DNA from: an uncultured Gammaproteobacteria bacterium
GTDB taxonomy: Bacteria; Pseudomonadota; Gammaproteobacteria; Eutrophobiales; Eutrophobiaceae
Reading direction: 5' to 3'
Length of the DNA stretch: 64,000 bases
Assembly (NCBI GenBank): GCA_938084745.1
Contig: CALKEZ010000019.1
Location: forward strand, 1 to 64,000
The notes beneath the pieces are model-generated. The model did no database searches and was not told the origin of the DNA. It saw only the letters and a list, made by a program, of their open reading frames with translations. Below are positions 1 through 64,000 of this stretch, one piece after another. Every line of letters starts with the position of its first letter. Positions within the stretch are counted from its first letter, which is position 1. A program made the translations under genes and the position numbers.

Positions 1-178
1 TTTCCGTGTTGATTTGATTCAACTCGGTATAACGCCAGTTGTTGTAGTCACCCCCAGGGTAAGCCCAATAGTTAGGATTATCGTTCAGTTTACGAACTTC
101 ATCGTTCGCCATCACTGAGGTCGATAGTCCCAATGCCAGTAAGGCAATGAGCCATTTCTTTATTAACAGTTTATTCAT
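1..178 (-). CDS. PQQ-dependent methanol/alcohol dehydrogenase (XoxF-like), N-terminal part
   Basis: Only the first 59 codons are present; the gene runs off the left edge. The protein begins with a Sec signal peptide (basic start, leucine-rich core, cleavage expected after VMA at residue 24). The mature start carries the segment ending RYTELNQIN that is typical of the N-terminus of large subunits of quinoprotein methanol dehydrogenases, which oxidise methanol in the periplasm with PQQ plus calcium or a lanthanide. The RYxxLxQIN form is closer to my memory of XoxF than of MxaF, but so short a piece cannot decide. The start is supported by a strong GAGGAGG ribosome site just upstream. Active-site residues lie outside the window. 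Family assignment is fairly sure, subtype uncertain. Confidence 0.75.
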   Translation of the reverse strand, partial: MNKLLIKKWLIALLALGLSTSVMANDEVRKLNDNPNYWAYPGGDYNNWRYTELNQINTE

Positions 179-966
179 GACCTCCTCCTCTATATTAGTT
201 GATCATGTCGTTTGATCTCATTAAAAGTAGCGAATAACTCTATATAACACCTCGAGATCATAAAGTGCTATAGAGTTTTGAAACGGATATCTGGAACGCT
301 GGATTGGCAGCTAGTTTTGAACTTTTTTTGTGAAACGCAATGGTTGAGACCTGACAGGACCGTCAGTTCCGATAGACTGATAAAAACAAATGCAGATTGA
401 TGCATATTTATTATATTCAACCCTTCAACCCTACTTGCCAAATCCTTAAAATTAGTAATATACGAACAAAATCCTTAAAATTTTGATAAGCATAGATTTT
501 ATTTTTTGAGATTATTTCTAGGTTTAATTTTTTATATAAAGTTTATTTTTAAACCGTTAAATAGGAGGTTGCCTGATAAATCTTTACTAGGAAACACTAC
601 TATCTAGCCTTGCAGTTTTGTTACCTACATCAAATAATCTTGGGAGTCAGTTTAGGAAATTTTCCTATGTCACGCAAGACCTTTTTACTATTTAAAAACA
701 TATATCTAGACAACAAATATACAAGTTAATCAGGCGCTTGGGACGGCTTAAAATATTGCGACGCAGCATCAAGCATGCGTGAATTATGATAGTATAATAA
801 TGTAATTTATTCATGCAAGAGCAAGGGATGATAGTGTAATTTGAAGAATAATTATCCCTATCAATCAAGCTTGGTTACTCATCATAACTTCAAACTTACT
901 ATTTTACTAACAGACATGCGTTTTAAGTTCAAAGTATACATCCCACAAAGAAAAAACGGTTTGGTT

Positions 967-992
967 TAAACAACATTCTAGAATGTTGTTTA
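967..992. promoter_or_regulatory. Perfect 26-bp palindrome, possible operator
   Basis: Two exact 13-base inverted halves meet at 979/980 with no spacer; the core half-site is AACAACATTCT. A spacer-less perfect palindrome in a long upstream region suits a dimeric regulator. It could also be a weak bidirectional transcription stop. No matching second copy was noticed in the window. Confidence 0.4.
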
Positions 993-1017
993 CCATCCCC
1001 ATCTAGAAATTAAATTT

Positions 1018-1035
1018 ATGGGGCTTGCGCCCCAT
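1018..1035 (-). terminator. Hairpin after the small secreted-protein gene
   Basis: A 7-bp stem (ATGGGGC / GCCCCAT) with a four-base loop lies 17 bases past the stop of the leftward gene at 1052. On the minus strand it is followed by AAATTTAATTT rather than a clean U tract, so it is at best a weak intrinsic terminator. Confidence 0.35.
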
Positions 1036-1051
1036 AGGGGTAGTTCTGTGC

Positions 1052-1426
1052 TTATTTTGACGTGGGTTTAATTAACTCAACATGCTTTACAACAAGGCAG
1101 CCATCTTCAGCCTTTTCCCTGACTTTCAATAATTCTTTATACAGACCTTCACCTCGTTTATTGTCCCTAAAAGAGGAACCCTTTTCACCAGGCATTTTCA
1201 TATTCCTTTCAAAGGTATAACCTTCTTCATAATCGCTGTAAGTCATGTTAGATCTGATTGCATCGTAACGACAGTTACAGGTATAAAGATTTTCATCAGT
1301 CTGGCCACCTAATTCCGCCATGCAATTCAAAGCGTAACGTACAGTTTCCTCGGTGGGATATTCCTCTGCCATAACCGGCATCGTCGCCAGAAACAATAAC
1401 GGTATACTGATAATTAAATTTTTCAT
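1052..1426 (-). CDS. Small secreted cysteine-containing protein of unknown function
   Basis: A 124-residue protein with a Sec signal peptide cut after MPVMA (residue 20), leaving about 104 residues in the periplasm. Four cysteines at 35, 50, 52 and 110, including a CxC pair, suggest disulfides or metal binding. A good AGGAG site precedes the ATG. It lies upstream of the PQQ dehydrogenase gene on the same strand, separated by about 870 bases. I have an impression of similar short proteins near quinoprotein dehydrogenases but cannot name a family. A role in periplasmic methanol oxidation or in its maturation would be inference from location only. Confidence 0.75.
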   Translation of the reverse strand: MKNLIISIPLLFLATMPVMAEEYPTEETVRYALNCMAELGGQTDENLYTCNCRYDAIRSNMTYSDYEEGYTFERNMKMPGEKGSSFRDNKRGEGLYKELLKVREKAEDGCLVVKHVELIKPTSK

Positions 1427-1523
1427 TTATCTCTTTCTCCTGATTTCAAGTTGATAGTCATTAGTTAGTAATTTATCCAGATTTTGAGTTCTTAGAGGTT
1501 GGCTAACTTGCAAAAGTTGCATT

Positions 1524-2792
1524 TCATCTGGATAAATACGGTTTTATTAATTGCATGAGTCGATCTATATTGCCTCTGTTAGACTCAATAATTTCACGGC
1601 CTATTTCGCCAATGTAATGTCGTCGGTTTGCATCAGCCAATAACTTGCACACCTCATTCGCTAATTCTGCTTGATTGTAAATCCTAATCAACACATCTTG
1701 TTCTGATAGTAATTCTGTGATTTCGATAAAATTGAATGTGTGGGGCCCTGAGATAACAGGCAAACCCAGACTAGCTGGCTCCATCATATTTTGCCCGCCT
1801 GTTGCAACCAGACTACCTCCAACAAAAGCCACTTGTGCAGCAGCATAGTGTAATTGAAGTTCTCCTAATGTATCCAGCAAATACACAACATGTTTTTCTG
1901 TAAAGGCTTCTTTATCAGTTCGCCTTGTATAATTTAAGCCCATGTTGTTGCAATAGGATGCCACTTTATCCGCTCTTTCAGGATGACGAGGGGCAATGAT
2001 CAGTATCGCATCGGAATATTGTTTCAAGATGTTGATATGCGCGTTGAGAATAATTTCTTCTTCACCTTCATGAGTACTTGCCGCTATCCAGATAGGACGA
2101 TTAACCGAAAAGTATCGTTTTAAAGATTGAGCTTGTTCCAAAATACTTTGTGGTATCGTGATATCAAACTTCAGGTTCCCGGTAACAAACACTTTGTTTA
2201 CAGGCGCACCATAAGAGATAAAACGATCAGCGTCATTTTTGGTCTGTGTTGCGATGATGTCGACGCGACTTAGTGTTTCTCGCATTAAACCCGACACTAA
2301 TTTATATCCTTTTGATGATTTCTGACTTAATCGTGCATTGATAATAAGAATCGGAATATCTGAATATTGGCAGACATGATATAGATTAGGCCATATTTCA
2401 GTTTCCATTGTTATGAGTATCGTCGGCTTAATCAGACGAAGAAATTTTTTGACGGAAAAAGGCAGATCGTAGGGTAAATAAAGATGTCGGACATCATCCC
2501 CATAATGTTTTTTTAAGGTGATTGCGCCGGTAGGAGTAACTGTTGTAACGAGCAAAAGATAGCCGGAATGTTGTTCAAGCAGACGATTAATTATAGGAAC
2601 TGAGGCATTGACTTCACCGACCGAAACGGCATGTATCCAGATAACGGGCTTAACAGTTTTTTTCCATGTCAGGAAACCGAATCGTTCTTTCCATCTCAAT
2701 CTATACGCAGGGTTTTTGGTCCCCAGCCAAAAAAGCCTTAGTAAAACCAAAGGGGCAAGACAGTAAATTACCAGGGTATAAAAATGTCGCAA
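1524..2792 (-). CDS. waaA: 3-deoxy-D-manno-octulosonic acid (Kdo) transferase
   Basis: This inner-membrane glycosyltransferase moves Kdo from CMP-Kdo onto lipid IVA, the first step of LPS core assembly. The 422-residue length is usual. There is one N-terminal membrane anchor (about residues 5-23), then a GT-B fold. The HAVSVGE motif near residues 54-60 carries the catalytic glutamate, and a late GGSLVATGGQN segment (about 325-335) belongs to the donor-binding half. The only possible start is TTG: an in-frame stop lies 15 bases upstream and no ATG occurs before the anchor. Downstream of hldE and hldD on the same strand, it makes an LPS inner-core group. Confidence 0.95.
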   Translation of the reverse strand: MRHFYTLVIYCLAPLVLLRLFWLGTKNPAYRLRWKERFGFLTWKKTVKPVIWIHAVSVGEVNASVPIINRLLEQHSGYLLLVTTVTPTGAITLKKHYGDDVRHLYLPYDLPFSVKKFLRLIKPTILITMETEIWPNLYHVCQYSDIPILIINARLSQKSSKGYKLVSGLMRETLSRVDIIATQTKNDADRFISYGAPVNKVFVTGNLKFDITIPQSILEQAQSLKRYFSVNRPIWIAASTHEGEEEIILNAHINILKQYSDAILIIAPRHPERADKVASYCNNMGLNYTRRTDKEAFTEKHVVYLLDTLGELQLHYAAAQVAFVGGSLVATGGQNMMEPASLGLPVISGPHTFNFIEITELLSEQDVLIRIYNQAELANEVCKLLADANRRHYIGEIGREIIESNRGNIDRLMQLIKPYLSR

Positions 2793-2819
2793 TTTCTTGA
2801 GTTTTTAATGGATTAAAAT

Positions 2820-3767
2820 TTAGTTTGAATTAAGAAAGTCCAGATATGAATGCACACTTTCTTCTAGTGATGTGAATTTCTGCTGATAGCCCGCAGAACG
2901 CAATTTATCAATATTGGCCTCGGTAAAACTTTGATAACTGTCTTTTAGTGTCTCGGGGAAAGCAATGTAATTTATTTTTCCTTTCCCATGCCAATTAATA
3001 ACTGCATTAGCGACAGCATTAAAACTATTTGATTTCCCGGTCCCGACATTAAATATACCTGTAACATCCGGCTTATCCATAAGCCATAAATTCACATCGA
3101 CAACATCAGCGACATAAATAAAATCTCTTAGTTGTTCACCATCAGCATAACCATCACTGCCTTCGAATAATTTCAGTTCACCCGTTTCTTTCAGCTGATT
3201 ATTAAAGTGATATGCAACACTTGCCATGCTCTTCTTATGTGCTTCTCCTGGACCAAATACATTAAAGTAACGTAAGCCAACTACTTGCGATTTAATATTC
3301 GGCAACATTGCCCGAACGTAATTATCAAACAAGAGTTTTGAGTAACCATACACATTTATCGGAGATTCATTTTCCGGCGCTTCAGAAAACTGTGTATTGA
3401 TGCCGTAGACGGCAGCACTGGAGGCATAAAAAAAAGGGACTGACTTCTCCTGTGCGAAATGGAGTAACTCCTTCGAGTAAGTATAATTATTATCCATCAT
3501 ATACTGTCCGTCCCACTCCGTTGTGGTAGAGCATGCTCCTTGGTGGAATATCAGTTCTATCTTGTCACATAATTGATCGCGTTTTTCAATCAACCGCCTA
3601 AAATCTGTTTTATCAATATAGTCAGCAATTTTATTTACTTTCAGGTTTTCAAATTTCTTACCATCAGATAAATCATCAACCACTAGCACATTTTCTCTGC
3701 CGAGCTTATTCAGGCCAGAAATAATCTGACTACCTATAAACCCTGCACCCCCAGTAACAACTATCAT
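2820..3767 (-). CDS. hldD: ADP-L-glycero-D-manno-heptose 6-epimerase
   Basis: The enzyme converts ADP-D-glycero-beta-D-manno-heptose to the L-glycero form, the last step in making the activated heptose for the LPS inner core. The 315-residue protein is an extended short-chain dehydrogenase: nucleotide-binding TGGAGFIG at residues 5-12 and the catalytic YGYSK (Y140, K144). The hldE stop codon TAG runs into the AGAGG ribosome site of this gene, so the two are translationally close and certainly one operon. The two preceding steps of the pathway are encoded by hldE just upstream. Confidence 0.96.
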   Translation of the reverse strand: MIVVTGGAGFIGSQIISGLNKLGRENVLVVDDLSDGKKFENLKVNKIADYIDKTDFRRLIEKRDQLCDKIELIFHQGACSTTTEWDGQYMMDNNYTYSKELLHFAQEKSVPFFYASSAAVYGINTQFSEAPENESPINVYGYSKLLFDNYVRAMLPNIKSQVVGLRYFNVFGPGEAHKKSMASVAYHFNNQLKETGELKLFEGSDGYADGEQLRDFIYVADVVDVNLWLMDKPDVTGIFNVGTGKSNSFNAVANAVINWHGKGKINYIAFPETLKDSYQSFTEANIDKLRSAGYQQKFTSLEESVHSYLDFLNSN

Positions 3768-3775
3768 GTTAGCCT

Positions 3776-5203
3776 CTAAATATTTTCTGTTATTTTTTCA
3801 ATCATCAATGTAGTTGAACACCCTTCTTCAAATGGCAAAATAACAACTTCACCACCAGATTTTTTCACTAATGCTGCGCCGGCTATTTGCTCTTCAGAGT
3901 AATCTCCACCTTTGACCAGTACATTCGGTTCTATCATGGCAATAAGTTGTTCCGGGGTATCCTCGTTGAATGGCAAAACCCAATCAATACATGCCAAAGC
4001 ATTCAACACCGTCATTCTATTTTTTATTCCGTTAATCGGTCTTGAATCGCCCTTCAATCGTTTTACAGAGTCATCGTCATTGATAGCCACGATCAAACGA
4101 TCACCAAGTGAACGTGCTTTTATCAAATAGTTAATATGGCCTGCGTGAATTATATCAAAACAACCATTCGTCATAACGATACGCTCGCCTTTGCGTTTAG
4201 CGCGGTTGATAACATCCAGCACTGATGCTTTATCTAACAGTACAGATGGTCTGAACTTACTTCCATTGGCAGTATTTAATTCATCTGCACTGACTGTTGC
4301 CGCACCAAGTTTCTCAACCACCAGCCCTGCTGCAGTATTTGCCAGATAGGTGGCTTGTTCTAATTGATAACCCGACGCTATGGCAGCTGCTAAAACAGCT
4401 ATTACGGTATCACCAGCCCCCGTCACATCGTATACCTCATGAGTCTCTGCTTTGAGGTGTAGTGGTTCGTGGTTTTGGTGTAACAACGTCATCCCCTTTT
4501 CACCACGCGTCACTAACAACGCTTCTAGTTGCAGTTTTTTACGAAGATCATCCGCTTTAAAAATTAATTGTTCATTCGTCTTGCAATCACCAACAATCGC
4601 TTCAAGTTCCTTCAGGTTAGGGGTAATAATGTTTGCCTTACTATAACAACTAAAGTCGGAAGATTTCGGGTCAACCAGTACCGTAATATTTTTTTCGTTC
4701 GCGAGTTGAATAAGTGTTTGTATTTTGGTCAGACTGCCTTTTGCATAATCCGATAACACCAGCACATTAATTGATTCAAGCAAGCTCTTGTATTGTTCAA
4801 TTAATTGTTCCGTTTCAATAACCCTGAATTCTTCTTCATAATCAAGCCTGAGCAATTGTTGATGCTGGCTTAATACACGCCTTTTGGTAATAGTTGAATA
4901 GCCGTCCTGATGAATAAAATGACATTCCACACCTTTTTCACCAAGCATTTCTCTTAATTTATCAGCAGATTGATCCTTGCCGGTTATACCCAATAACTGT
5001 GTATTAACCCCCAAAGATGAGACATTGATAGCCACATTAGCTGCTCCTCCGGGACGTTCTTCGGTGTTTTTAACGCGGACAACCGGCACGGGAGCTTCTG
5101 GTGATATACGATTGGTTTCACCATATATATACTGATCCAATATAATATCACCCACGACTAATACTTTTGCGGTAGTATCAGGCTTAAAAACGATTTCTTG
5201 CAT
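3776..5203 (-). CDS. hldE: Bifunctional heptose-7-phosphate kinase / heptose-1-phosphate adenylyltransferase
   Basis: A fused cytoplasmic enzyme of ADP-heptose synthesis. The N-terminal pfkB/ribokinase domain ends with the DVTGAGDT anion-hole and catalytic-base motif. The C-terminal cytidylyltransferase-like domain has the GCFDIIHAGHINYL signature. I start it at the ATG at 5203, giving 475 residues, nearly the length of the E. coli protein. Reading further up is possible only from a TTG at 5239, which adds an unlikely basic 12-residue leader. First gene of the hldE-hldD-waaA operon, divergent from the DUF3108 gene. Confidence 0.96.
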   Translation of the reverse strand: MQEIVFKPDTTAKVLVVGDIILDQYIYGETNRISPEAPVPVVRVKNTEERPGGAANVAINVSSLGVNTQLLGITGKDQSADKLREMLGEKGVECHFIHQDGYSTITKRRVLSQHQQLLRLDYEEEFRVIETEQLIEQYKSLLESINVLVLSDYAKGSLTKIQTLIQLANEKNITVLVDPKSSDFSCYSKANIITPNLKELEAIVGDCKTNEQLIFKADDLRKKLQLEALLVTRGEKGMTLLHQNHEPLHLKAETHEVYDVTGAGDTVIAVLAAAIASGYQLEQATYLANTAAGLVVEKLGAATVSADELNTANGSKFRPSVLLDKASVLDVINRAKRKGERIVMTNGCFDIIHAGHINYLIKARSLGDRLIVAINDDDSVKRLKGDSRPINGIKNRMTVLNALACIDWVLPFNEDTPEQLIAMIEPNVLVKGGDYSEEQIAGAALVKKSGGEVVILPFEEGCSTTLMIEKITENI

Positions 5204-5273
5204 TACAACAATTACTCTTAATATTGGTCGATTCGGCAAATTTTAACACACGATAATTATCATAGTATTCAAT

Positions 5274-6008
5274 ATGTTGGTCAAAAAGCATCTATTTTTA
5301 CTTTACTTAACGCTTTATACCTCTTTTTGTATCGCAGACAGTAAAATTCCTGATTTTTTTGAAGTCAATTACACCTTGTACAGTAACGATACAAAAATCG
5401 GGGTAATGGAAAGACAATTCTACAAAGATGACAATGGTAATTATGCGTTTCGTTCCAAGAGCAAAACAACCGGATTTATTTCATTTTTTAGAAAAGACCG
5501 TATCTTTGAACAAAGCACCTGGGAATTCATTAATTCTGACTTCAAACCGCTGCACTATAAATATCAACATACAGGCGGTAAAAAGGATAGGGACGTCGAA
5601 ATCAATTTTAATTGGAATACTGGCCAGATTATAAACCGTGTTAATGATTCCGTCTGGAAGATGAAAACCGAACCAGGCATTCTCGACAAATTACTCTATC
5701 AACTAACAATTATGTCGGATCTCAAGGACGGCACTGTCCCAGAAAGTTATACCATCGCAGACGGCGGCAAGATAAAACAATACCTGTTTACCCGTGTTGC
5801 AGATGAAATAATAAAAACGCCACTGGGTGAGTTCAAAACGATTAAACTTACCCGTCAAAAATTAAACAATGAACGCCAGACTTTTCTATGGTGCGCCTAT
5901 GACCTGAACTTTTTACCCATAAAGGTAGTAAATGAAGAAAAAGATGATCGTCTTACTACTGCTGTTATTAAATCACTAGACGGTTTCGGCTTTAACAAGG
6001 ACCAATAA
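5274..6008 (+). CDS. DUF3108 family secreted protein
   Basis: A 244-residue protein with a Sec signal peptide (cleavage near residue 22, after FCIA). The rest matches the DUF3108 pattern: an opening beta-strand segment of the form FEVNYTLYSNDTKIG, a KSKTTGFISFF stretch, and a closing section on linear conversion to a sugar- or lipid-like signal. The function of the family is not established; members are periplasmic and found across proteobacteria. It is divergent from the LPS core operon and convergent with dsbC, so it is probably transcribed alone. Confidence 0.8.
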   Translation: MLVKKHLFLLYLTLYTSFCIADSKIPDFFEVNYTLYSNDTKIGVMERQFYKDDNGNYAFRSKSKTTGFISFFRKDRIFEQSTWEFINSDFKPLHYKYQHTGGKKDRDVEINFNWNTGQIINRVNDSVWKMKTEPGILDKLLYQLTIMSDLKDGTVPESYTIADGGKIKQYLFTRVADEIIKTPLGEFKTIKLTRQKLNNERQTFLWCAYDLNFLPIKVVNEEKDDRLTTAVIKSLDGFGFNKDQ

Positions 6009-6026
6009 CCGGCGTTTTAAATAAGC

Positions 6027-6734
6027 TTAACGATCAATTTGCTTGATAATTTCATCCGGGGGCATATAACCCGGCAGCATTCTGCCATTTTGCAGGAATA
6101 TTGCAGGTGTGCCTCGCACACCTAATTTTTGTCCTAGTGCATATTGCCGAGACACCGGATCATTACAGGACTGGGCTTCTATCGTTTCTCTATTTTTTGC
6201 AGCCGTTAATGCTGCTTGGCGATTGTCAGAACACCAGACATTACTCATTTCCATACCTGTAACCGATTCTACTCCAGCGCGAGGATAGGCTAAATATCGT
6301 ACGCTAACACCTAGTGAATTTAATTCCGGAACATCTTGATGAAGTTTTCTACAATATCCACAATCAACATCGGTAAAAACATAAATCACATCGTTTACAT
6401 TTTTTGAAGCGAACTCAATGTAATCATCTTTTTTAATGTTATCCAATAGATTAACTCTGGACTCCGCGCGTACATCTTCAGTCAAATTGCGACGTTGATT
6501 AATGTCCAATATTTCACCTTTAAAGACATAATTACCATCACGCGTCATGTATATGATGTCGGCACCAATGACAATTTGATAAAGATCCTCGATTGGCGTT
6601 GCCTGCACACTGTCGATTTCCACATCAGGAAGCAATTTAGACAATGCTGCATTGAGTTCATCTTCAAGCATATCGTCTGCAACAACTGAAAAAGAAACGA
6701 ATAAACCTATTAATAGAAACCGACTAAATTGCAT
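6027..6734 (-). CDS. dsbC: Periplasmic thiol:disulfide isomerase DsbC
   Basis: DsbC reshuffles wrong disulfides in the periplasm and is kept reduced by DsbD. The 235-residue protein has a signal peptide (cut after VVA or VVADD, about residue 19), an N-terminal dimerisation domain (about 20-85), and a thioredoxin-fold domain with the active site CGYC and the cis-proline loop RGTPA. A GGAG site sits nine bases before the ATG. It converges on the DUF3108 gene and diverges from the GspE-like gene. A TATAAT hexamer on the minus strand at 6808-6813 may be its -10 box. Confidence 0.95.
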   Translation of the reverse strand: MQFSRFLLIGLFVSFSVVADDMLEDELNAALSKLLPDVEIDSVQATPIEDLYQIVIGADIIYMTRDGNYVFKGEILDINQRRNLTEDVRAESRVNLLDNIKKDDYIEFASKNVNDVIYVFTDVDCGYCRKLHQDVPELNSLGVSVRYLAYPRAGVESVTGMEMSNVWCSDNRQAALTAAKNRETIEAQSCNDPVSRQYALGQKLGVRGTPAIFLQNGRMLPGYMPPDEIIKQIDR

Positions 6735-6934
6735 GTTAACTCCAAAATAAATACTTCAATATGTGGACGGGGTAATAACTCAATTATGCAGTAATACACA
6801 CTAGACTATTATACAGTAGTTCTGTTCCCTAACAGTATAAAGCTATTATATATCTAAATATTCGATGTGGCTTTTTTTCCGTGATAAAGTCATCAATAAT
6901 TAAATGAATGTGCTAAAACACAAAGCGAATTTGA

Positions 6935-8716
6935 ATGGATAATACCGCCTTAAAAAATATGTCAGAAACAAAACTCGACCTTGGCTATATCCTTGATTTA
7001 CTGGAAAAAGACGGTCTTATAAATAAAAAACACCGTACTCAGTTATCTAACATCAGTACCGAACAGGCAAAAATACAGATTCATCCTTTAATCACTATTG
7101 CCGAACAAGGCTGGCAATCCACAACAAAACCAGCTTATCCACTAAGCCTTGAGACCCTGACAAAGTGGTTAGCCGAAAAAGTAAACCAACCCTATCTGCG
7201 TATAGACCCACTTAAGATTGATGTGCAAAAAATCACTTCCGTTGTCTCACAAGCCTATGCCTCGAAATTAAAAATATTACCGGTCGAGGTCAACAATACC
7301 GAATTAACCATCGCAACCTGTGAGCCTTTTATAACATCCTGGGAAAATGAATTAGCACGGATTGCAAAACTTAAAATTAAACGGGTCATTATTAACCCCA
7401 GAGATCTTGAGCGTTACTTGGTAGAATTCTACGGGGTCAGCAAATCTATTATCGGGGCTGTCGGGCAAAAAAAAGATGAACCGATTACCCTGATTCAAAA
7501 CTTTGAACAATTAGTCAAGGTTGGTAAAGCTGGCGAACCTGATGCAAATGATCAACATATCGTCAGTATTGTCGATTGGTTATTACAATTTGCATTCGAA
7601 CAACGTGCCAGTGATATTCACCTTGAGCCGCGTCGCGAAAAAGGTCGTATCCGCTTTCGTATCGACAGTGTACTGCATCTGGTACATGAATTACCCGTAG
7701 TCTTAATGGGAGCCATCACCAGCCGTCTGAAATCGCTCGGGCGTATGGATGTCACGGATCGACGGAGACCTCAGGATGGACGTGTCAAAACGATTACGCC
7801 CTCCGGGAAAGAAGTTGAAATGCGTCTGTCGACCATGCCAACCGCCTTTGGTGAAAAACTCGTTATCAGGATTTTTGATCCTGATATGTTAGTCAAAAGT
7901 TATAAGGAACTCGGCTTTACCAATCACGATCAGGAATTACTGCGTGATATGGTGAATAATCCACACGGCATCATATTGATAACGGGACCGACCGGATCGG
8001 GAAAAACAACTACTTTATATTCAACGCTAAATCAGGTTGCTCGACCAGAAATTAATATTTGTACCATAGAAGATCCAATAGAGATGGTAGCACCTCAATT
8101 CAATCAGATGCAGGTACAACAATCGATCGGGGTTGATTTCGCTTCCGGCGTCAGGACACTACTGAGACAAGACCCGGATATCATCATGATTGGTGAAATT
8201 CGTGATCGCGAAACTGCCGATATGGCCATTCAGGCGGCATTGACAGGTCACCTGGTGTTATCCAGTTTACATACAAATGATGCACCTTCTGCAATTACAC
8301 GATTGATAGATATCGGCATGCAACCGTTCCTTTTGAACGCTACGATACAAGGCGTAATTGCACAAAGATTGCTGAGAACATTATGCGTTCACTGTAAAGA
8401 ATTCATTCCGACAGATAAACAAGCATGGATAGAATTTGCCAGCCCGAATAAATTAAAAATGCCCGTCAGGATTTGTACACCTGTTGGCTGTGATGAATGT
8501 CGTCATACGGGCTATATGGGACGAACGGCCATCTATGAAATATTAAAAATGAATCCGAGCATACGTGAAAACGTCTCATCACATACCAACCTGGATACTT
8601 TACGTGCAGCGGCATTAAAAAGTGGTATGCGACCATTAAAGATTGGAGGTGCTCAGAAAGTTGCGGATGGACTTACCACGCTTGAAGAGGTTTATTCTGT
8701 CTTACCACAACACTGA
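6935..8716 (+). CDS. GspE/PilB-type secretion or pilus ATPase
   Basis: A 593-residue hexameric traffic ATPase that powers type II secretion or type IV pilus assembly. The N-terminal third looks like the MshEN/GspE-N domain. The motor half holds Walker A GPTGSGKTTT (about residues 350-359), an Asp box, a Walker B region at DIIMIGEIRD, and the His box GHLVLSSLHTND. A tetracysteine zinc site (CVHC and CDEC) lies near the C-terminus, as in GspE and PilB. No pilus or secretion partner is adjacent; it is flanked by dsbC and xerD. Which system it serves cannot be told from here. Confidence 0.9.
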   Translation: MDNTALKNMSETKLDLGYILDLLEKDGLINKKHRTQLSNISTEQAKIQIHPLITIAEQGWQSTTKPAYPLSLETLTKWLAEKVNQPYLRIDPLKIDVQKITSVVSQAYASKLKILPVEVNNTELTIATCEPFITSWENELARIAKLKIKRVIINPRDLERYLVEFYGVSKSIIGAVGQKKDEPITLIQNFEQLVKVGKAGEPDANDQHIVSIVDWLLQFAFEQRASDIHLEPRREKGRIRFRIDSVLHLVHELPVVLMGAITSRLKSLGRMDVTDRRRPQDGRVKTITPSGKEVEMRLSTMPTAFGEKLVIRIFDPDMLVKSYKELGFTNHDQELLRDMVNNPHGIILITGPTGSGKTTTLYSTLNQVARPEINICTIEDPIEMVAPQFNQMQVQQSIGVDFASGVRTLLRQDPDIIMIGEIRDRETADMAIQAALTGHLVLSSLHTNDAPSAITRLIDIGMQPFLLNATIQGVIAQRLLRTLCVHCKEFIPTDKQAWIEFASPNKLKMPVRICTPVGCDECRHTGYMGRTAIYEILKMNPSIRENVSSHTNLDTLRAAALKSGMRPLKIGGAQKVADGLTTLEEVYSVLPQH

Positions 8717-8730
8717 TTCAACATATTAAG

Positions 8731-9651
8731 TCATCCCCGGGGATGATGCTCCGCATGTAAGTCTTTTAAGCGCTCCCGGGCGACATAAGTATAAATCTGG
8801 GTAGTGGAAATATCACTATGACCTAATAACATCTGCACCACTCTTAGGTCCGCACCATGATTAATCAGGTGTGTTGCAAAAGCATGTCGTAATACATGTG
8901 GTGATAATGTTTTTCTGATGTCAGCAATTTGCGCATAGCGTTTAATCATGTGCCAGAATGTTTGACGCGTCATGGCTTTGCCTCGGTTACTTGGAAACAT
9001 GGCATCGGACAAGCCATGATTGAGAATCTCACTTCGAGCTGAATTCAGGTATTGTTCCAGCCAAGCATTTGCCTCTTCTCCCATCGGCACTAGACGTTCC
9101 TTGTTTCCCTTTCCTGTTACACGCACAACACCCTGCCTGAGATTGACTTGTTGCACGGTTAATCCAACAAGTTCGGAGACTCGCAAACCGGTGGCATACA
9201 ACAATTCAAGCATCGTCTTATCTCTCACACCTGCAGCTTGTTCCGTATCGGGTGCATCCAGCAACGCCTCAACTTCCACTTCGGTCAGGGTTTTTGGTAA
9301 GGACCGACCAAGTCTGGGCGCATCAATATTACTGACCGGGTTTTGCTTGATTTGGTCTTCTCTCAGTAAATATTCATACAGGCGACGAAGGCTGGACAAC
9401 CTTCTCGCAACAGTTCTGGCGGAAGCATTTTTTGCTGTGGCCAAATAAGCCAGTATCTGATTTGGTGTCACGTCGGCCAGGTTTGTTTCCTGTTGTTGTG
9501 ACCATAGTGCGAAAGCATATAAATCACTCCGATAAGCAGACAGGGTATTGCCACTTAAACCACGTTCCATCCACAACGCATCGAGGAACGTATCGATAAT
9601 CTTTTTCGATATAGATGAGATGCCGGGATGATTGTTGGTCGCTTGAATCAT
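8731..9651 (-). CDS. xerD: Site-specific tyrosine recombinase XerD
   Basis: XerD acts with XerC at dif to resolve chromosome dimers under FtsK control. The 306-residue length fits. The N-terminal SAM-like core-binding domain (about residues 15-100) is followed by the catalytic domain with the RHRRY residues: R in ATGLRVSEL, K in TGKGNKER, H-L-R in SPHVLRHAFATHL, H in LLGHSDIS, and the nucleophilic Y in QIYTYV. I use the ATG at 9651 instead of an in-frame TTG two codons earlier. It follows rplS after a hairpin, so probably has its own promoter. Its last codons are part of a 16-bp palindrome. Confidence 0.92.
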   Translation of the reverse strand: MIQATNNHPGISSISKKIIDTFLDALWMERGLSGNTLSAYRSDLYAFALWSQQQETNLADVTPNQILAYLATAKNASARTVARRLSSLRRLYEYLLREDQIKQNPVSNIDAPRLGRSLPKTLTEVEVEALLDAPDTEQAAGVRDKTMLELLYATGLRVSELVGLTVQQVNLRQGVVRVTGKGNKERLVPMGEEANAWLEQYLNSARSEILNHGLSDAMFPSNRGKAMTRQTFWHMIKRYAQIADIRKTLSPHVLRHAFATHLINHGADLRVVQMLLGHSDISTTQIYTYVARERLKDLHAEHHPRG

Positions 9652-9765
9652 TATCAAACTACCAGTTTTGTGCGGGGAATGTTCTGACGCTGATGTAATC
9701 TTGCAGATAATCTGATTTCACGGTTCTGGCCATCAAAAGTAGTGATGTACCAGATTTTACAGTTA

Positions 9766-9788
9766 CCGGGCTGGAGTAACCAGCCCGG
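9766..9788 (-). terminator. Hairpin downstream of rplS
   Basis: A 9-bp GC-rich stem (CCGGGCTGG / CCAGCCCGG) with a five-base loop lies 24 bases after the rplS stop on the minus strand. The bases that follow (TAACTGTAAAATC) are only moderately U-rich, so termination may be partial or the stem may protect the 3' end of the rpsP-rplS transcript. Confidence 0.6.
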
Positions 9789-9811
9789 GCTGAATAATTA
9801 ACTCAATAAGG

Positions 9812-10168
9812 TTATGACTTAACCTTAATTTTTTCTTTAATACGTGCGGCCTTGCCACGAAGATCACGCATGTAATACAGTTTGGCACGTCTCACATCAC
9901 CACGTCGTTTAACCTGAATTTCGGCTACGCTCGCGCTATGCGTCTGGAATACACGTTCGACACCTTCACCATAAGAAATTTTACGAACCGTGAATGATGA
10001 ATTCAGACCACGATTTTTAACGGCAATAACGACACCTTCAAAAGCCTGCAAACGTTCACGTTGTCCTTCTTTAACCTTTACTTGAACAACCACGGTATCG
10101 CCTGGCCCAAACTCAGGAATCTCACTCTTCATTTGTTCAGCTTCTAGTTGTTCGATTATGTTAGCCAT
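9812..10168 (-). CDS. rplS: 50S ribosomal protein L19
   Basis: L19 sits at the 30S-50S interface of the ribosome. The protein has 118 residues from the ATG at 10168, which has a GGAG site in place; an upstream GTG six codons earlier would destroy that spacing. The start [14 protein letters not shown] and the [17 protein letters not shown] block are characteristic. It ends the rpsP-rimM-trmD-rplS operon and is followed by a hairpin. Confidence 0.98.
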
Positions 10169-10198
10169 CTTCAATACTCCAATCACAATGTCTTGTTA

Positions 10199-10948
10199 TT
10201 AACTATTCGATTGCCCAGTTTCTATAATATATTCCTGTAACAACCATTTTTGTTCATCATCAAGTTCAATTAACTCGATTAAATCCGGTCTCTTGCGCCA
10301 GGTATTTCCCAACGACTGCTTTAAACGCCAGCGGCGTATGGCTTCATGGTTACCACTCAATAATACTTCAGGTACCTGGTGGCCATTGATCTGCTCTGGG
10401 CGCGTATAATGCGGATAGTCCAGCAAACCGTCAACAAATGAATCTTCATTCGCTGAATCTTCATGGCCTAATACACCCGGCAAGGTCCGACAAACACTAT
10501 CAATCATCACCATTGCCGCTAATTCACCACCACTAAGGACATAATCACCAATCGACCATTCCTCATCAACTTCGGATTCAATCACCCGTTCATCAATGCC
10601 TTCGTAACGCCCCGATACTAAAATCAATCCCCTTCTACCAGCTAACTGCTGCACCCCGGCTTGATCTAACCGTCGCCCCTGAGGAGAGAGATAAATGACC
10701 TTCGCGCCTGGCTGTGCTTGTCTGGCTCTTGCTATTGCGGAACTGACTGGTGGATACATCATTACCATGCCCGGTCCACCACCGTAAGAACGATCATCAA
10801 CGGTGTTGTGTTTATCATGTGTGAAATCACGTGGATTCCAGGCTCTGAAACCAAGCATTTCATCCTTTAATGCCCGACCAATCACACCATGTTCCAATAT
10901 TGGCGAGAACATCTCTGGAAAGAGGGTGATCACGTCAAGCTGGTACAT
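10199..10948 (-). CDS. trmD: tRNA (guanine37-N1)-methyltransferase
   Basis: TrmD methylates G37 next to the anticodon using S-adenosylmethionine and so prevents +1 frameshifting. The 249-residue protein shows the trefoil-knot SAM site ([36 protein letters not shown]) and the conserved [21 protein letters not shown] segment. Its ATG overlaps the rimM stop by one base (TAATG), so translation is coupled. Length and motifs are normal. Confidence 0.98.
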
Positions 10949-11472
10949 TATTCTTCACTTTGCCATTCAACATTTACGACTTTGGCAGCTAAGTCGACTT
11001 TTTTTACGAACACATCCATAACTAATGGGATTAAGGTTCGGTTTTTTTTGTCATCCAGTCCCTTGATAATCAGCACATCATGGGCCCCGGTTTCAACAAT
11101 ATCGCTTATCTTGCCAAGATTAACTTGGTCCTGATTCACAACATCAAGGCCAATCAAATCATGCCAGTAATACTCGCCCTCATTCGGCGGCGGCAACTGC
11201 TCCTGAAAGACGGCTATGTCACAATGTATGAACGCACGTGCCGCTTCAGGACTATCAATTCCAGCTATCTTCACGAGTAGTCGACTACTACCACGTTGCT
11301 GAAACTCTTCTATCTGTATTTCCTTCCAACAGTCATTTTCCTTAATTAACCAGGGAAAATAATTAAACACATTCTCTCTTGGCCGGGTATACGAGTCGAC
11401 TTTTAGCCAACCTCTTATACCGTAGGGACCGCCAATGCGGCCAATAACTATAGGGAGCTCATTTTCCTGCAT
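10948..11472 (-). CDS. rimM: Ribosome maturation factor RimM
   Basis: RimM binds S19 and helps mature the 3' domain of the 30S subunit. At 174 residues it has the usual two parts: an N-terminal RimM barrel with [16 protein letters not shown] (residues 10-25) and a C-terminal PRC-barrel with [12 protein letters not shown]. It lies between rpsP and trmD and overlaps trmD by one base. All features are normal for the family. Confidence 0.97.
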
Positions 11473-11546
11473 TCAATTTCAATGCCGGGTTGTTAACTGC
11501 CTCAATTCCTGAAGAATTTAAGCAATAGACCTGTTTAAGTTAGTAA

Positions 11547-11804
11547 CTACGCCGCTACCGCTGCTGCTGCGTTTTCTTTAATCAACTTTGCTACACGCTC
11601 AGACGTTTGTGCGCCCTGCGATAACCAATACTCAAGACGCTCCACATCAAGTCTAAGTGGAGTTTCCTGGCCTGTTGCTGTCGGATTGAAAAAACCGAGG
11701 CGTTCCAGTGAGCGGCCATCACGCTTATTGCGGCTATCCGTTACTACTATGTGATAGAAAGGTTTTTTCTTAGCACCTGTTCGAGACAATCTAATTGTTA
11801 CCAT
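11547..11804 (-). CDS. rpsP: 30S ribosomal protein S16
   Basis: S16 is an early-binding 30S protein. The gene starts at the ATG at 11804, giving 85 residues that begin [20 protein letters not shown], the family signature. An open frame continues 55 codons upstream but is not coding. A GAGG site lies about 12 bases before the ATG. First gene of the rpsP-rimM-trmD-rplS operon, divergent from the 5-formyl-THF cyclo-ligase gene. The C-terminus is alanine-rich. Confidence 0.98.
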
Positions 11805-11982
11805 CAGTCTGATGACCTCATTAATTCTGAATTTACTGCGGGAATAAAATCCCCGCCCGAAAAAAGGCGCTATTGTACGTAAAATTGCCGAAAAAGAAAG
11901 CAAAGACAGTGCTTTTAGGCCATGTAAAATAGTGTAGTGATTTAGCCTAGAGCGGCATAGATCGTACAATAATCAAAAACGC

Positions 11983-11988
11983 TATAAT
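11983..11988 (+). promoter_or_regulatory. Possible -10 box for the cyclo-ligase gene
   Basis: A perfect TATAAT lies 53 bases before the ATG of the rightward gene. No good -35 hexamer was found at 16-18 bases upstream (best candidate GATCGT), so the assignment rests on the -10 alone. Confidence 0.35.
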
Positions 11989-12041
11989 ACTTCACAAAAC
12001 AACCATAAGAAATTGATTAATAACATTTTATTAAAAAAACC

Positions 12042-12611
12042 ATGAATTTACTTGAACGAAAAAAAAGTCTTCGCACAGAATTAAAACGACGTCGGGCATC
12101 AGTATCTGAAGATAAACGCAAAAAGATGAGTCAACAAATCTTCACTTTTTTACATGAAATAGATGAATTTAATCAGGCAACGAGCTTGTTTTGCTATATC
12201 TCCTACCAATCTGAGGTTGACACTCATCAGCTAATAAACAGCATTTTACGCAAGGGATTAGATTTAGCCGTACCGAAAATACTCGGGCCAACAGAGATGA
12301 TTGCCGTCCCACTTCTCGATTTAGCCGATCTGAAACCAGATAAAATGGGTATTTTAACGCCCCTATCTAAGCAAATTGCATCCGGCCCTTATGATGTTGT
12401 CATCACCCCCGGACTTGGGTTTACCATGATGGGTGAACGACTTGGTTATGGACGTGGCTATTATGATAAATGGTTCGCCAGCAACCAGGTTGGGCTTAAA
12501 ATTGGCATTGCTTTTGAATTACAGGTCGTGGAGGAGTTACCCATTGAAAAAACGGATATCGCTCTGGACATGCTCGTGACGGAGAAAAGAATTCTGGACT
12601 TCAGATGTTGA
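12042..12611 (+). CDS. ygfA: 5-formyltetrahydrofolate cyclo-ligase
   Basis: The enzyme turns 5-formyl-THF into 5,10-methenyl-THF with ATP and returns a storage folate to the C1 pool. The 189-residue protein has a basic RxELKxRR N-terminus, the CYISYQSEVDTHQLI segment, and the nucleotide and substrate loop LGYGRGYYDKWF near residues 139-150. C1-folate recycling would matter in a methylotroph, but the gene is a general housekeeping one. It is divergent from rpsP and convergent with the lipoprotein gene. Confidence 0.93.
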   Translation: MNLLERKKSLRTELKRRRASVSEDKRKKMSQQIFTFLHEIDEFNQATSLFCYISYQSEVDTHQLINSILRKGLDLAVPKILGPTEMIAVPLLDLADLKPDKMGILTPLSKQIASGPYDVVITPGLGFTMMGERLGYGRGYYDKWFASNQVGLKIGIAFELQVVEELPIEKTDIALDMLVTEKRILDFRC

Positions 12612-12624
12612 ATAAAAACGCCCC

Positions 12625-13362
12625 CTAACCCGCTGCAAATTCAGCCAACTCAATTAATAATGTTCCCTTGTCCAGCGCGTTACTCTCTGTTGTTTCTATT
12701 CGCTCCATTTTGATCAGACCAACATCAGGCGCATACCAATTAGTTTGCTCTACACTGACGAGTGTCATACCCACATAGTTTCCGGCATCTTTAAATGATG
12801 AGCCACTCATGGTTATCTTCATACAGTTTTCAAAACGCCCGGCGGGTACAGTAACGATATCATTAAGAGACTCGATCTTTGTTTCTAATTCCACCTTGGC
12901 AAATATCTCGAAGACTGTTTTCTGTGGCGGACCCGTCTTTTTTAATAACCGCGTTACAGTTGATTGCTCCCATTCCTTGTTGAGAAAAATTTTGTCCGGG
13001 ATAACCAATTGTTTGTCGCTATGAAACTCTGGCATCGGGGTCTTATCGTTAATGTTGCCCAGGTAATAGATCCCCTCCTCTGACCTGGTGTAATATAAAA
13101 TCGTACCATCCAGTGATTCACGTAAATATACTGGCATCCCATTTAATTCACTTTTACCAAGATTGTTGAGGATATACATTTGTCTCTGTCGTCCATCTCG
13201 GGTTTCCAATGCGACATCGTATCGCCATTTATAGCCATCGCTTAGCGGAAAGTAAGAGATGTCTTCTTTTGAACAACCTGCAAAAAGCAAGGCAAGAAAT
13301 AATAAAAGAACTTTCCATGTGTTGATGGAAACACGGTGTCGACCAGTTTGTTCAATTATCAT
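12625..13362 (-). CDS. Lipoprotein of unknown function
   Basis: A 245-residue predicted lipoprotein: hydrophobic stretch at about residues 17-28 and the lipobox LFAGC with C30 as the lipidated cysteine, followed by SKED. The Asp is at +4, so it is not an obvious inner-membrane retention signal. The rest looks beta-rich, with a PVYLRESLDGTILYY stretch and a late WYAPDVGLIKMER motif of a type I have seen in uncharacterised lipoproteins. It overlaps the BASS transporter gene by four bases (ATGA), so the two form an operon. No function is assigned. Confidence 0.75.
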   Translation of the reverse strand: MIIEQTGRHRVSINTWKVLLLFLALLFAGCSKEDISYFPLSDGYKWRYDVALETRDGRQRQMYILNNLGKSELNGMPVYLRESLDGTILYYTRSEEGIYYLGNINDKTPMPEFHSDKQLVIPDKIFLNKEWEQSTVTRLLKKTGPPQKTVFEIFAKVELETKIESLNDIVTVPAGRFENCMKITMSGSSFKDAGNYVGMTLVSVEQTNWYAPDVGLIKMERIETTESNALDKGTLLIELAEFAAG

Positions 13363-14291
13363 TTTAAAGGATGATTCTCTGTACCTGATTTGGTTCTTGA
13401 CCAGACTACTGCCAGAAATGAACCACTGATGTTATGCCAAATACTAAACAAGGCTCCGGGCAATGCCGCCAGTGCTGTAAAATATTGATTTGCCAAGACT
13501 ACGCCTAAGCCCGAGTTTTGCATCCCCACCTCGATCGACATAGTTCTACAGATTGACTCATCATAACCCAGCAACTTGGTAACACTATATCCCATCATTA
13601 ACCCCAGTATATTGTGTAAGGTAACGGCTATAAATAGCAGTATTCCGACGTCTATCAATTGCGGCTGATTCTTGGCAAGAATTACACCGATAATAAATAT
13701 AATCGATAATACAGAAACCATCGGCAAAAATGATTTAATTCGTTCAACTCGTTTTTGATAACGTGAATTGATCAAGACACCAGCCAATACCGGCAGAATA
13801 ACAATGAGGACAAGGTTTAGCATCATTTTAACCATGGGCACATCGATGCTTTGATCAACATAAACAAGTGTCATCAATGGTGTTAACAGCACTGCTAATA
13901 ATGTAGAAACAGCTGTTAGTGAAATTGAAAGAGCAACATTACCTCCCGCCAGAAAACAGATAACATTTGACGCTGTTCCTCCCGGGCAGGCACCGACCAA
14001 AATCAATCCGGCAGCTAATAACAGGGGAAGTCCTAAAACATGAGACAATGCCCATGCTATCAGTGGCATCAAGAAGTATTGCAAGGAAACTCCGATGATG
14101 ATGAGTGACGGTTCATCAAAGACGCGTTTAAAATCAGCCGGTTTCAGCGTCATGCCCATTGCAAACATAACGAGGCCTAACATCGGCACAATGGCCTTAC
14201 CATAATCGGCTAATAATGCAGGGTAAATAATGGCGACAATAGTAACCAGAATTGCCCCTATGGGTAAAAACAATACACTGCGACTATTCAT
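13359..14291 (-). CDS. Bile acid:sodium symporter (BASS) family transporter
   Basis: A 310-residue inner-membrane protein with about nine to ten hydrophobic helices and the BASS/SBF signature GACPGGTASNVICFLAGGN (about residues 101-119). Another conserved patch, SIEVGMQNSGLGVVL, lies near 250-265. The family moves organic acids, including pantoate, pyruvate and sulfo-compounds, with sodium; the substrate here is unknown. It is cotranscribed with the downstream lipoprotein gene through an ATGA overlap, an uncommon pairing. Confidence 0.88.
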   Translation of the reverse strand: MNSRSVLFLPIGAILVTIVAIIYPALLADYGKAIVPMLGLVMFAMGMTLKPADFKRVFDEPSLIIIGVSLQYFLMPLIAWALSHVLGLPLLLAAGLILVGACPGGTASNVICFLAGGNVALSISLTAVSTLLAVLLTPLMTLVYVDQSIDVPMVKMMLNLVLIVILPVLAGVLINSRYQKRVERIKSFLPMVSVLSIIFIIGVILAKNQPQLIDVGILLFIAVTLHNILGLMMGYSVTKLLGYDESICRTMSIEVGMQNSGLGVVLANQYFTALAALPGALFSIWHNISGSFLAVVWSRTKSGTENHPLK

Positions 14292-14473
14292 TATAAATGT
14301 TTCACGGTTTCAATCGATCCAGATTCTCAGTTAGACTATTTATAGGATTTGGTTATAGGATTTGGTGATGCTCAGTGAGTTAATGGCATTCGCAGATTAT
14401 CCAGCTTAAATTGAAAATATAAAGCAGTAATAACTGATTTAATCCAGTAGATAAAGGAAAAAAGTAATTCCAA

Positions 14474-14959
14474 ATGTCCGATAAACTTCATCAAATCAAC
14501 GCCCAATATTCAAACAAGGAAGACCGAATATTAATACGCACATCAACCGAGAATAATAATGAATATTTGATCTGGCTAACACGTCGTTTCACAAAGCTTT
14601 TGCTTGATATTCTCGACAAGGAAATAGAAAAACGAGGGGGCACAACATCGCTAGGGGTGAAAAAAGAAACCAAGCGGCTCTACACAGAAGGCGCTTTTGA
14701 AAAACCTTATGCCGAAGAAAACCCGAAAAATCATCCGCTAGGCAAAGAAGGTGTACTGGCATATGGAATCAAAACTGGAACCGATGAGAAAGGGAACTTG
14801 ATACTTGAACTTCAATCAGAATCGAAAAAAGGAATAACTTTTAATTTGAATGATACGTTAATTTACATGTTCTATTCACTGCTTATGCAAAGTATTGAAC
14901 GGTCCGAGTGGCAGATCGGACAATTCGGCGAACGCGCACCAAACAGCCAGCTACACTAG
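14474..14959 (+). CDS. Conserved hypothetical cytoplasmic protein
   Basis: A 161-residue soluble protein without signal peptide or membrane helix. The N-terminal part (RILIRTSTENNNEYLIWLTRRF) resembles short proteins known only as hypotheticals in methylotrophic and other gammaproteobacteria. A charged lysine/glutamate-rich middle follows, then a hydrophobic C-terminal helix around LIYMFYSLLMQ. It stands alone between the divergent BASS operon and the peroxiredoxin gene. I do not recognise a function. Confidence 0.7.
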   Translation: MSDKLHQINAQYSNKEDRILIRTSTENNNEYLIWLTRRFTKLLLDILDKEIEKRGGTTSLGVKKETKRLYTEGAFEKPYAEENPKNHPLGKEGVLAYGIKTGTDEKGNLILELQSESKKGITFNLNDTLIYMFYSLLMQSIERSEWQIGQFGERAPNSQLH

Positions 14960-15077
14960 CCAGATTAACTGATAGTAAAAAACTATCAACTCTATTGAAA
15001 CAATCAAATTCATTAACTCAGCATAATCTATTAATATGCACTCCATCGTAAATTCAGACTTAATCAGGAGAAACTAA

Positions 15078-15827
15078 ATGTTAGAAAACAGAGAAGGAAA
15101 AAATGTACCCGAAGTTACCTTTCGCGTTATTGAGAATGGCGCATGGAAAAACATAACCACGGATGAACTGTTCGCAGGCAAAACCGTGATTGTTTTCTCC
15201 TTGCCCGGCGCCTTTACGCCAACATGTTCGAGCACGCATTTACCACGTTTTAACGAATTGGCCCCTGTGTTCAAACAAAATGGGGTAGATGAAATTATTT
15301 GTATGTCGGTTAACGACACATTTGTTATGAACGCCTGGAAAGAGAATCAGGAATCAAACAACGTTACAGTATTGCCCGATGGCAATGGTGAATTCACCGA
15401 TGGCATGGGCATGTTAGTAGGCAAAAAAGATTTGGGCTTTGGTGATCGTTCATGGCGCTATTCCATGCTCGTTAAAGATAAAGTGATCGACAAGATGTTT
15501 ATCGAAGCTGAAGTTGAAGGTGATCCATTTGAAGTTTCGGATGCCGATACTATGTTGAACTACATCAATGCTGATGCTGTAAAACCTGAGTTTGTATCAA
15601 TAATTTCACGTAAGGGTTGTATCCATTGTGATCGTGCCAGAAAGGCGCTTGAAGCGCACAACATGCCTTATGAAGAAATTGAACTGGGCCAAGGTGTTAC
15701 CAGCCGGACACTCCGCGCTGTATCGGGAGCGACAACAACACCACAAGTATTCATAGGTGGCAAGTTAATTGGTACCGCAGATGACCTTGAAACTTACTTG
15801 AAAAGCAAAAGTCAAAAAGCTGCATAA
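15078..15827 (+). CDS. Hybrid peroxiredoxin-5 / glutaredoxin
   Basis: A glutathione-dependent peroxidase in which a Prx5 domain and its reductant are fused. Residues 1-160 are the peroxiredoxin, with PGAFTPTCSSTHLP holding the peroxidatic cysteine. Residues 170-249 are a glutaredoxin with active site CIHC and the glutathione-binding TTPQVFIGG. The 249-residue length and domain order match the hybrid proteins of Haemophilus and several methylotrophs. An AGGAG site precedes the ATG, and a strong terminator follows, so it is a single-gene unit. It likely detoxifies hydrogen peroxide and organic peroxides in the cytoplasm. Confidence 0.94.
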   Translation: MLENREGKNVPEVTFRVIENGAWKNITTDELFAGKTVIVFSLPGAFTPTCSSTHLPRFNELAPVFKQNGVDEIICMSVNDTFVMNAWKENQESNNVTVLPDGNGEFTDGMGMLVGKKDLGFGDRSWRYSMLVKDKVIDKMFIEAEVEGDPFEVSDADTMLNYINADAVKPEFVSIISRKGCIHCDRARKALEAHNMPYEEIELGQGVTSRTLRAVSGATTTPQVFIGGKLIGTADDLETYLKSKSQKAA

Positions 15828-15871
15828 AGCTTAACAGAGGTCTCCCCTAACTCCTGACATGTTAAGCATTT

Positions 15872-15904
15872 GAGCCATGCGTATACCGCATGGCTCTTTT
15901 TTTT
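15872..15904 (+). terminator. Intrinsic terminator of the peroxiredoxin-glutaredoxin gene
   Basis: A perfect 10-bp stem (GAGCCATGCG / CGCATGGCTC) with a five-base loop is followed at once by eight T. This is a textbook rho-independent terminator 45 bases after the stop codon. Confidence 0.93.
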
Positions 15905-15938
15905 AAACTATTAGAATGCTAAAGATATACATATTAAT

Positions 15939-17345
15939 TCACAAATTATATTTCTTGATGCGATAGCGCAATGCCATGCGTGTAATGCCTAATTCTCTTG
16001 CTGCTTTTGAGACATTGCGATTAGTTCTTTCTAATGCTTGTTTTATCAAATGAAGTTCTGCCTCACCCAGAGTCAGGTCCTCATTCATATCATGTTCATG
16101 AGAGGATTCGATAGCCGGTTTTTTATCCAGCCCGAGTATGTCTGCTTCAAGGATACCGCCACCACTCAATAAAACGGCACGCTCGATCAAGTGTTTCAAC
16201 TCACGGACGTTGCCTGGCCAATAATAATCCAGTAACGCTTCACTCGCCTCTTCTGAAAATCCTTCAAATTGTAATCCATAACGTCGTGAGGTTTGTGCCG
16301 CAAAATGCTTTGCTAATAACAGAATATCATCCTCGCGCTCTCTTAGAGGTGGTATCGCCAGAGAGATCACATTCAATCGATAATACAGATCAAGACGAAA
16401 CTCACCTTTCTCTGCCAAAGACTCAATATCCCGATTAGTAGCAGCAACAATCCATGCTGCAACAGTACGTTCCTGAGTAGTCCCTACACGCCTCAATGTT
16501 CTTCTCTCCAGCACAGCTAATAATTTAGACTGCAAGTCCAACGGCAATTCACCTATCTCATCAAGAAATAAGACGCCATCTTCTGCTGCTTCTATCAAGC
16601 CTGTTCGTGCGACATGAGCATTCGTAAAAGCACCCTTTTCATGTCCGAATAATTCAGACTCAATCAGATCTTTTGGCAACGAAGCACAATCAACATGTAC
16701 AAATGGTTTCTGGTTGCGGCTACTACTGGCATGTAATAAACGGGCAACAACATCTTTACCCGTACCGGTTTCACCAAGGATGAGTACCGTTGGTGGAATA
16801 ATCGAACCAGATTGGGAAAGCTTGGAGATACGTTCTACTTGCCCACGTACAGCTTTTATTTTTTTACATTCACCCAAAAACGCGACTGCCTCTGTTGCAT
16901 GTTGCTCACGTTTAACCGAATAGGTCAGTTTCTGTGTTAATTCATTTTTATCGAATACTTTTTCTACATTGAGAAGCAGTTCATCAAGATCGATCGGTTT
17001 TTTTAAATAATCCGAGGCACCTAATTTCATCGCCGAAACAGCATCTTCCAATTCACCATAAGCGGACATTACTAACACAGCAATATTGCTATTAGAGGAT
17101 TTAATCTCAGCGAGCAAATCAAGTCCGGAACCATCGGGCAAACGCATATCCAATAGTACTAAATCAGGCGCATTATTTTTAAATTCATCTCGCGCTGTTT
17201 CTAAATCAGCCGCCAGAGTGACATTATACTTGGCGCGTTCCAGATGTTTTTTTACGGCTTTGGCGAAGATGGCTTCATCTTCTACTAGTAAAATTTTCTT
17301 TTCCAGAATCGGAACTTCAGCAGATGTAACCAATGAATCATGCAC
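15939..17345 (-). CDS. NtrC-family response regulator with variant GAFTNA loop
   Basis: A 468-residue regulator: receiver domain (about residues 16-130, phosphorylation site D66 in LVLLDMRLP), AAA+ domain with Walker A GETGTGKD (191-198) and Walker B VLFLDEIGE, and a Fis-type HTH (about 446-466). The loop that touches sigma-54 reads GAFTNA (238-243) instead of GAFTGA. The gene starts with GTG inside the end of the kinase gene (8-base overlap, GAGG site nine bases upstream), so kinase and regulator are cotranslated. It should be phosphorylated by the adjacent kinase; its targets are unknown. Divergent pqqA is the nearest candidate. Confidence 0.92.
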   Translation of the reverse strand: MHDSLVTSAEVPILEKKILLVEDEAIFAKAVKKHLERAKYNVTLAADLETARDEFKNNAPDLVLLDMRLPDGSGLDLLAEIKSSNSNIAVLVMSAYGELEDAVSAMKLGASDYLKKPIDLDELLLNVEKVFDKNELTQKLTYSVKREQHATEAVAFLGECKKIKAVRGQVERISKLSQSGSIIPPTVLILGETGTGKDVVARLLHASSSRNQKPFVHVDCASLPKDLIESELFGHEKGAFTNAHVARTGLIEAAEDGVLFLDEIGELPLDLQSKLLAVLERRTLRRVGTTQERTVAAWIVAATNRDIESLAEKGEFRLDLYYRLNVISLAIPPLREREDDILLLAKHFAAQTSRRYGLQFEGFSEEASEALLDYYWPGNVRELKHLIERAVLLSGGGILEADILGLDKKPAIESSHEHDMNEDLTLGEAELHLIKQALERTNRNVSKAARELGITRMALRYRIKKYNL

Positions 17346-18876
17346 TTGTGACTACCTCACTTAAATTATGAATTGGAGCCGCGACGACGACTTCCGTACC
17401 TTGATCCTCTATCGTATGGAACGTCAAGTTCCAGCCGTGCTTTTGACATATCTTGAATGCGATAGGAATTCCCAAGCCTGTGCCATAACGCTTAGTTGAA
17501 GGTCCTGGCTCAAAATTCCTCGGCTTGGGTTCAAACGGCAATCCGGGTCCACTGTCTAATATATGAATCTCGATATAATCTTCACTATGCACCAGACTGA
17601 TTTTAATTGTGCCCGATACGGGGGATGCGTCTACTGCATTTGCTAAAAGTGTATACAGCGCTTGTTCCATCAAGTCAGGATCAACACGCAATGGTTGCGT
17701 TATTTCCCAACCATGTTTTATGACGTCAATTTTCTTTTCCATTATTTTATTAATCAGTAAACCTAATGCGGCATCCACCAGACTACTCGCTTTCGCTTCT
17801 ACTAAATTCGGTTTTAATGGGTGTAGATAGGAAACTAATGAACTGACCCAACGACCTAAACGATCGATTGTTTCAATAATGGCCTGCTTCGATTCGTTTA
17901 TCTCCTCCTGACTTTCAGCATGTTCCAATAGCTGTGCAGTTGCCCTTATACTGGCTAATGGATTGCGAATATTATGCGCAACGACCGGGACCAATGACCC
18001 AAGTGCAGCTTGCCTCTCATTTTCAATTAATGCTTCTCTATTTTCAGCCAGTTCTTTTGCCATTTTATTTATGGCAATGGCCAAATCAGAAACTTCCTCG
18101 ACCCCTTGTTCTTCGATATGGTATTCAAGTTGACCTTTACTGATCTCGTCTGCGCCATGCATGACATTCGCTATTGGCTTGATAAAGCCTGTGCGTAGTA
18201 CTTGTCTGGTGTAGATAACAAGAAGAAATGCAATGATTAAGGGTATCGGGATGATAAACGGTGCAAATTTTGTCCACATCGCGAGTGTTTCATCCAGCTT
18301 TTTATGCTGGCTTGTTAGAAAGTCTTTAAATTCACTATAACGATTTTCAAATTTACCAACCATCTGTTGCGCAAAAGCCGGGTTAAGAATTTGTATTCTT
18401 GCAAATTGATCAGCGATATACGGATTATCGAAAATATTGTTCATATCACGCTGAATTTCTCGATATGACAGATTTAGCGCTTGTATTGCATTGTCCGCTT
18501 CTCTGGACCTTGATCTGCGGCGAAGTTGATTGAAGCGCTCGGATATGCTGCGCGAATATTCAGGATAGGCCTCAAATGCGCGAGCATCTTCCAGTACACG
18601 TGCACGTATCATTTCCTGGATTTGAGCGTAAAGCTCTCCTCTTATTTGCTCTGTAAGATAAAACATCGAATTGATACGTACCGATTCTGCAGAGTTTTGT
18701 TGCCAAAAATAAGCTGAAAGCCCACCCAACAAACCTGTGACGGCAATCAAAAATAATACCGCTATCTCATGTAGAAATAATAGATTTTTTAAGGACTTAG
18801 GTCGGCTAAAGATCATTTTTGCAGTATAACTCAACAATGGTTCAAATGAACCATAAAAATGGATCTTATAAGCCAT
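17338..18876 (-). CDS. Membrane sensor histidine kinase
   Basis: A 512-residue kinase: TM1 about 33-56, a helical periplasmic domain of roughly 145 residues, TM2 about 203-223, HAMP about 224-276, then HisKA and HATPase domains. The phosphorylated H301 is in the box HNIRNPLAS, with Asn where most kinases have Glu or Asp right after His. The ATP domain keeps the N box (LLANAVDAS), DSGPGLP and GTGLGIPI. It is the first gene of a two-gene operon with the NtrC-type regulator and is divergent from pqqA. The signal it senses is unknown; no PAS domain is present. Confidence 0.92.
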   Translation of the reverse strand: MAYKIHFYGSFEPLLSYTAKMIFSRPKSLKNLLFLHEIAVLFLIAVTGLLGGLSAYFWQQNSAESVRINSMFYLTEQIRGELYAQIQEMIRARVLEDARAFEAYPEYSRSISERFNQLRRRSRSREADNAIQALNLSYREIQRDMNNIFDNPYIADQFARIQILNPAFAQQMVGKFENRYSEFKDFLTSQHKKLDETLAMWTKFAPFIIPIPLIIAFLLVIYTRQVLRTGFIKPIANVMHGADEISKGQLEYHIEEQGVEEVSDLAIAINKMAKELAENREALIENERQAALGSLVPVVAHNIRNPLASIRATAQLLEHAESQEEINESKQAIIETIDRLGRWVSSLVSYLHPLKPNLVEAKASSLVDAALGLLINKIMEKKIDVIKHGWEITQPLRVDPDLMEQALYTLLANAVDASPVSGTIKISLVHSEDYIEIHILDSGPGLPFEPKPRNFEPGPSTKRYGTGLGIPIAFKICQKHGWNLTFHTIEDQGTEVVVAAPIHNLSEVVTSA

Positions 18877-19053
18877 AAAAGATTGAAAATATTCAAATAC
18901 ATAAAATTAATTAGCTGTATATCATTGTATTATTTATAATTTTTTAAATTTTCATATATTGGCATGATAGATGAATATGCATAGGTGCACACTAACTTTG
19001 TGTCCCAAATCAAATTTGGGTTCCATTAACCACAACATATGAGGAGAGTTAAC
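18877..19053 (+). promoter_or_regulatory. Upstream region and leader of pqqA
   Basis: The first 80 bases are very AT-rich and contain TATAAT at 18935-18940, with a poor -35 (TTAGCT) 18 bases before. A 7-bp hairpin (CCCAAAT / ATTTGGG, loop CAA) at 19004-19020 would lie in the untranslated leader 33 bases ahead of the ATG. A strong GAGGAG site precedes pqqA. No sigma-54 -24/-12 element with the right spacing was found. The region must also carry the promoter of the divergent kinase gene. Confidence 0.45.
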
Positions 19054-19128
19054 ATGAAATGGGAAACTCCAGAATATAGTGACATTCGTTTTGGCTTCGA
19101 AGTCACCATGTACATCAACAACAAGTAA
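19054..19128 (+). CDS. pqqA: PQQ precursor peptide PqqA
   Basis: A 24-residue peptide, MKWETPEYSDIRFGFEVTMY followed by INNK. The Glu16 and Tyr20 of the E-x-x-x-Y motif are the two residues cross-linked by the radical SAM enzyme PqqE (with chaperone PqqD) to build pyrroloquinoline quinone; the surrounding FEVTMY is the family core. The ATG has a GAGGAG site nine bases upstream. No pqqB, C, D or E is nearby; a strong terminator follows within 21 bases, so it is transcribed alone. The product would supply the PQQ for the dehydrogenase at the left edge. Confidence 0.96.
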   Translation: MKWETPEYSDIRFGFEVTMYINNK

Positions 19129-19148
19129 TTGTTGGCTTAAGCTGAAGT

Positions 19149-19176
19149 AAAAAAGGGTCGCAAGACCCTTTTTTTT
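19149..19176 (+). terminator. Strong terminator after pqqA
   Basis: An 11-bp stem (AAAAAAGGGTC / GACCCTTTTTT) with a GCAA tetraloop ends in a run of eight T. The A run at its start makes it usable in both directions, so it can also stop transcripts of the leftward cytochrome b561 gene that ends at 19250. Confidence 0.93.
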
Positions 19177-19249
19177 ATCTCATATATTAGTCTATTTCTG
19201 AGTGATCATTCGTAACAGAAAAGAAACATCCCATCGATAAAACGACGAA

Positions 19250-19777
19250 CTAAAACCACATCCTTTTGAATATCTCAGTTTCTTTCCTGTGTAAATGGTA
19301 AGCCACCCCGCCGATATGCAACACAATAAGTATAACCAGACAAATAGCACTTATCTCGTGCATTTCAGTGAACAGTTCATTTAACTCAGGATTTTTCCAT
19401 CCCCAGTGCGGTAATGGCACACCCCAGAATTTCGTCTTATAACCACTAAATGACGATGAGATATAACCTGTTACAGGTTGTATGAACATCATCAAGTACA
19501 ACAAATGATGCGTGGCTTTCGCCATTTTTTGATGTGTAATCGATACGATAGAAGGCAACATTGGTGGTGGAGAAATCATTCTCCAGGCAAGCCGGCTAAT
19601 TGCCAATAAGGCCAGGGTAAGACCAATCGATTTATGTAGACTAAAAAACCAGCTGCGTTCATCACTTCCCTTAGGTAAGTCGGCCATATAGATGCCCATG
19701 CATATCATGGCGATGATCATGATCGCCATGACCCAGTGGATAATTATTGCCGTTGAGCTGTAGCGCTGTATTTCCAT
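19250..19777 (-). CDS. Cytochrome b561-type membrane protein
   Basis: A 175-residue four-helix inner-membrane protein of the CybB/YceJ family. Histidines in HWVMAIM (near residue 14), LHKSIGL (near 48), and the C-terminal LHIGGVAYHLH are the expected haem b ligands. Such proteins pass electrons between the quinone pool and periplasmic partners; some oxidise superoxide. It stands alone, convergent with pqqA across a shared terminator. The partner is unknown; a link to PQQ-based oxidation would be guesswork. Confidence 0.9.
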   Translation of the reverse strand: MEIQRYSSTAIIIHWVMAIMIIAMICMGIYMADLPKGSDERSWFFSLHKSIGLTLALLAISRLAWRMISPPPMLPSIVSITHQKMAKATHHLLYLMMFIQPVTGYISSSFSGYKTKFWGVPLPHWGWKNPELNELFTEMHEISAICLVILIVLHIGGVAYHLHRKETEIFKRMWF

Positions 19778-19955
19778 AATATGTCTTACACCTCTTGATT
19801 AGGTACAAAATGAATAAAGTAACATTCTAGCATTTGGTGATTAATATCAGGATAATACTATCTAAAGACAATATTTGGCAGTATATGACCGGTCATTTTT
19901 TAAATCTTTACTAATAAATGCCACGGAGGATTTGAATCAGGTTCAATCTAGACTA

Positions 19956-20516
19956 ATGCGTATTATCTATATTTACATTACTTCACTGGTACTTTTACTT
20001 TCATACACATCATTAGCTCATGCCGGTGAGTATCAACTATTAGTCTCTAAGAAAAAGAATGAGCTTATTGTCGAAAAAAACGGTCAACTAATTAAAAAAT
20101 ATCATATTGCAAGCGGTAAAGGCGGAAAAGGCACCAAGCGTTTGCGCGGTGATAGCAAAACACCACTTGGCATATATCGAGTTGCCAGCTTCAAGGAAAG
20201 TAGTCGCTTTCATTATTTTATACAATTGGACTATCCTAATTTGATAGATGCATGGTATGGATACAAAAATGAAATTATTGATGCCGGAAATTTTAAACGC
20301 ATTGCGGCAGCCTACAAAAAACAAGAAACACCACCGCAGGATACCGAGTTGGGCGGGTTTATAGGTATTCACGGCCTAGGTATAACCAATGATGAGAAAC
20401 TTACCATACATCACGCACTCAACTGGACTGAAGGTTGTATTGCATTAACAAATGAAGAACTCAATGATCTTAAAAACTATGTGACCATTGGCACCTCAGT
20501 CATAATCAAAGAATAA
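19956..20516 (+). CDS. L,D-transpeptidase (YkuD family)
   Basis: A 186-residue periplasmic enzyme that forms 3-3 peptidoglycan cross-links or attaches proteins to the wall. A signal peptide (cut after AHA, about residue 23) follows the ATG at 19956; an upstream TTG at 19875 would place 27 charged residues before it and is less likely. The YkuD domain has GIHGLG and the catalytic segment HHALNWTEGCIAL with the nucleophile Cys near residue 164. It may head the operon of the lipoprotein and channel genes that follow on the same strand after 61 bases. Confidence 0.88.
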   Translation: MRIIYIYITSLVLLLSYTSLAHAGEYQLLVSKKKNELIVEKNGQLIKKYHIASGKGGKGTKRLRGDSKTPLGIYRVASFKESSRFHYFIQLDYPNLIDAWYGYKNEIIDAGNFKRIAAAYKKQETPPQDTELGGFIGIHGLGITNDEKLTIHHALNWTEGCIALTNEELNDLKNYVTIGTSVIIKE

Positions 20517-20577
20517 AAAATCATGTGCTATTGTTATCAGTATTTCATAAATCATTTTTTGCAACACATTCTCTCTC

Positions 20578-21060
20578 ATGATTTTTAATGACCAACTATT
20601 AAGGATTTTATCTCCTTGTTTATTCATTCTACTTGTTGGATGTACAAATGATTTTGAACAGATTTACGAGAAAACAACAAAGAAAACTTTCCAGGATGTT
20701 GTACAGGATACTGAATTCGTCATCACGGAAAATAATTTCCGCATCACCAATCGTTTACACATAGGCGCTGCTATTCAAGAACGAGGAAACCTGGAGTTTC
20801 CAAAAAACGAGCTCATTTTGTTTTGTAACCTGACCTTGGCAGAAGGGATGCTAGAGATTGAACCTCGTTATATAAATTATTGTCCATACAAAATATCAAT
20901 TACTGAGTCAGATGAATATATAACGGTAGGAACACGACTTTTACCACCCAAAACGGACAATCCGAAAATGGATGAATTAGCTAAAAACATTAATAAAATA
21001 CTCCGCTCAATGGTAGAATATGCGGCATCCGAAGACCCATTTATTCTTGAACCAAATTAA
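20578..21060 (+). CDS. DUF302-like lipoprotein
   Basis: A 160-residue predicted lipoprotein with lipobox LLVGC (C22). The mature part resembles the DUF302 fold: a segment TEFVITENNFRITNRLHIG, then LILFCNLTLAEGMLEIEP, then YCPYKISI. DUF302 proteins are small alpha/beta domains with no agreed function. No clear ribosome site precedes the ATG, so the start is less sure. It is 18 bases upstream of the channel gene and probably in its operon. Confidence 0.65.
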   Translation: MIFNDQLLRILSPCLFILLVGCTNDFEQIYEKTTKKTFQDVVQDTEFVITENNFRITNRLHIGAAIQERGNLEFPKNELILFCNLTLAEGMLEIEPRYINYCPYKISITESDEYITVGTRLLPPKTDNPKMDELAKNINKILRSMVEYAASEDPFILEPN

Positions 21061-21078
21061 TTAGGGTGCGCATTTATA

Positions 21079-21822
21079 ATGAAACAACAACCTGAACATA
21101 TTTTATTGCTCAGATGGCTTATTTTGACCGGGCTAATCGTATTCGCATTAATCATCACCTGGAATGAGGGTATTGTTTCCTCACTGTTTAGCGTTGATCA
21201 AAGCAAAATCTGCTGGGTTATTGCATTAATCTATATGATGGTCACGCTACATTGCGCAAGAAGAATCTATACGCTTTCTCTACAAACAAACCTGTCCAGA
21301 GAAGTCGATAACATCATTAAACAAGAAAGCAAAATTGATCTGACTATAAATGATGAGGACGTTTATGTTAACTCAAACATCAAACTACCCCATTGTTTCA
21401 TGACTGAATATATCAGAGACCTTCATTACCGATACAACAATAAAACTAATCCAGAAGAAGTCGGCTCTTCATCCGATTTAATAGATGTCTATGAATCTCG
21501 ATTAAAAGGTCCACAGGAAATTGGCTGGTTTGTCTCCGACATGATGTTAAAACTTGGATTACTTGGCACAATTATCGGATTTATATTTATGCTGGCATCT
21601 GTTGCTAATATCGCCGATTTTGATGTCAGTGGTATGCAACAGATTTTAAAGCATATGAGCAATGGAATGGGCACGGCATTATACACAACCCTTGCCGGGC
21701 TCATCTGCAGTATTCTGGCCGCTACACAATATCATATGCTCGACAGACACGCCGACGAGCTTATCGAGTTAACACGTCATTTGACACAAGTCCATGTCAT
21801 TCCAAAAATCAGTGGAAACTAA
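21079..21822 (+). CDS. MotA/TolQ/ExbB-like proton-channel membrane protein
   Basis: A 247-residue protein with four predicted helices (about 10-28, 43-63, 154-178, 197-221) and a cytoplasmic segment of about 90 residues between helices 2 and 3. Helices 3 and 4 carry the family marks: LGLLGTIIGFIFML and NGMGTALYTTLAGLICS. Such proteins form a pentamer around a dimer of a MotB/TolR/ExbD partner and use the ion gradient for mechanical work. The partner gene starts seven bases after this stop. The order is like motAB, tolQR or exbBD, but I cannot place it in any of these. Confidence 0.85.
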   Translation: MKQQPEHILLLRWLILTGLIVFALIITWNEGIVSSLFSVDQSKICWVIALIYMMVTLHCARRIYTLSLQTNLSREVDNIIKQESKIDLTINDEDVYVNSNIKLPHCFMTEYIRDLHYRYNNKTNPEEVGSSSDLIDVYESRLKGPQEIGWFVSDMMLKLGLLGTIIGFIFMLASVANIADFDVSGMQQILKHMSNGMGTALYTTLAGLICSILAATQYHMLDRHADELIELTRHLTQVHVIPKISGN

Positions 21823-21829
21823 TTAAGTA

Positions 21830-22423
21830 ATGAGCGTTAAAGATCGTCTTCGCTCAGACCCGTTTACAGATCTGCTCTTTAACGCACTTCTGGGGTTCAC
21901 CTTTTTATTTCTGGTTGCCATCATGTTTATGAACCCGGAAGCAAAATCGGGCATTATTGATCCAAAAGCCGAATATATATTAACGATTACCTGGGAGGAC
22001 AATAGTCCGGATGATGTAGATGTCTGGGTGGAAGATCCGGAAGGTCAAATACTCTGGTTCAGAACTCCGGAAGCCGGCTTGTTACATCTTGACCGTGATG
22101 ACCGAGGCTTGGTAAATGATACGATTACAATCAATGGTGAAGAATTACAAAACCCACTAAATCAGGAAGTCGTCACATTACGTGGTATTGTAAAAGGCGA
22201 ATACATAGTCAACCTCCACTATTATGCTTCTGAAACAGGTAAACCGGTTGATGTGAATGTGCGCTTGGTTAAAGTAAATCCTAAACTGGAAGTAGTTTAC
22301 TATGGAACTGTGAATCTTGAAAAAAGAGGCGATGAAAAAACGGCATTACGATTTAAAATTGGTGCTGACGGCAATGTCTATGGGATCAACTTCCTGCCAA
22401 AATCTCTTGTCGAACTGGGTTAA
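21830..22423 (+). CDS. MotB/TolR-like protein with an unusual periplasmic beta domain
   Basis: A 197-residue protein with a short cytoplasmic start, one helix (about 15-34) and a periplasmic part. The helix begins PFTDLLFNALLGFTFLF, where D14 sits as the proton-binding Asp does in MotB, TolR and ExbD. In place of an OmpA-like wall-binding domain it has a beta-rich region beginning ILTITWEDN, with the segment VDVWVEDPEGQ, which resembles the YfaP/DUF2135 type of extracellular domain. It directly follows the channel gene. Function is inferred: force-transmitting subunit of the channel. Confidence 0.75.
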   Translation: MSVKDRLRSDPFTDLLFNALLGFTFLFLVAIMFMNPEAKSGIIDPKAEYILTITWEDNSPDDVDVWVEDPEGQILWFRTPEAGLLHLDRDDRGLVNDTITINGEELQNPLNQEVVTLRGIVKGEYIVNLHYYASETGKPVDVNVRLVKVNPKLEVVYYGTVNLEKRGDEKTALRFKIGADGNVYGINFLPKSLVELG

Positions 22424-22450
22424 ACAAATAATCATATTGGAGAAAATATT

Positions 22451-22963
22451 GTGATACTGGGTATAACTGGCATTATTTCAGCCTATATTTTAATTGGCTT
22501 GCTCCTGCTTAGCATAAATCTTTATTCTAATTGGTCCTGGAAGGTTAAGGCTGCGACGATCATTATTACATCTGCATTTTATGTCATCACATATTTTTCT
22601 TTCCCGCCATTGTTAGGCTGGCCGACGACTGAATATCTGCCATCACAGTTTCGTCTGATATCAGCACATGTGGTTCAACCCAACAAAGAAACCGGAGAAG
22701 ACGGTTCGATTTACCTCTGGCTATCAGAAATAGAAAATATGGCCAGTTCGTCCGAACCCAGGGCCTATGAGCTGGAATATTCCAATGAACTGCATGAGAA
22801 AATCATCAATGTTAAGGCTAAACTTGATAAAGACATTGCACAACTGGGTGAGTTTAAAGAACCTGATGATACGTTTAATCAGGTAGATGAACAAAGACGC
22901 GGGGTAAAATCAGTGCATATCGAGTTTTACGATTTACCAGATCCACTCTTTCCTGATAAATAG
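22451..22963 (+). CDS. Two-helix membrane protein of unknown function
   Basis: A 170-residue protein starting with GTG (GGAG eight bases upstream, no other start before residue 97). Two helices at about 3-25 and 33-51 are followed by a soluble region of about 115 residues that should be periplasmic or cytoplasmic depending on topology. The soluble part contains an LRISAHVVQ-like opening, a SIYLWLSEIENM stretch, and an acidic/basic section near the end. No family was recognised. It sits between the MotB-like gene and the vWA-FHA gene with spacings of 27 and 14 bases, so belongs to their operon. Confidence 0.75.
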   Translation: MILGITGIISAYILIGLLLLSINLYSNWSWKVKAATIIITSAFYVITYFSFPPLLGWPTTEYLPSQFRLISAHVVQPNKETGEDGSIYLWLSEIENMASSSEPRAYELEYSNELHEKIINVKAKLDKDIAQLGEFKEPDDTFNQVDEQRRGVKSVHIEFYDLPDPLFPDK

Positions 22964-22977
22964 AAGGCCGCAATTTC

Positions 22978-24486
22978 TTGAACAGGAATTCACCCCTAAC
23001 ACTCATAATATTCTTTTTATGCCTGTCCGTATTGAGCAGACATGTATTGGCATGGAACACATTAACCGACGGAATTGACATTAACTGTCAACAAACCACC
23101 AAGCTTCTGGACTGTACATACAGGAGCTTAACAACGGATCCGGAACCCGAAATATCCGCACGTTCAAATGACACCACTCTTCAGGTCAGTCAGTTAACCC
23201 TGTTTCCACAAAAGGATGATACGACTGCCATCCTGTTTTTAGTGGATACAAGTGACCCAAATAGACAGAATGTTATTGAAAAAAACAAACTCCAGATAAA
23301 AGAACTGTTGAGTGAACTCAAACCACATCACAAAGCAGGGCTGGCATCATTTGATAAATCCATACGTTTTATATCGCCATTAGGAACATCAACGTTTTTA
23401 CTTTCAAAATCAGTTGACTCGCTAAACGCCACTGGAAAAACAACTGAACTGTATCTCAATTTGATCAAGGCCATTGACAGTCTCACGTCATTTAGCGCAA
23501 AAAGAAAACTAATTATTCTGTTCTCTGATGGTCAGGCAGAAGACAAAGCTTACTTTCATTCAGATGTAATCAACGCGGCGAGAAAATCAGGAGTAGTTAT
23601 CAATTCGATCGGCTATCCCCGCTCGGTTTCATTATCAGTTGCATTACAAACTATCCGAAGATTAAGTGAAGAAACTGGTGGCAATTATATTGAAACTGAT
23701 ATGAGCTACAACTTGCCGATAATCAAATTAAAATCACTGCTCGACAATATGGATAATGGCGGCACATTTTCGGTGGCTCTGGATGAGCTTTACCGGAAAA
23801 ACCTGCCTTCAGATAAAGTAAGCCTGATTTTCAAAAGCAAACACGAGACAAAGAGCATTACTGTTCCTGTCAATATAAAAGTTACAAAACAAGCCGTACC
23901 GAGCCGACCTGAGAACACCAATACCGTTATTGAATCTGCCCGGCAATTGACATCAAATAATAATCCACCGATTCAAATCATCACAAAACAACCTGATAAC
24001 GAGGCCATTAACTTATGGCTCTGGTATGGCCTTCCAGCGGCCTTTATTATTATTATTATTTTCATTTTAATTACATTATTTCTACTATGGAATCGACGCC
24101 CCCAATCTTCCGACGATGCCAGCAACAACTATAGACCTTATGCCTATCTAATTGCAGATGATGGTAAAGAAACCCGGTATCCGATAACGCGAACAATTTG
24201 GCGAATTGGTCGAAGTAAAGATAATGAATTAACACTCAATGACACGTCACTTTCCAGACGACATGCCGAGATTCATAGAAATAATAATGGTACGTTTGAT
24301 ATTATTGACTTGAACTCAATGAATGGTGTTTACATTAATAATGAAAAGATCGGAAAGGCAGAATTGCATGAGGGAGACATTGTCGAGATTGGAGATATAT
24401 TTTTACGCTTTACACTACTTGCTTCTGATTATTCACTAGAGGAATCGACCGTAATGCAAAAGACAAAAGTGCCCATTACACATTAA
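22978..24486 (+). CDS. Periplasmic vWA / transmembrane / cytoplasmic FHA protein
   Basis: A 502-residue protein. Signal peptide 1-24; vWA-like domain about 82-240 with a partly kept metal site (D90-T-S-D-P, T155/156, D184-G); a beta region; one helix (346-371); then an FHA domain (408-478) with GRS (411), SRRH (426-429) and NSMNG (446-450), the phosphothreonine-binding pattern. The vWA should face the periplasm and FHA the cytoplasm. The start is TTG with AGAAGG 10 bases upstream; no ATG fits the signal peptide. The tail EESTVMQKT has threonines that a kinase could modify. Last gene of the channel operon. Confidence 0.85.
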   Translation: MNRNSPLTLIIFFLCLSVLSRHVLAWNTLTDGIDINCQQTTKLLDCTYRSLTTDPEPEISARSNDTTLQVSQLTLFPQKDDTTAILFLVDTSDPNRQNVIEKNKLQIKELLSELKPHHKAGLASFDKSIRFISPLGTSTFLLSKSVDSLNATGKTTELYLNLIKAIDSLTSFSAKRKLIILFSDGQAEDKAYFHSDVINAARKSGVVINSIGYPRSVSLSVALQTIRRLSEETGGNYIETDMSYNLPIIKLKSLLDNMDNGGTFSVALDELYRKNLPSDKVSLIFKSKHETKSITVPVNIKVTKQAVPSRPENTNTVIESARQLTSNNNPPIQIITKQPDNEAINLWLWYGLPAAFIIIIIFILITLFLLWNRRPQSSDDASNNYRPYAYLIADDGKETRYPITRTIWRIGRSKDNELTLNDTSLSRRHAEIHRNNNGTFDIIDLNSMNGVYINNEKIGKAELHEGDIVEIGDIFLRFTLLASDYSLEESTVMQKTKVPITH

Positions 24487-24494
24487 CTTTTATC

Positions 24495-25217
24495 TTAAAG
24501 TACGGGCCGGGTCATTTTAATATAATCATTGATCAAGTCTGTTATCGCTGATTCTGTTAACAAGGAATCTTCCTCACCAAACCACTCTGCCTTATTCTGC
24601 ATAATAAGGCTTGTTAATTTATCAATCTCAACGCCACCCTTGTTATTGAAACATTGCTTCGGTGCATTAATCAATAAAGATATAGCAGCACCCAGCACAA
24701 TCTCTCTATGACGATGATATGCAGCATTATGTGCTTCTTCATTACGGGCATGAACCGGATTATTATCAAGCTTCACTGTTTGCATAACAAAACCCATTAG
24801 TGCATCAAACTCTGGAGGTACAGGTACTCGACTCACGGTTGCCCAACGATAGAGTTCAACCGGTTTAATTTCCCACTCGCCAGAGGGTTTTTCTATATTA
24901 ATAACTGACAATATATTTTTTTGAATACAGCCATGCGCATGTTCCCATAAGTCCTGTACTTTCGTGGCATCATTATTATCTATAGCAACGGGTGAATCCG
25001 GGTTAATACCTAATAATAACGGTATCCCCTCCGTCTGGATCACCCATGTCTCCTTACATAGCCATTTTTCATAGAGCTTTTGTAATCTTAGCCTCTCTGT
25101 ATCATAGACAAGTTTTTCACGTTCCTTCATCGTCATTGGTTCAACCGAAACAGATGCGGCTTTAGGATCCAGTTTAGCTGGAGAGAGAAAAGCTTTAATT
25201 TTATTTATTATAGTCAT
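24495..25217 (-). CDS. Conserved hypothetical cytoplasmic protein
   Basis: A 240-residue soluble protein, no signal or membrane helix. It starts with a basic amphipathic stretch and has a C-terminal helical part with HRHREIVLGAAISLL (168-182) and QCF. I do not recognise a family. It ends eight bases from the vWA-FHA stop on the opposite strand, and its ATG follows the DUF455 stop by 15 bases, so it is cotranscribed with the DUF455 gene. Confidence 0.65.
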   Translation of the reverse strand: MTIINKIKAFLSPAKLDPKAASVSVEPMTMKEREKLVYDTERLRLQKLYEKWLCKETWVIQTEGIPLLLGINPDSPVAIDNNDATKVQDLWEHAHGCIQKNILSVINIEKPSGEWEIKPVELYRWATVSRVPVPPEFDALMGFVMQTVKLDNNPVHARNEEAHNAAYHRHREIVLGAAISLLINAPKQCFNNKGGVEIDKLTSLIMQNKAEWFGEEDSLLTESAITDLINDYIKMTRPVL

Positions 25218-25232
25218 AATGTTTTATTTGTA

Positions 25233-26027
25233 TTAATGAGACGTAATATAATCCAGTTCTGATTGGCTAAATCCCGCCATCAATCTTGCTTCATGATTAA
25301 TATTCGTTGACGTATTTGATGGCAAAAATTGTTCTGCTATTTTTTTAAATTTTTCCTCGGAATCCTCGTTTAATTTATCGCATTGGTAACGGTACCATTT
25401 TGTACCTATGTTAACGTGGCCGATTTCTTCCTCAAGAATAAGCTGCAGCAATGAGCAGGTAGCATCGTCCTTAATACTACGAAACCGATCAATTAAACCT
25501 GGCGTTACATCAAGACCTCGTGCCTCCATGATACGAGGGACCACTGCCAAACGTAATAATAAATCGTGTGAGGTTTTATCTGCTATATCCCATAGACCAT
25601 TATGTGCAGGAAAATCACCATAAGCATAATTCAGATCATTCAGATTCTTCTGTAAAAGCCGAAAATGTTTTGTCTCTTCCAGAGCTACTTGTGCCCAATC
25701 TGTATAAAATTCAGCTGGCATATCCTGAAATCGACAAATCAAATCCCAGGCAAGATTTATAGCATTAAACTCGATATGAGCTATGGAATGGATTAGTGCC
25801 GCCCGACCTTCAGTAGTCTGAATATTACGTTTTGGTAAATCACGTGGCAGCACAAGCAATGGTTTGTCTGGATGACCCGGCTTATTCAACTGAAAGTCGA
25901 AATCAATAGAAATATTTTTAGTAGAACCGGACAATATCAATCTGGCTGTAACTTCTGATAAAAATAATTTTTTATCCAGTTCAGTTTCAGATAAGCATAA
26001 ATGAGCGAGTACAAAGAGATTATCCAT
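25233..26027 (-). CDS. DUF455 ferritin-like protein
   Basis: A 264-residue helical protein of the DUF455 family. Helices with ExxH-type motifs (AHIEFNAINLAWD, EETKHF, EEEIGHVNIG) look like a di-iron ferritin-like site related to the tRNA hydroxylase MiaE. Many relatives are annotated only as DUF455; a role in iron or RNA hydroxylation is not shown. I start it at the ATG at 26027, which overlaps the tilS stop by one base (TGATG). Lies between tilS and the 240-residue hypothetical. Confidence 0.88.
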   Translation of the reverse strand: MDNLFVLAHLCLSETELDKKLFLSEVTARLILSGSTKNISIDFDFQLNKPGHPDKPLLVLPRDLPKRNIQTTEGRAALIHSIAHIEFNAINLAWDLICRFQDMPAEFYTDWAQVALEETKHFRLLQKNLNDLNYAYGDFPAHNGLWDIADKTSHDLLLRLAVVPRIMEARGLDVTPGLIDRFRSIKDDATCSLLQLILEEEIGHVNIGTKWYRYQCDKLNEDSEEKFKKIAEQFLPSNTSTNINHEARLMAGFSQSELDYITSH

Positions 26028-27388
26028 CAACCCTGCACCGCTTTATTATATCCAGACCATTCTATTTTCCAGGAGGGTTCGTCTTTGTCAGCCGCATATT
26101 TTTTATCAATGCATAAACCTGGAATAACCGCTAGTTCTTCATCGACATAGATCAGGGGAAACCGATCCCTTAACCAGGGCAACACACCACGTTCCTGAAA
26201 TAATTGCTTCACTGTTTTTGAATGTGTCTTGTTATGAGGCTTCAATTTTTCACCACCTTGCCTGTATTGAACAATGACTTTCTTATTTTTAACTTTATCT
26301 TTAGAAACTCCGGTCCCGCTCTCTGAGCTGGCCATCAATACTTCATCTTCTATTATTAAAGTCTCGAGAATATTCCATTCATACTTGTTATTTTCAATTG
26401 GCATGACCAGTCTTTTTGATGCATACAAGCCGTTTCTATATCGTCTTAGTTCAACATCCTTCCAGTTTACACAGGGTGCATTATCATTATCTGCAGTAAT
26501 CAGATCTGAAATAATTTTTTTAATATGCTTTGAGCCGGGGGGCTCCAATTGTCGTTCTTGTATCCATGTAAAGAGAATATTTTTTTGCCTTTCAACACTA
26601 AGCTTTCTTAATTGATCTACCTGCAAGTTAAATGTATCAGCAGATAAAACACGGCTCAGATCTTCACGACCAATCTCATCGAGCAAAACTTTATAATCTT
26701 GTTGGTGACTTACAAGTCTGCTGATCGTTTCTCGATAAGCAGGCCATCGTTGTTCAACTATTGATAACACCTTATGCCTCAGATAATTTCTATCATACCT
26801 GGTCTCGGCATTACTCGGATCATCATGCCATGAGAGCTCATGCTCTTTCGCATATGTAGCCAACTCGCTATGCCTGAATTCTAAAAGTGGTCGGACATGA
26901 ATACCTTTCATGGTTTTCTTATACAGTGGCATTGATGCCAGACCGCGTGGACCACCACCTCTTAAGGCCTGTATAAAAAAGGTCTCCACTTGATCATCCT
27001 GATGATGGGCAGTAAGCAGTAAATCATTGTCATTCATGATTTCGGCAAGCAGTGAATATCGCTGTTCTCTGGCCCAGGCTTCAATACTGCAGCCCTTGGG
27101 TAAGGCCTCTTTAATATCCAGTTGCGTAAAAGTGACGCCATAATCTTTACATTGACGTCTGCAGAATTCAGCCCACTCATTACTTTTTTCATGGAGTCCA
27201 TGATTCACGTATACCACTTCAAGAGATTGCTCAATTGAACTTATATTTTCATGGACCAGATGTAATAAAACACTCGAATCCATGCCGCCGCTATAAGCGA
27301 TCCAGATTTTTTCTGTTTGTGGAAAAGATTTAAGTAACGAAGAGAAACTGTATTCCGAGAGTGAACTTGAAGACATAATATTATTCAT
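26027..27388 (-). CDS. tilS: tRNA(Ile)-lysidine synthetase
   Basis: TilS replaces the 2-oxygen of C34 in the CAU anticodon of one isoleucine tRNA by lysine, which switches its codon to AUA. The 453-residue protein has the PP-loop SGGMDSS near residues 34-40, the ATP and lysine site LLTAHHQDDQVETFF, and the C-terminal substrate-binding domains with LKPHNKTHSKTVKQLFQ. It follows accA in the same direction with 37 bases between, and overlaps the DUF455 gene by one base. Confidence 0.96.
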   Translation of the reverse strand: MNNIMSSSSLSEYSFSSLLKSFPQTEKIWIAYSGGMDSSVLLHLVHENISSIEQSLEVVYVNHGLHEKSNEWAEFCRRQCKDYGVTFTQLDIKEALPKGCSIEAWAREQRYSLLAEIMNDNDLLLTAHHQDDQVETFFIQALRGGGPRGLASMPLYKKTMKGIHVRPLLEFRHSELATYAKEHELSWHDDPSNAETRYDRNYLRHKVLSIVEQRWPAYRETISRLVSHQQDYKVLLDEIGREDLSRVLSADTFNLQVDQLRKLSVERQKNILFTWIQERQLEPPGSKHIKKIISDLITADNDNAPCVNWKDVELRRYRNGLYASKRLVMPIENNKYEWNILETLIIEDEVLMASSESGTGVSKDKVKNKKVIVQYRQGGEKLKPHNKTHSKTVKQLFQERGVLPWLRDRFPLIYVDEELAVIPGLCIDKKYAADKDEPSWKIEWSGYNKAVQG

Positions 27389-27425
27389 ATGCCAAGCATA
27401 TGATTAAAAAATGACGTATGAAAGT

Positions 27426-28379
27426 CTAGTTTTGTTTGAATTTACCAATCTGTCTGATTTTATGCTGTCTCTGTATTACAACTTCGGATACGGGTAATGA
27501 TCGCAGCTTTTCCAGTTCTTCAATTAAGGCCTGTTTTATTTTATTGGCAATCGCATCAAAATCACGGTGTGCACCGCCTAACGGTTCATCAATGACACGG
27601 TCAACTAACTCAAGTTCATGTAACCTTTGCGCCGTAATACCCATCGCTTCAGCAGCTTCTTTGGAATTATCCGCACTTTTCCAGAGAATTGAAGCACAGC
27701 CTTCAGGTGAAATCACAGAATACGTACTGTATTGCAACATCAATAAGCAATCGGCCACACCAATAGCAAGTGCGCCTCCGGAACCACCCTCGCCTATCAC
27801 AGTAGCAATTACCGGTGTTTTCAATTCAGACATTGCCATTAAGTTTCTGGCTATGGCTTCGCTTTGACCACGTTCTTCAGCATCGATACCCGGATACGCA
27901 CCTGGCGTATCAATAAATGTAAGCACCGGTAAATTATAACGCTCGGCCAATTGCATAATACGTAATGCCTTACGATAACCTTCAGGTTTAGGCATACCAT
28001 AATTTCGCATTATTCTATCTTTCGTATCGCGTCCCTTTTGATGGCCTATCACGGCAATTGGCTTTTTATCCAAACGAGCGATACCCGCAATGATTGCCGG
28101 ATCATCTGCAAAATAACGCTCACCATGCAGTTCTTCAAAATCGGTAAAAATACGATCGATGTAGTCCTGTGTGTAAGGGCGCTGAGGATGCCGTGCAATC
28201 TGAGACACCTGCCAGGGCGTCAATGATGAAAAGATGGAGTCAGTGAGCTCTCTGCTGCGTTTTTTTAAGCGAGAGATCTCTTCATTGATATTTATTTCTT
28301 TATCATTACCAACGTGACGCAACTCCTCGATTTTAGCTTCGAGCTCGGCAATGGGTTGTTCAAAATCTAGAAAATTCAT
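27426..28379 (-). CDS. accA: Acetyl-CoA carboxylase carboxyltransferase subunit alpha
   Basis: AccA with AccD transfers the carboxyl group from carboxybiotin to acetyl-CoA to give malonyl-CoA, the first step of fatty acid synthesis. The 317-residue length and the segments [20 protein letters not shown] and [18 protein letters not shown] are diagnostic. It follows dnaE by 17 bases in the conserved lpx-dnaE-accA order. Confidence 0.98.
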
Positions 28380-28396
28380 ACGGTTACATAAAATTA

Positions 28397-31300
28397 TTAA
28401 ATGCGACGGGCATTATAATCTATTTTTACATTCTCTTTGCCAATTGATTCTGATAATTTATCCAATAAATCATCATTTATTGTTAAATTCCACTGTTCGC
28501 CGAGATTAATATACGCGATTGCATGCCCATTATTGTAACGGATAGACACAGCCGAACTCCCATTTCTGAAGGGTGCAATGATGGTCTTCAATCGCTCTAT
28601 ACCACCATTCCTTAGCTGCTCATTATCCATACTCAAGGCGAGTTTTGCATTTCGTTTTCTGATCTCATCCAGACTAAAGATTTCATTTGCGCGTATCGAG
28701 ATTCCACTTTCAATATAATCATCCTCAATAGCCTTGCCTTTAATGATAACCAATTGATCTTTGACAAGTAAATGTCGATATTTGAGGTAATCATCAGAAT
28801 AAACGTTAACTAATGCCCGAGCTGTTCTATCATCCAGCCGAAGCTCTGCCATTCTTCCTCTACTACCAGTACGCGTGCGAATACTCATAATATAGCCGGC
28901 AACAATAACACTACCCAGTTTAAATGCATTTAACCTTGAACTTATTATTCCTTCTAATTCATGCTCATAACGATTAATGGGATGACCTTTAAGATAAAAT
29001 CCAAGCGTATCTTTTTCACCTGTTAACCTTTCTTTCTCATTCCATTCGGGAATCACCTCATACATTGATGAGTTATCGGACTGATCGTTATTGTCACTAT
29101 TACCCACAACCAAACCAAACATATCATCCTGGCCACTGGTGTCATTGTGGCTGTGTTGTTCGGCTAATGAGATTGCCTTTGCCAGATTATGGACAAGACT
29201 ACTTCTGCCAGCACCCAGTTGATCCATGGAGCCAGAACGAATCAAGGCATCAAGTACACGGCGGTTGGCTTTACGCAAATCTACTCGCTTACAAAGGTCA
29301 AACAAATCTGAATAGGGACCGTTTTCCATTCGCTCATTGACCAGTATTTCAATCGCTGCTGAACCAACACCTTTGATAGCACCCAGACCATAACAGATGG
29401 TTTTATCATCAAGAATAGTAAAACTATACTGGCTCCGGTTAACACACGGCGGCAGTAATTCAATCTTCATACGTCTCACTTCTTCAAGCAAGGTCACAAC
29501 CTTGTCCGTATTATCCATATCCGATGATAAAACCGCAGCCATAAATGCGGCGGGATAATGTGCTTTCAACCACGCCGTTTGATAAGCGACAAGCGCGTAA
29601 GCAGCGGAATGTGATTTATTAAATCCATAACCGGCGAATTTCTCCATCAGGTCAAATATCATCGTCGCCTGTCGTTTATCTATACCACGCTCAACGGCAC
29701 CATCAGTAAAAATAGCCCTTTGCTTAGCCATCTCTTCCGCTTTTTTCTTACCCATAGCACGGCGTAATAAGTCAGCTGCACCAAGCGTAAAATTCGCCAG
29801 TATCTGGGCAATTTGCATCACCTGTTCTTGATAAAGTATGACACCATAGGTCGGCTTTAAGACGGGTTCCAAATCATCGTGCATATACTGAACGCGTGCG
29901 CGCCCATGCTTTCTGTCAACAAAGTCATCGACCATGCCTGACTGCAATGGCCCCGGTCTGAATAAGGCCACGAGCGCGATCAAATCATCAAATACATCGG
30001 GTTGAAGACGCTTTATCAGTTTCTTCATGCCGTCTGATTCCAACTGGAATACAGCCGTTGTATCCATGCGTTGTATCAATTCATACGTGCCCGGATCATC
30101 AAGCGGGATTTTTCTAATATTAATCGACTCTTTTTTTTCCTGTTTTCTGATCTGATTAATATCACGTAACGCCCAATCTATGATGGTAAGCGTCCTAAGA
30201 CCCAGGAAGTCAAACTTAACCAGTCCTATCGACTCAACATCACCCATATCAAATTGTGTAACCGTTGTCTGGGAACCTTGTTCGCAATAAAGCGGCATAT
30301 ACTCAAACAAGGGTTTAGGCGCAATAACAAGGCCACCAGCATGACGTCCGGCATTTCTCGATAGCCCTTCAAGCTTTTGTGCCAGATCCAGTAATGACTT
30401 CACATCTTCTTCTGCTTTGTAGCGCTGTCTTAATACTTTTTCTTCCGCGAGCGCTCTGTCCAGTGTCATATTCAAATCAAACGGAATGAGCTTTGCTATT
30501 TGGTCAACAAAACCATAGGGGAATCCTAATACTCGACCAACATCCCTGACCACAGCTTTTGCGGCCATCGTGCCATAGGTGATTATTTGAGCGACATGAT
30601 CACGGCCATATTTTTGAGCGACATAATCGATCACTTCATCACGACGTTCCATACAAAAATCGACATCGAAATCGGGCAATGAAACACGTTCAGGATTAAG
30701 AAAACGTTCAAACAGCAAATCATATTCAAGCGGATCTAATTCGGTGATATCCAATGCATAGGCTACTAGCGATCCGGCTCCTGAACCGCGTCCGGGTCCA
30801 ACAGGAATACCGTTATCTTTAGCCCAGCGAATAAAGTCTGCGACAATAAGGAAATAACCGGAAAAACCCATGCCGGTAATCACATCTATTTCGCGTTGCA
30901 GACGTGCAAAGTACTTCTCATAACTCGACTCAGGAATATTATTATCAGCAAGAATTTTTTCTAAGCCTGATTTTGCATCTTTCATCAGACGCTCGTCTTG
31001 ACTTTCTGCTGTATTGACAGGGAAATGAGGCAAAAAATGTTCGCCGAGGGTGAACTCGACATTACAGCGTTGCGCTATTTTAACTGTATTTTCCAATGCC
31101 TCGGGAATATCAGAAAATAATTCCTGCATTTCAGCAATTGTGCGAAGGTATTGCTGGTTCGTGTGCTGTTTGACGCGCCTCGGATCGTTCAGCGTATATC
31201 CTTGCTGTATACATACACGTGCTTCATGCGCTTCAAAATCATCTTCTTCAATAAAACGAACATTATTAGTTGCGACAACAGGAACACTGTACTTTGTAGA

Positions 31301-31852
31301 ATAATCAATTGTCTGACTTATCGATGTGTTTTGACCTGGTTTACCGATACGCTGCAATTCAAAGAAATACCTGTCAGGGAAAACCGACATCCATTTTTCT
31401 ATGTTACTTTCAATTTTCGATTCATCCTGAAGTAATAAAGCGTTGGCTATATCACCCGATTCAGCACAATCAATGACGATAAGTCCCTCGTTATATTTTT
31501 TCAGCCATTCAAACTGTATAAATGGTTGTCCACGGGACTGTCCTTCTACGAAGCTTTTCGTTATCAATCGTGATAAATTCTGGAACCCCTCTATATGTTG
31601 GCACAGAAGAACAACATCAGAGGCTTCATCCTGATTAATACTGAAGATTTTTAATTCTGCGCCAATAAGTGGCTTAATACCTTTTTTCTGCATTGCACGA
31701 TAGAATTTAACGGCAGAAAATGTATTGCCCTGTTCTGTAACAGCAATTGCTGGCATAGCCATATCAGCAACCTTGTCTGCTAAGACATTAATCTTGATTA
31801 ATCCATCGACTAATGAAAATTCGGTATGCAAATGTAAATGAACAAAACTCAT
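28397..31852 (-). CDS. dnaE: DNA polymerase III alpha subunit
   Basis: The replicative polymerase catalytic subunit. From the ATG at 31852 it has 1151 residues, close to the usual 1160; the reading frame extends upstream only to a TTG that would overlap rnhB. It begins [18 protein letters not shown] (PHP domain), has the catalytic [19 protein letters not shown] in the palm, thumb and fingers regions, a helix-hairpin-helix part with GLGAIKGVG, and a late OB domain. All normal. It follows rnhB directly. Confidence 0.98.
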
Positions 31853-31862
31853 ATATAAGCAG

Positions 31863-32453
31863 CTAGACGATGTACTTTGCCACAGGTCCAAAACTACGCC
31901 GATGTATTTTAGTAATACCCAGTTGTTTTAATGCGGCTATGTGTTGTTTAGTCGGATAACCTTTATGTGATGAAAAACCATAGCCGGGATAAACCTGTTC
32001 AAAGTTAATCATCTCATTGTCTCGCGACACCTTGGCGATGATCGAAGCGGCGCTGATTGCAGGGATCAGGCTATCGCCCTTGATAATCGCAATTTTTTTA
32101 TAACTAACATCAGGCGTGTACTGTCCATCTACCGCAACCATTTCAGGTATCTCTTGCAATGCTTCAATCGCACGTTTCATAGCTAACAGACTGGCATGTA
32201 GAATATTTAACTCATCGATCTCTTCAACCTCAGCCCGTCCCAATGCCCAGGCAAAAGCTTTGGCTTTTATTTCATCTGACATGGATTGACGTTTTTTATG
32301 ACTCAGTTTTTTTGAATCTTTCAAACCCGTGATTACCTTGCGCGAATCAAGCATGACTGCTGCCGCTACAACTGGTCCTGCCAATGGCCCTCTTCCCACC
32401 TCATCAACCCCGGCCAGTAACCTGATATTATTTATATAAGCGTAATCAGTCAT
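31863..32453 (-). CDS. rnhB: Ribonuclease HII
   Basis: RNase HII removes single ribonucleotides and RNA primers from DNA. The 196-residue protein has the metal-binding [17 protein letters not shown] near its start and VDGQY and later acidic residues. I start it at the ATG at 32453, which overlaps the end of lpxB by eight bases; a TTG five codons upstream is a less likely choice. Translation is probably coupled to lpxB. Confidence 0.96.
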
Positions 32454-33594
32454 TTCTATTATTGCCAATTAATTTAATCACTGCGTTTGCTGCCTGCAAA
32501 TCTGCATTTTGCCTGAGTTCTCTTGATAGACTTGTAAACTCAACTTTCAACTGTTGTTGTTTTTTTTCAGAACCTAATAACTTGTTTAATTCCGAGGATA
32601 ACATCTCGGGAGTGCAACTGGATTGCAAGCACTCTGCCACCAACATTTTACCTGCTAAAATATTAGGCAACGATGCGTAAGGTATCCTGGCAAGTAATTT
32701 AACAATAAAGTGTGTTAAAAAAGAAAGTCGATAAGCAACAACCATCGGTTTTTTATACAACATTGCTTCCAGTGTTGCCGTTCCGGATGCCAGCATAATA
32801 ATATCTGCCGCTTCCATTATAAGCGCCGTATTACCAACCGAGGTATTTACAGCCAAATCGGGAGCGACTTTGTTTTTTATTTCTGTAAACGTATTCAGTG
32901 AATTTTCATTCACTAATCCGCTTATGAAATAAAGATTTGGGTTCTCTCTTAGCGATAATTCTGCTGCTCTTAAAAGTGGTTCAGCGATTTTTCGTATCTC
33001 GGACAAACGACTGCCAGGCAATAAAGCAACAATTGTCTTGTCCTGAGGTAAATCCAGTTTGGTTTTTGCCGTTTGAGGATCAGCCTCCTCAGGAATCTTA
33101 TCGGCTAAAGGATGCCCAACATACTTATTTGGAATCTGATATTTATCATAAATAGCAGTCTCAAAGGGGAAAAGTGTTAGTATCAGATCAACTGCTGTTT
33201 TGATTTTTTTGACTCTATATTCACGCCAGGCCCAGACAGAAGGACTGACATAATGAATTGTTTTTATTCCTGCCTTGCGTAAATTCTTTTCCAGCCAAAG
33301 ATTAAAATCAGGGGCATCGATACCTATAAACACATCTGGCGGGTTATTTATGAAATATTTCAGAACACTGTCACGTATATTTTTTAGTTCTCTATATCGG
33401 CCAAGTACTTCGGTAATACCCATGACGGATAGTCGTTCCATGGGATATAAAATCTTCATCCCTGAATTAGCAAGCTTATCACCACCAATGCCTTCTATTG
33501 ATAGTTCTTTAATCTGCTTGTTTAATTCATTGATTAGTCCAGAACCAAGCGTGTCGCCTGATGCTTCACCTGCGACAATACCGATTCGAACCAT
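32446..33594 (-). CDS. lpxB: Lipid-A-disaccharide synthase
   Basis: LpxB joins UDP-2,3-diacylglucosamine and lipid X to make the lipid A disaccharide at the inner membrane. The 382-residue GT-B enzyme shows the opening [17 protein letters not shown], the [11 protein letters not shown] loop and the late [10 protein letters not shown] and [10 protein letters not shown] motifs. It lies between lpxA and rnhB as in other gammaproteobacteria. Confidence 0.98.
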
Positions 33595-33630
33595 CGAATT
33601 ATCTTTTTATAAATTTTGAGTAAAACATCC

Positions 33631-34404
33631 TCACCTGACGATTCCTCGTTGAGAGGCTTCAATGAATGAACGCATATTTTCTACTTTGTCAGATTCTACC
33701 GCTAGATCAGACAACACCTTAAGTGCATCTTTCAAAACCAACCCATCCCGGTAAATTGCTTTATAGGCCTTGCGTAATATATTAATAGTGTCTGAATCAA
33801 ACCCATGTCTTTTCAAGCCTTCCCGGTTAAGACCGGATGGTTTTGCTGAATTTCCTGCAACTAATACATATGGAGGGACATCTTTAACAATGACTGATGC
33901 AATTGCAGAAAAACTATAACTGCCAACACGGCAAAACTGATGAACTCCGGTGAAACCACCCAGAATAACAAAATCGTCAATAGTCACATGACCTGCTAAT
34001 GTTGCATTATTAGCAAAGACCGTATTATTACCAACGATACAATCGTGTGCGATATGAACATAAGCCATAATCCAGTTATTATCGCCAATAATAGTCTTGC
34101 CACCGCCATCGGCAGTACCTCTGTTAATAGATACATACTCACGAATGGTATTTCCGGCACCTATTTCCAGTACTGAGTTTTTTTCTTTTTGGTATTTTTT
34201 ATCTTGCGGGTCATCACCGATAGAACAATATTGAAATATTTTATTATCGGGGCCTATTTTCGTTGGACCATTAATAATGACATGAGGACCAATAACAGAT
34301 CCTGCTTCGATAGATACGTCTGCGCCTATAATTGAATAAGGACCAACGCTTACGTTAGCTGCTAAAACAGCATCGGGATGAATAATAGCCGTAGAGTCGA
34401 TCAT
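33631..34404 (-). CDS. lpxA: UDP-N-acetylglucosamine acyltransferase
   Basis: LpxA adds a 3-hydroxyacyl chain from ACP to the 3-OH of UDP-GlcNAc, the first committed lipid A step. The 257-residue protein is a left-handed beta helix built of hexapeptide repeats; the catalytic histidine is in the segment VHIAHDCIVG. It follows fabZ by three bases and precedes lpxB in the standard order. Confidence 0.98.
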   Translation of the reverse strand: MIDSTAIIHPDAVLAANVSVGPYSIIGADVSIEAGSVIGPHVIINGPTKIGPDNKIFQYCSIGDDPQDKKYQKEKNSVLEIGAGNTIREYVSINRGTADGGGKTIIGDNNWIMAYVHIAHDCIVGNNTVFANNATLAGHVTIDDFVILGGFTGVHQFCRVGSYSFSAIASVIVKDVPPYVLVAGNSAKPSGLNREGLKRHGFDSDTINILRKAYKAIYRDGLVLKDALKVLSDLAVESDKVENMRSFIEASQRGIVR

Positions 34405-34407
34405 GGA

Positions 34408-34863
34408 TCATTCCATGACAGTTGTCAGGATCTCTGCCGATGTTACCAATTTTGAATCTACATAAGCAGAAGCACGAAACTTCCATATATTTCTTTTCAG
34501 AGTAATAAACTCGACGTCTATAATTAATTGATCACCAGGTCCAGCTGGTTTTCTAAATCGAACTTTGTCTACCCCGACTAAGTAGAACAGGCTATCTTTA
34601 GACAGTTTTCCTTCTTCGATTCCTAATGTGCCGAGTAAACCCGCAGCCTGAGCCATCGCCTCTATGATTAAAACACCCGGCATCACTGATTTATTAGGAA
34701 AGTGACCCTGAAAAAAGGGCTCATTGAATGAGATATTTTTAAGTGCTTTTATAGATTGACCCTTTTTTACCTCAAGCACACGATCGATCAATAGAAACGG
34801 ATAGCGGTGCGGTAAAAGCGTTTTTATTTTTTCTACATCAATTATGTCTGAAGCATCTTGCAT
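34408..34863 (-). CDS. fabZ: (3R)-hydroxyacyl-ACP dehydratase
   Basis: FabZ removes water from 3-hydroxyacyl-ACP in each fatty acid elongation cycle and competes with LpxA and LpxD for substrate. The 151-residue hot-dog protein contains the catalytic His and Glu in FFQGHFPNKSVMPGVLIIEAM (about residues 51-71). It sits between lpxD and lpxA, which share its substrate. Confidence 0.97.
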   Translation of the reverse strand: MQDASDIIDVEKIKTLLPHRYPFLLIDRVLEVKKGQSIKALKNISFNEPFFQGHFPNKSVMPGVLIIEAMAQAAGLLGTLGIEEGKLSKDSLFYLVGVDKVRFRKPAGPGDQLIIDVEFITLKRNIWKFRASAYVDSKLVTSAEILTTVME

Positions 34864-34879
34864 AAATATTCTTCCATTC

Positions 34880-35884
34880 CTATTCCAATTTAATCATTAT
34901 CTTTTTTATTATTTCATCCAGATTTTTAAATCGTATAATATTTCTTCTCCAGACTTTATTATCCACAGCGGGTATTGCTGATGAATAAATACCTGCCGTC
35001 TTGATAGAATTTGCAACACCTGACATACCCGTAATAATAACATCGTCTGCAATCTGGATATGCCCGTTAATACAACTCCCACCGCCAATCTGGCATCTTT
35101 TTCCAATAATGACACTACCAGCAACTGCAACGCATCCTGCAATGGCTGTATTTTCACCAATGTACGCGTTGTGACCAATCTGCACTTGATTGTCTATCTT
35201 CACCCCGTCGCAAATTATTGTATCTTCAATTGCCCCTCTATCAATCGTTGTATTTGCGCCAACTTCAACATTATGACCAATTCTTACAGAGCCCACCTGG
35301 GGAATCTTTATCCACTGACCTTTATCCGGCGCTAATCCAAAACCATCAGCACCTATGACTACTCCGGGATGGAGGATAACATTTTTACCGATAGTAACAT
35401 TATTACATATAGTGACATTTGCAGATAATGATGTGTTTTCATTAATGTGGACGTCATCACCAATAATGCATCCCGGCCCAATAAAGGTTTCGGAGCCAAT
35501 AACAACATTATTTCCGACAACAACATTTGCCGAGATAGAAGATGATTGATCAATTTTACATTCCTGCCCAATCACCGCACTTTTATGAATACCAGCGGAA
35601 TGTTGATTCCCCGAGTATAGATAGTTTGCAATCCTGGCGTATGCCAAATAGGGAAATTCACAAACTAAAGAAGATGTAGGACAGTTTTTTAAGTCCTCTT
35701 CTGACAATATCACTGCTGAAGCGGAAGTTTGAGCCAATAAATGAGCATAATGTCGGTTTGACAAGAATGTTATTTGGCCTTCCTTCGCCCGCCCCAGCGT
35801 GTTGACAGAATTAATACTACAGTTAGCGTCGCCAATTAACCTTGCTCCGCTAACTCTTGATAATTCTCCAAGTGTGGCTGGCAT
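34880..35884 (-). CDS. lpxD: UDP-3-O-(3-hydroxyacyl)glucosamine N-acyltransferase
   Basis: LpxD puts the second 3-hydroxyacyl chain on the amine in lipid A assembly. The 334-residue protein has an N-terminal uridine-binding domain, a long left-handed beta helix of hexapeptide repeats, and the catalytic-histidine segment [16 protein letters not shown] near residues 232-247. It follows skp by 25 bases. Confidence 0.97.
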
Positions 35885-35909
35885 AAAACATTACTCGTTA
35901 ATCTATTAA

Positions 35910-36443
35910 CTATTCAGATGTACCGTTAACTTCCTTTTTAAGATAATCAATAACCAACCCGCTGATATCTACTTTCGGACTGGCAAAAATAACGCCTTCA
36001 CCCAGAATAACATCATAATTATTTTCTTTTGCGATCCTTTGTATCGCGACAACAACTCGCTTCTGGATTTTTCCAAATTCTTCATTGCGACGGAAGTTCA
36101 GATCTTCTCTGAATTCATCCTGATCACGTTTAAGGTCACGCTGCATTGCGACAACATCTCTTTCCAATTTTGTTCGTTCTGACTCGCTCATGATCGCGCG
36201 GTCTTTATTAAACTTATCTTCAAGTGCTTTTATTTTCTTTTGTTGCTCAACAAGTGCTTTATCGCGTGGCGAAAATTCTTTTTCAAGCATTTTTATTGCG
36301 GCTTCAGCCTGAGGTGATTCCTGCAGAATCCGTGACGCATTGACAGCACCAATTTTATACGTCTCTTCTGCGTAGGACAGGGTAGTGAATGCCAAAATAA
36401 CGGCTACTGATAAGATCGATTTAAACAAAATATTCATTAACAT
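35910..36443 (-). CDS. skp: Periplasmic outer-membrane chaperone Skp (OmpH)
   Basis: Skp is a trimeric jellyfish-shaped chaperone that holds unfolded outer-membrane proteins on their way to BamA. The 177-residue protein has a signal peptide cut after LSYA (about residue 25), then a long charged coiled-coil (about 45-140) and a return to the beta core. Two ATG codons lie at the start (residues 1 and 3); the GGAG spacing suits the second slightly better. It is next to bamA as usual. Confidence 0.93.
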   Translation of the reverse strand: MLMNILFKSILSVAVILAFTTLSYAEETYKIGAVNASRILQESPQAEAAIKMLEKEFSPRDKALVEQQKKIKALEDKFNKDRAIMSESERTKLERDVVAMQRDLKRDQDEFREDLNFRRNEEFGKIQKRVVVAIQRIAKENNYDVILGEGVIFASPKVDISGLVIDYLKKEVNGTSE

Positions 36444-36465
36444 TTAACTCCAAAATAACTAATTA

Positions 36466-38769
36466 CTAAAAAGATGTACCAAAGGTGAATTGAAAATTCT
36501 GTATTTGGTCTGTGCTTTCATCGCCAAATGGCGCTGCAAGGCTCGCACTAACTGCCCCGAAAGGTGAAATCCAGATCGCGCTGAGTCCTGCAGAATAACG
36601 CATCCCGCCAAACGAGACATCTTCATTGGCGCCAAAGACATTGCCCGCATCAACAAAAGTAGTCAATCTGACAGAGTTCTTATATTCTGTTAAAAAAGGG
36701 ACGGGCAATATTATTTCTGCGTTAGCAATTATACGCGTATCACCACCTAATGCTCGATTAGTACTGTCTCTTGGGCCCAGTGTATTTTCTTCGTAACCTC
36801 TAAGAGAGCGCGGACCACCTGCATAGAAATTCTCAAAAAACGGCAACTCAGATGTATCACCATAACTATCGCCATAGCCAAAGTCACCACTTAATGCCAA
36901 AACAAAGTCGCCCTTGTAAAGGTCCTTGAACCAACTTGCTTCATATTTAAACTTGTAATATTCAAGCGATTCACCAAGGCTAGGTAAGGAAACCGAAGCT
37001 ACAAAACGTTGTAACATTCCTTTATCAGGCAAGATTGCTTTATTACGCGTATCGTAGGCAAAATTTGCCGAGAACTTCAGAATGTCATACTGGTTACCGT
37101 TTTTACTGATGAAGTCAGTAATTTGGAATGAGGTTATTGAGGAGGTTGTAATTTCAGTATTGGTATAACCAAACGACGTACCTATCGTATTGTACTCAGT
37201 AACAGGTAGAGAAAATCCAAGCGATGCGCCAAATTCTTTGGTTTCAAAAACAGCCAGGTTAGCATCTTCAGCGTTTGTTTCACGATAAAATAGATCATAG
37301 GCACTTCCGATACCATCATCAGTAAAGTAGGGATTCGAGTAACCTATTCCGTACCGTGTATTCACGTTACTATTATTAAATTGGAAACTTATACGATTAC
37401 CGGTACCAAAAATATTATTCTGAGAGACAGTAGTATTAAAGATAAGTCCCTGTGCCTGCGAAAAACCAATACCCGCGCCTAATTGCCCTCCGGAACGTTC
37501 CTCTACGGTATAGTTAACATCTACTTGATCAGTGGTGCCGGCAACAGCGGGAGTTTCAACATTAACCTCTTCAAAAAAACCGGTTCGTTGTAATCGCTGC
37601 TTACTTCTTTCCACCTGAGTCGTAGATATCCAGGCGCCTTCCTGTTGTCGCATTTCACGTCGTAATACAACGTCTTTTGTTTTTGAGTTTCCAGAAAAAT
37701 TAATTCGTCTGACATAAACACGCTTACCTGGATCGACAAAAAAGGTCAGTGAGACGGTTTTGTCTTCTTTGTTTATATCAGGAATAGAATTGACGTTGGC
37801 AAACGAATAACCTTCCTGTCCCAGACGTTCAGTTAATGCCTTACTACTATCTGATATGCTCCTGCGTGAAAACAGATTACCTGATTGTATGGAGATTAGT
37901 TCAAACAAACTCTCTTCTGGAAGAAGATAATCACCCGCTAACTTAACCTCTGACACGGTGTATTGTTCACCTTCGGTTATATTAATCGTAATATAAATAT
38001 CTTTTTTATCTGGTGTGATCGAGACTTGGGTCGAATCGATATTAAAATTCAGATACCCGCCATCCAGATAAAATGAACGCAGGGCTTCAAGGTCTCCTGA
38101 TAATTTTTGTTTCGAATATTGATCATTTTTAGTATAGAACGAGAGTAATGTCGGTGAGCTTAGCTTGAATTGCTTGAGCAATTTCTTTTCCGGGTAAACC
38201 GTGTTTCCAACTATATTTATCTTCTTTATCTTGGCAGCAATGCCTTCGGACACTTCTATACGAATGCCAACACGATTATTGTCCAGTTCTGTAACACTAG
38301 AGTTAATTTTGACGCCGTATTTACCATTCGAGTAATATTGACGCTGTAGTTCCTGCTCAACCGAGTCCAATTGTGATTGCACAAAGACTCTACCTTCGGC
38401 AAAGCCAAATTGTTTTAGACTCTCGAGCAATTCATCGGTCTTGATATCTTCATTACCCACCATCGTGATAGAACCTATCGATGGTCGTTCTTTAAAAATT
38501 AAAATCAGGTCATTTCCGTCTCGCTCCAGTTTCACGTCTTCAAAAAAACCTGTCTTGAATAACGCTTTGACCGCTTCTGTCGAACGCGAGTCATCGAAGG
38601 TATCTCCTACCTTCATGGGTAAGTAATTGAATACGGTTCCCGGAGTAATTCGTTCCAGACCTTCGACACGGATATCCTGAATCACAAACTCTTGAGCCGC
38701 CTGAGATTGGCCGAGCAGTGATAATGAGAGCATTAAAATGTAAAGCAGTTTATTAACTTTAGATTGCAT
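36466..38769 (-). CDS. bamA: Outer membrane assembly factor BamA
   Basis: BamA inserts beta-barrel proteins into the outer membrane. The 767-residue protein has a signal peptide (cut after SQA, about residue 24), five POTRA domains (to about residue 420) and a 16-strand barrel. The conserved L6 loop appears as LRGYEENTLGPRD. The protein ends in FTFGTSF, with the terminal aromatic residue expected for a barrel. It lies between rseP and skp. Confidence 0.98.
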   Translation of the reverse strand: MQSKVNKLLYILMLSLSLLGQSQAAQEFVIQDIRVEGLERITPGTVFNYLPMKVGDTFDDSRSTEAVKALFKTGFFEDVKLERDGNDLILIFKERPSIGSITMVGNEDIKTDELLESLKQFGFAEGRVFVQSQLDSVEQELQRQYYSNGKYGVKINSSVTELDNNRVGIRIEVSEGIAAKIKKINIVGNTVYPEKKLLKQFKLSSPTLLSFYTKNDQYSKQKLSGDLEALRSFYLDGGYLNFNIDSTQVSITPDKKDIYITINITEGEQYTVSEVKLAGDYLLPEESLFELISIQSGNLFSRRSISDSSKALTERLGQEGYSFANVNSIPDINKEDKTVSLTFFVDPGKRVYVRRINFSGNSKTKDVVLRREMRQQEGAWISTTQVERSKQRLQRTGFFEEVNVETPAVAGTTDQVDVNYTVEERSGGQLGAGIGFSQAQGLIFNTTVSQNNIFGTGNRISFQFNNSNVNTRYGIGYSNPYFTDDGIGSAYDLFYRETNAEDANLAVFETKEFGASLGFSLPVTEYNTIGTSFGYTNTEITTSSITSFQITDFISKNGNQYDILKFSANFAYDTRNKAILPDKGMLQRFVASVSLPSLGESLEYYKFKYEASWFKDLYKGDFVLALSGDFGYGDSYGDTSELPFFENFYAGGPRSLRGYEENTLGPRDSTNRALGGDTRIIANAEIILPVPFLTEYKNSVRLTTFVDAGNVFGANEDVSFGGMRYSAGLSAIWISPFGAVSASLAAPFGDESTDQIQNFQFTFGTSF

Positions 38770-38800
38770 GTGATTGTTACTTAGTTATTTTTATAATTAT

Positions 38801-40165
38801 TTATCCTAACAAACGGATAATGTCGTTATAGAAAGCAATACTCATTAACCCTAAAAGCAGGATCACCCCTATTTGTTGTCCGTATAACTGTATCGTCTCG
38901 GAAACCGGTTTACCTATAACAAGCTCTATAAGGTAATACATTAAGTGTCCGCCATCCAGTAATGGCACCGGCAACAAATTAAGCACGCCTAAACTGACAC
39001 TCACTATGGCCATAAAACTTAAAAAAGCAAGTACCCCTATCCCGGCAGATTGCCCCGCATATTGTGCGATACTAATTGGACCACTCAGGTTCTTGACCGA
39101 AGCTTCTCCGATGAGCATTCTACCAAGGACTCGAAGAGTTAGCACTGACATTTCCCAAGTCTTTTTTATAGCTCTAACAAAAGCCTGTGGGAATGAGTAA
39201 GACTCCATTACAAAATAAGAATCAAATAATCCTTCTGGCGCGAAAACAGCAGCACCAATGCGCCCGATGGTGACACCATCTGATTCCACTGCAGCAGGAA
39301 TTACTTGAACATTAATCGCGATATCATTGCGTAAGACTTCAACATTGAGTGGTTTCCCTGGATTATTACGAATAACATCTACCCACTGGCCCCATGTTTT
39401 AGCAGGAACACCATTAACACTGATGATTTCATCATACTGCCGTAAACCACTTTTTTCTGCAGCACCACCAGGCAACACTTCACCGATAATGGCAGGCAGC
39501 CTTAATTCAACAAGGCTTAAGCCAAGGGCATCCAGTAACTTGCCTTCAGCCATTTCATCAATTGAAATTTTAGACAGATCAATTTGTATGTCCTGTTTCA
39601 AGCCATCATTATCAATGACATTCAAATTAATAACATCGCGATTTACCGTGTGATTTACCAATAACTCTATGACAGTTGGCCAGGTTAAGGTTGGTGTGTC
39701 ATTGACGGACACTATCTGCTGTCCGGCTTTTAAACCAGCCAGCTGACTAACAGAAGCGGGTTCCACTTCACCGATTATAGGTTTCAAGCCATTAACGCCA
39801 ACAACAAATATTATGCAATAAACCAGAATAGCAAAAATAAAGTTAAATACAGGACCCGCTGAAACAATGGCAAACCGTTGCCACAAGGGTTTGCTATTAA
39901 ATGAACGCGATTTTTCTTCTTCTTTAACCTCGCCTTCACGCTCATCCAGCATTTTCACATAGCCGCCTAAGGGTAATGCGGCAAGAACAAATTCAGTATT
40001 ATCCTGACCAAAACTTTTTTTATAAATTGTTCGACCAAATCCTATTGAAAAGCGCAAGATCTTGACATCACAACGGCGGGCCACCCAATAGTGTCCAAAC
40101 TCATGAAAAGTAATTAGTACTCCCAACGCAATAACAAAAGCAAAAATGGATTGAAGAATGTCCAT
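38801..40165 (-). CDS. rseP: Intramembrane site-2 metalloprotease RseP
   Basis: RseP cuts the anti-sigma factor RseA within the membrane during the envelope stress response and clears signal peptides. The 454-residue protein has HEFGH (residues 21-25) in the first helix, two periplasmic PDZ domains (about 110-300), and the second zinc-site motif NLLPVPLLDGG near residue 395-405. Its ATG overlaps the dxr stop by one base. Confidence 0.97.
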   Translation of the reverse strand: MDILQSIFAFVIALGVLITFHEFGHYWVARRCDVKILRFSIGFGRTIYKKSFGQDNTEFVLAALPLGGYVKMLDEREGEVKEEEKSRSFNSKPLWQRFAIVSAGPVFNFIFAILVYCIIFVVGVNGLKPIIGEVEPASVSQLAGLKAGQQIVSVNDTPTLTWPTVIELLVNHTVNRDVINLNVIDNDGLKQDIQIDLSKISIDEMAEGKLLDALGLSLVELRLPAIIGEVLPGGAAEKSGLRQYDEIISVNGVPAKTWGQWVDVIRNNPGKPLNVEVLRNDIAINVQVIPAAVESDGVTIGRIGAAVFAPEGLFDSYFVMESYSFPQAFVRAIKKTWEMSVLTLRVLGRMLIGEASVKNLSGPISIAQYAGQSAGIGVLAFLSFMAIVSVSLGVLNLLPVPLLDGGHLMYYLIELVIGKPVSETIQLYGQQIGVILLLGLMSIAFYNDIIRLLG

Positions 40166-41346
40166 TATGCAGCCAAATCAATTGTCGCCGCTCTGGCGAA
40201 CTCTCTAGCTAATGTATCATCATTAAGGATGACATCCAGAGAGGTTGCTTCGTGATGTGCAACTTTCTCCAGCACGGTTTCAATGACCCGGGCTATATCA
40301 GTAAAACGTAAGCGTTTATGTAAAAACTCATCGACGGCAATCTCGTTCGCGGCGTTGAGTATGGCGCTACTCGTACCACCTTGCTGCATCGCTTCACGAG
40401 CAAGTCTTAAACAGGGGAATCGCTGTTCATCGGGTTTGACAAAATCCAGTCGCGCAATATCAAACAGGTTGAGTCGCTCAACGCCAGCATCAATTCTCTC
40501 CGGCCAGGCAAGGCCATAAGCAATCGGCGTACGCATGTCCGGATTACCTAACTGCGCCAGAACCGAACCATCACTATATTCAACCAGGGAATGTATAACA
40601 CTTTGAGGATGTATGACGACTTGTATGAATTCAGGTCGAGTATGAAATAACCAGCAGGCTTCTATGACCTCCAAACCTTTATTCATCATGGTTGCAGAAT
40701 CAACCGATATCTTTCTGCCCATTACCCAATTGGGATGCGCACAAGCCTGATCGGGCGTCATCGCAGCAAGTTGTTCTAATGGCGTAGTACGAAAAGGACC
40801 ACCCGATGCGGTTAATAATATTTTTTTAACGCCGACATTATCCATGCCTTTAGAAAAATCTGACGGCATACACTGAAATATTGCATTATGTTCACTATCA
40901 ATCGGCAATAACTCCGCCTCATTTTCCTGAATAGTATCCATGAACAATTTACCCGACATGACGAGAGCTTCTTTATTAGCCAGTAACACTCGTTTTCCTG
41001 CGCGGGCGGCGCCTAATGTTGGTAGCAATCCTGCCGCACCGACAATAGCTGCCATAACATAATCAACAGCATCATCTTCGGCAACTTTTAATAAACCATC
41101 GATACCACTCAAAACAGTGATATCCGGTGCTTTATTCTTTAATTTTTTTTCCAACAATGACGCTGAATTTTCATCGACCATAACCGCAAACTCGGGCATA
41201 TGCCTGACACACTGCTCCAGCAGTATGTCGACATTAGTATTCGCCGTTAATGCCTTCACCCCGTATTTATCCGGATGACGTGAAATCACATCCAGCGTAT
41301 TAACACCGATACTTCCAGTTGAACCCAGAACGGTAATACCTTTCAT
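40165..41346 (-). CDS. dxr: 1-deoxy-D-xylulose 5-phosphate reductoisomerase
   Basis: Dxr makes 2-C-methylerythritol 4-phosphate with NADPH, the first committed step of the MEP isoprenoid pathway. The 393-residue enzyme begins with the nucleotide-binding [17 protein letters not shown]; further marks are [10 protein letters not shown] and [12 protein letters not shown]. It overlaps cdsA by four bases (ATGA) and rseP by one. Isoprenoid output feeds undecaprenol made by UppS two genes upstream. Confidence 0.97.
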
Positions 41347-42170
41347 GCTCCAACTCCTAAATTAACAATACCAAACACAAATACGGGCCCTGCAGCAGTT
41401 AGACTGTCAATTCTGTCCATAACTCCGCCATGACCAGGCAAAATTGAACCGCTGTCCTTAATATTTGCTTCACGTTTCACCATACTTTCCATTAAATCGC
41501 CAATAATAGAGATCGAGACTGTCGCAATTGAGACGCCTATAAATGCCAGCGCGTGGCTTAATACCTGATGTGAAACAATAACATAAGCTAAAGCAATAAC
41601 AATACCCGCCACTATACCAGCGAGACTACCCTCCCAGGTTTTGCCTGGGCTAACCCGACTGGCAAGACGTCGATTACCCCACTTTTTACCGGCAAAATAC
41701 GCTGCTGTATCCGCTCCCCAGATTAGTACCATCAAGAACATGATTAGCACAGCACCATCACCGGAAACTGTTTTCAAGACAGTTAAACTCGTCCACATGG
41801 GAATCAACAGCAATAAACCTATCGCTAATGAGATCGGTACAGATTTGGGCAAAACGTTACGTTGTTTTTGATACAAGACCACCAGTAGAATCGCCAACAA
41901 CCAGTAAACCGTACCCGCCAGAATCACAGCGTAATAGATAGCACTATTATTAGCCCAATATAAAGCAGCCAATAGCAGTACGATAAATATACTATAGACA
42001 TAACGATATGCCATGTTCAGGTGACATAGACCGGCCCACTCCCAGGCGCCAATAGCGACAAACACGGCAAACAGGCCGGAAAACCAGGCTGTATCAAGCA
42101 AAAAAATAACCGCTATTACAATCGGAATTAATACCGCTGCAGTAATGATTCTTTGCTTTAACATCGGCAA
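41343..42170 (-). CDS. cdsA: Phosphatidate cytidylyltransferase
   Basis: CdsA converts phosphatidic acid and CTP to CDP-diacylglycerol, the precursor of membrane phospholipids. The 275-residue polytopic membrane protein has about eight helices and the C-terminal signature block with [18 protein letters not shown] and [14 protein letters not shown]. It follows uppS by three bases. Confidence 0.96.
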
Positions 42171-42173
42171 TTC

Positions 42174-42917
42174 TTAATTTTGAGTTTGTTCAAGCTGTTC
42201 AGCGGTTTTACCAAAACGGCGTTGACGCTTTGAAAACCAGTCGATGGCGAGATCGAGTTGTTTTGCATCAAAATCCGGCCACAAGGTTTCTGTAAAATAA
42301 AGTTCGGTATAAGCTGTTTGCCACAATAAATAGTTGCTAATACGTTGTTCACCACCAGTGCGAATAAACAGATCCGGGTCTTTATAGTCAGCTAGTGATA
42401 ATTTACTGGAGACAAGCTTTTCATTGATATCATCAACGGCTAATGTTTTTGATTCAATTTCTTGAGCTATCGATTGTATCGCTTTGATAATATCCCAACG
42501 ACCGCTGTAGTTTGCTGCTACATTCAAACACAGACCGGAATTGAGCGATGTTAAGGATTCGGATTGGTTAATTGAGTTTTGCAATTTATTGCTGAATTCG
42601 GATCGGTCACCGATAAACGTGACCCTGACATTATTTTTGTGTAAATCCTCAACTTCCGATTCCAATGCTGAAATAAAGAGGTCCATTAATAAATCGACTT
42701 CTTTTTTTGGACGCTGCCAGTTTTCGCGGCTAAAGGCATAAACGGTTATCGTATTTAATTCAATCCTGACCGCATGTTCGATCAATTTTCTAAGTGTTTT
42801 TACACCCGACCGATGCCCGGCAACACGTGGTAATCCGCGGGACTTCGCCCACCGTCCATTACCATCCATGACGATCGCAACATGATCTGGTTTAGTGATT
42901 ATGGGCTTTGCATTCAT
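42174..42917 (-). CDS. uppS: Undecaprenyl diphosphate synthase
   Basis: UppS adds eight isopentenyl units to farnesyl diphosphate in cis to make the lipid carrier for peptidoglycan and O-antigen. The 247-residue protein shows IVMDGNGRWAKSRGLPR (about 15-31) with the catalytic Asp, the AFSRENW loop, and IRTGGEQRISNYLLWQ in the later half. The order frr-uppS-cdsA-dxr matches that in pseudomonads. Confidence 0.97.
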   Translation of the reverse strand: MNAKPIITKPDHVAIVMDGNGRWAKSRGLPRVAGHRSGVKTLRKLIEHAVRIELNTITVYAFSRENWQRPKKEVDLLMDLFISALESEVEDLHKNNVRVTFIGDRSEFSNKLQNSINQSESLTSLNSGLCLNVAANYSGRWDIIKAIQSIAQEIESKTLAVDDINEKLVSSKLSLADYKDPDLFIRTGGEQRISNYLLWQTAYTELYFTETLWPDFDAKQLDLAIDWFSKRQRRFGKTAEQLEQTQN

Positions 42918-42994
42918 TAAATATGATGCGTCAGACGATCAATGGCTTGTTCTTAATCCGGAAAAAAATGTAAGTCCGCGTTAATTTCACAGCA

Positions 42995-43552
42995 CTAGAT
43001 TTCGAGCATTTCTGCTTCTTTTGCTTCGAGATTTTTATCAATTATGGCGATGTGTTCATCGGTAATTTTTTGAATACGATCTTCTGCTTTTCGTTCATCA
43101 TCTTCCGTAATCATTTTTTCTTTGATTAATTCCTTAAAGGAAGAATTGGCATCACGCCTTATGTTGCGAATAGCAATGCGCGCCTGTTCCGCCTCGGCAC
43201 GAACGACTTTAATCAAATCTTTTCGTCTTTCTTCTGTTAGTGGAGGTAAAGGAACCCGGATGACTTCACCCGCTGTTACCGGATTTAAACCAAGGTTAGC
43301 ATTCATAATCGCCTTTTCAATATCCGGGATGCTGGATTTTTCATAAGCGTTAATACCGAGGGTTCTGGCATCAACAATATTAACACTAGCGACCTGATTT
43401 AACGGCGTTTCCGCACCATAGTATTTTACTTTAACTTGTTCTAACAGGCTGGGATGGGCACGGCCGGTTCTTATTTTTGACATTTCCATGTTGAGTGATT
43501 CAATGCTTTTAAGCATACGATCTTTAGCATCACTGATAATATCTTTTACCAT
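42995..43552 (-). CDS. frr: Ribosome recycling factor
   Basis: RRF with EF-G splits post-termination ribosomes. The 185-residue protein has the usual coiled-coil domain I ([28 protein letters not shown] near the start, given here in part) and a small beta domain II. It follows pyrH by 25 bases and leads to uppS after a 77-base gap. Confidence 0.98.
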
Positions 43553-43577
43553 AATTACTCGCTCCTAGAATTCGTTA

Positions 43578-44303
43578 TTAGCTAACCAAAGTTCCTTCGT
43601 TTTCACCTCTGGCCGCATTTAATAGTGAACCCGGTTTGGTCATATCCAGCACCCTTAATGGCATATGGTTATCCCGACAAAGGACAACTGCCGTCGTATC
43701 CATAACACCGAGTTTTCGCTCAATCACTTCATCATAGTTTAGAGATTCGTAACGAATCGCATCTGAATTTTTAACCGGATCAGATGAATAAACACCATCA
43801 ACTTTCGTGGCTTTGATTAATAATTCCGCTCCAATTTCAATAGCGCGCAAGCTTGCAGCTGAATCGGTCGTAAAGAAAGGATTGCCAGTGCCGGCAGCCA
43901 GAATAACAACTCGTCCTTTTTCAAGGTGGCGTACGGCTCGACGACGAATATAATCTTCGCACACCTGATTAATTTTCAGCGCTGACATGACTCTGGCATG
44001 CAAATCAACACGTTCCAACGCATCTTGCATGGCAAGTGAATTCATGATGGTTGCTAACATCCCCATGTGATCGGCCGTAACGCGATCGATTCCGGCTGCT
44101 GCCAAGCCGGTACCGCGAAAGATATTCCCACCACCAATGACAATTGCAATCTCTGCGCCTTGCTGACATAAGTCAGCAATTTCATGGGCAAGTCGTTCAA
44201 TGACTTTGGGGTCTATGCCATAGGCCTCATTCCCCATCAACGCCTCACCACTGAGTTTTAACAAAACCCGTCTATATTTTAATGATTTGGACGGGGTCGA
44301 CAT
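43578..44303 (-). CDS. pyrH: UMP kinase
   Basis: PyrH phosphorylates UMP to UDP with ATP, allosterically controlled by GTP and UTP. The 241-residue hexameric amino acid kinase-fold enzyme has [11 protein letters not shown] near the start, [11 protein letters not shown] around residue 55-65, and the C-terminal [14 protein letters not shown] block. It follows tsf by four bases. Confidence 0.98.
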
Positions 44304-44307
44304 GGAG

Positions 44308-45177
44308 TTAAGCCCCTTTGGCCTGGGACATCACTTCTTCGGCAAAATTATCTTCTTTCTTTTCAATGCCTTCGCCAACTTCATAACGAAGGAAAGAAGT
44401 GACAGTTGCATTTGCTGACTTGAGTAATTGCGCTACTGTTTGATCAGGGTCTTTAACGAAGGGTTGGCCAAGCAAGGTAATTTCCTTAAGGTATTTCTTG
44501 ATTCTGCCGGTAACCATTTTCTCAATAATATCTGCTGGTTTACCACTTTCAGCTGCCTGGGCAGAAAATATTTCTTTTTCTTTATTCAGGATATCTTCTG
44601 AGACCTGATCTTCACTGATGCAAACCGGTTTGCTGGCGGCTATATGCATTGCCAAATCTTTGGCTAAAGCTTCATCACCACCATCAAGCTCAACAATGAC
44701 GCCGATGCGGTTGCCATGCAAATAGGTACCTAACTGACCCTTCGAGGTCCGTTTCTCAAAACGTCTCACGGTAATTTTTTCACCTACCTTGGCGATCAAT
44801 TGCTGGTTGGCTTCTTCCAAGCTTCGGTCGCCAACCGTAAGTCCCATCAGGGTATCTACATCGCCGGGCGATTGTGTTGCAATAGCATCAATGACGTCAT
44901 CACTAAATTTAAGAAAATTTTCATCTTTAGCGACAAAATCAGTTTCACAATTGATTTCCAGAATGATCGCGGTGTTGTCGTCTTGCTTGATTGAAATGAT
45001 ACCTTCAGCTGCAATACGACCTGCTTTCTTGGCAGCATTGGCTGCACCAGATTTGCGCATTTCTTCAATTGCCGCTTCAATATCACCATTGGCTTCTTGC
45101 AACGCCTTTTTACAATCCATCATTCCCGCGCCAGTTCGCTCGCGGAGTTCCTTAACCAAGGAGGCAGTTATTTGCAT
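44308..45177 (-). CDS. tsf: Elongation factor Ts
   Basis: EF-Ts exchanges GDP for GTP on EF-Tu. The 289-residue protein has the N-terminal UBA-like [18 protein letters not shown], the [10 protein letters not shown] motif that contacts EF-Tu (about residue 81-90), and a coiled-coil domain. It is 51 bases downstream of rpsB in the classic rpsB-tsf pair. Confidence 0.98.
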
Positions 45178-45228
45178 CAGATATTCCTCTTACTATTTTT
45201 TAAACATGAATAACAGAATTAATCGCTA

Positions 45229-46215
45229 TTATTCATCATCCGCTGCTGGAGCAGATTTTTTACTGACTTTTTTTGCCGTTTTCTTGGCAACCTTTTTCTT
45301 GGAAACCTTCTTCTTGGCAACCTTCTTTTCAGTAGTCTCAGACTCATTCGAATCTGGGGTTTCTACTGCTACTGCTTCTGCCTCTGAACTAGCACTTTCT
45401 GTGATTTGTGCTGCTTTTTTCTTGGTTGTTTTTTTAGTGACTTTAGGCTTGCCACTGGTTTCTTCTACCGGCGCGCCTGACTCATCAATCTCAATTAATT
45501 CATCACTATTTTCGGAACCACCTAAATGAGCCACTGACTGGCGACTGTCAAGAACTGCATCGGCAACACCCTTAACATAAAGCGATATAGAACGAATAGC
45601 ATCGTCATTACCGGGGATGACATAATCAACACCTTTCAGGCTATTATTACTATCAACCACACCGACTACAGGTATCCCAAGCTTTACTGCTTCACTAACA
45701 GCAATATTTTCATAACCTACGTCAATAATAAATATCGCGTCAGGAATGCCTTTCATATCTTTAATGCCAGAGAGATTAGCTTCCAGTTTTTCCAACTCAC
45801 GTCTAAGCATCAGTTGTTCTTTCTTATTGATTCGCTCAAGGCTGCCATCCGTTTGCATGGCTTCGATTTCTTTCAACCGATTGATAGAACCACGAACGGT
45901 CTTGAAGTTGGTCAACAAACCACCTAACCAACGACGATTGATATAAGGCATACCGCAGCGTTTTGCTTCTTCTGCAATAATCGATTGTGCAGAACGTTTG
46001 GTGCCAACAAATAATATTGTGCCCTTTTTCGAGGCCATTTTACTGATGAAATTAATCGCTTCTTCGTATAAAGGAAGGGTCTTTTCCAGATTAATAATGT
46101 GGATTTTATTGCGCTGACCAAATAAATATGGTGCCATACTGGGGTTCCAGTATCGGGTTTGGTGGCCAAAATGAACACCGGCCTCCAGCATTTCACGCAT
46201 GGTGACGTTAGACAT
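45229..46215 (-). CDS. rpsB: 30S ribosomal protein S2 with a lysine-rich C-terminal extension
   Basis: S2 is a late-binding 30S protein contacting S1. Residues 1-231 are a normal S2 ([20 protein letters not shown] at the start). The remaining 97 residues (DNA 45232-45522) are an added low-complexity tail: first acidic, then a threonine/lysine run, an acidic serine stretch, and a long [12 protein letters not shown]-type array ending in AADDE. E. coli S2 has 241 residues, so the tail is about 85 longer. No frameshift breaks it. Its role is unknown; histone-H1-like tails bind nucleic acid. First gene of the rpsB-tilS cluster. Confidence 0.97.
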
Positions 46216-46310
46216 GATAAGTTCTCCTGTTTAGGGTTAAGCCTCCGCACTCCCCATATACCAACCTGCCAAAGCATATTATTGCTGACAGGCACCCCAT
46301 ATATGGTTAA
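46216..46310 (-). promoter_or_regulatory. rpsB leader, probable S2 autoregulatory element
   Basis: On the minus strand the untranslated leader can fold into a long hairpin: CCATATA (46300-46306) pairs with TATATGG (46254-46260), and inside it CCTG (46289-46292) pairs with CAGG (46265-46268) over a partly structured apex. A conserved S2-binding leader that represses rpsB-tsf is known in gammaproteobacteria; this placement and shape fit, but no alignment was done. An AGGAG site follows before the ATG. Confidence 0.55.
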
Positions 46311-46359
46311 AGCATGCGTGTGACGGTTAATTGAATGTATTTGCGAAAATCGCGGACGC

Positions 46360-46388
46360 TTTATACCATAGAATATTTACAACAACAA
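46360..46388 (-). promoter_or_regulatory. Sigma-70-type promoter of rpsB
   Basis: Minus-strand -35 TTGTTG at 46383-46388 and -10 TATAAA at 46360-46365 are separated by exactly 17 bases. Transcription would start near 46352, about 140 bases ahead of rpsB, and include the structured leader. It faces away from map. Confidence 0.6.
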
Positions 46389-46424
46389 TTACTCAAGACC
46401 ATATAACGAATATAAATAAACCCT

Positions 46425-47195
46425 ATGACAGTCTCTATTAAAACTGCAGATGAAATTGAAAAGATGCGCGTCGCTGGTCGACTTGCTGCTGAAGTACTCG
46501 AAATGATAGCGCCCAAAGTACAAAACGGAGTAACTACTGAAGAACTCGACCAAATTTGTCACGACTATATTATTAATGAACAACACGCCATTCCCGCACC
46601 ATTAAATTACCATGGATTCCCGAAATCTATCTGCACATCGGTAAATCACGTTGTTTGTCATGGCATACCTGGCGAAAAGAGACTCAAAAACGGTGACATT
46701 ATCAATATTGATATAACCGTTATCAAAGACGGTTATCACGGTGACACCAGCAAGATGTTCTATGTTGGCGAACCTACTGTTGCAGCAAAACGATTGGTTG
46801 AACTCACTTATGATTGCATGAAACGAGGTATCCGGTTAGTTCGTCCCGGCGTGAGCCTGGGTGATATTGGACACGAGATACAAACTTTAGCGGAAAAAAA
46901 TAACTGTTCGGTAGTAAGAGAATATTGCGGGCATGGTATCGGCAAGGAATTTCATGAAGACCCACAAATACTGCATTATGGCAGCCCCAATACAGGACTT
47001 AAACTGGAAGCAGGTATGACAATTACTATTGAACCAATGATTAATTTAGGAAAGCGCGAAGTCAAATTACTCGCTGATGAATGGACCGTAGTAACACGGG
47101 ACAGAAGTTTGTCCGCTCAATGGGAGCATACCATTCTTGTTACTGACTCTGGGTATGAAGTATTAACCATGCGCCCTGATGAAGATTACTCTTGA
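46425..47195 (+). CDS. map: Methionine aminopeptidase, type I
   Basis: Map removes the initiator methionine from nascent proteins. The 256-residue protein has the five metal ligands in the usual places: D in INIDITVIKDG, D in HGDTSKMF, H in GHGIGKEFHEDP, E in TIEPM and E in QWEHT. It is divergent from rpsB, and its stop overlaps the glnD start (TGATG), so map and glnD are coupled. Confidence 0.98.
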   Translation: MTVSIKTADEIEKMRVAGRLAAEVLEMIAPKVQNGVTTEELDQICHDYIINEQHAIPAPLNYHGFPKSICTSVNHVVCHGIPGEKRLKNGDIINIDITVIKDGYHGDTSKMFYVGEPTVAAKRLVELTYDCMKRGIRLVRPGVSLGDIGHEIQTLAEKNNCSVVREYCGHGIGKEFHEDPQILHYGSPNTGLKLEAGMTITIEPMINLGKREVKLLADEWTVVTRDRSLSAQWEHTILVTDSGYEVLTMRPDEDYS

Positions 47196-49843
47196 TGATG
47201 GATAAAAATATTACGGATAATTTTTTGTTTGATAAAGCCATTTTTCTTCAAGAACTTAAACAGGACAACAAACCTTTAACAACATTCAAAAGAACCCTGA
47301 AGACCGGCTACGAATATCTGGTTGAATGCTTTAAGTCCGGGGAAAACATAGAGCTGATTGTCAAAAAACAGGGCTGGTTTATCGACCAGCTACTGGTTCT
47401 CGCCTGGGATCAATTTATCGATACAGATGAGTTCAGTCTGGTTGCTGTCGGTGGCTATGGTCGCTCTGAATTATTACTCGCATCAGATATCGATCTGATG
47501 GTGCTGGAAAAACCACGTACAAAAAAAGAATCCAAACATAAACTGGAAGCTTTCCTGACTTTTCTTTGGGATTTTGGACTGGAGGTCGGGCATAGCGTTA
47601 GAACAACCAAGGAATGTCGGCAAGAAGCAAAAAACGACATTACGATCATGACGAATATCATGGAAGCCAGGCTACTGTCTGGCAATGAAAAACTCTATGA
47701 GGATATGCGTAAGGTAACCGGACCGAAAAAAATCTGGCCTACACGAAAATACTTCGAAGCAAAACTCATGGAACAAAAACTGCGCCATGAAAAGTACAGC
47801 GATTCCGAAAGCAAACTTGAACCGAACGTAAAGGAATCTCCCGGCGGTTTGCGTGATATCCAGATGATCAGTTGGGTTGCCAAACGGCATTTTGATAATA
47901 TCGACCTAAGTAGCCTTGTCACACATAAATTCCTTACCCGCGATGAATATGCTGCTCTGGAACAAGGCAGGAATTTACTCTGGCGCGTACGCTTTGCCTT
48001 ACATATGACAACAGAGCGCCGTGAAGATCGACTATTGTTCGAATACCAGAGAAGTGTCGCAGAGTTAATCGGCTTTAAAAGCAATGATAACAAAGGCATT
48101 GAGGATTTCATGAAAATGTATTTCAAAACGATTCGCGAAATGAGTCGTTTAAATGAAATGCTGCTTCAACATTTTCAGGAAGAAATAATCTACGCTAATC
48201 GCAGCGAGAAAATTGTTTCCATTAACGCTCGTTTTCAGAAAAGAAATGACTATATAGAAGTCGCTAATAAAAACATTTTTAAACGCTATCCATTTGCACT
48301 ATTCGAACTGTTTTTACTGAGCCAACAAGACCCGACGATTAAGGGTGTAAGGGCGAGCACTATTCGGCTCATCAGAAGCCATCTCTATTTAATAGATGAT
48401 GATTTCAGGGATGATATTCGAAACCGAAGCTTGTTTTTAGAAATCATAAAACAACCCAATTCAGTAGGCCATAAACTCAGGATGATGCATCGCTATGGTG
48501 TACTGGGTGCCTACATGCCCAGTTTTGCCGCGATTGAAGGCATGATGCAGTTTGATCTATTTCATATTTATACTGTCGATGAACATACGCTGGCAGTGAT
48601 ACAAAATATGCGATCATTCGGGATGCATGAATACAAGGAAAAATTTCCACTTTGTTATTCCTTGACAAAAGACCTGCCCAAACTTGAGCTTCTTTATCTT
48701 GCCGGTTTATTTCATGATATAGCCAAGGGTCGTGGTGGTGACCATGCAAAACTGGGGGCGAAAGATGCTCTCGCGTTTTGTAAAAAGCATCAGTTAAGCG
48801 ATTACGACTCCAAACTTGTCGCATGGCTGGTAGAAAAGCATCTTACTATGAGCAAAACTGCGCAACGTGAGGATATTGATGATCCTGATGTGATCATGAA
48901 GTTTGCACATGAGGTTCGGGATCAGAATCATTTGAATTACCTGCATCTGTTAACCGTAGCTGATATTTGTGGAACTAATCCCGAGCTATGGAACCATTGG
49001 CGAGGAACATTACTCACGACCTTGTTTCATCGAACTCTTTATGAACTAAGACGAGAGCATGAAAAACCCATACTTAAAAAAGAACGGATCAAAAACACGC
49101 GAGAAGAAACGCTCGCACTGATCAGCACTGAAGATTTCGATGAAAAAGATATTTTGGCACTGTGGAAAACTGTCGATGAGGATTACTTCCTGAGACACAA
49201 ACCGGAAGAAATTGCATGGCATACAGAAGCTATTCTCAGTCTTAAGGACACAAGTTCTCCTCTGGTCGTTGTCAAAAAAGAGTCCAGCCGTGGCGGCAGT
49301 CTTATATTTGTCTACATGCAAGATAGAAAACATATTTTTGCAACGACAACTCGAGCTATTGAGAAATTGGGCTTGAATGTCGTTGATGCAAAGATCATTA
49401 CTAATCGCAAAGGTTTTACCCTGGACACCTTTATCGTTCTTGAAAATGATGGAAGTCTGATTAAAACCAATGACCGCTGTAATGAAATCAAGAGTCGTAT
49501 ATTAAAAGATCTGAACTCGACACAGGGAATGCCTGAGCAGGGTAAATGGATCCAAAAAAGACAATTAAAAAGTTTTAACATGCCGACACGCGTTACTTTC
49601 GATACCGATGAAAAAAATAATCGCACTATAATGGAAGTAAGCACAATAGATCGCCCTGGCGTGCTATCGCGTATCGGGACCGCAATGGATCTATGTGGCG
49701 CTAAATTACAAAATGCTAAAATAGCGACTTATGGTGAACGTGTTGTAGACATTTTTTATTTACAAAATGACGAGAACAATGCCATTGATGACCCCTTAAA
49801 ATTTGAATGTCTTAAGAGTTCAATTATTGATGGGCTATCCTGA
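47195..49843 (+). CDS. glnD: [Protein-PII] uridylyltransferase / uridylyl-removing enzyme
   Basis: GlnD senses glutamine and adds or removes UMP on PII, which sets glutamine synthetase and Ntr activity. The 882-residue protein has the nucleotidyltransferase motif GGYGRSELLLASDIDLMVL near residue 88, the HD hydrolase site LFHDIAKGRGGDHAKLG in the middle, and two C-terminal ACT domains, the last at IDRPGVLSRIG. Start is the ATG at 47195, which shares a base with the map stop. Length is usual. Confidence 0.97.
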   Translation: MMDKNITDNFLFDKAIFLQELKQDNKPLTTFKRTLKTGYEYLVECFKSGENIELIVKKQGWFIDQLLVLAWDQFIDTDEFSLVAVGGYGRSELLLASDIDLMVLEKPRTKKESKHKLEAFLTFLWDFGLEVGHSVRTTKECRQEAKNDITIMTNIMEARLLSGNEKLYEDMRKVTGPKKIWPTRKYFEAKLMEQKLRHEKYSDSESKLEPNVKESPGGLRDIQMISWVAKRHFDNIDLSSLVTHKFLTRDEYAALEQGRNLLWRVRFALHMTTERREDRLLFEYQRSVAELIGFKSNDNKGIEDFMKMYFKTIREMSRLNEMLLQHFQEEIIYANRSEKIVSINARFQKRNDYIEVANKNIFKRYPFALFELFLLSQQDPTIKGVRASTIRLIRSHLYLIDDDFRDDIRNRSLFLEIIKQPNSVGHKLRMMHRYGVLGAYMPSFAAIEGMMQFDLFHIYTVDEHTLAVIQNMRSFGMHEYKEKFPLCYSLTKDLPKLELLYLAGLFHDIAKGRGGDHAKLGAKDALAFCKKHQLSDYDSKLVAWLVEKHLTMSKTAQREDIDDPDVIMKFAHEVRDQNHLNYLHLLTVADICGTNPELWNHWRGTLLTTLFHRTLYELRREHEKPILKKERIKNTREETLALISTEDFDEKDILALWKTVDEDYFLRHKPEEIAWHTEAILSLKDTSSPLVVVKKESSRGGSLIFVYMQDRKHIFATTTRAIEKLGLNVVDAKIITNRKGFTLDTFIVLENDGSLIKTNDRCNEIKSRILKDLNSTQGMPEQGKWIQKRQLKSFNMPTRVTFDTDEKNNRTIMEVSTIDRPGVLSRIGTAMDLCGAKLQNAKIATYGERVVDIFYLQNDENNAIDDPLKFECLKSSIIDGLS

Positions 49844-49866
49844 TTATCCACATAAAATAATATGTT

Positions 49867-50538
49867 ATGCCTACTACCCCGCCACCGGTCACTAAACAGC
49901 AATTATTAGAGCGCGCAGCCAGTCTGGCAGGTATTACGATACAACAACTTGCTAATCGGATGAGTATGCCGGTGCCAGATTCGATGATCCGTGCAAAGGG
50001 ATGGTTCGGGAATTTACTAGAGCTTGCTCTTGGGGCAAACGCTGCCAGTGCACCAGAACCCGATTTTGTTAATTTAGGCATCGAATTAAAATCAATTCCT
50101 ATTGACGCTAACGGCAACCCGAAAGAATCAACTTATATCTGTATGGCACAACTGGACCCAGAGTCCCTGTCGTTATGGGAAACATCACTGGTAAAGTGTA
50201 AATTAACGGAAGTATTGTGGATCCCGTTTGAGGTAAACAAGGACATCCCTATCGCATTACGCCGTATTGGTTCTCCTGTTTTATGGCGACCCGATATAGC
50301 TCAGGAACAACAATTAAAAGCTGATTGGCAAGAACTCTGCGACATGATTGTGTTAGGAAACATAGATAAAATAAGTTCATCCATGGGAACCTATTTACAG
50401 ATCAGACCCAAGGCTGCTGATTCGAGTAGTTTAACTAAAAACAAAAATCAAACAGGACAGAATAAACTGACGTTGCCACGTGGTTTTTATTTGCGTTCAT
50501 CATTCACCCGTACGATCGTTACGAACAACAAACATTAG
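49867..50538 (+). CDS. mutH: DNA mismatch repair endonuclease MutH
   Basis: MutH nicks the unmethylated strand at hemimethylated GATC and so directs MutSL repair to the new strand. The 223-residue protein carries the restriction-enzyme-like triad in DFVNLGIELKSIPI (D, E, K at about residues 69, 76, 78) after RAKGWFGNLLELALG. Its presence suggests a Dam methylase elsewhere in the genome. Between glnD and dusA, all rightward. Confidence 0.96.
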   Translation: MPTTPPPVTKQQLLERAASLAGITIQQLANRMSMPVPDSMIRAKGWFGNLLELALGANAASAPEPDFVNLGIELKSIPIDANGNPKESTYICMAQLDPESLSLWETSLVKCKLTEVLWIPFEVNKDIPIALRRIGSPVLWRPDIAQEQQLKADWQELCDMIVLGNIDKISSSMGTYLQIRPKAADSSSLTKNKNQTGQNKLTLPRGFYLRSSFTRTIVTNNKH

Positions 50539-50549
50539 TTAACGCTTTC

Positions 50550-51545
50550 ATGCAAACAAGGCAAATTGATCGACGCTTGAGTATCGCACCGATGATGGAC
50601 CATACGGATAAACATTTTCGTTATTTTATGCGTTTGCTATCAAAACATGTTGTGCTTTATACCGAGATGATTACCACCGGAGCGTTAATTCATGGCGACC
50701 GCAAACGATTTCTGGATTACGAAAAAAGAGAACATCCTCTCGCAATTCAACTCGGGGGTAATAACCCGAATGATCTGGCAGAATGTTCCCTTATCGCAGA
50801 AGGTGAAGGTTATGACGAAGTTAATTTAAATATTGGTTGTCCCAGTGATCGAGTTCAAAATGGTCAGTTTGGTGCCTGTTTGATGTCAAATACAAAATTG
50901 GTTAGTGAATGTGTCAACAAAATACAGGCGACCGTAAAGATTCCTGTCACCGTAAAGACAAGGATTGGAATTGATGATCAGGATTCATATGAATTTTTAT
51001 ACAATTTCATCAAAAGCGTTAATGATGCTGGTTGCGATACATTTATCATTCATGCCAGAAAAGCAATTTTAAGCGGGCTAAGTCCGAAACAAAATCGTGA
51101 AATACCACCATTGAACTATGAACGTGTTCATGCCATTAAACAGTCACTGCCAAGTTTGAATATATCTATTAATGGTGGCTTCACCGAACTGGATCAAATC
51201 CAGTCACAGCTCCAGCATGTGGATGGCGTTATGGTCGGAAGAGCTGCTTATCAAAACCCGTTTATGCTAGTCGAGGCTGATAATGTCATTTTTAATGATG
51301 ATTCATCATCACTCACACGACACGAAATACTGGAAGAGTTCAAACATTATGTAGCCAAACAATGTGCTCTTGGTGTCAATATTAAAAATCTGACCCGACA
51401 TATTATCGGGCTTTATCAGGGTCAGCCCGGCGCCCGACAATTTCGTCGCATGCTTTCGGACGCTGTACCGGAAAATACAAATCCGGTTCAATTTATGGAT
51501 AACATTATTCAATCAGTCACAGCAAAAAAGAATTTATCCGAATAG
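50550..51545 (+). CDS. dusA: tRNA-dihydrouridine(20/20a) synthase
   Basis: DusA reduces uridine 20 and 20a in the D-loop of tRNA with FMN and NADPH. The 331-residue protein opens with RRLSIAPMMDHTDKHFRYF, has the catalytic cysteine in LNIGCPSDRVQNGQFGACL (the Cys near residue 111), and FMN contacts in SINGGF and GVMVGRAAYQNP. It follows mutH by 11 bases. Confidence 0.96.
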   Translation: MQTRQIDRRLSIAPMMDHTDKHFRYFMRLLSKHVVLYTEMITTGALIHGDRKRFLDYEKREHPLAIQLGGNNPNDLAECSLIAEGEGYDEVNLNIGCPSDRVQNGQFGACLMSNTKLVSECVNKIQATVKIPVTVKTRIGIDDQDSYEFLYNFIKSVNDAGCDTFIIHARKAILSGLSPKQNREIPPLNYERVHAIKQSLPSLNISINGGFTELDQIQSQLQHVDGVMVGRAAYQNPFMLVEADNVIFNDDSSSLTRHEILEEFKHYVAKQCALGVNIKNLTRHIIGLYQGQPGARQFRRMLSDAVPENTNPVQFMDNIIQSVTAKKNLSE

Positions 51546-51633
51546 AACTAATCACCTGTTGGCTGACTCACAGTTTTGTGGGATTATGATTTTGGTCCTG
51601 AAAATGACATAACATCAATTTAACGAGGCTCTC

Positions 51634-52305
51634 ATGAAATTATTTAAATCTACTTTTGTTCTAATTTTAAGTTTTATTTTTATAAATGTGCACGCGGCAA
51701 AGGTAGAAACTGATCAGGAAAAAATCAGTTACGCATTAGGTGTTGTTTTTGGTCAGAATGTAACCCGTCAGGGCATGGAGCTTGACACGCCTGCATTTCT
51801 GCAAGCTATAGAAGATGTTCTAACAAATGCTGAACTCAAATTAAATAGTACTGAAATGCAAATCATCATGCGTGAGTACCAGAAAAAGGAACAAGATAAA
51901 CAAAATGCACAAGCCACCAGCAACAAGGCTAATGGCGAAAAGTACCTGGCGGAGAATAAAAAGAAAGATGGTGTAACCGAATCTGCAAGTGGGCTTCAAT
52001 ACAAAGTCATCAAAGCCGGCACAGGTGAAAAACCTTCCAGTACCAGCACGGTACTTGTCCACTACAGAGGTACACTCATAGATGGTACCGAATTTGACAG
52101 TTCATACGCGCGTGGCGAGCCAGTTGAACTCGGTGTTAGTCAGGTCATTAAAGGCTGGCAAGAAACGTTACCCTTAATGACGGTGGGCTCAACGTGGCAA
52201 ATAGCTGTACCTTCAAGCCTGGCATATGGAGAACGAGGTGCAGGTGGCGCGATTGGCCCTAATTCAACATTATTGTTTGACATCGAGCTTATCGAGATCA
52301 AATAA
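51634..52305 (+). CDS. FKBP-type peptidyl-prolyl isomerase (FkpA/Mip-like)
   Basis: A 223-residue periplasmic isomerase and chaperone. A signal peptide ends at VHAA (about residue 22). A helical dimerisation part (about 25-110) with KISYALGVVFGQNV is followed by the FKBP domain (about 120-222): VLVHYRGTLIDGTEFDSSY, VIKGWQETLPLM and PSSLAYGERGAGG. The gene order does not decide between FkpA, FklB and Mip. A weak GAGG lies before the ATG. Confidence 0.93.
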   Translation: MKLFKSTFVLILSFIFINVHAAKVETDQEKISYALGVVFGQNVTRQGMELDTPAFLQAIEDVLTNAELKLNSTEMQIIMREYQKKEQDKQNAQATSNKANGEKYLAENKKKDGVTESASGLQYKVIKAGTGEKPSSTSTVLVHYRGTLIDGTEFDSSYARGEPVELGVSQVIKGWQETLPLMTVGSTWQIAVPSSLAYGERGAGGAIGPNSTLLFDIELIEIK

Positions 52306-52846
52306 TTTGCTTATTGATACGTTTTCATAGAAATACACTATCTAATGATATTTCTGAAAGTTTACCTTCTGGATAAAAACAAACCGCTGTTAATGCTGAG
52401 TTTAGGTCTCAGGTCAGACTCGACTCGGGATTTGCAGCGGCAAATTTCTCACCGTCTCATCCCTTGATGTTTTGCGCAAAATAACAATCGCCTTGCAGTC
52501 AGATCAAAGCCTTTAATTTCTGACTTTTCCTATTATGAGGTTTGATAATTCCGACTTGGTTTCACACTTTATACCCATCAAAACGATAGGTTAATTCATT
52601 GCTTTAACCCTGAGCCCTTCCAGGTCAGTTCATCCTATTATCGTTACAAAATGTTTGAAAATAGCAGGGTTTGTTGTAAAACAGATGGGAGATTAGTCGT
52701 AAAGCGATCGCTGTAAAAATTGAGACCATGAAGCTCCGTGGTCCAACCACGTAAGAAAATGATGATAAATCTATGTTTACGAACTATTTTATATGTTATT
52801 TTTAACTTTATTAGAACAAAACGTTAACGTTATACTCCATAATCTG
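52306..52846. other. Intergenic region, no convincing gene
   Basis: About 540 bases without a supported coding region. It holds a short hairpin (ATTTGC / GCAAAT with loop AGCG, 52430-52445), a small hairpin cluster near 52725-52753, and the palindrome GCGATCGC. A reading frame from 52793 joins the next gene but lacks a ribosome site, and its first 18 codons look non-coding. A small RNA or a decayed gene is possible but not shown. Confidence 0.5.
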
Positions 52847-53296
52847 ATGAATACGCCTGCAAAAATCTGTCTGTATAAGTTGCTGTTAAGCTTGATCTGT
52901 CTTTTACAGTTTAACCAGATCGCATCAGCTAATGCAGAATCTGAGAATCTATTCCATACGGGTTTAAACCATTACGAACAAGAAAAGTATAACGAAGCCA
53001 TCAAACAACTTGAGGTAGCCGTCCAAATAGAACCTCAAGTCGCTGAATATCATCATATTTTAGCAAAAAGTTATGGCAAAGAAGCGGAAAGAACCAATTG
53101 GTTCAGGGCTATGAGTCTGGCAAAAAAAACACTGGTACACCTTGAGTTAGCGGCACAACTGGACAGCAGAAATGTCGATATTCTTGATGATTTAATGGAT
53201 TACTATAGAGAAGCACCCGAGTTTTTGGGTGGCGATACAAAAAAAGCCGATAAAATTGAGCATTTAATCGAAAAAATCAATGCTAAAGAACCTTAG
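52847..53296 (+). CDS. Secreted TPR protein
   Basis: A 149-residue protein. From the ATG at 52847 it has a hydrophobic signal (cut after ASANA, about residue 31), then tetratricopeptide-like repeats with LFHTGLNHYEQEKYNEAI and LEVAVQIEPQVAEYHHILAKSYG, followed by a further pair around the ERTNWFRAMSLA helix. A WFRAM/LEFLGGD pattern like this occurs in short TPR proteins of methylotrophs and others. No partner is evident; neighbours are a protease and an FKBP isomerase, both envelope functions. No strong ribosome site supports the start. Confidence 0.7.
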   Translation: MNTPAKICLYKLLLSLICLLQFNQIASANAESENLFHTGLNHYEQEKYNEAIKQLEVAVQIEPQVAEYHHILAKSYGKEAERTNWFRAMSLAKKTLVHLELAAQLDSRNVDILDDLMDYYREAPEFLGGDTKKADKIEHLIEKINAKEP

Positions 53297-53464
53297 TCGG
53301 CGTGTTCGTATAAATATTCCAGATCAACATATCAAGTTATGATAAGTGCTGAAAATTCACTAAGATTAATGATGTGCTGGATTGCACTTATATGAATATT
53401 TAAGGTCACTTATAGAGATAGAATCTTTGTTGACCACTTATTAAAAAATTGAGTATTAGCTAAC

Positions 53465-55606
53465 TTGAAAAATATTAGAAAACAGTTTTTAGTTTTTGCC
53501 ACACTTTTATTGGTGTTTTCCAGCGGCCATACTGATATCCGGAGAGTAACTGACTCGGAACTGGCACCTGAAAGCAGACACATCCGCGCGAGTGAACTGA
53601 TAACACACATCTTAACAACCTATCATTACAAAAAAACTGAGCTTGACGACACTCTTTCAGCGTTAATCTATAAACATTATCTGGAAAACCTCGATCAAAA
53701 CAAAGCCTACTTTTTAAAGTCAGATATCGAAGAATTTAATCGATATCAGTATACGATTGATGACGCGATTATTAAATCAGATCTAGACCCTGCTTTCAAA
53801 ATATTCAAACGTTACCGTCAACGCGTTGATGAACGAATCAAATACGCACTTGCGGCAATTAACTCTGATTTTAATTTTGATATCGATGAATCATATCGTT
53901 TCGATCGTCGTAAAGATGACTGGTATGCCTCTACAGCTGATTTGGACGACTTATGGCATAAGCGTGTCAAAAATGATGTGTTGAATTTAAGACTGACCGG
54001 CAAAGAAGAAGACGAAATACAAAAAACGCTATCAGAACGTTACAATCGAATATTAACCAGCACCTTTCAACTCAACGCCAATGATGTATTTCAATCATTC
54101 ATCAATGCCTATACGACGGCAATAGAACCGCATACGGCTTATTTTTCTCCACGCACTTCAGAAAATTTTGACATTAGCATGCGCCTCTCGCTGGAAGGGA
54201 TTGGTGCAGTATTACGTGGTGATAATGATTACACACAGGTAGTGAAAGTTATCACAGGGGGGCCTGCCGACTTAAGCAAGGAGTTAAAATCCGATGACAG
54301 AATCGTCGGCGTCGGGCAAGACAAAGATGGCAAAATAGTTGATGTGATTGGTTGGCGTTTAGATGATGTGGTTGATCTTATCCGCGGTCCGAAAGGCACG
54401 GTGATTAAACTCGAAGTATTGCCAAAAGGTGTAGGACCAGAAGGTCCTTCTAAAATCATCACTATGACGCGAGAGAAGATTAGGCTTGAAGAACAGGATG
54501 CAAGCTCAAGTATTATTGACGTTCCTGATTCAGATTCACGCATAGGCGTGATTAACCTCCCCACCTTCTATATAGATTTCGCAGCACAAGCTGAAGGTAA
54601 ACGCGATTACAAGAGTACATCACGCGATGTGCGCAAACTAATCAAGTCCATGCTTGAAGACAATATCGACGGCTTAATAATTGATTTGCGTGGTAACGGC
54701 GGTGGCTCATTATCTGAAGCGTTAGAATTAACCGGTTTATTCATCGATAGAGGCCCGGTTGTTCAAACTAAAGATGCTTCCGGTAGAGTTGATATTAACT
54801 ATGATCCTGAGCCTGGCATAAGTTATCCCGGTCCATTGGCCGTATTGGTTGACCGTGATAGTGCGTCGGCTTCCGAAATTTTTGCCGGCGCAATACAGGA
54901 TTATCACCGAGGCATCATTATCGGTGAACCCACTTTTGGAAAAGGAACCGTTCAGAATGTGATTGACCTGAATCGTTTTATCAAGGAAAGCGATGAAGAT
55001 CATGGTCGACTAAAAACCACCATCGCGCAGTTCTTCCGCGTTAGCGGCGGTAGTAATCAACATAAAGGGGTCGTCCCTGACATCATCTTCCCTACAGCAG
55101 AAGACTCCTCAGACCAAGGTGAGCGTGCCTATGAAAATGCCCTGCCCTGGGACCAGGTTAAACCTGCTCGGTACTATCCTGCCAGTGCACCGGTAGAGAG
55201 TTTTCAAGTCGCAAAAGAAGCCCATGAAGAAAGAATCAAGAATAACAAGCTTTTTCAATTGCTAATGGATGACCTGATTCTAAAACGGGAGGCCACCGAT
55301 AAAAAAGAAATTTCCTTGCTGGAAAGTAAGCGTAAGGTAGAACGCGAAAAAATCCTGGCCGCAAAGAAAGTCATACAAAATGCCATGCGTGCTGAAAAAG
55401 GACTGCCTCCACTAGCTGATGATGTAGATGTAGACGCGGATGTCGATATCTCTGCTGAAGATAACGAAGAAGATGAACCAATAGATGTACTATTGAATGA
55501 GACCGCAGAGATATTAAATGACTTAATTTCTCCTCCTGAAGGTAAGGCAATTGATACAAGAACAGTAAATGCCAAAAAACCCATCACGATCAATAACAAT
55601 CTGTAA
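53465..55606 (+). CDS. prc: Tail-specific (carboxy-terminal) protease
   Basis: Prc is a periplasmic serine protease that trims protein C-termini and turns over peptidoglycan hydrolases. The 713-residue protein has a signal peptide, an N-terminal helical region, a PDZ domain (about 240-330), and the catalytic Ser in DRDSASASEIF with the Lys in GEPTFGKGTVQ. A DUF3340-type tail, rich in Asp and Val, follows. The only usable start is TTG at 53465; an in-frame stop lies five codons upstream and no ATG occurs near the signal peptide. The ribosome site is weak. Confidence 0.93.
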   Translation: MKNIRKQFLVFATLLLVFSSGHTDIRRVTDSELAPESRHIRASELITHILTTYHYKKTELDDTLSALIYKHYLENLDQNKAYFLKSDIEEFNRYQYTIDDAIIKSDLDPAFKIFKRYRQRVDERIKYALAAINSDFNFDIDESYRFDRRKDDWYASTADLDDLWHKRVKNDVLNLRLTGKEEDEIQKTLSERYNRILTSTFQLNANDVFQSFINAYTTAIEPHTAYFSPRTSENFDISMRLSLEGIGAVLRGDNDYTQVVKVITGGPADLSKELKSDDRIVGVGQDKDGKIVDVIGWRLDDVVDLIRGPKGTVIKLEVLPKGVGPEGPSKIITMTREKIRLEEQDASSSIIDVPDSDSRIGVINLPTFYIDFAAQAEGKRDYKSTSRDVRKLIKSMLEDNIDGLIIDLRGNGGGSLSEALELTGLFIDRGPVVQTKDASGRVDINYDPEPGISYPGPLAVLVDRDSASASEIFAGAIQDYHRGIIIGEPTFGKGTVQNVIDLNRFIKESDEDHGRLKTTIAQFFRVSGGSNQHKGVVPDIIFPTAEDSSDQGERAYENALPWDQVKPARYYPASAPVESFQVAKEAHEERIKNNKLFQLLMDDLILKREATDKKEISLLESKRKVEREKILAAKKVIQNAMRAEKGLPPLADDVDVDADVDISAEDNEEDEPIDVLLNETAEILNDLISPPEGKAIDTRTVNAKKPITINNNL

Positions 55607-55683
55607 TATACATTTCGTAAATTTAGTACAATCCTGACTGAAACAACTGTTTCAATATACTCAATAGATTAAGGAGAGTTGTC

Positions 55684-56703
55684 ATTAAAAACACACCCGC
55701 AACGTTAATCGAAGGTGACGGCATTGGGCCTGAAATCCTCGATTCAACTGTAGAAATTCTTGAAGCACTCGGTGCCAAATTTGAATGGCAACGCTTTAAA
55801 GCCGGCTTAGCTGCTTATGAAGAGTTTGGTGATCCTCTACCTAAAGCAACAATGGATAGTATTCGTTCAACCAGACTCGCACTAAAAGCACCACTAGGCA
55901 CGCCTATCGGCGACGGCTTTCGTTCCGCAAACGTGCGTTTGCGGGAAGAGTTTAAACTTTATGCCAATGTTCGACCGGCAGTATCCTATCTGCATGATCG
56001 ACGTCGCTATGACAATATTGATATTGTATTGATTCGTGAAAACACACAGGGTTTTTATGTTGGTGTTGAACATTACATCCCCATTGATGATGATCCGAAA
56101 GCCGTAGCAGAGGCATCAGGGATCATTACCCGTTCCGGTTGCCGTAAAATTGCCCGATACACATTTGATTATGCGAAAAAAAATAATCGTAAAAAAATCA
56201 CGATTGTTCATAAAGCGAATATATTAAAAAAACTGACAGGGCTTTTTCTTGAAACAGCAAGAGAAGTCAGCAAGGAATACGAAGGACTTATCATTGAAGA
56301 TCGCATTGTTGATAACACAGCAATGCAACTAGTTATCAATCCAGCGCAGTTCGATATGATATTAACCACGAACATGTTTGGTGACATACTCTCTGATGAA
56401 ATTGCCGGATTAATTGGCGGCCTGGGTCTCGCTCCTGGAGGGAATATCGGTGAAGATGCTGCAATTTTTGAAGCCGTGCACGGAACAGCACCGGATATCG
56501 CCGGACAAGGTATCGCTAATCCAACTGCCCTGCTCCTCGCCGCTGCGATGATGCTCGATCATATAGAAGAAAAACCACTCGGTGACAGATTACGGGCGGC
56601 TATTAAAATTTCCTTAAGCGATCCAAAAACACGAACAGGTGATCTTCAGGGGACGGCAAATACAAAAGAATATACGAGAGCGGTTATTAGTAATCTTGAT
56701 TAA
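55684..56703 (+). CDS. NAD-type isocitrate dehydrogenase with apparent ATT start codon
   Basis: The enzyme oxidises isocitrate to 2-oxoglutarate. The reading frame has no ATG, GTG or TTG between an in-frame stop at 55639 and the EGDGIGPEI dinucleotide motif at residues 10-18. AAGGAGA at 55671-55677 sits six bases before ATT at 55684, so ATT is the likely start (339 residues); starting at the ATG at 55852 would lose that motif. [32 protein letters not shown] and [13 protein letters not shown] mark an isocitrate rather than an isopropylmalate dehydrogenase. Stand-alone gene. Confidence 0.88.
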
Positions 56704-56783
56704 AAACCAATTCTCTTACCAGAGTCAGTTCTAATCATTTCAAACATAAATAAACGGTGCTTCAGATCCGGGTTCTTTAAAAT

Positions 56784-56815
56784 GTTAAGTAGCCCTGCGA
56801 ACAGGGCTACTTAAC
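56784..56815 (-). terminator. Terminator hairpin of the S9 peptidase gene
   Basis: A perfect 14-bp stem (GTTAAGTAGCCCTG / CAGGGCTACTTAAC) with a four-base loop lies 19 bases past the leftward stop at 56834. On the minus strand it is followed by ATTTTAAAG. The A run on the other side gives little help for the rightward isocitrate dehydrogenase gene, though the stem may stop both. Confidence 0.75.
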
Positions 56816-56833
56816 AAAAAATAGCAGGGCAAT

Positions 56834-58783
56834 TCAGAGAAACTCTACGGGCTCAATCTCATCTGCGCATTCAAAGTTAAATATCGTTGAATAAAAGTAC
56901 AATTCTGCTTCCAGAGTTCGTTTAATATTTTTCGCCTGTCGAAAACCATGTTGCTCTCCTTCATAAGCGATATAAACAACTGGAATACCTTTTTGTTTTA
57001 ATGCATCAACCATCATCTCTGCCTGGTTAGGTAATACAATCTTATCTTCCATTCCCTGGAAGAAAATGACGGGGCAAGACAATTTATCTACAGCGTTAAC
57101 CGGAGAACGATTTTTATAAACGGCTTGTTCTTCAGGGTATTTCCCAATTAACGTATCGAGATAACGTGATTCAAATTTATGTGTTTCTTTTGCCAGGGCC
57201 TCCAAATCGCTAACACCGTAATGGCTCGCGCCCGCTTTAAACACATCCGTAAATGCCAATGCGGCCAGAGTGGTGAAGCCTCCGGCACTACCACCACGTA
57301 TCGCCAGACGATTCTTATCTACCCAGCCCTGTTCTGCAGCATAGAGTGCCGCTTTACTACAATCATTAACATCGACGATTCCCCAGTTGCTATTTAATCT
57401 TTGCCTGTAGGCACGACCATAACCACTGCTACCACCGTAATTAACATCAAGCACGGCAAAACCACGACTAGTGAAAAACTGAGCCACCATTTTCAGGCCA
57501 TTGTGTGATTCACCTGTCGGACCGCCATGACTCATCACTATCAACGGTGGTTTTTCATTATCCTGCCCGGTGAAGTATCTATTTTGTGGCCTATAGAATA
57601 TTGCATGCGCATTGTCATGTTCACCTACCGGAAAGGTGATCGTTTCGCCAATAGAAATGTACTTTTGATCTAATCTGAGTTGATTTGATTTTCGAATGAC
57701 ACTGACTGATTCCTGTTCAATATCAAATAGAATTACCGATGCAAACTCAGTTGGTGAAGCGGCAAGAAAACAGGCGTGTTCTCGATCACAGACCAGCGAT
57801 TCAATATCGGTATAGGGCAATGAAATAGTTCTACAGGTTTTTTCATGTACATTAATTCTAGCCAGATAGGCCAAACCCTGTTGTCGATAGATGGCGAGGA
57901 TAGAATCCTGATCGACAAAATCATAATTACATTCACGAAATGACCATTGTGGGACGGCAAATTCAGCCTCGAGCTCAATGACACATTCAACTTCATCATT
58001 AGTATAGCGGTATATATTCCACCAGTTATTTCTGTCCGAAATGAAATAGAGGATATCATCGGGGCTCCATAAAGGCTGGCAAACTGCTTCATCAATATCA
58101 CCGCCGGCAATTAATTGGGCCGATTCCAGCCCCCCTGCACTATTAATCTCGCTAATAAATAAACTTGTATTATCCCATGGCATATTGGGGTGTAACCAAC
58201 TAATCCAGCAGAGTTTTTTTCCATCATGGCTTAATCGGGGGTTGGCATAGAAATCTGCCCCCTCAAGCAAGATGGTTTCACTATCGGGATCGGAAAATGG
58301 GATTGCCACAATAGTGTTAACAGGCTCACTGCTTTTGTTCGAGTGATCTTCTCGCACACAGATCAATCGCTGCTGATATTTATCATATATCATATCCGCA
58401 TAACGACAATTTTCCTGATTCGTCAGTTTTCGACAGTTATCATTTGCATCGATGAGATACAAATTTTGATCTGAGAAGTTTGCAAACACGAGACCCTGCT
58501 CGGTCATCAGATATGAACCACCCCCATATTCATGCACACGTGTACGCGCATTATATTCAGCAGGAATAGCGTCTGATTCTTTACCATCAAGCGTTCTCTT
58601 GACCACGACATAACGCCCACCATCATTGGCACGCATTTCTATCCAGTAAATATCATCATTAAAAATACTAATTTCACCCAGACCCACGCTACTGTTGAGC
58701 ATCAAGTCGGTCGTAATGGTAGATTCCCAGGAACCAAATGGGGCTTTTTGTTTAGTGAAGACGGGTTTTCGTGGTTTATACAT
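56834..58783 (-). CDS. S9 family prolyl oligopeptidase-type peptidase
   Basis: A 649-residue cytoplasmic peptidase with an N-terminal beta-propeller (to about residue 380) and a C-terminal alpha/beta hydrolase. The nucleophile is the Ser in GGSAGGF; the Asp is in GMEDKIV and the His in GEQHGFR. It looks like the acylaminoacyl-peptidase or dipeptidyl-peptidase branch. No signal peptide. It is divergent from the HDAC-like gene and ends in a strong hairpin. Confidence 0.92.
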   Translation of the reverse strand: MYKPRKPVFTKQKAPFGSWESTITTDLMLNSSVGLGEISIFNDDIYWIEMRANDGGRYVVVKRTLDGKESDAIPAEYNARTRVHEYGGGSYLMTEQGLVFANFSDQNLYLIDANDNCRKLTNQENCRYADMIYDKYQQRLICVREDHSNKSSEPVNTIVAIPFSDPDSETILLEGADFYANPRLSHDGKKLCWISWLHPNMPWDNTSLFISEINSAGGLESAQLIAGGDIDEAVCQPLWSPDDILYFISDRNNWWNIYRYTNDEVECVIELEAEFAVPQWSFRECNYDFVDQDSILAIYRQQGLAYLARINVHEKTCRTISLPYTDIESLVCDREHACFLAASPTEFASVILFDIEQESVSVIRKSNQLRLDQKYISIGETITFPVGEHDNAHAIFYRPQNRYFTGQDNEKPPLIVMSHGGPTGESHNGLKMVAQFFTSRGFAVLDVNYGGSSGYGRAYRQRLNSNWGIVDVNDCSKAALYAAEQGWVDKNRLAIRGGSAGGFTTLAALAFTDVFKAGASHYGVSDLEALAKETHKFESRYLDTLIGKYPEEQAVYKNRSPVNAVDKLSCPVIFFQGMEDKIVLPNQAEMMVDALKQKGIPVVYIAYEGEQHGFRQAKNIKRTLEAELYFYSTIFNFECADEIEPVEFL

Positions 58784-58863
58784 AAAATATTGCGTTTTTT
58801 GCTATTCTAAAAATCATATAATAACGAAACACATGATTACTGACATAAAAATTTTCCTCGCAT

Positions 58864-59805
58864 ATGAAAACAGGTTTTATCCAAGACTCACGATTTCTGG
58901 CGCATGATACCGGACCGGGTCATCCCGAGTGTAGTGCACGGATATCCGAGTCTTTAAAATACTTGCAAACTCAAACCTGGTTTGATTCATTAATCCAGAT
59001 TGAAGCTGTAAGTGCTGACCTGAAGGCTATATTAGATGTTCATGATGCGGACTATATAAGACGCGCCGAAGAAGTATGCCGATCCGGAAACAGTTATCTG
59101 GATTCTATGGATGTGAGTGTTTGTACTGAATCTTATGATGTTGCCTTACTTGCTGCAGGCAGTGCACTACAACTGGCTGATCATGTCATAAATAAAAAGG
59201 TAGACAATGGCTTTGCCTTACTAAGACCACCAGGTCATCATGCAGAAATGTCCATGGCGATGGGTTTTTGCCTGTTTAACAATATTGCTGTACTGGCGCG
59301 TTATCTGCAAAACACACATGGCGTGAAGAAAATCGCGATCATTGATTGGGACGTACATCATGGTAATGGCACACAGCATTTATTTGAAGAAGACCCGTCG
59401 GTTTTATATATCAGCATACATCAATATCCATTTTATCCAGGCACCGGAAATTACACAGAAACTGGAACGGGTAAAGGTGTTGGTGCAACATTAAACTGTC
59501 CTATGCCGATGGGCTCATCAGATCGCGATTATGAGAACGTCTTCATAGAAAAGATTTTACCTAAACTGGATGAGTTTAACCCTGAGTTCATTCTGATATC
59601 AGCTGGCTTTGATGCACATAAGTCCGATCCATTGGCTAATATTAATCTTTCCTCAGACGCATTTGCATGGATGACAAAACGCGTTATGGAAAAAGCAAAC
59701 CAATATTGTGACAATCGAATTATTTCTTTACTGGAGGGTGGTTATAATCTGGATGCCCTGCCGGTATGTATAGGCAAACACCTTGTAAGCCTGCTGCAAA
59801 ATTAA
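58864..59805 (+). CDS. Histone deacetylase-like amidohydrolase
   Basis: A 313-residue zinc hydrolase of the arginase/deacetylase fold. Marks are HPECSARI near the start, RPPGHHAE with the catalytic His pair, the zinc-binding DWDVHHGNGT, and SAGFDAHKSDP with the later Asp ligand. Bacterial relatives deacetylate polyamines, acetoin-related or other acetylated substrates; the substrate here is not known. It heads a rightward group with a TPR protein and a CbiX-like gene. Confidence 0.93.
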   Translation: MKTGFIQDSRFLAHDTGPGHPECSARISESLKYLQTQTWFDSLIQIEAVSADLKAILDVHDADYIRRAEEVCRSGNSYLDSMDVSVCTESYDVALLAAGSALQLADHVINKKVDNGFALLRPPGHHAEMSMAMGFCLFNNIAVLARYLQNTHGVKKIAIIDWDVHHGNGTQHLFEEDPSVLYISIHQYPFYPGTGNYTETGTGKGVGATLNCPMPMGSSDRDYENVFIEKILPKLDEFNPEFILISAGFDAHKSDPLANINLSSDAFAWMTKRVMEKANQYCDNRIISLLEGGYNLDALPVCIGKHLVSLLQN

Positions 59806-59823
59806 ACCATTATTGTATTTATT

Positions 59824-60519
59824 ATGCGTTTCTTCATTGTTCACAGTATTTTAATAAACATTATCAGCATATTAGTTATATCAACTTCTGTTTTAGCAGA
59901 AACTGATATTAATCATCTGCCCTTTTACGGCGGCACAGATAGAATCGAATTTCACGAAATCACGGAGCAAGACAATATTTTCATTGCCAATGCAACCCGC
60001 ACATTTGGTACACGCGAACATGCAGCGGAAGGTTATGTGGAACGTGGCTTTGATCTCTATGCAGAAAATAAACTGGATGAATCAATGGAGCACTTCAATC
60101 AAGCCTGGTTACTGAACCAGGATAATCCATACATTTACCTGGGTTTCGGTTTATTGCTGAATAAGAAGAAAGAGGCCTGTGATGCCGCACAGATGTTCAA
60201 ACAGGCCAATCAAAAAGGGTTAAAGGAAAGTGGTTTTATTGCAGACTATGCTCACACGGTAACGTTGTGCGCATTAACAAAAGGTAAAAAAGAACAGATA
60301 GAGTTATTTGATGATACAAATAAGCTCTACGATTCTGCAATACAAACGCCGAACAAAAAATTAAAAGCCTATGTCTATCATAACTGGGCAAAATCCTGTT
60401 TCCTGCAGGAAAATTACTTAAAAGCACAGGAAATGTTGCAACAATCGACACTATTAAACAACAAAGTCGATACTGAACTTGAACAATCTATAAAAGCAAA
60501 AATACAGGAACAAAATTAA
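59824..60519 (+). CDS. Secreted TPR protein of unknown function
   Basis: A 231-residue protein with a signal peptide (cut after VLA, about residue 26) and TPR-like helices: GYVERGFDLYAENKLDESMEHF and AWLLNQDNPYIYLGFGLLL, then a helical second half. The FGTREHAAEGYVERGFDLY stretch looks like proteins of uncharacterised TPR families in gammaproteobacteria. It ends one base before the CbiX-like ATG, so they are cotranslated. No function assigned. Confidence 0.75.
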   Translation: MRFFIVHSILINIISILVISTSVLAETDINHLPFYGGTDRIEFHEITEQDNIFIANATRTFGTREHAAEGYVERGFDLYAENKLDESMEHFNQAWLLNQDNPYIYLGFGLLLNKKKEACDAAQMFKQANQKGLKESGFIADYAHTVTLCALTKGKKEQIELFDDTNKLYDSAIQTPNKKLKAYVYHNWAKSCFLQENYLKAQEMLQQSTLLNNKVDTELEQSIKAKIQEQN

Positions 60520-60520
60520 T

Positions 60521-60886
60521 ATGAATGCTCTTATCATTCTAGCGCATGGCAGTCGACGAGCAGAATCCAATCAGGAAGTCGTGTCCTTAACCGAAGCTGT
60601 CAATGCAATTTCGAATCAAGAATACAGTATTATTGAGTATGCCTATCTCGAATTAGCCGAGCCGGGACTACTACAATCCATTGATAATGTTATTGTACAA
60701 GGTGCTTTAAACATTACGGTTTTCCCATACTTTTTAAATTCGGGCAACCATGTCAAACGTGATATTCCGGCCATTATTGAAACAGCCTCCGTAAAATACC
60801 CCGATTGTGATTTTAATGTATCGACATTCATCGGTATGCACAGAGATATACCCGGACTTATTCTGGAACTGGCCAGAATGAAATAA
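60521..60886 (+). CDS. CbiX/SirB-like sirohydrochlorin chelatase
   Basis: A 121-residue single-domain protein of the short CbiX/SirB type, which inserts cobalt, nickel or iron into sirohydrochlorin. It starts NALIILAHGSRRAESNQEV with the catalytic His near residue 9; a second conserved segment is VFPYFLNSGNHVKRDIP with another His. It is short, as for half-size chelatases that act as dimers. The metal and tetrapyrrole product are not determined. Coupled to the TPR gene upstream. Confidence 0.88.
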   Translation: MNALIILAHGSRRAESNQEVVSLTEAVNAISNQEYSIIEYAYLELAEPGLLQSIDNVIVQGALNITVFPYFLNSGNHVKRDIPAIIETASVKYPDCDFNVSTFIGMHRDIPGLILELARMK

Positions 60887-61030
60887 CGCTGGAATATCTG
60901 TTTACAAAGAATCTTCAGTTTAAGTAACTATTTTTAAACCTTCCCCCGAATAATAATTTCAATTCGTTATTTTTTACTATCCGCTTGTTGTTTATTCCTG
61001 ATTATTCTATCTGATATAGTACGCCTCATT

Positions 61031-62308
61031 ATGCAGATTCATTTAAAAACGCTGGGTTGTCGTTTAAACGAAGCTGAACTCGAATCATGGGCCGAAGGTT
61101 TTCAGGAAAAAGGGCATAGCCTGACTCAGGATGCAGATAAAGCCGATCTTCTGATTGTGAACACCTGTGCCGTCACTCAGGAAGCGGTAAAAAAATCACG
61201 GCAAATAATAAGACGCACCCATCGTAATAACCCGCAGGCCAAACTGGTAGTCAGTGGCTGTTACGCGAGTCTTGACGAGCAGGTTCAGAAAGATATTCCG
61301 GGCATTGATCTGCTCATCAATAACCAGCTAAAAGATCAGTTGGTGGATATCACATTAAACGAATTAAATTTTGAAACAATGCCTGACTTGTCTTCCGAAC
61401 CGGGCGAAGCAACTATTTTCAGTCGCGGCAGACACCGGGCTTTTATTAAAATACAGGATGGCTGCCGTTATCGTTGTACCTTCTGCATCGTAACTTTTGC
61501 AAGGGGTGATGAACGTAGCCGGCCAATAGCTGACATCATTCGGGAGATTAATCAGTATCATCAACAAGGTGTAAAGGAAATCGTTTTAACCGGAGTTCAT
61601 GTAGGTGGTTTTGGCAGCGACATTAACTCGACGCTCTATGAATTAATTCAAACGATACTTACTGATACGAATATTCCACGTATAAGACTTGCTTCAGTTG
61701 AGCCTTGGGACTTATCTGATAATTTTTTTAGCTTATTTGAGAACAAACGATTGATGCCACATATGCATCTTCCATTACAAAGTGGTAACGATAGTGTTTT
61801 AAGACGCATGGCTCGACGATGCAAAACCAATGACTATAAAAAATTAATTCAACAAGCAAGAATAAAAATCCCTGGTTTTAATGTAACGACGGATATTATT
61901 GTTGGTTTTCCCGGTGAGACAGAAAGTGAATGGCAAGAATCTATAGATTTTATAGAAGAAATTGGATTTTCACACATTCATATTTTTACGTATTCGAAGC
62001 GTGATGGAACAAAGGCTGCTGCATTGCCCAATCAAGTCGACCCCGAAGTAAAAAAGTATCGTAGCAATCAATTGCATAATATTGCCAGGGTCATGCGTAA
62101 GAATTTTCTGAACCAACATATTAATAGGACGTACTCTGTACTATGGGAAGCACCTCATTCCGAGAATAGCTGGGCGGGGTATACCGAAAACTTTATTCGC
62201 GTTGAATTAAAATATTTTTATCATTGCAATCTGGAAAATAAGATTTCCAGAGTAAATATTATTGGGATCGAATCTGACGCTAATCACTGCATCGCTGAAA
62301 TTATATAA
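61031..62308 (+). CDS. mtaB: tRNA t6A37 methylthiotransferase MtaB
   Basis: MtaB adds a methylthio group to t6A at position 37 of tRNAs read with ANN codons. The 425-residue radical SAM protein has an N-terminal MTTase domain with cysteines in LGCRLNE, NTCAVT and SGCYAS, the radical SAM CxxxCxxC in GCRYRCTFC, and a C-terminal TRAM-like part. The layout matches the YqeV/MtaB group. It stands alone with about 140 bases before it. Confidence 0.94.
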   Translation: MQIHLKTLGCRLNEAELESWAEGFQEKGHSLTQDADKADLLIVNTCAVTQEAVKKSRQIIRRTHRNNPQAKLVVSGCYASLDEQVQKDIPGIDLLINNQLKDQLVDITLNELNFETMPDLSSEPGEATIFSRGRHRAFIKIQDGCRYRCTFCIVTFARGDERSRPIADIIREINQYHQQGVKEIVLTGVHVGGFGSDINSTLYELIQTILTDTNIPRIRLASVEPWDLSDNFFSLFENKRLMPHMHLPLQSGNDSVLRRMARRCKTNDYKKLIQQARIKIPGFNVTTDIIVGFPGETESEWQESIDFIEEIGFSHIHIFTYSKRDGTKAAALPNQVDPEVKKYRSNQLHNIARVMRKNFLNQHINRTYSVLWEAPHSENSWAGYTENFIRVELKYFYHCNLENKISRVNIIGIESDANHCIAEII

Positions 62309-62314
62309 CCGCTT

Positions 62315-62815
62315 TTAGCCTGTCGACTGACTACTGTTTTTATTTTCTTCGATCATTGCGCTCACCTGTTCAACTGATTTTTCTGCGAATTTAATCTTCG
62401 CAATTTCATCCTGTATGGCTTTAACACTGGAAAATGCGCCCAGCAAGTACGGATTTTTTATGAGTTTATGCGCGTTCATCATTATCTCGTTGATTTGTTT
62501 TGCCTTTTCCGGGACAAATTTCAAACCCCACATATCATGTTTTAAACGAGAAAGCCGACGTTGAAGTTTTTTTCGTTCCGCTTCAAGCACTTCATATTCT
62601 GCCTTCATTAAGCTTACTTTTTCATCGTTGCCAGGCGTAGTCAAAACATCAGAAGTCGCAACGCTGTTGCTGGTAGCTGCATTTAAATTCACCGCCTGAC
62701 TTTTTGTGTCTTCTTTAAATGACATATCAGGGGCATCAACTTGATTTGATGGCCAAAACAAATTCAATATAAAAATAACCAGGATGGCAATAACCAAACC
62801 TACCATGGTTTTCAT
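62315..62815 (-). CDS. Membrane-anchored coiled-coil protein of unknown function
   Basis: A 166-residue protein with one N-terminal helix (about 4-22) and a likely periplasmic remainder: a low-complexity Ser/Ala/Thr stretch, then a charged helix KLQRRLSRLKHDMWGLKF (about 93-110) and another helix at the C-terminus. No known family was recognised. It converges on mtaB, with stops seven bases apart. Confidence 0.7.
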   Translation of the reverse strand: MKTMVGLVIAILVIFILNLFWPSNQVDAPDMSFKEDTKSQAVNLNAATSNSVATSDVLTTPGNDEKVSLMKAEYEVLEAERKKLQRRLSRLKHDMWGLKFVPEKAKQINEIMMNAHKLIKNPYLLGAFSSVKAIQDEIAKIKFAEKSVEQVSAMIEENKNSSQSTG

Positions 62816-62968
62816 ACATTATTTCCTCGCTTGATAAAGCATACTATTTTGACATAGTTCACAATCCCATGTGAAAAATTGTAAACAGTTCATGTTTTTG
62901 TAAACGACTTCATCAATTGCGCGTTAGTTATTGTAAATTTAATAAACAATAACAACGAGGTCACTAAC

Positions 62969-63142
62969 ATGAAGTTATCTATTTATATAAGAAGACGTTT
63001 ACTCGGCGACATTATCACGCTCCTGATTTTATCCGGGATAATTTATTTACTGGTAAATGCATCGAATGAAAACAGCTTGAATGAGCAAACAACCTCTGAA
63101 ATGCGGCTACTTGATGATAATCCCCCCAATAAACTAGGTTAA
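62969..63142 (+). CDS. Small single-helix membrane protein
   Basis: A 57-residue protein with an N-terminal basic segment (YIRRR) and one helix at about 14-30 (IITLLILSGIIYLLV); the rest is polar and acidic. A GAGG site nine bases before the ATG supports it. No relatives are known to me; function unknown. It would be missed by finders with a longer minimum length. Confidence 0.6.
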   Translation: MKLSIYIRRRLLGDIITLLILSGIIYLLVNASNENSLNEQTTSEMRLLDDNPPNKLG

Positions 63143-63354
63143 TAAAAACCTGTCAGCTTGAACGTTGATATCCTGTATGAACCAAATATATCAATATATT
63201 TCAATAGCTTATGTAATTAAGCCGCACTTTTTATTTAATGCTATTACTAGGAGTACTTTATAAACACATGATATATATAAACTTTTGCTTGATTTATCTA
63301 TAATAATGTCTTACAACTGTATTCTATAAGTGCCTGATTAATTAGGAGATCATC

Positions 63355-63870
63355 ATGTTAACTGGTGTCAGTCTAAATCGTACTTCATATCATTCGAGAA
63401 TGGGCTCTGTTACTCGACCACAAATACCGGGTCAGTCAGTACAATTTGAGAACGAATTATTGGTTGGTTTTATTCAACATCCCGATCGGTTTCCACTTCA
63501 GTTTCGGCGTTTGCGTTTTTGGGAACGCTCAAAAATCAAAGAGAACCAAACTTCAAACGTTGGTTTGATCTTCTGCGCTGAAGAGTATCAAAAACCGGGC
63601 AGTATTATTGAAGTAACCATACCAACACGTAAGGAAACGCATCAGTTTTTGGGTAAAACGGTCATGGTTAAAGAAACAGACAAAAATTATGAAATAGGTA
63701 TCTGGCTTTTAAATAGTGCTGATAGTCCTAAATTAAGAATTGTTGAACAAATTTGTCATATAGAGCTCTATTTGAATGACAAACGCTATAAAGAAGGCCC
63801 TTTTTTAAGTCCGGAAAGATTGACTGAAGAATGGATTAGCCGCTTCGCGAGTAGTTTTCCAGTAAATTAA
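63355..63870 (+). CDS. PilZ-like domain protein
   Basis: A 171-residue cytoplasmic protein. The middle (about residues 60-130, starting QTSNVGLIFCAEEYQKPGSI and including EVTIPTR) has the beta-barrel pattern of PilZ domains, but an RxxxR c-di-GMP motif and the later D/NxSxxG are not clearly present, so it may not bind c-di-GMP. An AGGAG site lies just upstream. It is followed by another rightward gene. Confidence 0.55.
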   Translation: MLTGVSLNRTSYHSRMGSVTRPQIPGQSVQFENELLVGFIQHPDRFPLQFRRLRFWERSKIKENQTSNVGLIFCAEEYQKPGSIIEVTIPTRKETHQFLGKTVMVKETDKNYEIGIWLLNSADSPKLRIVEQICHIELYLNDKRYKEGPFLSPERLTEEWISRFASSFPVN

Positions 63871-63892
63871 TAAAACCTGAGGAGGTAACAAG

Positions 63893-64000
63893 ATGAACTA
63901 TATAAGAACATCATCTGGATCGATGATGGCAATCAACACCAAGTCCACTACGCAGATTGCTGTCAATAAACTTAAAGCTGTTGTTAAACCGACAAAAAAA
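63893..64000 (+). CDS. Start of a gene running off the right edge
   Basis: An ATG with an excellent GAGGAGG ribosome site eight bases upstream opens 36 codons without a stop to the end of the window. The encoded start is polar (Ser, Thr, Lys-rich, MNYIRTSSGSMMAINTK) with no signal or membrane helix yet. It is 22 bases after the PilZ-like gene, so probably in its operon. Too little to name. Confidence 0.6.
   Translation, partial: MNYIRTSSGSMMAINTKSTTQIAVNKLKAVVKPTKK

Follow-up and report, generated by a model that had tools for sequence, protein, structure and literature searches.

What kind of machine is encoded by a compact gammaproteobacterial gene cluster in which a MotA-like channel gene is followed by genes for a MotB-like partner, a small membrane protein and a receptor with vWA and FHA domains? 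The cluster lies in the window analysed here, a 64,000-nucleotide stretch of DNA from an uncultured gammaproteobacterium (contig CALKEZ010000019.1). The open reading frames at 21079-24486 agree with the four tightly packed genes of the original prediction, with gaps of 7, 27 and 14 bases; the span assigned to them (20578-24486), however, covers a fifth gene, which encodes a DUF302 lipoprotein and ends 18 bases upstream of the MotA-like gene. The features of the locus are as follows, type 1 being the form of the cluster found in the window.

19054-19128, forward strand: orphan pqqA, PQQ precursor peptide MKWETPEYSDIRFGFEVTMYINNK, read from the sequence
19875-20516, forward strand: L,D-transpeptidase-like protein (YkuD; PF03734, E=3e-18), type-1 accessory
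20578-21060, forward strand: DUF302 lipoprotein (PF03625, E=3e-9; lipobox-like LLVGC), type-1 accessory
21079-21822, forward strand: P2, MotA/TolQ/ExbB-like channel subunit of 247 residues (PF01618 MotA_ExbB, E=6e-11), core gene 1
21830-22423, forward strand: P3, ExbD/MotB-like partner of 197 residues (no Pfam family), core gene 2
22451-22963, forward strand: P4, two-TM protein of 170 residues with a GTG start (no Pfam family), core gene 3
22978-24486, forward strand: vWA-TM-FHA protein of 502 residues with a TTG start (VWA, E=4e-11; FHA, E=1e-20), type-1 adaptor

The PF01618 match of P2 exceeds the gathering score. The best named model for the L,D-transpeptidase is LdtF/DpaA/YafK (E=2e-11, far under that model's cut-off), and the protein keeps the conserved H and the TxGC motif. 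Convergent to the cluster is a conserved 240-residue gene (24495-25217), which occupies the same position in ∼17 relatives (cluster c21).

Hydropathy gives approximately four TM helices for P2, one for P3, two for P4 and, in the vWA-TM-FHA protein, one that follows a signal peptide, as had been predicted. P2 aligns to TolQ, with GLLGT and ALYTT corresponding to GLFGT and ALIAT of TolQ, and its ring threonines T165 and T205 are conserved in 96% and 100% of 97 aligned rows, respectively. The single TM helix of P3 carries Asp10 and Asp14 (100% and 93% conserved in 92 rows) and is accompanied by a periplasmic beta domain, in which R89, D90, D91 and G93 are invariant; this RDDxG motif could, at a guess, be a Ca2+ or lanthanide binder. 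A mediocre AlphaFold2 model of P3 (pLDDT 66) places the helix at residues 11–34, followed by the beta domain. The P3 sequence PFTD was aligned to PFID of ExbD at a very low score, no PF02472 or MotB profile match was obtained, and comparison with E. coli MotB, TolR and ExbD by hhalign gave probabilities <1%. A Pfam search recognized no peptidoglycan-binding domain in P3, Foldseek of P3 against the PDB and viral models returned nothing at E<0.001, and a PHROGs search gave no informative match. In three P3 variants (L027, L030 and L034) FDPxxA replaces DPFTD and, since Asp14 is lost and only Asp10 is kept, the proton site may have shifted by one helix turn. The AlphaFold2 model of P4 (pLDDT 83.5) comprises two TM helices and a small beta-beta-beta-alpha-beta-beta domain of OB-like order; Foldseek of P4 gave nothing at E<0.001, although many of the weak matches are OB folds, and the C-terminus carries a conserved DLPDPxxPEK motif (53-sequence alignment). 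The proposal of a candidate undescribed ion-channel/MotB-like pair with conserved partners is borne out by these data, and the assignment of P2, P3 and P4 as a motor is well supported.

Co-occurrence across genomes had been set beforehand as the test of whether these genes form a system, and P2, P3 and P4 do recur together with their partners. In the genome collection the three genes adjoin in 78 of 80 loci, mainly from Gammaproteobacteria and Alphaproteobacteria, and the remaining two loci lie at contig ends. P3, the most conserved of the core proteins, was found in 32 of the 58 relatives searched, and tblastn revealed the same order (L,D-transpeptidase, DUF302, P2, P3, P4, vWA/FHA) in most of the relatives that have it. 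Because gene order is kept across genera over which P3 identity ranges from 62 to 96%, the cluster is beyond chance. A plasmid search found no plasmid copies of the core. The core is P2-P3-P4 and not the FHA/vWA arm: vWA together with FHA is present in 25 of the 80 loci and FHA without vWA in four, and several type-1 loci have neither.

Two forms of the cluster can be distinguished. Type 1, the gammaproteobacterial form seen in the window, combines the core with the L,D-transpeptidase, the DUF302 lipoprotein and often the FHA protein, and it adjoins tilS-accA-dnaE-like genes (named by inspection). Type 2 consists of the core followed by a DUF3108-like lipoprotein (cluster c3, 40 loci). A lipobox-like motif is present in 38 of 42 type-2 DUF3108-like proteins, mostly with Ser at position +2, an outer-membrane-type sorting signal. 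The source genome (G000) itself contains a second, paralogous core copy of type 2 (G000:C17:90921-91490). In a congener, G003, the two types of cluster are separated by a distinct operon of DUF3450/ExbB/ExbD/TonB/TPR-like genes, identified by reading the sequence (L131 1005-5991).

The distribution of the motor is closely associated with that of pyrroloquinoline quinone (PQQ) metabolism. Of 397 genomes sampled evenly from the phylum, 17 have a strong P3, and pqqC was above the cut-off in 16/17 strong-P3 genomes versus 61/380 others (Fisher p=1e-11). These counts are non-independent, as a single family (f71) supplies 11 of the 17 carriers. Counted by genus, the values are 7/8 for P3 carriers versus 44/215 for others (p=2e-4). 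Among the relatives, pqqC is found in 30/32 with P3 versus 5/26 without it and the methanol-type PQQ alcohol dehydrogenase (TIGR03075) in 31/32 versus 9/26. Of another 39 carriers, 27 have pqqC, among them marine alphaproteobacteria with genomes of ∼1.3 Mb. Carriers that lack pqqC (G272, G476 and G482) still have the PQQ alcohol dehydrogenase, while one genome (G027) has a type-1 cluster and pqqC yet no TIGR03075 dehydrogenase at E<1e-80. Most pqqC-containing genomes (61/77) are without the motor, and PQQ metabolism in general therefore does not depend on it.

The association extends to physical linkage. The type-2 P3 gene lies 3–30 kb from a PQQ alcohol dehydrogenase gene in 12 genomes from several families (G000, G003, G006, G007, G016, G017, G075, G272, G287, G316, G443 and G445), and type-2 neighbours include a SoxYZ-like carrier (TIGR04557), a quinoprotein-relay hydrolase (TIGR04558) and PQQ_CXXCW (TIGR03865). 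One contig of G003 carries pqqC, the dehydrogenase gene and both types of cluster within ∼60 kb. The G003 and G000 dehydrogenases contain WDYDG, the lanthanide-type (XoxF) motif. The literature searched yielded no report that connects XoxF with a motor of this kind, and the XoxF/ExbB paper that was checked concerned an ordinary Ton system. A near-identical orphan pqqA occurs on the same strand upstream of 19 of the 29 type-1 loci with enough flanking sequence. The pqqA of the window has no adjoining pqqB-E, and this genome has its pqqC elsewhere, on contig C17. The chief reservation about the PQQ association is that related genomes are not independent of one another; nevertheless, simple shared ancestry is made less likely by its repeated appearance in several families and by the physical linkage.

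The trio is also found in reduced form in phages, including Rhizobium phage 16-3 (p038, p040 and p042) and RHph_N3_13, and in several environmental viral contigs (phage trio loci L138 5259-7120, L139 4524-6031, L140-L142 and L144), in some of which it is located among late structural genes. The phage P3 homologues have a single TM Asp, at the position equivalent to D14. A viral scan with the A1 profile matched five contigs, while one with the N3_13 phage P3 as lone query found nothing. In the P3 tree (midpoint root, long branches) the main bacterial group does not include the phage rows. A prophage-like locus in G235 (L125 5711-8633) has the trio with a trypsin-like protease gene and, by inspection, with lysozyme- and holin-like genes nearby; a role in lysis or superinfection is possible there. 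Neither the phage copies nor a divergent trio in G158, which lacks pqqC, are linked to PQQ. The motor is thus a general one of which the PQQ-linked clade represents one use, and action on quinoproteins need not be a property of the motor as such.

With moderate confidence, we propose that P2-P3-P4 constitutes a new 5:2-type proton motor family that mainly serves periplasmic quinoprotein dehydrogenases and has, in type 1, an FHA/vWA control arm. Beside the observed gene content, residue conservation and PQQ co-occurrence and linkage, we infer a stoichiometry, proton use, force transmission, a step that is served and phospho-control. A P3 dimer would sit inside a ring of five MotA-like subunits, and protons carried by its TM Asp14 past the ring threonines would make its periplasmic beta domain turn. 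The work would then be relayed by P4 to the outer-membrane-type DUF3108-like lipoprotein in type 2, and to the DUF302 lipoprotein and the wall enzyme in type 1, in which the vWA-TM-FHA protein would link the motor to Thr phosphorylation in the cytoplasm. The system served in most carriers would be that of the periplasmic PQQ-dependent alcohol dehydrogenase, where the motor would most likely drive an energy-dependent step in quinoprotein maturation or in the handling of PQQ or metal across the envelope. A rotary proton motor dedicated to PQQ/lanthanide alcohol oxidation, which moves or inserts the cofactor or metal, is gated by Thr phosphorylation in some lineages and is used by phages as the same trio on the host envelope, is conceivable but clearly more doubtful. 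To our knowledge, neither the exit of PQQ from the cytoplasm nor the loading of PQQ and metal into periplasmic quinoproteins has been fully explained. The proposal makes an overlooked energy-using step in PQQ-dependent alcohol metabolism testable via concrete genes, points to a motor that tracks quinoproteins in distant lineages, even in the streamlined genomes above, and would add a 5:2-type motor family that has an unfamiliar rotor domain and is also phage-borne.

The best-surviving alternative is that the trio is a general, Tol-Pal-like motor for envelope maintenance that shares only lineages and neighbourhoods with PQQ metabolism. The tilS-accA-dnaE-like genes and L,D-transpeptidase beside type 1, the lipoprotein partners, and the phage and G158 copies without PQQ are all consistent with such a function. 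We nonetheless consider it rather unlikely, as several families, and streamlined genomes too, show the PQQ association, there is physical linkage to dehydrogenase, pqqA and quinoprotein-relay genes, and carriers that lack pqqC retain the dehydrogenase.

The original prediction had FHA/vWA signalling as the core, with cytoplasmic threonine kinases directing work on the wall and lipoproteins. The last protein of the cluster has a signal peptide, a vWA domain (residues 85–239), a TM helix (352–370) and an FHA domain (408–472). Seven FHA residues (G409, R410, S422, S424, H427, N447 and G448, L040 numbering) are 100% conserved in 30 homologues and correspond to the phosphothreonine-ligand set (G-R, S-x-x-H and N-G). 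There is a conserved Thr in the tail that follows the FHA domain, the L,D-transpeptidase and DUF302 genes are in the operon, and the 2.2-Mb gammaproteobacterial genome G000 has 12 Ser/Thr protein kinase (Pkinase) matches. The vWA domain keeps the D-x-S, T and SDG positions, and its metal binding may be altered because Pro replaces the last Ser of DxSxS. However, over half of the loci, including many of type 1, lack the FHA/vWA arm, as does the type-2 paralogous cluster, and some relatives have a last protein reduced to TM-FHA with the vWA domain gone. As the core of the system, this arm is quite unlikely.

The trio could also act with neither rotation nor force, as a channel or sensor through which periplasmic oxidation would be informed of the proton gradient. 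The short periplasmic domains and a P3 that has no recognized peptidoglycan-binding domain would be compatible with this, but it is very unlikely, given that known motors have the same set of MotA, Asp helix and Thr ring. A Zorya-type anti-phage defence system is scarcely credible, as originally judged, since the matches to ZorA are weak and confined to the channel subunit (best E=1e-5), which at 247 residues is far shorter than the ZorA models, while the other four cluster proteins gave no ZorB, ZorC, ZorD or ZorE match and the locus is fixed, conserved and without plasmid copies; lacking the set of a long ZorA-type channel, ZorB and ZorC/D/E, the cluster was rejected as Zorya.

No paper on the cluster was found in the literature searched, mainly openly available papers, and it is apparently undescribed; parts of it resemble known systems. 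P3 has a DxDxxV..P.G......LDxD signature like that of DUF2135 (PF09906), to which 5 of 16 P3 members gave weak, sub-threshold matches (best E=0.0037) and the window P3 none; the Asp helix lies outside DUF2135, and no literature was found that pairs this domain with MotA. The MxaRSACKLD system likewise involves membrane vWA proteins tied to a PQQ dehydrogenase, which serve PQQ methanol dehydrogenase and are thought to insert metal, but the Mxa accessory proteins use a MoxR ATPase and a DUF58 protein and not a MotA-type motor.

Force transducers with vWA domains adjoin TolQ-like motors in proteobacteria; these vWA proteins either begin with a helix like that of TolA/TonB or provide the Asp helix themselves (PMC12204202). 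In the window, by contrast, the Asp helix belongs to a separate protein, the vWA domain comes after a signal peptide, and the FHA domain beyond the TM helix is cytoplasmic; the window vWA has no fused N-terminal motor-binding or trans-pore helix, and the passages of PMC12204202 consulted name no PQQ, methanol or P3-type partner. It is doubtful that FHA receptors are absent from ion-driven systems, as was asserted, in view of the AglRQS-Glt gliding machinery of Myxococcus, a MotA/TolQ-like motor in which the FHA-type TM protein GltG is reported to interact with AglR (PMC3169522). The NCBIfam GltG model matches the window FHA over ∼96 of 650 positions, but only the FHA matches, no other Glt genes were seen in the cluster, and no PQQ link is reported for the gliding machinery. 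TolQ-TolR, ExbB-ExbD and MotA-MotB differ in that P3 is not PF02472 or MotB by profile and has the RDDxG beta domain, and in that the window operon has P4 as a fixed third gene and no TolA, TonB, TolB or Pal. The cluster nevertheless shares with these three motors a PF01618 channel, two ring threonines and a single-TM partner that carries the Asp.
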